Positions 1-5,470 of a stretch of 5,470 nucleotides of DNA are shown here, piece after piece. The notes under the pieces are model-generated. The model saw only the letters and a program-made list of their open reading frames with translations, had not been told where the DNA came from and did not search any database. Where the stretch lies: assembly GCA_007133055.1 (NCBI GenBank), contig SLNM01000350.1, positions 1 to 5,470 of the forward strand, given 5' to 3'. How positions within the stretch are numbered: position 1 is the first letter of the stretch; each line of letters opens with the position of its first letter. A program made the position numbers and the translations under genes. The DNA comes from Lentisphaeria bacterium. Lineage in GTDB: Bacteria; Verrucomicrobiota; Lentisphaeria; Oligosphaerales; PUNB01.

Positions 1-129
1 AACTACAGCTTGTTTTTTCCCCATTCTCTATTACCTGCCGTTTGACTGTACAACCATCAGATGTGAATCTCAAGAACATCGATTAATCTATTGTGCCCGC
101 TCCACAAATCAACCCCTTCTCTCGATTCG

Positions 130-157
130 TTGCAATATTTAGAAATGAAGATATAAT
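130..157 (+). promoter_or_regulatory. Sigma70-type promoter of the ketosynthase-ACP-symporter run
   Basis: TTGCAA at 130-135 and TATAAT at 152-157 are separated by 16 bases: a perfect -10 and a four-of-six -35 hexamer. The surroundings are AT-rich. Transcription would start near 163-166, giving an untranslated leader of about 70 nt before the start codon at 236. Because the intrinsic terminator at 181-211 lies inside this leader, transcripts may be attenuated. The call rests on hexamer match and position only. Confidence 0.65.
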
Positions 158-180
158 AAAATCCTTTCATATTCGGACAC

Positions 181-211
181 TGCCATCCGGCTAGGATGGG
201 CATTTTTTTTT
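181..211 (+). terminator. Intrinsic terminator or attenuator in the leader
   Basis: TGCCATCC (181-188) pairs with GGATGGGCA (194-202) with one bulged G and a 5-nt loop, and nine T residues follow directly (203-211). This is a canonical rho-independent terminator for + strand transcription. It lies downstream of the promoter at 130-157 and ends 24 nt before the start codon at 236. It may therefore be an attenuator of the operon, or the end of a transcript from further left. An alternative weak pairing of 187-192 with 218-223 (6 bp, one G-U) would break the hairpin but would also cover the GGGAG at 215-219. Confidence 0.8.
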
Positions 212-235
212 ACCGGGAGTCGGCAAATTACACGG

Positions 236-1495
236 ATGAATGGTTCTCTGCCATCAACAGCACGAATTGTTATCACCGGGGTAGGACTGACGGCACCGAA
301 CGGCGATGATCTTGCCACTTTCCGGCAAAATCTCCTGGCCGGAGTGTCGGGTATCGAGCCCTATAACATTCGTTACTTCGGCGACACCATCGCCGGCGTC
401 TGCCACTTCGATCCCACTGTCCACCAGAAGCGAAAGGATATTCGCAATGGCACTCGGGCAGGATCGATCGCCATCCATTGCGCCAACCAGGCCATTGCCG
501 ACAGCGGCCTGAACTGGCAGCGGTGCGACCGTTCCAGAGTGGGGGTGTATCTCGGCATCACCGAACACGGGAACGTGGAGACCGAAGCGGAAATTCACAA
601 CCTCAGGCAGTTTGACTACAACCTGCGCTACTGGTCCCACTTCCATAATCCCCGGACCGTCGCCAACAGCCCGGCCGGACAAGCAACCGTCAACCTGGGA
701 ATTACCGGCCCCCACTATACCATCGGCGGCGCCTGCGCAGCCGGCAATCTGGGAATTATTCAAGGCGTTCAGCAACTGCAACTGGGCGAAGTCGACCTCG
801 CCCTGGCAGGAGGGGTTTCCGAAAGCATACATACCTTCGGTATCTTCGCCGGATTCCAAAGCCAGAACGCCCTGGCCACCCATCCCGATCCCACCCGCGC
901 CAGCCGGCCGTTTGACCTCGACCGCAACGGCATTGTCATTGCCGAGGGCGGTGCCATATTCACCCTGGAACGACTGCACGACGCAGTCGACCGGGGCGCC
1001 CGCATCTACGGGGAAATTATTGGCTACGCCGCCAATTCCGACGCCACCGACTTTGTCCTCCCCAACCCACAGCGACAAGGCGAGTGCATTGCCGCCGCCC
1101 TGCGCCGGGCAAATCTGCGGCCAGACCAGATCGACCTGGTAAGCACCCATGCCACCGGCACTTCAGCAGGGGATATTCAGGAATGCGTGGCTCTGCGCCA
1201 GGCGTTCGGACAAACCGAGGAAAAATTCGAAACCTGCTTCAACAACTGCAAAAGCTTCATCGGCCATGCCATGGGCGCAGCCGGCGCCCTGGAACTGGCC
1301 GGCAACCTGCCTAGCTTTGACGATGGAATTATCCATCACACCATCAATCTTGACAAACCAGACCCCGAATGCGCGGTCCCCGGTATTATGGTCGCCGGCC
1401 GACCAATGGCCAAAACAAGAATCGAAACTATATTAAACAACTCATTCGGAATGCTCGGCATAAATTCGGTGCTCATAGTCGGAAAATATAAGTGA
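236..1495 (+). CDS. Beta-ketoacyl-ACP synthase (KAS II/FabF-like, divergent)
   Basis: A 419-residue condensing enzyme, close to the usual FabF length. It should catalyse decarboxylative Claisen condensation of an acyl chain with malonyl-ACP in the cytoplasm. The N-terminal RIVITGVGLTAPNG is typical. The active-site Cys is C167 in GGACAAGNLGI, the first His is H305 in STHATGTSAGD, and K339 and H344 lie in NNCKSFIGHAMGAAG, so the Cys-His-His set is complete. The C-terminal loop, usually NSFGFGGTN, reads NSFGMLGIN (402-410), so the gatekeeper Phe is Met. This suggests altered chain-length or substrate control. The ATG at 236 is the only reasonable start. A GGGAG at 215-219 is 16 nt away, rather far for a Shine-Dalgarno site. 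The stop overlaps a GTG in the next gene's frame, and an ACP gene follows, which supports a working KAS-ACP pair. The pathway (fatty acid variant, polyene or other lipid-like product) cannot be read from the window. Confidence 0.93.
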   Translation: MNGSLPSTARIVITGVGLTAPNGDDLATFRQNLLAGVSGIEPYNIRYFGDTIAGVCHFDPTVHQKRKDIRNGTRAGSIAIHCANQAIADSGLNWQRCDRSRVGVYLGITEHGNVETEAEIHNLRQFDYNLRYWSHFHNPRTVANSPAGQATVNLGITGPHYTIGGACAAGNLGIIQGVQQLQLGEVDLALAGGVSESIHTFGIFAGFQSQNALATHPDPTRASRPFDLDRNGIVIAEGGAIFTLERLHDAVDRGARIYGEIIGYAANSDATDFVLPNPQRQGECIAAALRRANLRPDQIDLVSTHATGTSAGDIQECVALRQAFGQTEEKFETCFNNCKSFIGHAMGAAGALELAGNLPSFDDGIIHHTINLDKPDPECAVPGIMVAGRPMAKTRIETILNNSFGMLGINSVLIVGKYK

Positions 1496-1500
1496 CTGCC

Positions 1501-1506
1501 AAGGAG
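1501..1506 (+). promoter_or_regulatory. Ribosome binding site of the ACP gene
   Basis: AAGGAG lies 12 nt before the ATG at 1519. It lies downstream of the in-frame GTG at 1492, so it favours 1519 as the true start and an 83-residue ACP. Confidence 0.7.
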
Positions 1507-1518
1507 AAACATACCATA

Positions 1519-1770
1519 ATGACCCGAGACCAGATCAAACAAGCGGTGATTGACATCATCTCCGACGTACTGCCGGACGATGATTGTTCGGAGCTGGAAC
1601 CGGACAAGAATTTGCGGGACCAGCTCGACCTGGACTCGATGGACTTCCTCGACATCGTCATGGAACTGCGCAAGCAATACGGCGTGGAAGTGCCCGAGGA
1701 AGACTATCCTAAACTGGCCACCCTGGCCGGCTGTATCGACTATCTGGAACCGAAACTGCAAGACCAATAG
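1519..1770 (+). CDS. Acyl carrier protein
   Basis: An 83-residue acidic protein with the four-helix ACP pattern. The phosphopantetheine attachment serine is S40 in LDLDSMDFLDIV, matching the DSL/DSM consensus. Helix II continues as DIVMELRKQYGVEVPEEDY, which is the usual partner-recognition surface. The protein would be activated by a phosphopantetheinyl transferase not seen here and would carry the acyl or malonyl chain for the adjacent ketosynthase. ATG 1519 is preferred over an in-frame GTG at 1492 because of the AAGGAG at 1501-1506 and because the family begins near the helix I residues DQIKQAVIDII. The gene starts 23 nt after the ketosynthase stop, and co-transcription is very likely. 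It differs from housekeeping AcpP (DSLDTVE), which suggests a dedicated carrier for a specialised pathway. Confidence 0.93.
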   Translation: MTRDQIKQAVIDIISDVLPDDDCSELEPDKNLRDQLDLDSMDFLDIVMELRKQYGVEVPEEDYPKLATLAGCIDYLEPKLQDQ

Positions 1771-1827
1771 TTTTCCAGCCACTTCCCCGGCTCTGATCAT
1801 CCGATTTTTCCCGGCGACAATGTAAAC

Positions 1828-1833
1828 AAGGAA
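1828..1833 (+). promoter_or_regulatory. Ribosome binding site of the symporter gene
   Basis: AAGGAA stands 7 nt before the ATG at 1841, a standard spacing, and supports this start. The 70-nt spacer after the ACP stop shows no terminator, so the three genes can form one transcript. Confidence 0.65.
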
Positions 1834-1840
1834 CAAAAAT

Positions 1841-3223
1841 ATGGTTTACAATGCCCTGGCGGTCGCGCTCGTCGCGGCCTTCGTAATCATGGGACTGTGG
1901 AGAAAACCATGGAAAATGGAGTTCTTCCTCGCCAACCGCCAAGCCGGAGCCGGACAGGTGGCCGGATCAATCCTGGCCACCTGCCTCGGCGGATCGGCCG
2001 TGTTCGGCATCGTCGAGAAGGCCAGCCAAATCGGATGGCCCGCATTCTGGTGGCTGGGCAGCGGCAGCCTCGGCCTGCTCCTTCTCGCCCTGACCTGGGC
2101 CAAGGCCATGCGACGACAACCCGCCAACATTACTCTGCCGCAATGGCTGGGAAGCGAGTACGGACTGCCGGCCCGTTGGCTGTCGGCAATGCTGATCACC
2201 GTCATGTGGATCGGTGTCATCTCCGCCCAGTGGGTGGCGGCCGGCGCTCTGCTGTCCTCGCTGCTGGGCTGGCCGTTTGCCTGGGGCGTTGCTCTGACGG
2301 CCGGAGCCGTCGTTATCTATACCGGGCTTGGCGGTCAGGCTTCAGTCTTGCGGACCGACCTGGCGCAGGCTCTGGTCATCGTTGCGGCGTTGTTCCTGGT
2401 ACTGCTGTCGCTGGTCTGGCAGACACCGACCGAAGAGCTGCGCGCCAGCCTGCCGCCCTGGCTTGGCATCGAGACCGCGGTCCCAGTTTCTCTGTCCTGG
2501 ACCGAATGGCTGGCTCTGACCACGGTGGTTGGCGGCATGTACTTGGTTGGCCCAGACCTCTACTCCCGAGTTATGACCGGGCGCAATCTCAGGGCGGCCC
2601 GATCCGGCGCTCTGACGGCGGCCGCCGTTCTCCTGCTCTGCGCCCTGCTGCTGACGCTGCTCGGCGTATTTGTCCTTCAAACCGGAGTGGTCGAAGCTCG
2701 CGGAGCCCAGGCGCTGCCTTGGCTGATCGAACGGCTTTTGCCTGCGGTTCCGGCTTTCCTGGTGCAAATCTTTCTGCTGGCGGCTCTGCTTTCCTCGGCC
2801 GACACCTGCCTGCTAACCGCCGCCTCGGTTCTGGAACTGGACTTGCTGGGCCGCAAACGCCCTGCCCGGGCGGCGGCGGCCCGAGCCCGGCTCCTTGTCG
2901 TGGCAATCGGCATTCTGTCGGCCACCGTGGCCATCGCCAGCCCTCGGATTATTGGCAACATTATGATGGCCTACGCCTTCTATGCAGGCGGTCTGCTGGT
3001 GCCCCTGCTGCTGCTGCGCTTCTCCTGGGCCGGCCGACTCGTCCGCAAGTGGGTATGGGTCGGCATGACAGGCGGCGGGCTCCTGCCTTTGATCGCCCTC
3101 CTGGCCGATTGGTTTGACGCACCCGATTTCATGCTTCGCCAGGCTCTGGCGGGGATGTCCGGAATGGTGGTATGCGCTCTTTTCTGCATCCTCGCCTGGC
3201 TGACCCGCCACCGGGTGAAATAA
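1841..3223 (+). CDS. Sodium:solute symporter family (SSS/SLC5) membrane transporter
   Basis: A 460-residue, highly hydrophobic protein with about 12 to 13 predicted membrane spans, at roughly 3-19, 38-58, 66-88, 114-140, 144-162, 172-193, 221-244, 254-280, 303-331, 349-367, 371-393, 404-422 and 433-455. The segment VVIYTGLGGQASVLRTDLAQ (158-176) matches the conserved SSS signature in which a Gly-Gly turn precedes a TD-hydrophobic-Q helix. LLAALLSSADTCLLTAASV (312-330) fits the family's sodium-site helix with paired serines (S318, S319) followed by AD. Such proteins import a solute (sugar, amino acid, carboxylate, proline, pantothenate and others) with sodium across the inner membrane. The substrate cannot be told from sequence. 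It follows a ketosynthase and an ACP on the same strand with no terminator between, so it may serve the same pathway, but this is inference. Length is slightly short of the usual 480-550. Confidence 0.85.
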   Translation: MVYNALAVALVAAFVIMGLWRKPWKMEFFLANRQAGAGQVAGSILATCLGGSAVFGIVEKASQIGWPAFWWLGSGSLGLLLLALTWAKAMRRQPANITLPQWLGSEYGLPARWLSAMLITVMWIGVISAQWVAAGALLSSLLGWPFAWGVALTAGAVVIYTGLGGQASVLRTDLAQALVIVAALFLVLLSLVWQTPTEELRASLPPWLGIETAVPVSLSWTEWLALTTVVGGMYLVGPDLYSRVMTGRNLRAARSGALTAAAVLLLCALLLTLLGVFVLQTGVVEARGAQALPWLIERLLPAVPAFLVQIFLLAALLSSADTCLLTAASVLELDLLGRKRPARAAAARARLLVVAIGILSATVAIASPRIIGNIMMAYAFYAGGLLVPLLLLRFSWAGRLVRKWVWVGMTGGGLLPLIALLADWFDAPDFMLRQALAGMSGMVVCALFCILAWLTRHRVK

Positions 3224-3549
3224 ACCAAGCAGAATAATTCAGGCGCTGACGAGAACGGCGACGATTACGATTCGAGCGCACTCCCTTGTCCATCGCGGGC
3301 ACTTGGAGACGGCGGGCCTCCGCCGTTAATCACCGTCCGAGGCCGGACGGCTCCAGGCCGCTCCATTTGCGATTTCAACTGCAACTCCCACGCCAACTGC
3401 GCAACGCATAATCTTCGTGCTTTTTGCGAGCTTTTGTTTTTTCCGTTTTTCTGAACTTAACCATACAAAGCTTCCAGGTATTCGACGGGTCGCCGGGATA
3501 TGGACGCTCCGACGAACAGCGTGAAAACTTCAGATGCCACCGCCGCAAA
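3224..3549. other. Convergent intergenic region without a convincing gene
   Basis: About 326 bp between the symporter stop and the stop of the opposite-strand gene. Frames crossing it are short and lack a recognisable family or ribosome binding site. It contains a foldable element (3302-3357), a T-rich stretch on the + strand (about 3421-3450), and part of a terminator-like hairpin at its right edge. On the - strand, the frame of the methyltransferase-glycosylase gene stays open for 30 codons past its TGA, to a TAA at 3457-3459. Confidence 0.6.
3302..3357. other. Compact three-stem foldable element
   Basis: An outer 7-bp stem (3302-3308 with 3351-3357, one G-U if read as + strand RNA) encloses two hairpins. 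One is 3309-3315 with 3320-3326 and the other 3333-3339 with 3344-3350, each a perfect 7-bp stem with a 4-nt loop. The two hairpins abut the outer stem with no unpaired bases on either side, and only 6 nt (TAATCA) separate them. No T-run follows, so it is not a standard intrinsic terminator. It may be a structured RNA, a REP-like palindromic DNA repeat, or a transcript 3' end stabiliser for the symporter mRNA. Only one copy is present in the window. Confidence 0.45.
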
Positions 3550-3565
3550 TCAGCGGCGGGGTTTT
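3540..3565 (+). terminator. Possible intrinsic terminator overlapping the opposite gene's stop codon
   Basis: CCGCCGC (3540-3546) pairs perfectly with GCGGCGG (3553-3559) around a 6-nt loop, followed by GG and TTTT (3562-3565) on the + strand. The loop contains the complement of the TGA that ends the - strand gene. The short T-run makes it a moderate candidate for ending rightward transcripts from the symporter operon before they run antisense into the opposite gene. In the - direction no T-run follows closely. Confidence 0.45.
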
Positions 3566-5448
3566 CCGCGCACGCTGGATTTGTCTTGTTGAGCATTTGC
3601 ATTTCGATACATATACCACGATCCAACGCTACGATAAGGTGTCCAGCGATTGGCTATGCGAAGCAAGGCATCTCGATCGCTGACTTCAACCCCATACACG
3701 ATAGCCATTGCTTTTCGCAATGCCAAGTCGTGGATCGGAAAGACATCTAACCTGCCGAGCCCGAAAAGGAGAAACATGTCAACGGTCCAATCCCCGATGC
3801 CGCATACCTCCGTCAGCGTCTCGCGCACCTCGACATCCGTCATTTGAGGAAGAGCCTTCAGGCGCAACTGCCGATTCTGGATTCGTTGAGCGAGATCACA
3901 AATATAGCCATACTTCCGCCCAGATACCCCAATCGACATGACGTCTTTTTTCGGGATACCGAGAAAGGCTTTTGCTGTTGGCCTTCGGCCCATGAACAGT
4001 TCTCTCAATCGGGAAGTGATCGTATCGGCAGCCTGCTTTGAGAGTTGTTGACCAATGATCGCGTCAACAAGAAAGTCAAAATCCGGCGCACGCGGCTTGA
4101 GAGTACATGGCCCAATGCTGTCGATAATGCTGGCAAGTCGTTTGTCTACACAATGCAGCCTGTAGCATGCGTCAGCCAGATTGCTGCCTTCGGAAGCGAA
4201 CATGGCCGCTTCCGTATACGATTGTGTCCATCTATCTACTGCACACTTCAGTTCAGACGGTGCATCGCATTCAACGTAAATAGAAAAGCCGGTGATGGGG
4301 CGGTGCTCGGTGTTAACCTGCGGTACTGGCGTATGGAATGTGTCTTCGAGCGAATCGAACAGAGAAGGTTGGGAATCAGTCTTCGATGGCTTTGAAACGT
4401 AGTCCCCCATAGGAAGCAACCCGCGCTCGAAACGCTCAAAGATCGTGGAAACTGCTTCAGGGCTTCGGTCTACGCCAATCCAATGCCGTTGGAGCTCATC
4501 TGCTACCGCTAAGGTCGTCCCCGACCCTGCGTAGCAGTCGAGAACTATATCCCCTGGATTCGAAGACGCTTGAATGATGCGCCGGAGTAGATCTGGATTC
4601 TTCTCCGTAGGATAGCCCGTAATTTTGATGTTCTGGTTGTGCGCATCTCGGAACTCTAGCCAAATGTCCTGAATGCCGACCCCCGGGTGTTCATCCAGAT
4701 AGACTTTTCGTCTTGGATTGCCATTCTTAGACCAGAAAATCTCACCCCGTGCATCCATCTCATCAAGGGTCTCCGGCGTGTACTGCCAATGCTTGCCCGG
4801 TGGCGGGAGTTTGCCTCGCCAAAGTCCACCTGTAGCCCCGTTGCGCTTTCCCGGGGCATGGACAGGAACCTTCATAAAACGTCGGCCAGTCTCCGGTTCT
4901 ACATAGTGGTATTCCTTTGCTCTCTGGTCGGTAAGCGGCTCAACAGGGCGATTCCATGTGTAACGTTCTGTCTTGGTGTAAAACAGAATGAAATCTGCAA
5001 CGTTACCATACGCCTTTCGCGTATAGTTCTTCGGGTTACATTTTTTTCTAACGATCATGTTTCGATAGTTCACTGCTCCGAACACCTCGTCCATAATGAG
5101 TTTCATCTGGAACACCATGTTCTCGTCGAGGTGCAGATATATCGACCCTGACGGAGAAAGAAGCTCGCTCAGCAGGATAAGGCGTTGTCTGAGCCCTTCC
5201 ACATATTCGGCTCCGCACAGGTCATCATCATAGGCCTTTGCTTGTTTACGAGAAAGAAATGTACCCTTGGTTGCGAACGGCGGATCAATATATACAAGGT
5301 TCACTCTGCCTCGGATCGTCGGGTCGCCGACCAACGCTTTCAATGCAGCAAGATTGTCGCCACAAAACAAACGGTTCAGCGAGTTACCCTTTCGGATAAC
5401 CTGGAATGTTGTATGGGCGGGTTGGGCAAGTATCTGCACCCGCGTCAT
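3550..5448 (-). CDS. Fusion of beta-class DNA amino-methyltransferase and AlkA-type HhH-GPD DNA glycosylase
   Basis: A 632-residue two-enzyme protein. Residues 1-348 form a type III Mod-like methyltransferase: NRLFCGDNLAAL, catalytic VNLVYIDPPF (D55-F58, motif IV), a putative target-recognition region (about 130-270), motif X near GYPTEKNPDLLRRI (278-291) and the SAM-binding DCYAGSGTT (304-312, motif I). The IV-before-I order marks the beta class. DPPF favours N6-adenine as target, but N4-cytosine is not excluded. A polar linker (349-385) contains QPSLF (360-364), resembling a sliding-clamp binding motif. Residues about 385-615 form a glycosylase: FLVDAIIGQQLS (459-470), the HhH VCGIGDWTVDMF (548-559), presumed catalytic D574 in FPIHDLALRKAM, and the AlkA/Mag-like WTPYRSVGSWYMYR (602-615). 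W554 occupies the place of the lyase Lys of Nth, and no C-terminal Fe-S cysteines are seen, so it should be a monofunctional glycosylase leaving an abasic site. No restriction subunit is adjacent in the window. Lower GC than the left block suggests acquisition by transfer. The start is uncertain: no good Shine-Dalgarno is visible and the frame stays open to the window edge. Confidence 0.9.
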   Translation of the reverse strand: MTRVQILAQPAHTTFQVIRKGNSLNRLFCGDNLAALKALVGDPTIRGRVNLVYIDPPFATKGTFLSRKQAKAYDDDLCGAEYVEGLRQRLILLSELLSPSGSIYLHLDENMVFQMKLIMDEVFGAVNYRNMIVRKKCNPKNYTRKAYGNVADFILFYTKTERYTWNRPVEPLTDQRAKEYHYVEPETGRRFMKVPVHAPGKRNGATGGLWRGKLPPPGKHWQYTPETLDEMDARGEIFWSKNGNPRRKVYLDEHPGVGIQDIWLEFRDAHNQNIKITGYPTEKNPDLLRRIIQASSNPGDIVLDCYAGSGTTLAVADELQRHWIGVDRSPEAVSTIFERFERGLLPMGDYVSKPSKTDSQPSLFDSLEDTFHTPVPQVNTEHRPITGFSIYVECDAPSELKCAVDRWTQSYTEAAMFASEGSNLADACYRLHCVDKRLASIIDSIGPCTLKPRAPDFDFLVDAIIGQQLSKQAADTITSRLRELFMGRRPTAKAFLGIPKKDVMSIGVSGRKYGYICDLAQRIQNRQLRLKALPQMTDVEVRETLTEVCGIGDWTVDMFLLFGLGRLDVFPIHDLALRKAMAIVYGVEVSDRDALLRIANRWTPYRSVGSWYMYRNANAQQDKSSVRGKPRR

Positions 5449-5470
5449 TTTGCCGGAATATGCCAGCGCA
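5449..5470 (-). other. Upstream edge of the fusion gene, cut by the window
   Basis: Only 22 nt precede the chosen ATG on the - strand. They show no clear Shine-Dalgarno site and no in-frame stop, so the true start or an upstream overlapping gene may lie outside. No ATG, GTG or TTG occurs in frame within these bases. Confidence 0.5.

Follow-up and report, generated by a model that had tools for sequence, protein, structure and literature searches.

Organization of the locus

The stretch of DNA analyzed here, 5,470 nt in its full length and referred to as the window, contains on its plus strand genes for a ketoacyl synthase, an acyl carrier protein and a sodium:solute symporter (236-3223), and on its minus strand a single long gene, running to the contig edge, in which a DNA methyltransferase domain is followed by a base-excision glycosylase domain (Table 1). 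The GC contents of the three plus-strand genes are 58.0, 53.4 and 64.6%, respectively, and that of the fusion gene is 51.4%; this lower value hints that the fusion came from elsewhere.

Table 1. Features of the fusion gene in the window (residues numbered from the ATG of the window frame)
Feature	Position	Strand	Remarks
Methylase-glycosylase fusion gene	3550..5470	minus	open frame; 5' end past contig edge
Beta-class N6/N4 amino-methyltransferase domain	4438..5304	minus	residues 49-337; Pfam N6_N4_Mtase, E 1.8e-46
DPPF catalytic motif	5275..5286	minus	residues 55-58
DCYAGSGTT SAM-binding motif	4513..4539	minus	residues 304-312
Variable linker	4180..4416	minus	residues 345-423; low conservation, pLDDT mostly low
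AlkA/Mag-type HhH-GPD glycosylase domain	3586..4179	minus	residues 424-621
QQ of conserved QQLS stretch	4045..4050	minus	residues 467-468
Helix-hairpin-helix VCGIGDWTVDMF	3772..3807	minus	residues 548-559; acidic D553 typical of fusions
Catalytic Asp574	3727..3729	minus	His573, typical of fusions, directly before

The original prediction, made from the letters of the window, described one uninterrupted protein of 632 residues that both methylates DNA and excises bases. Its two-domain character is borne out, as HhH-GPD (residues 461-599, E 5.6e-11) and N6_N4_Mtase both score above the curated Pfam cut-offs within the frame 3550-5448, and the two methylase motifs, the GQQ triplet (466-468), the hairpin and D574 all lie at the residues predicted for them. 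The frame is indeed uninterrupted; however, it is not the entire protein, for it stays open until the contig end at 5469 in the ORF reading of the window, and relatives such as P0001 have in the homologue alignment 24 extra residues ahead of the position of the window ATG, starting MATG(V/I)P, seven of these positions being still in frame in the window. The true start and the upstream region are therefore out of view. Full-length fusion relatives measure about 640-680 aa, and the source assembly of the window (2.03 Mb) is judged 68% complete.

In the methylase half DPPF lies N-terminal to GSGTT, which is the order of beta-class amino-methyltransferases. Structure matches for this half, parts of which are poorly predicted, include EcoP15I Mod, MboIIA and CcrM and cover N6-adenine and N4-cytosine enzymes alike; the DPPF motif favors N6-adenine as the methylation product. 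The linker partly resembles, by eye, the tail with which some methylase-only relatives end at the C terminus. The structure of the C-terminal part is predicted with confidence and, when the model was compared with solved folds, matched HhH-GPD enzymes. The best-ranked folds, tied, are those of Deinococcus AlkA2, which reportedly excises 1-methyladenine and 3-methylcytosine, and Mag2, which is inactive and non-catalytic; because of this inactive fold relative, activity of the fused glycosylase should not be assumed.

The closest comparisons are with Deinococcus radiodurans AlkA2 (2yg8) and the Bacillus halodurans enzyme 2h56, both top or near-top in fold and sequence matches, with which the fused domain has in common the catalytic Asp, the hairpin and QQLS. 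These are, however, separate proteins, whereas in the fused domain the catalytic Asp mostly follows a His, and the hairpin contains an acidic residue. Neither Mag1 nor Mag2 of S. pombe is joined to a methylase, and in the alignment Mag2 has K at the position of fusion Q468.

Conservation and spread of the fusion

Among the best 120 of 7415 homologue matches, 116 contain both Pfam domains in one protein and 113 reach a length of 600 aa or more, which excludes a chance join or a mis-assembly in the window. Source names of these 120 entries include Candidatus Nitrospira nitrosa, Desulfomonile and Syntrophaceae, one entry being labeled 'Modification methylase EcaI (modular protein)', and fusion loci come from Nitrospira, Desulfobacterales and Entotheonella; thus the join of the two domains recurs across several bacterial groups, with identities to the window protein of 55-89% among 24 relatives. 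The conserved motifs speak equally against an artifact. In the alignment of 114 sequences (the window and the 113 homologues of at least 600 aa), D574 and W554 are invariant (114/114) and Q467 and Q468 are each present in 112, the glycine of GQQ being variable (55 G, 54 S); P56 and P57 of DPPF are found in all 114 and D55 and F58 in 113, as are D304, G308, S309, G310 and T311 of the SAM motif in all and T312 in 113. The mean majority share in this alignment is 0.84 for the methylase (26-350), 0.45 for the linker (351-424) and 0.68 for the glycosylase part (425-620). The fusion is evidently real and conserved.

Its occurrence is patchy. In sampled genomes, with score-limited searches and with the seed genomes counted, intact fusions were found in 2/387 genomes of the window's phylum and in 2/198 and 2/297 genomes of two other phyla. 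No record of the plasmid and phage collections covered 80% of the query at a single site. Methylase segments of genomes placed in the window's class or phylum are identical to those of Victivallaceae and Opitutia loci (L100 and L052; L094 and L015), and the window's genome probably belongs to the Verrucomicrobiota/Lentisphaerota group. A long frame in G604 was considered as a second kind of fusion and rejected, as by eye its remainder is low-complexity and probably out-of-frame and its glycosylase looks stand-alone.

An adjoining BstEII-like endonuclease

In L006, L106 (genome G359), L179 and L180 a gene of about 292 aa lies directly upstream, and in a search of solved structures it matches BstEII over residues 7-290 of 292 (E 9e-87), i.e., as a full-length homologue. 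Such a gene (hereafter R) directly precedes the fusion in 6/6 of the other intact loci fetched and is whole in 4. In the remaining two, L004 (8924-9807) and L005 (9004-9887), R is frameshifted by different small changes that lie near one another, and the adjoining fusion gene is intact; these frameshifts may reflect real decay or assembly error. No model of Pfam, PADLOC or NCBIfam matched R at the limits used, and R was not found elsewhere in the 68% complete genome assembly of the window, whose contig ends at the fusion. The pairing also appears in the entries themselves: Syntrophaceae entries carry the tags HPY65_18160 (R) and HPY65_18165 (fusion), and 25 of the 120 best homologue entries share the exact longest-contig size with one of 92 R entries (92 of the 120 listed being used), as against a mean of 0.9 and a maximum of 4 for shifted sizes. 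At least one of these 25 pairings is due to chance, because P0017 shares its R match with P0033.

Among the window and the six intact loci, no conserved genes other than R and the fusion were seen, and the surroundings of this two-gene module differ between the loci compared. A third conserved gene, such as an AP endonuclease or a controller, was sought by all-against-all ORF comparison of nine loci, and none was found beyond R and the fusion; the other matches were frames overlying these two, a stand-alone glycosylase in L006, weakly matching (25%) acyl-activating genes of L006 and L108, and a stretch of 72 residues in which L107 matches L108. The L006 gene (3915-4541; Entotheonella) encodes a second, AlkA-like glycosylase, 41-43% identical, about 4.5 kb upstream of the R-fusion module.

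As R lies beside the fusion, the fusion protein most likely acts as the modification subunit in a type II restriction-modification (R-M) system of the BstEII kind, a prediction with which the trees of 143 and of 56 methylases agree in grouping the fused methylase with methylases of BstEII-like systems. The methylase had initially been likened to type III Mod, a class that did not stand: its best match in the defense library is a type II methyltransferase at 433 bits, compared with 152 for the best type III, the upstream gene is BstEII-like in 6/6 loci, and the frames adjoining the fusion fall well below the length of a Res subunit in L004, L005, L006 and L092. By analogy with BstEII and EcaI, whose recognition site is GGTNACC, the fusion protein would recognize GGTNACC-like sites and methylate adenine at N6. 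It differs from these systems, to which it is likened by sequence, in the additional C-terminal HhH-GPD domain of about 200 residues.

The presence of R bears directly on one of the three models first offered for the glycosylase, in which this domain is the restriction arm of the system. In systems of the PabI type the glycosylase is itself the restriction enzyme; the fused domain might similarly make abasic sites in foreign DNA, or step in where a phage carries modified bases that block the BstEII-like nuclease. The domain travels with an R-M system, and the fusion has stayed intact in L004 and L005, where R is broken. Base-excising restriction enzymes are described (PMC12707154), and PabI-type enzymes offer a likeness, that of a base-excising enzyme within an R-M system. 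The fusion, however, has an HhH-GPD domain of the alkyl-base repair type, carried on a methylase beside a conventional nuclease gene, and an attack on bases launched from the methylase subunit would fall on self DNA. Because the system already has an endonuclease, restriction is improbable as the primary role, and the glycosylase as sole restriction enzyme is rejected.

Methylase-only and glycosylase-only relatives

The sixteen genome loci of the closest methylase-only relatives (L007-L022) have a BstEII-like R in 12 cases, in L022 in pieces only; the methylase lies almost at the start of L016 and L017, and no R is seen in L007 or L021. Among viral loci R is present in 6/7 (two with identical methylases), and it is present in two plasmids as well; here R is convergent to the methylase. 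This second, convergent arrangement was seen in L010, L012, L013, L109, L110 and L085-L090, with an R closer to the Geobacillus or Acinetobacter plasmid type. A decayed remnant of the module in L107 (8007-10044; genome G191) consists of the C-terminal part of R and two methylase pieces, with no glycosylase match.

In the 56-methylase tree (29 sampled fusions; L015 and L086 omitted as copies of L094 and L085), the 29 fusions and the methylase of the virus-borne locus L084 form one clade (bootstrap 100, SH-aLRT 94). L084 lies inside it, and a clade of the fusions alone is rejected (AU p 0.025). The simplest history suggested by this tree would be one joining event and one loss, the loss having occurred in a virus. 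As judged from these sequences the glycosylase domain is an add-on to a BstEII-type methylase, systems of this type existing in methylase-only form. The L084 gene itself (9914-11287) is located on a 120-kb virus contig with neither glycosylase nor R within the 21 kb examined; it is perhaps a phage shield against the R-M system.

Glycosylases without a methylase also occur. When 88 glycosylase domains, with every third fusion included, were placed in a quick tree, the fused domains grouped (SH-aLRT 98) apart from most stand-alone enzymes, the rows labeled stand-alone including probable contig-cut fusion pieces (P0246, P0247, P0248, P0250, P0251 and P0252). Six stand-alone rows are nested inside the fused group (SH-aLRT 100), namely P0241-P0245 and a gene of genome G252 that is practically identical to P0241; P0244 comes from a 968-base contig. 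The G252 gene encodes a glycosylase of 216 aa, and the 12 kb analyzed contain no methylase match; compared with the window, the gene shows dN/dS of about 0.20 at dS 1.1. These copies were probably released from a fusion with Asp574 kept, and the glycosylase domain can apparently outlive its methylase. The catalytic Asp is present in all 114 aligned fusions and in 107/107 stand-alone enzymes. Other positions are typical of fusions: residue 573 is H in 93/114, and residue 553 is D in 103/114 as against R in 58 and P in 22 of 107 stand-alone enzymes.

Both kinds of relatives weigh on the model in which the glycosylase fold only steers the methylase to DNA, i.e., a non-catalytic or DNA-gripping module that aids the methylase in binding, scanning or releasing DNA. 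Such a module would not call for the invariance of Asp574 and W554 and the near-invariance of Q467 and Q468; methylases of this family do without it, most of them with R alongside and one from within the fusion clade in a virus, and the released glycosylases persist alone. The model is weakened by these findings and we regard it as unlikely, though somewhat less so than restriction.

Proposed function of the fused glycosylase

The reading that best explains these observations, to which we assign a probability of about 0.47, is that a BstEII-type modification methylase has acquired a fused AlkA-type domain, the likely task of which is to clear bases that are ring-methylated or otherwise aberrantly alkylated from the methylase sites or their vicinity. 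The predicted N6-adenine methylase, which binds SAM as well as flipped bases, would sometimes alkylate ring nitrogens, so that aberrant bases would arise through methylase errors or nearby SAM; the fused glycosylase would excise them (for example 1-methyladenine, 3-methyladenine, 3-methylcytosine or 7-methylguanine), leaving an abasic site to the ordinary base-excision pathway. The damage step, ring alkylation by the methylase, is proposed by analogy with cytosine methylases, and the activity of the glycosylase and its substrates are inferred. Clearance of wrong methylation products was the first of the three original models and continues to be a serious reading, the top-ranked folds being alkyl-base repair enzymes or their kin.

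In a stricter form, put forward more tentatively, the protein would be a self-proofreading methyltransferase whose own editing domain cuts out the ring-methylated bases mistakenly made at its own sites, in the manner of polymerases and tRNA synthetases, whose editing domains remove their errors. If true, this would mean that errors of a bacterial adenine methylase are costly enough to select on-board repair; to our knowledge, bacterial DNA methylases are rarely regarded as mutagens. The nearest precedents are the Mig.Mth glycosylase and the Vsr nuclease, mismatch repair genes that lie beside cytosine R-M systems and handle 5-methylcytosine deamination. In both cases repair of methylation-borne damage is encoded together with the methylase; however, Mig.Mth and Vsr are separate genes, whereas here an alkyl-type glycosylase is joined to a DPPF amino-methylase. 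A literature search (titles, abstract starts and some passages) revealed no recognizable published description of the fusion. What appears new is thus a type II R-M methylase bearing an editing or repair domain, the R-M type itself being known. With a recurrent methylase that has a base-excision domain, methylation damage and the burden it places on R-M systems would become open to direct test, and the methylase-only, glycosylase-only and fused forms of one family provide a natural comparison set.

That the glycosylase removes instead the correct product of the methylase, as active demethylation or tuning of the methylation level, is very improbable. Plant ROS1/DME glycosylases, which are HhH-GPD enzymes, are described as removing 5-methylcytosine, and the fusion-typical H573 beside the catalytic Asp could mark a changed pocket; but loss of the protective mark with R present would be self-destructive, and the top-ranked folds again point to alkyl-base repair.

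The nearest rival to on-board repair is a general alkylation-repair cargo, in which the domain serves genome-wide repair and the fusion does no more than link a useful repair gene with a mobile system, with no specific bearing on methylation errors. We consider this possible but doubtful. It would fit the release of the domain as a stand-alone gene with its catalytic Asp and the varied surroundings of the two-gene module, and in 5/7 hosts of intact fusions the fused copy is the sole member of its glycosylase group (E 1e-10). Against this, the domain is still joined to the methylase across the divergent set of 24 relatives, and the fusion-typical K471, D553 and V556 differ in five released copies, which suggests that the fused state matters for how the domain meets DNA.

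Repair genes of the hosts were compared between 7 genomes with an intact fusion, among them the 68% complete genome of the window, and 15 methylase-only genomes (G191 and G252, which have no intact fusion and no AlkB, were omitted). AlkB (PF13532) is present in 1/7 and 6/15, respectively (p 0.35), a stand-alone glycosylase of the fused kind (E 1e-10) in 2/7 and 8/15 (p 0.38), and neither of them in 5/7 and 4/15 (p 0.074). The rarity of these genes in fusion hosts is in the direction that fits on-board repair but is not significant, and their absence was therefore rejected as proof of a role.

The two halves of the window protein differ in their nearest kin, the glycosylase grouping with P0247 and the methylase with P0001 and P0005, and dS between the window and G359 is 0.8 for the glycosylase and 1.9 for the methylase; recombination between the halves is possible.
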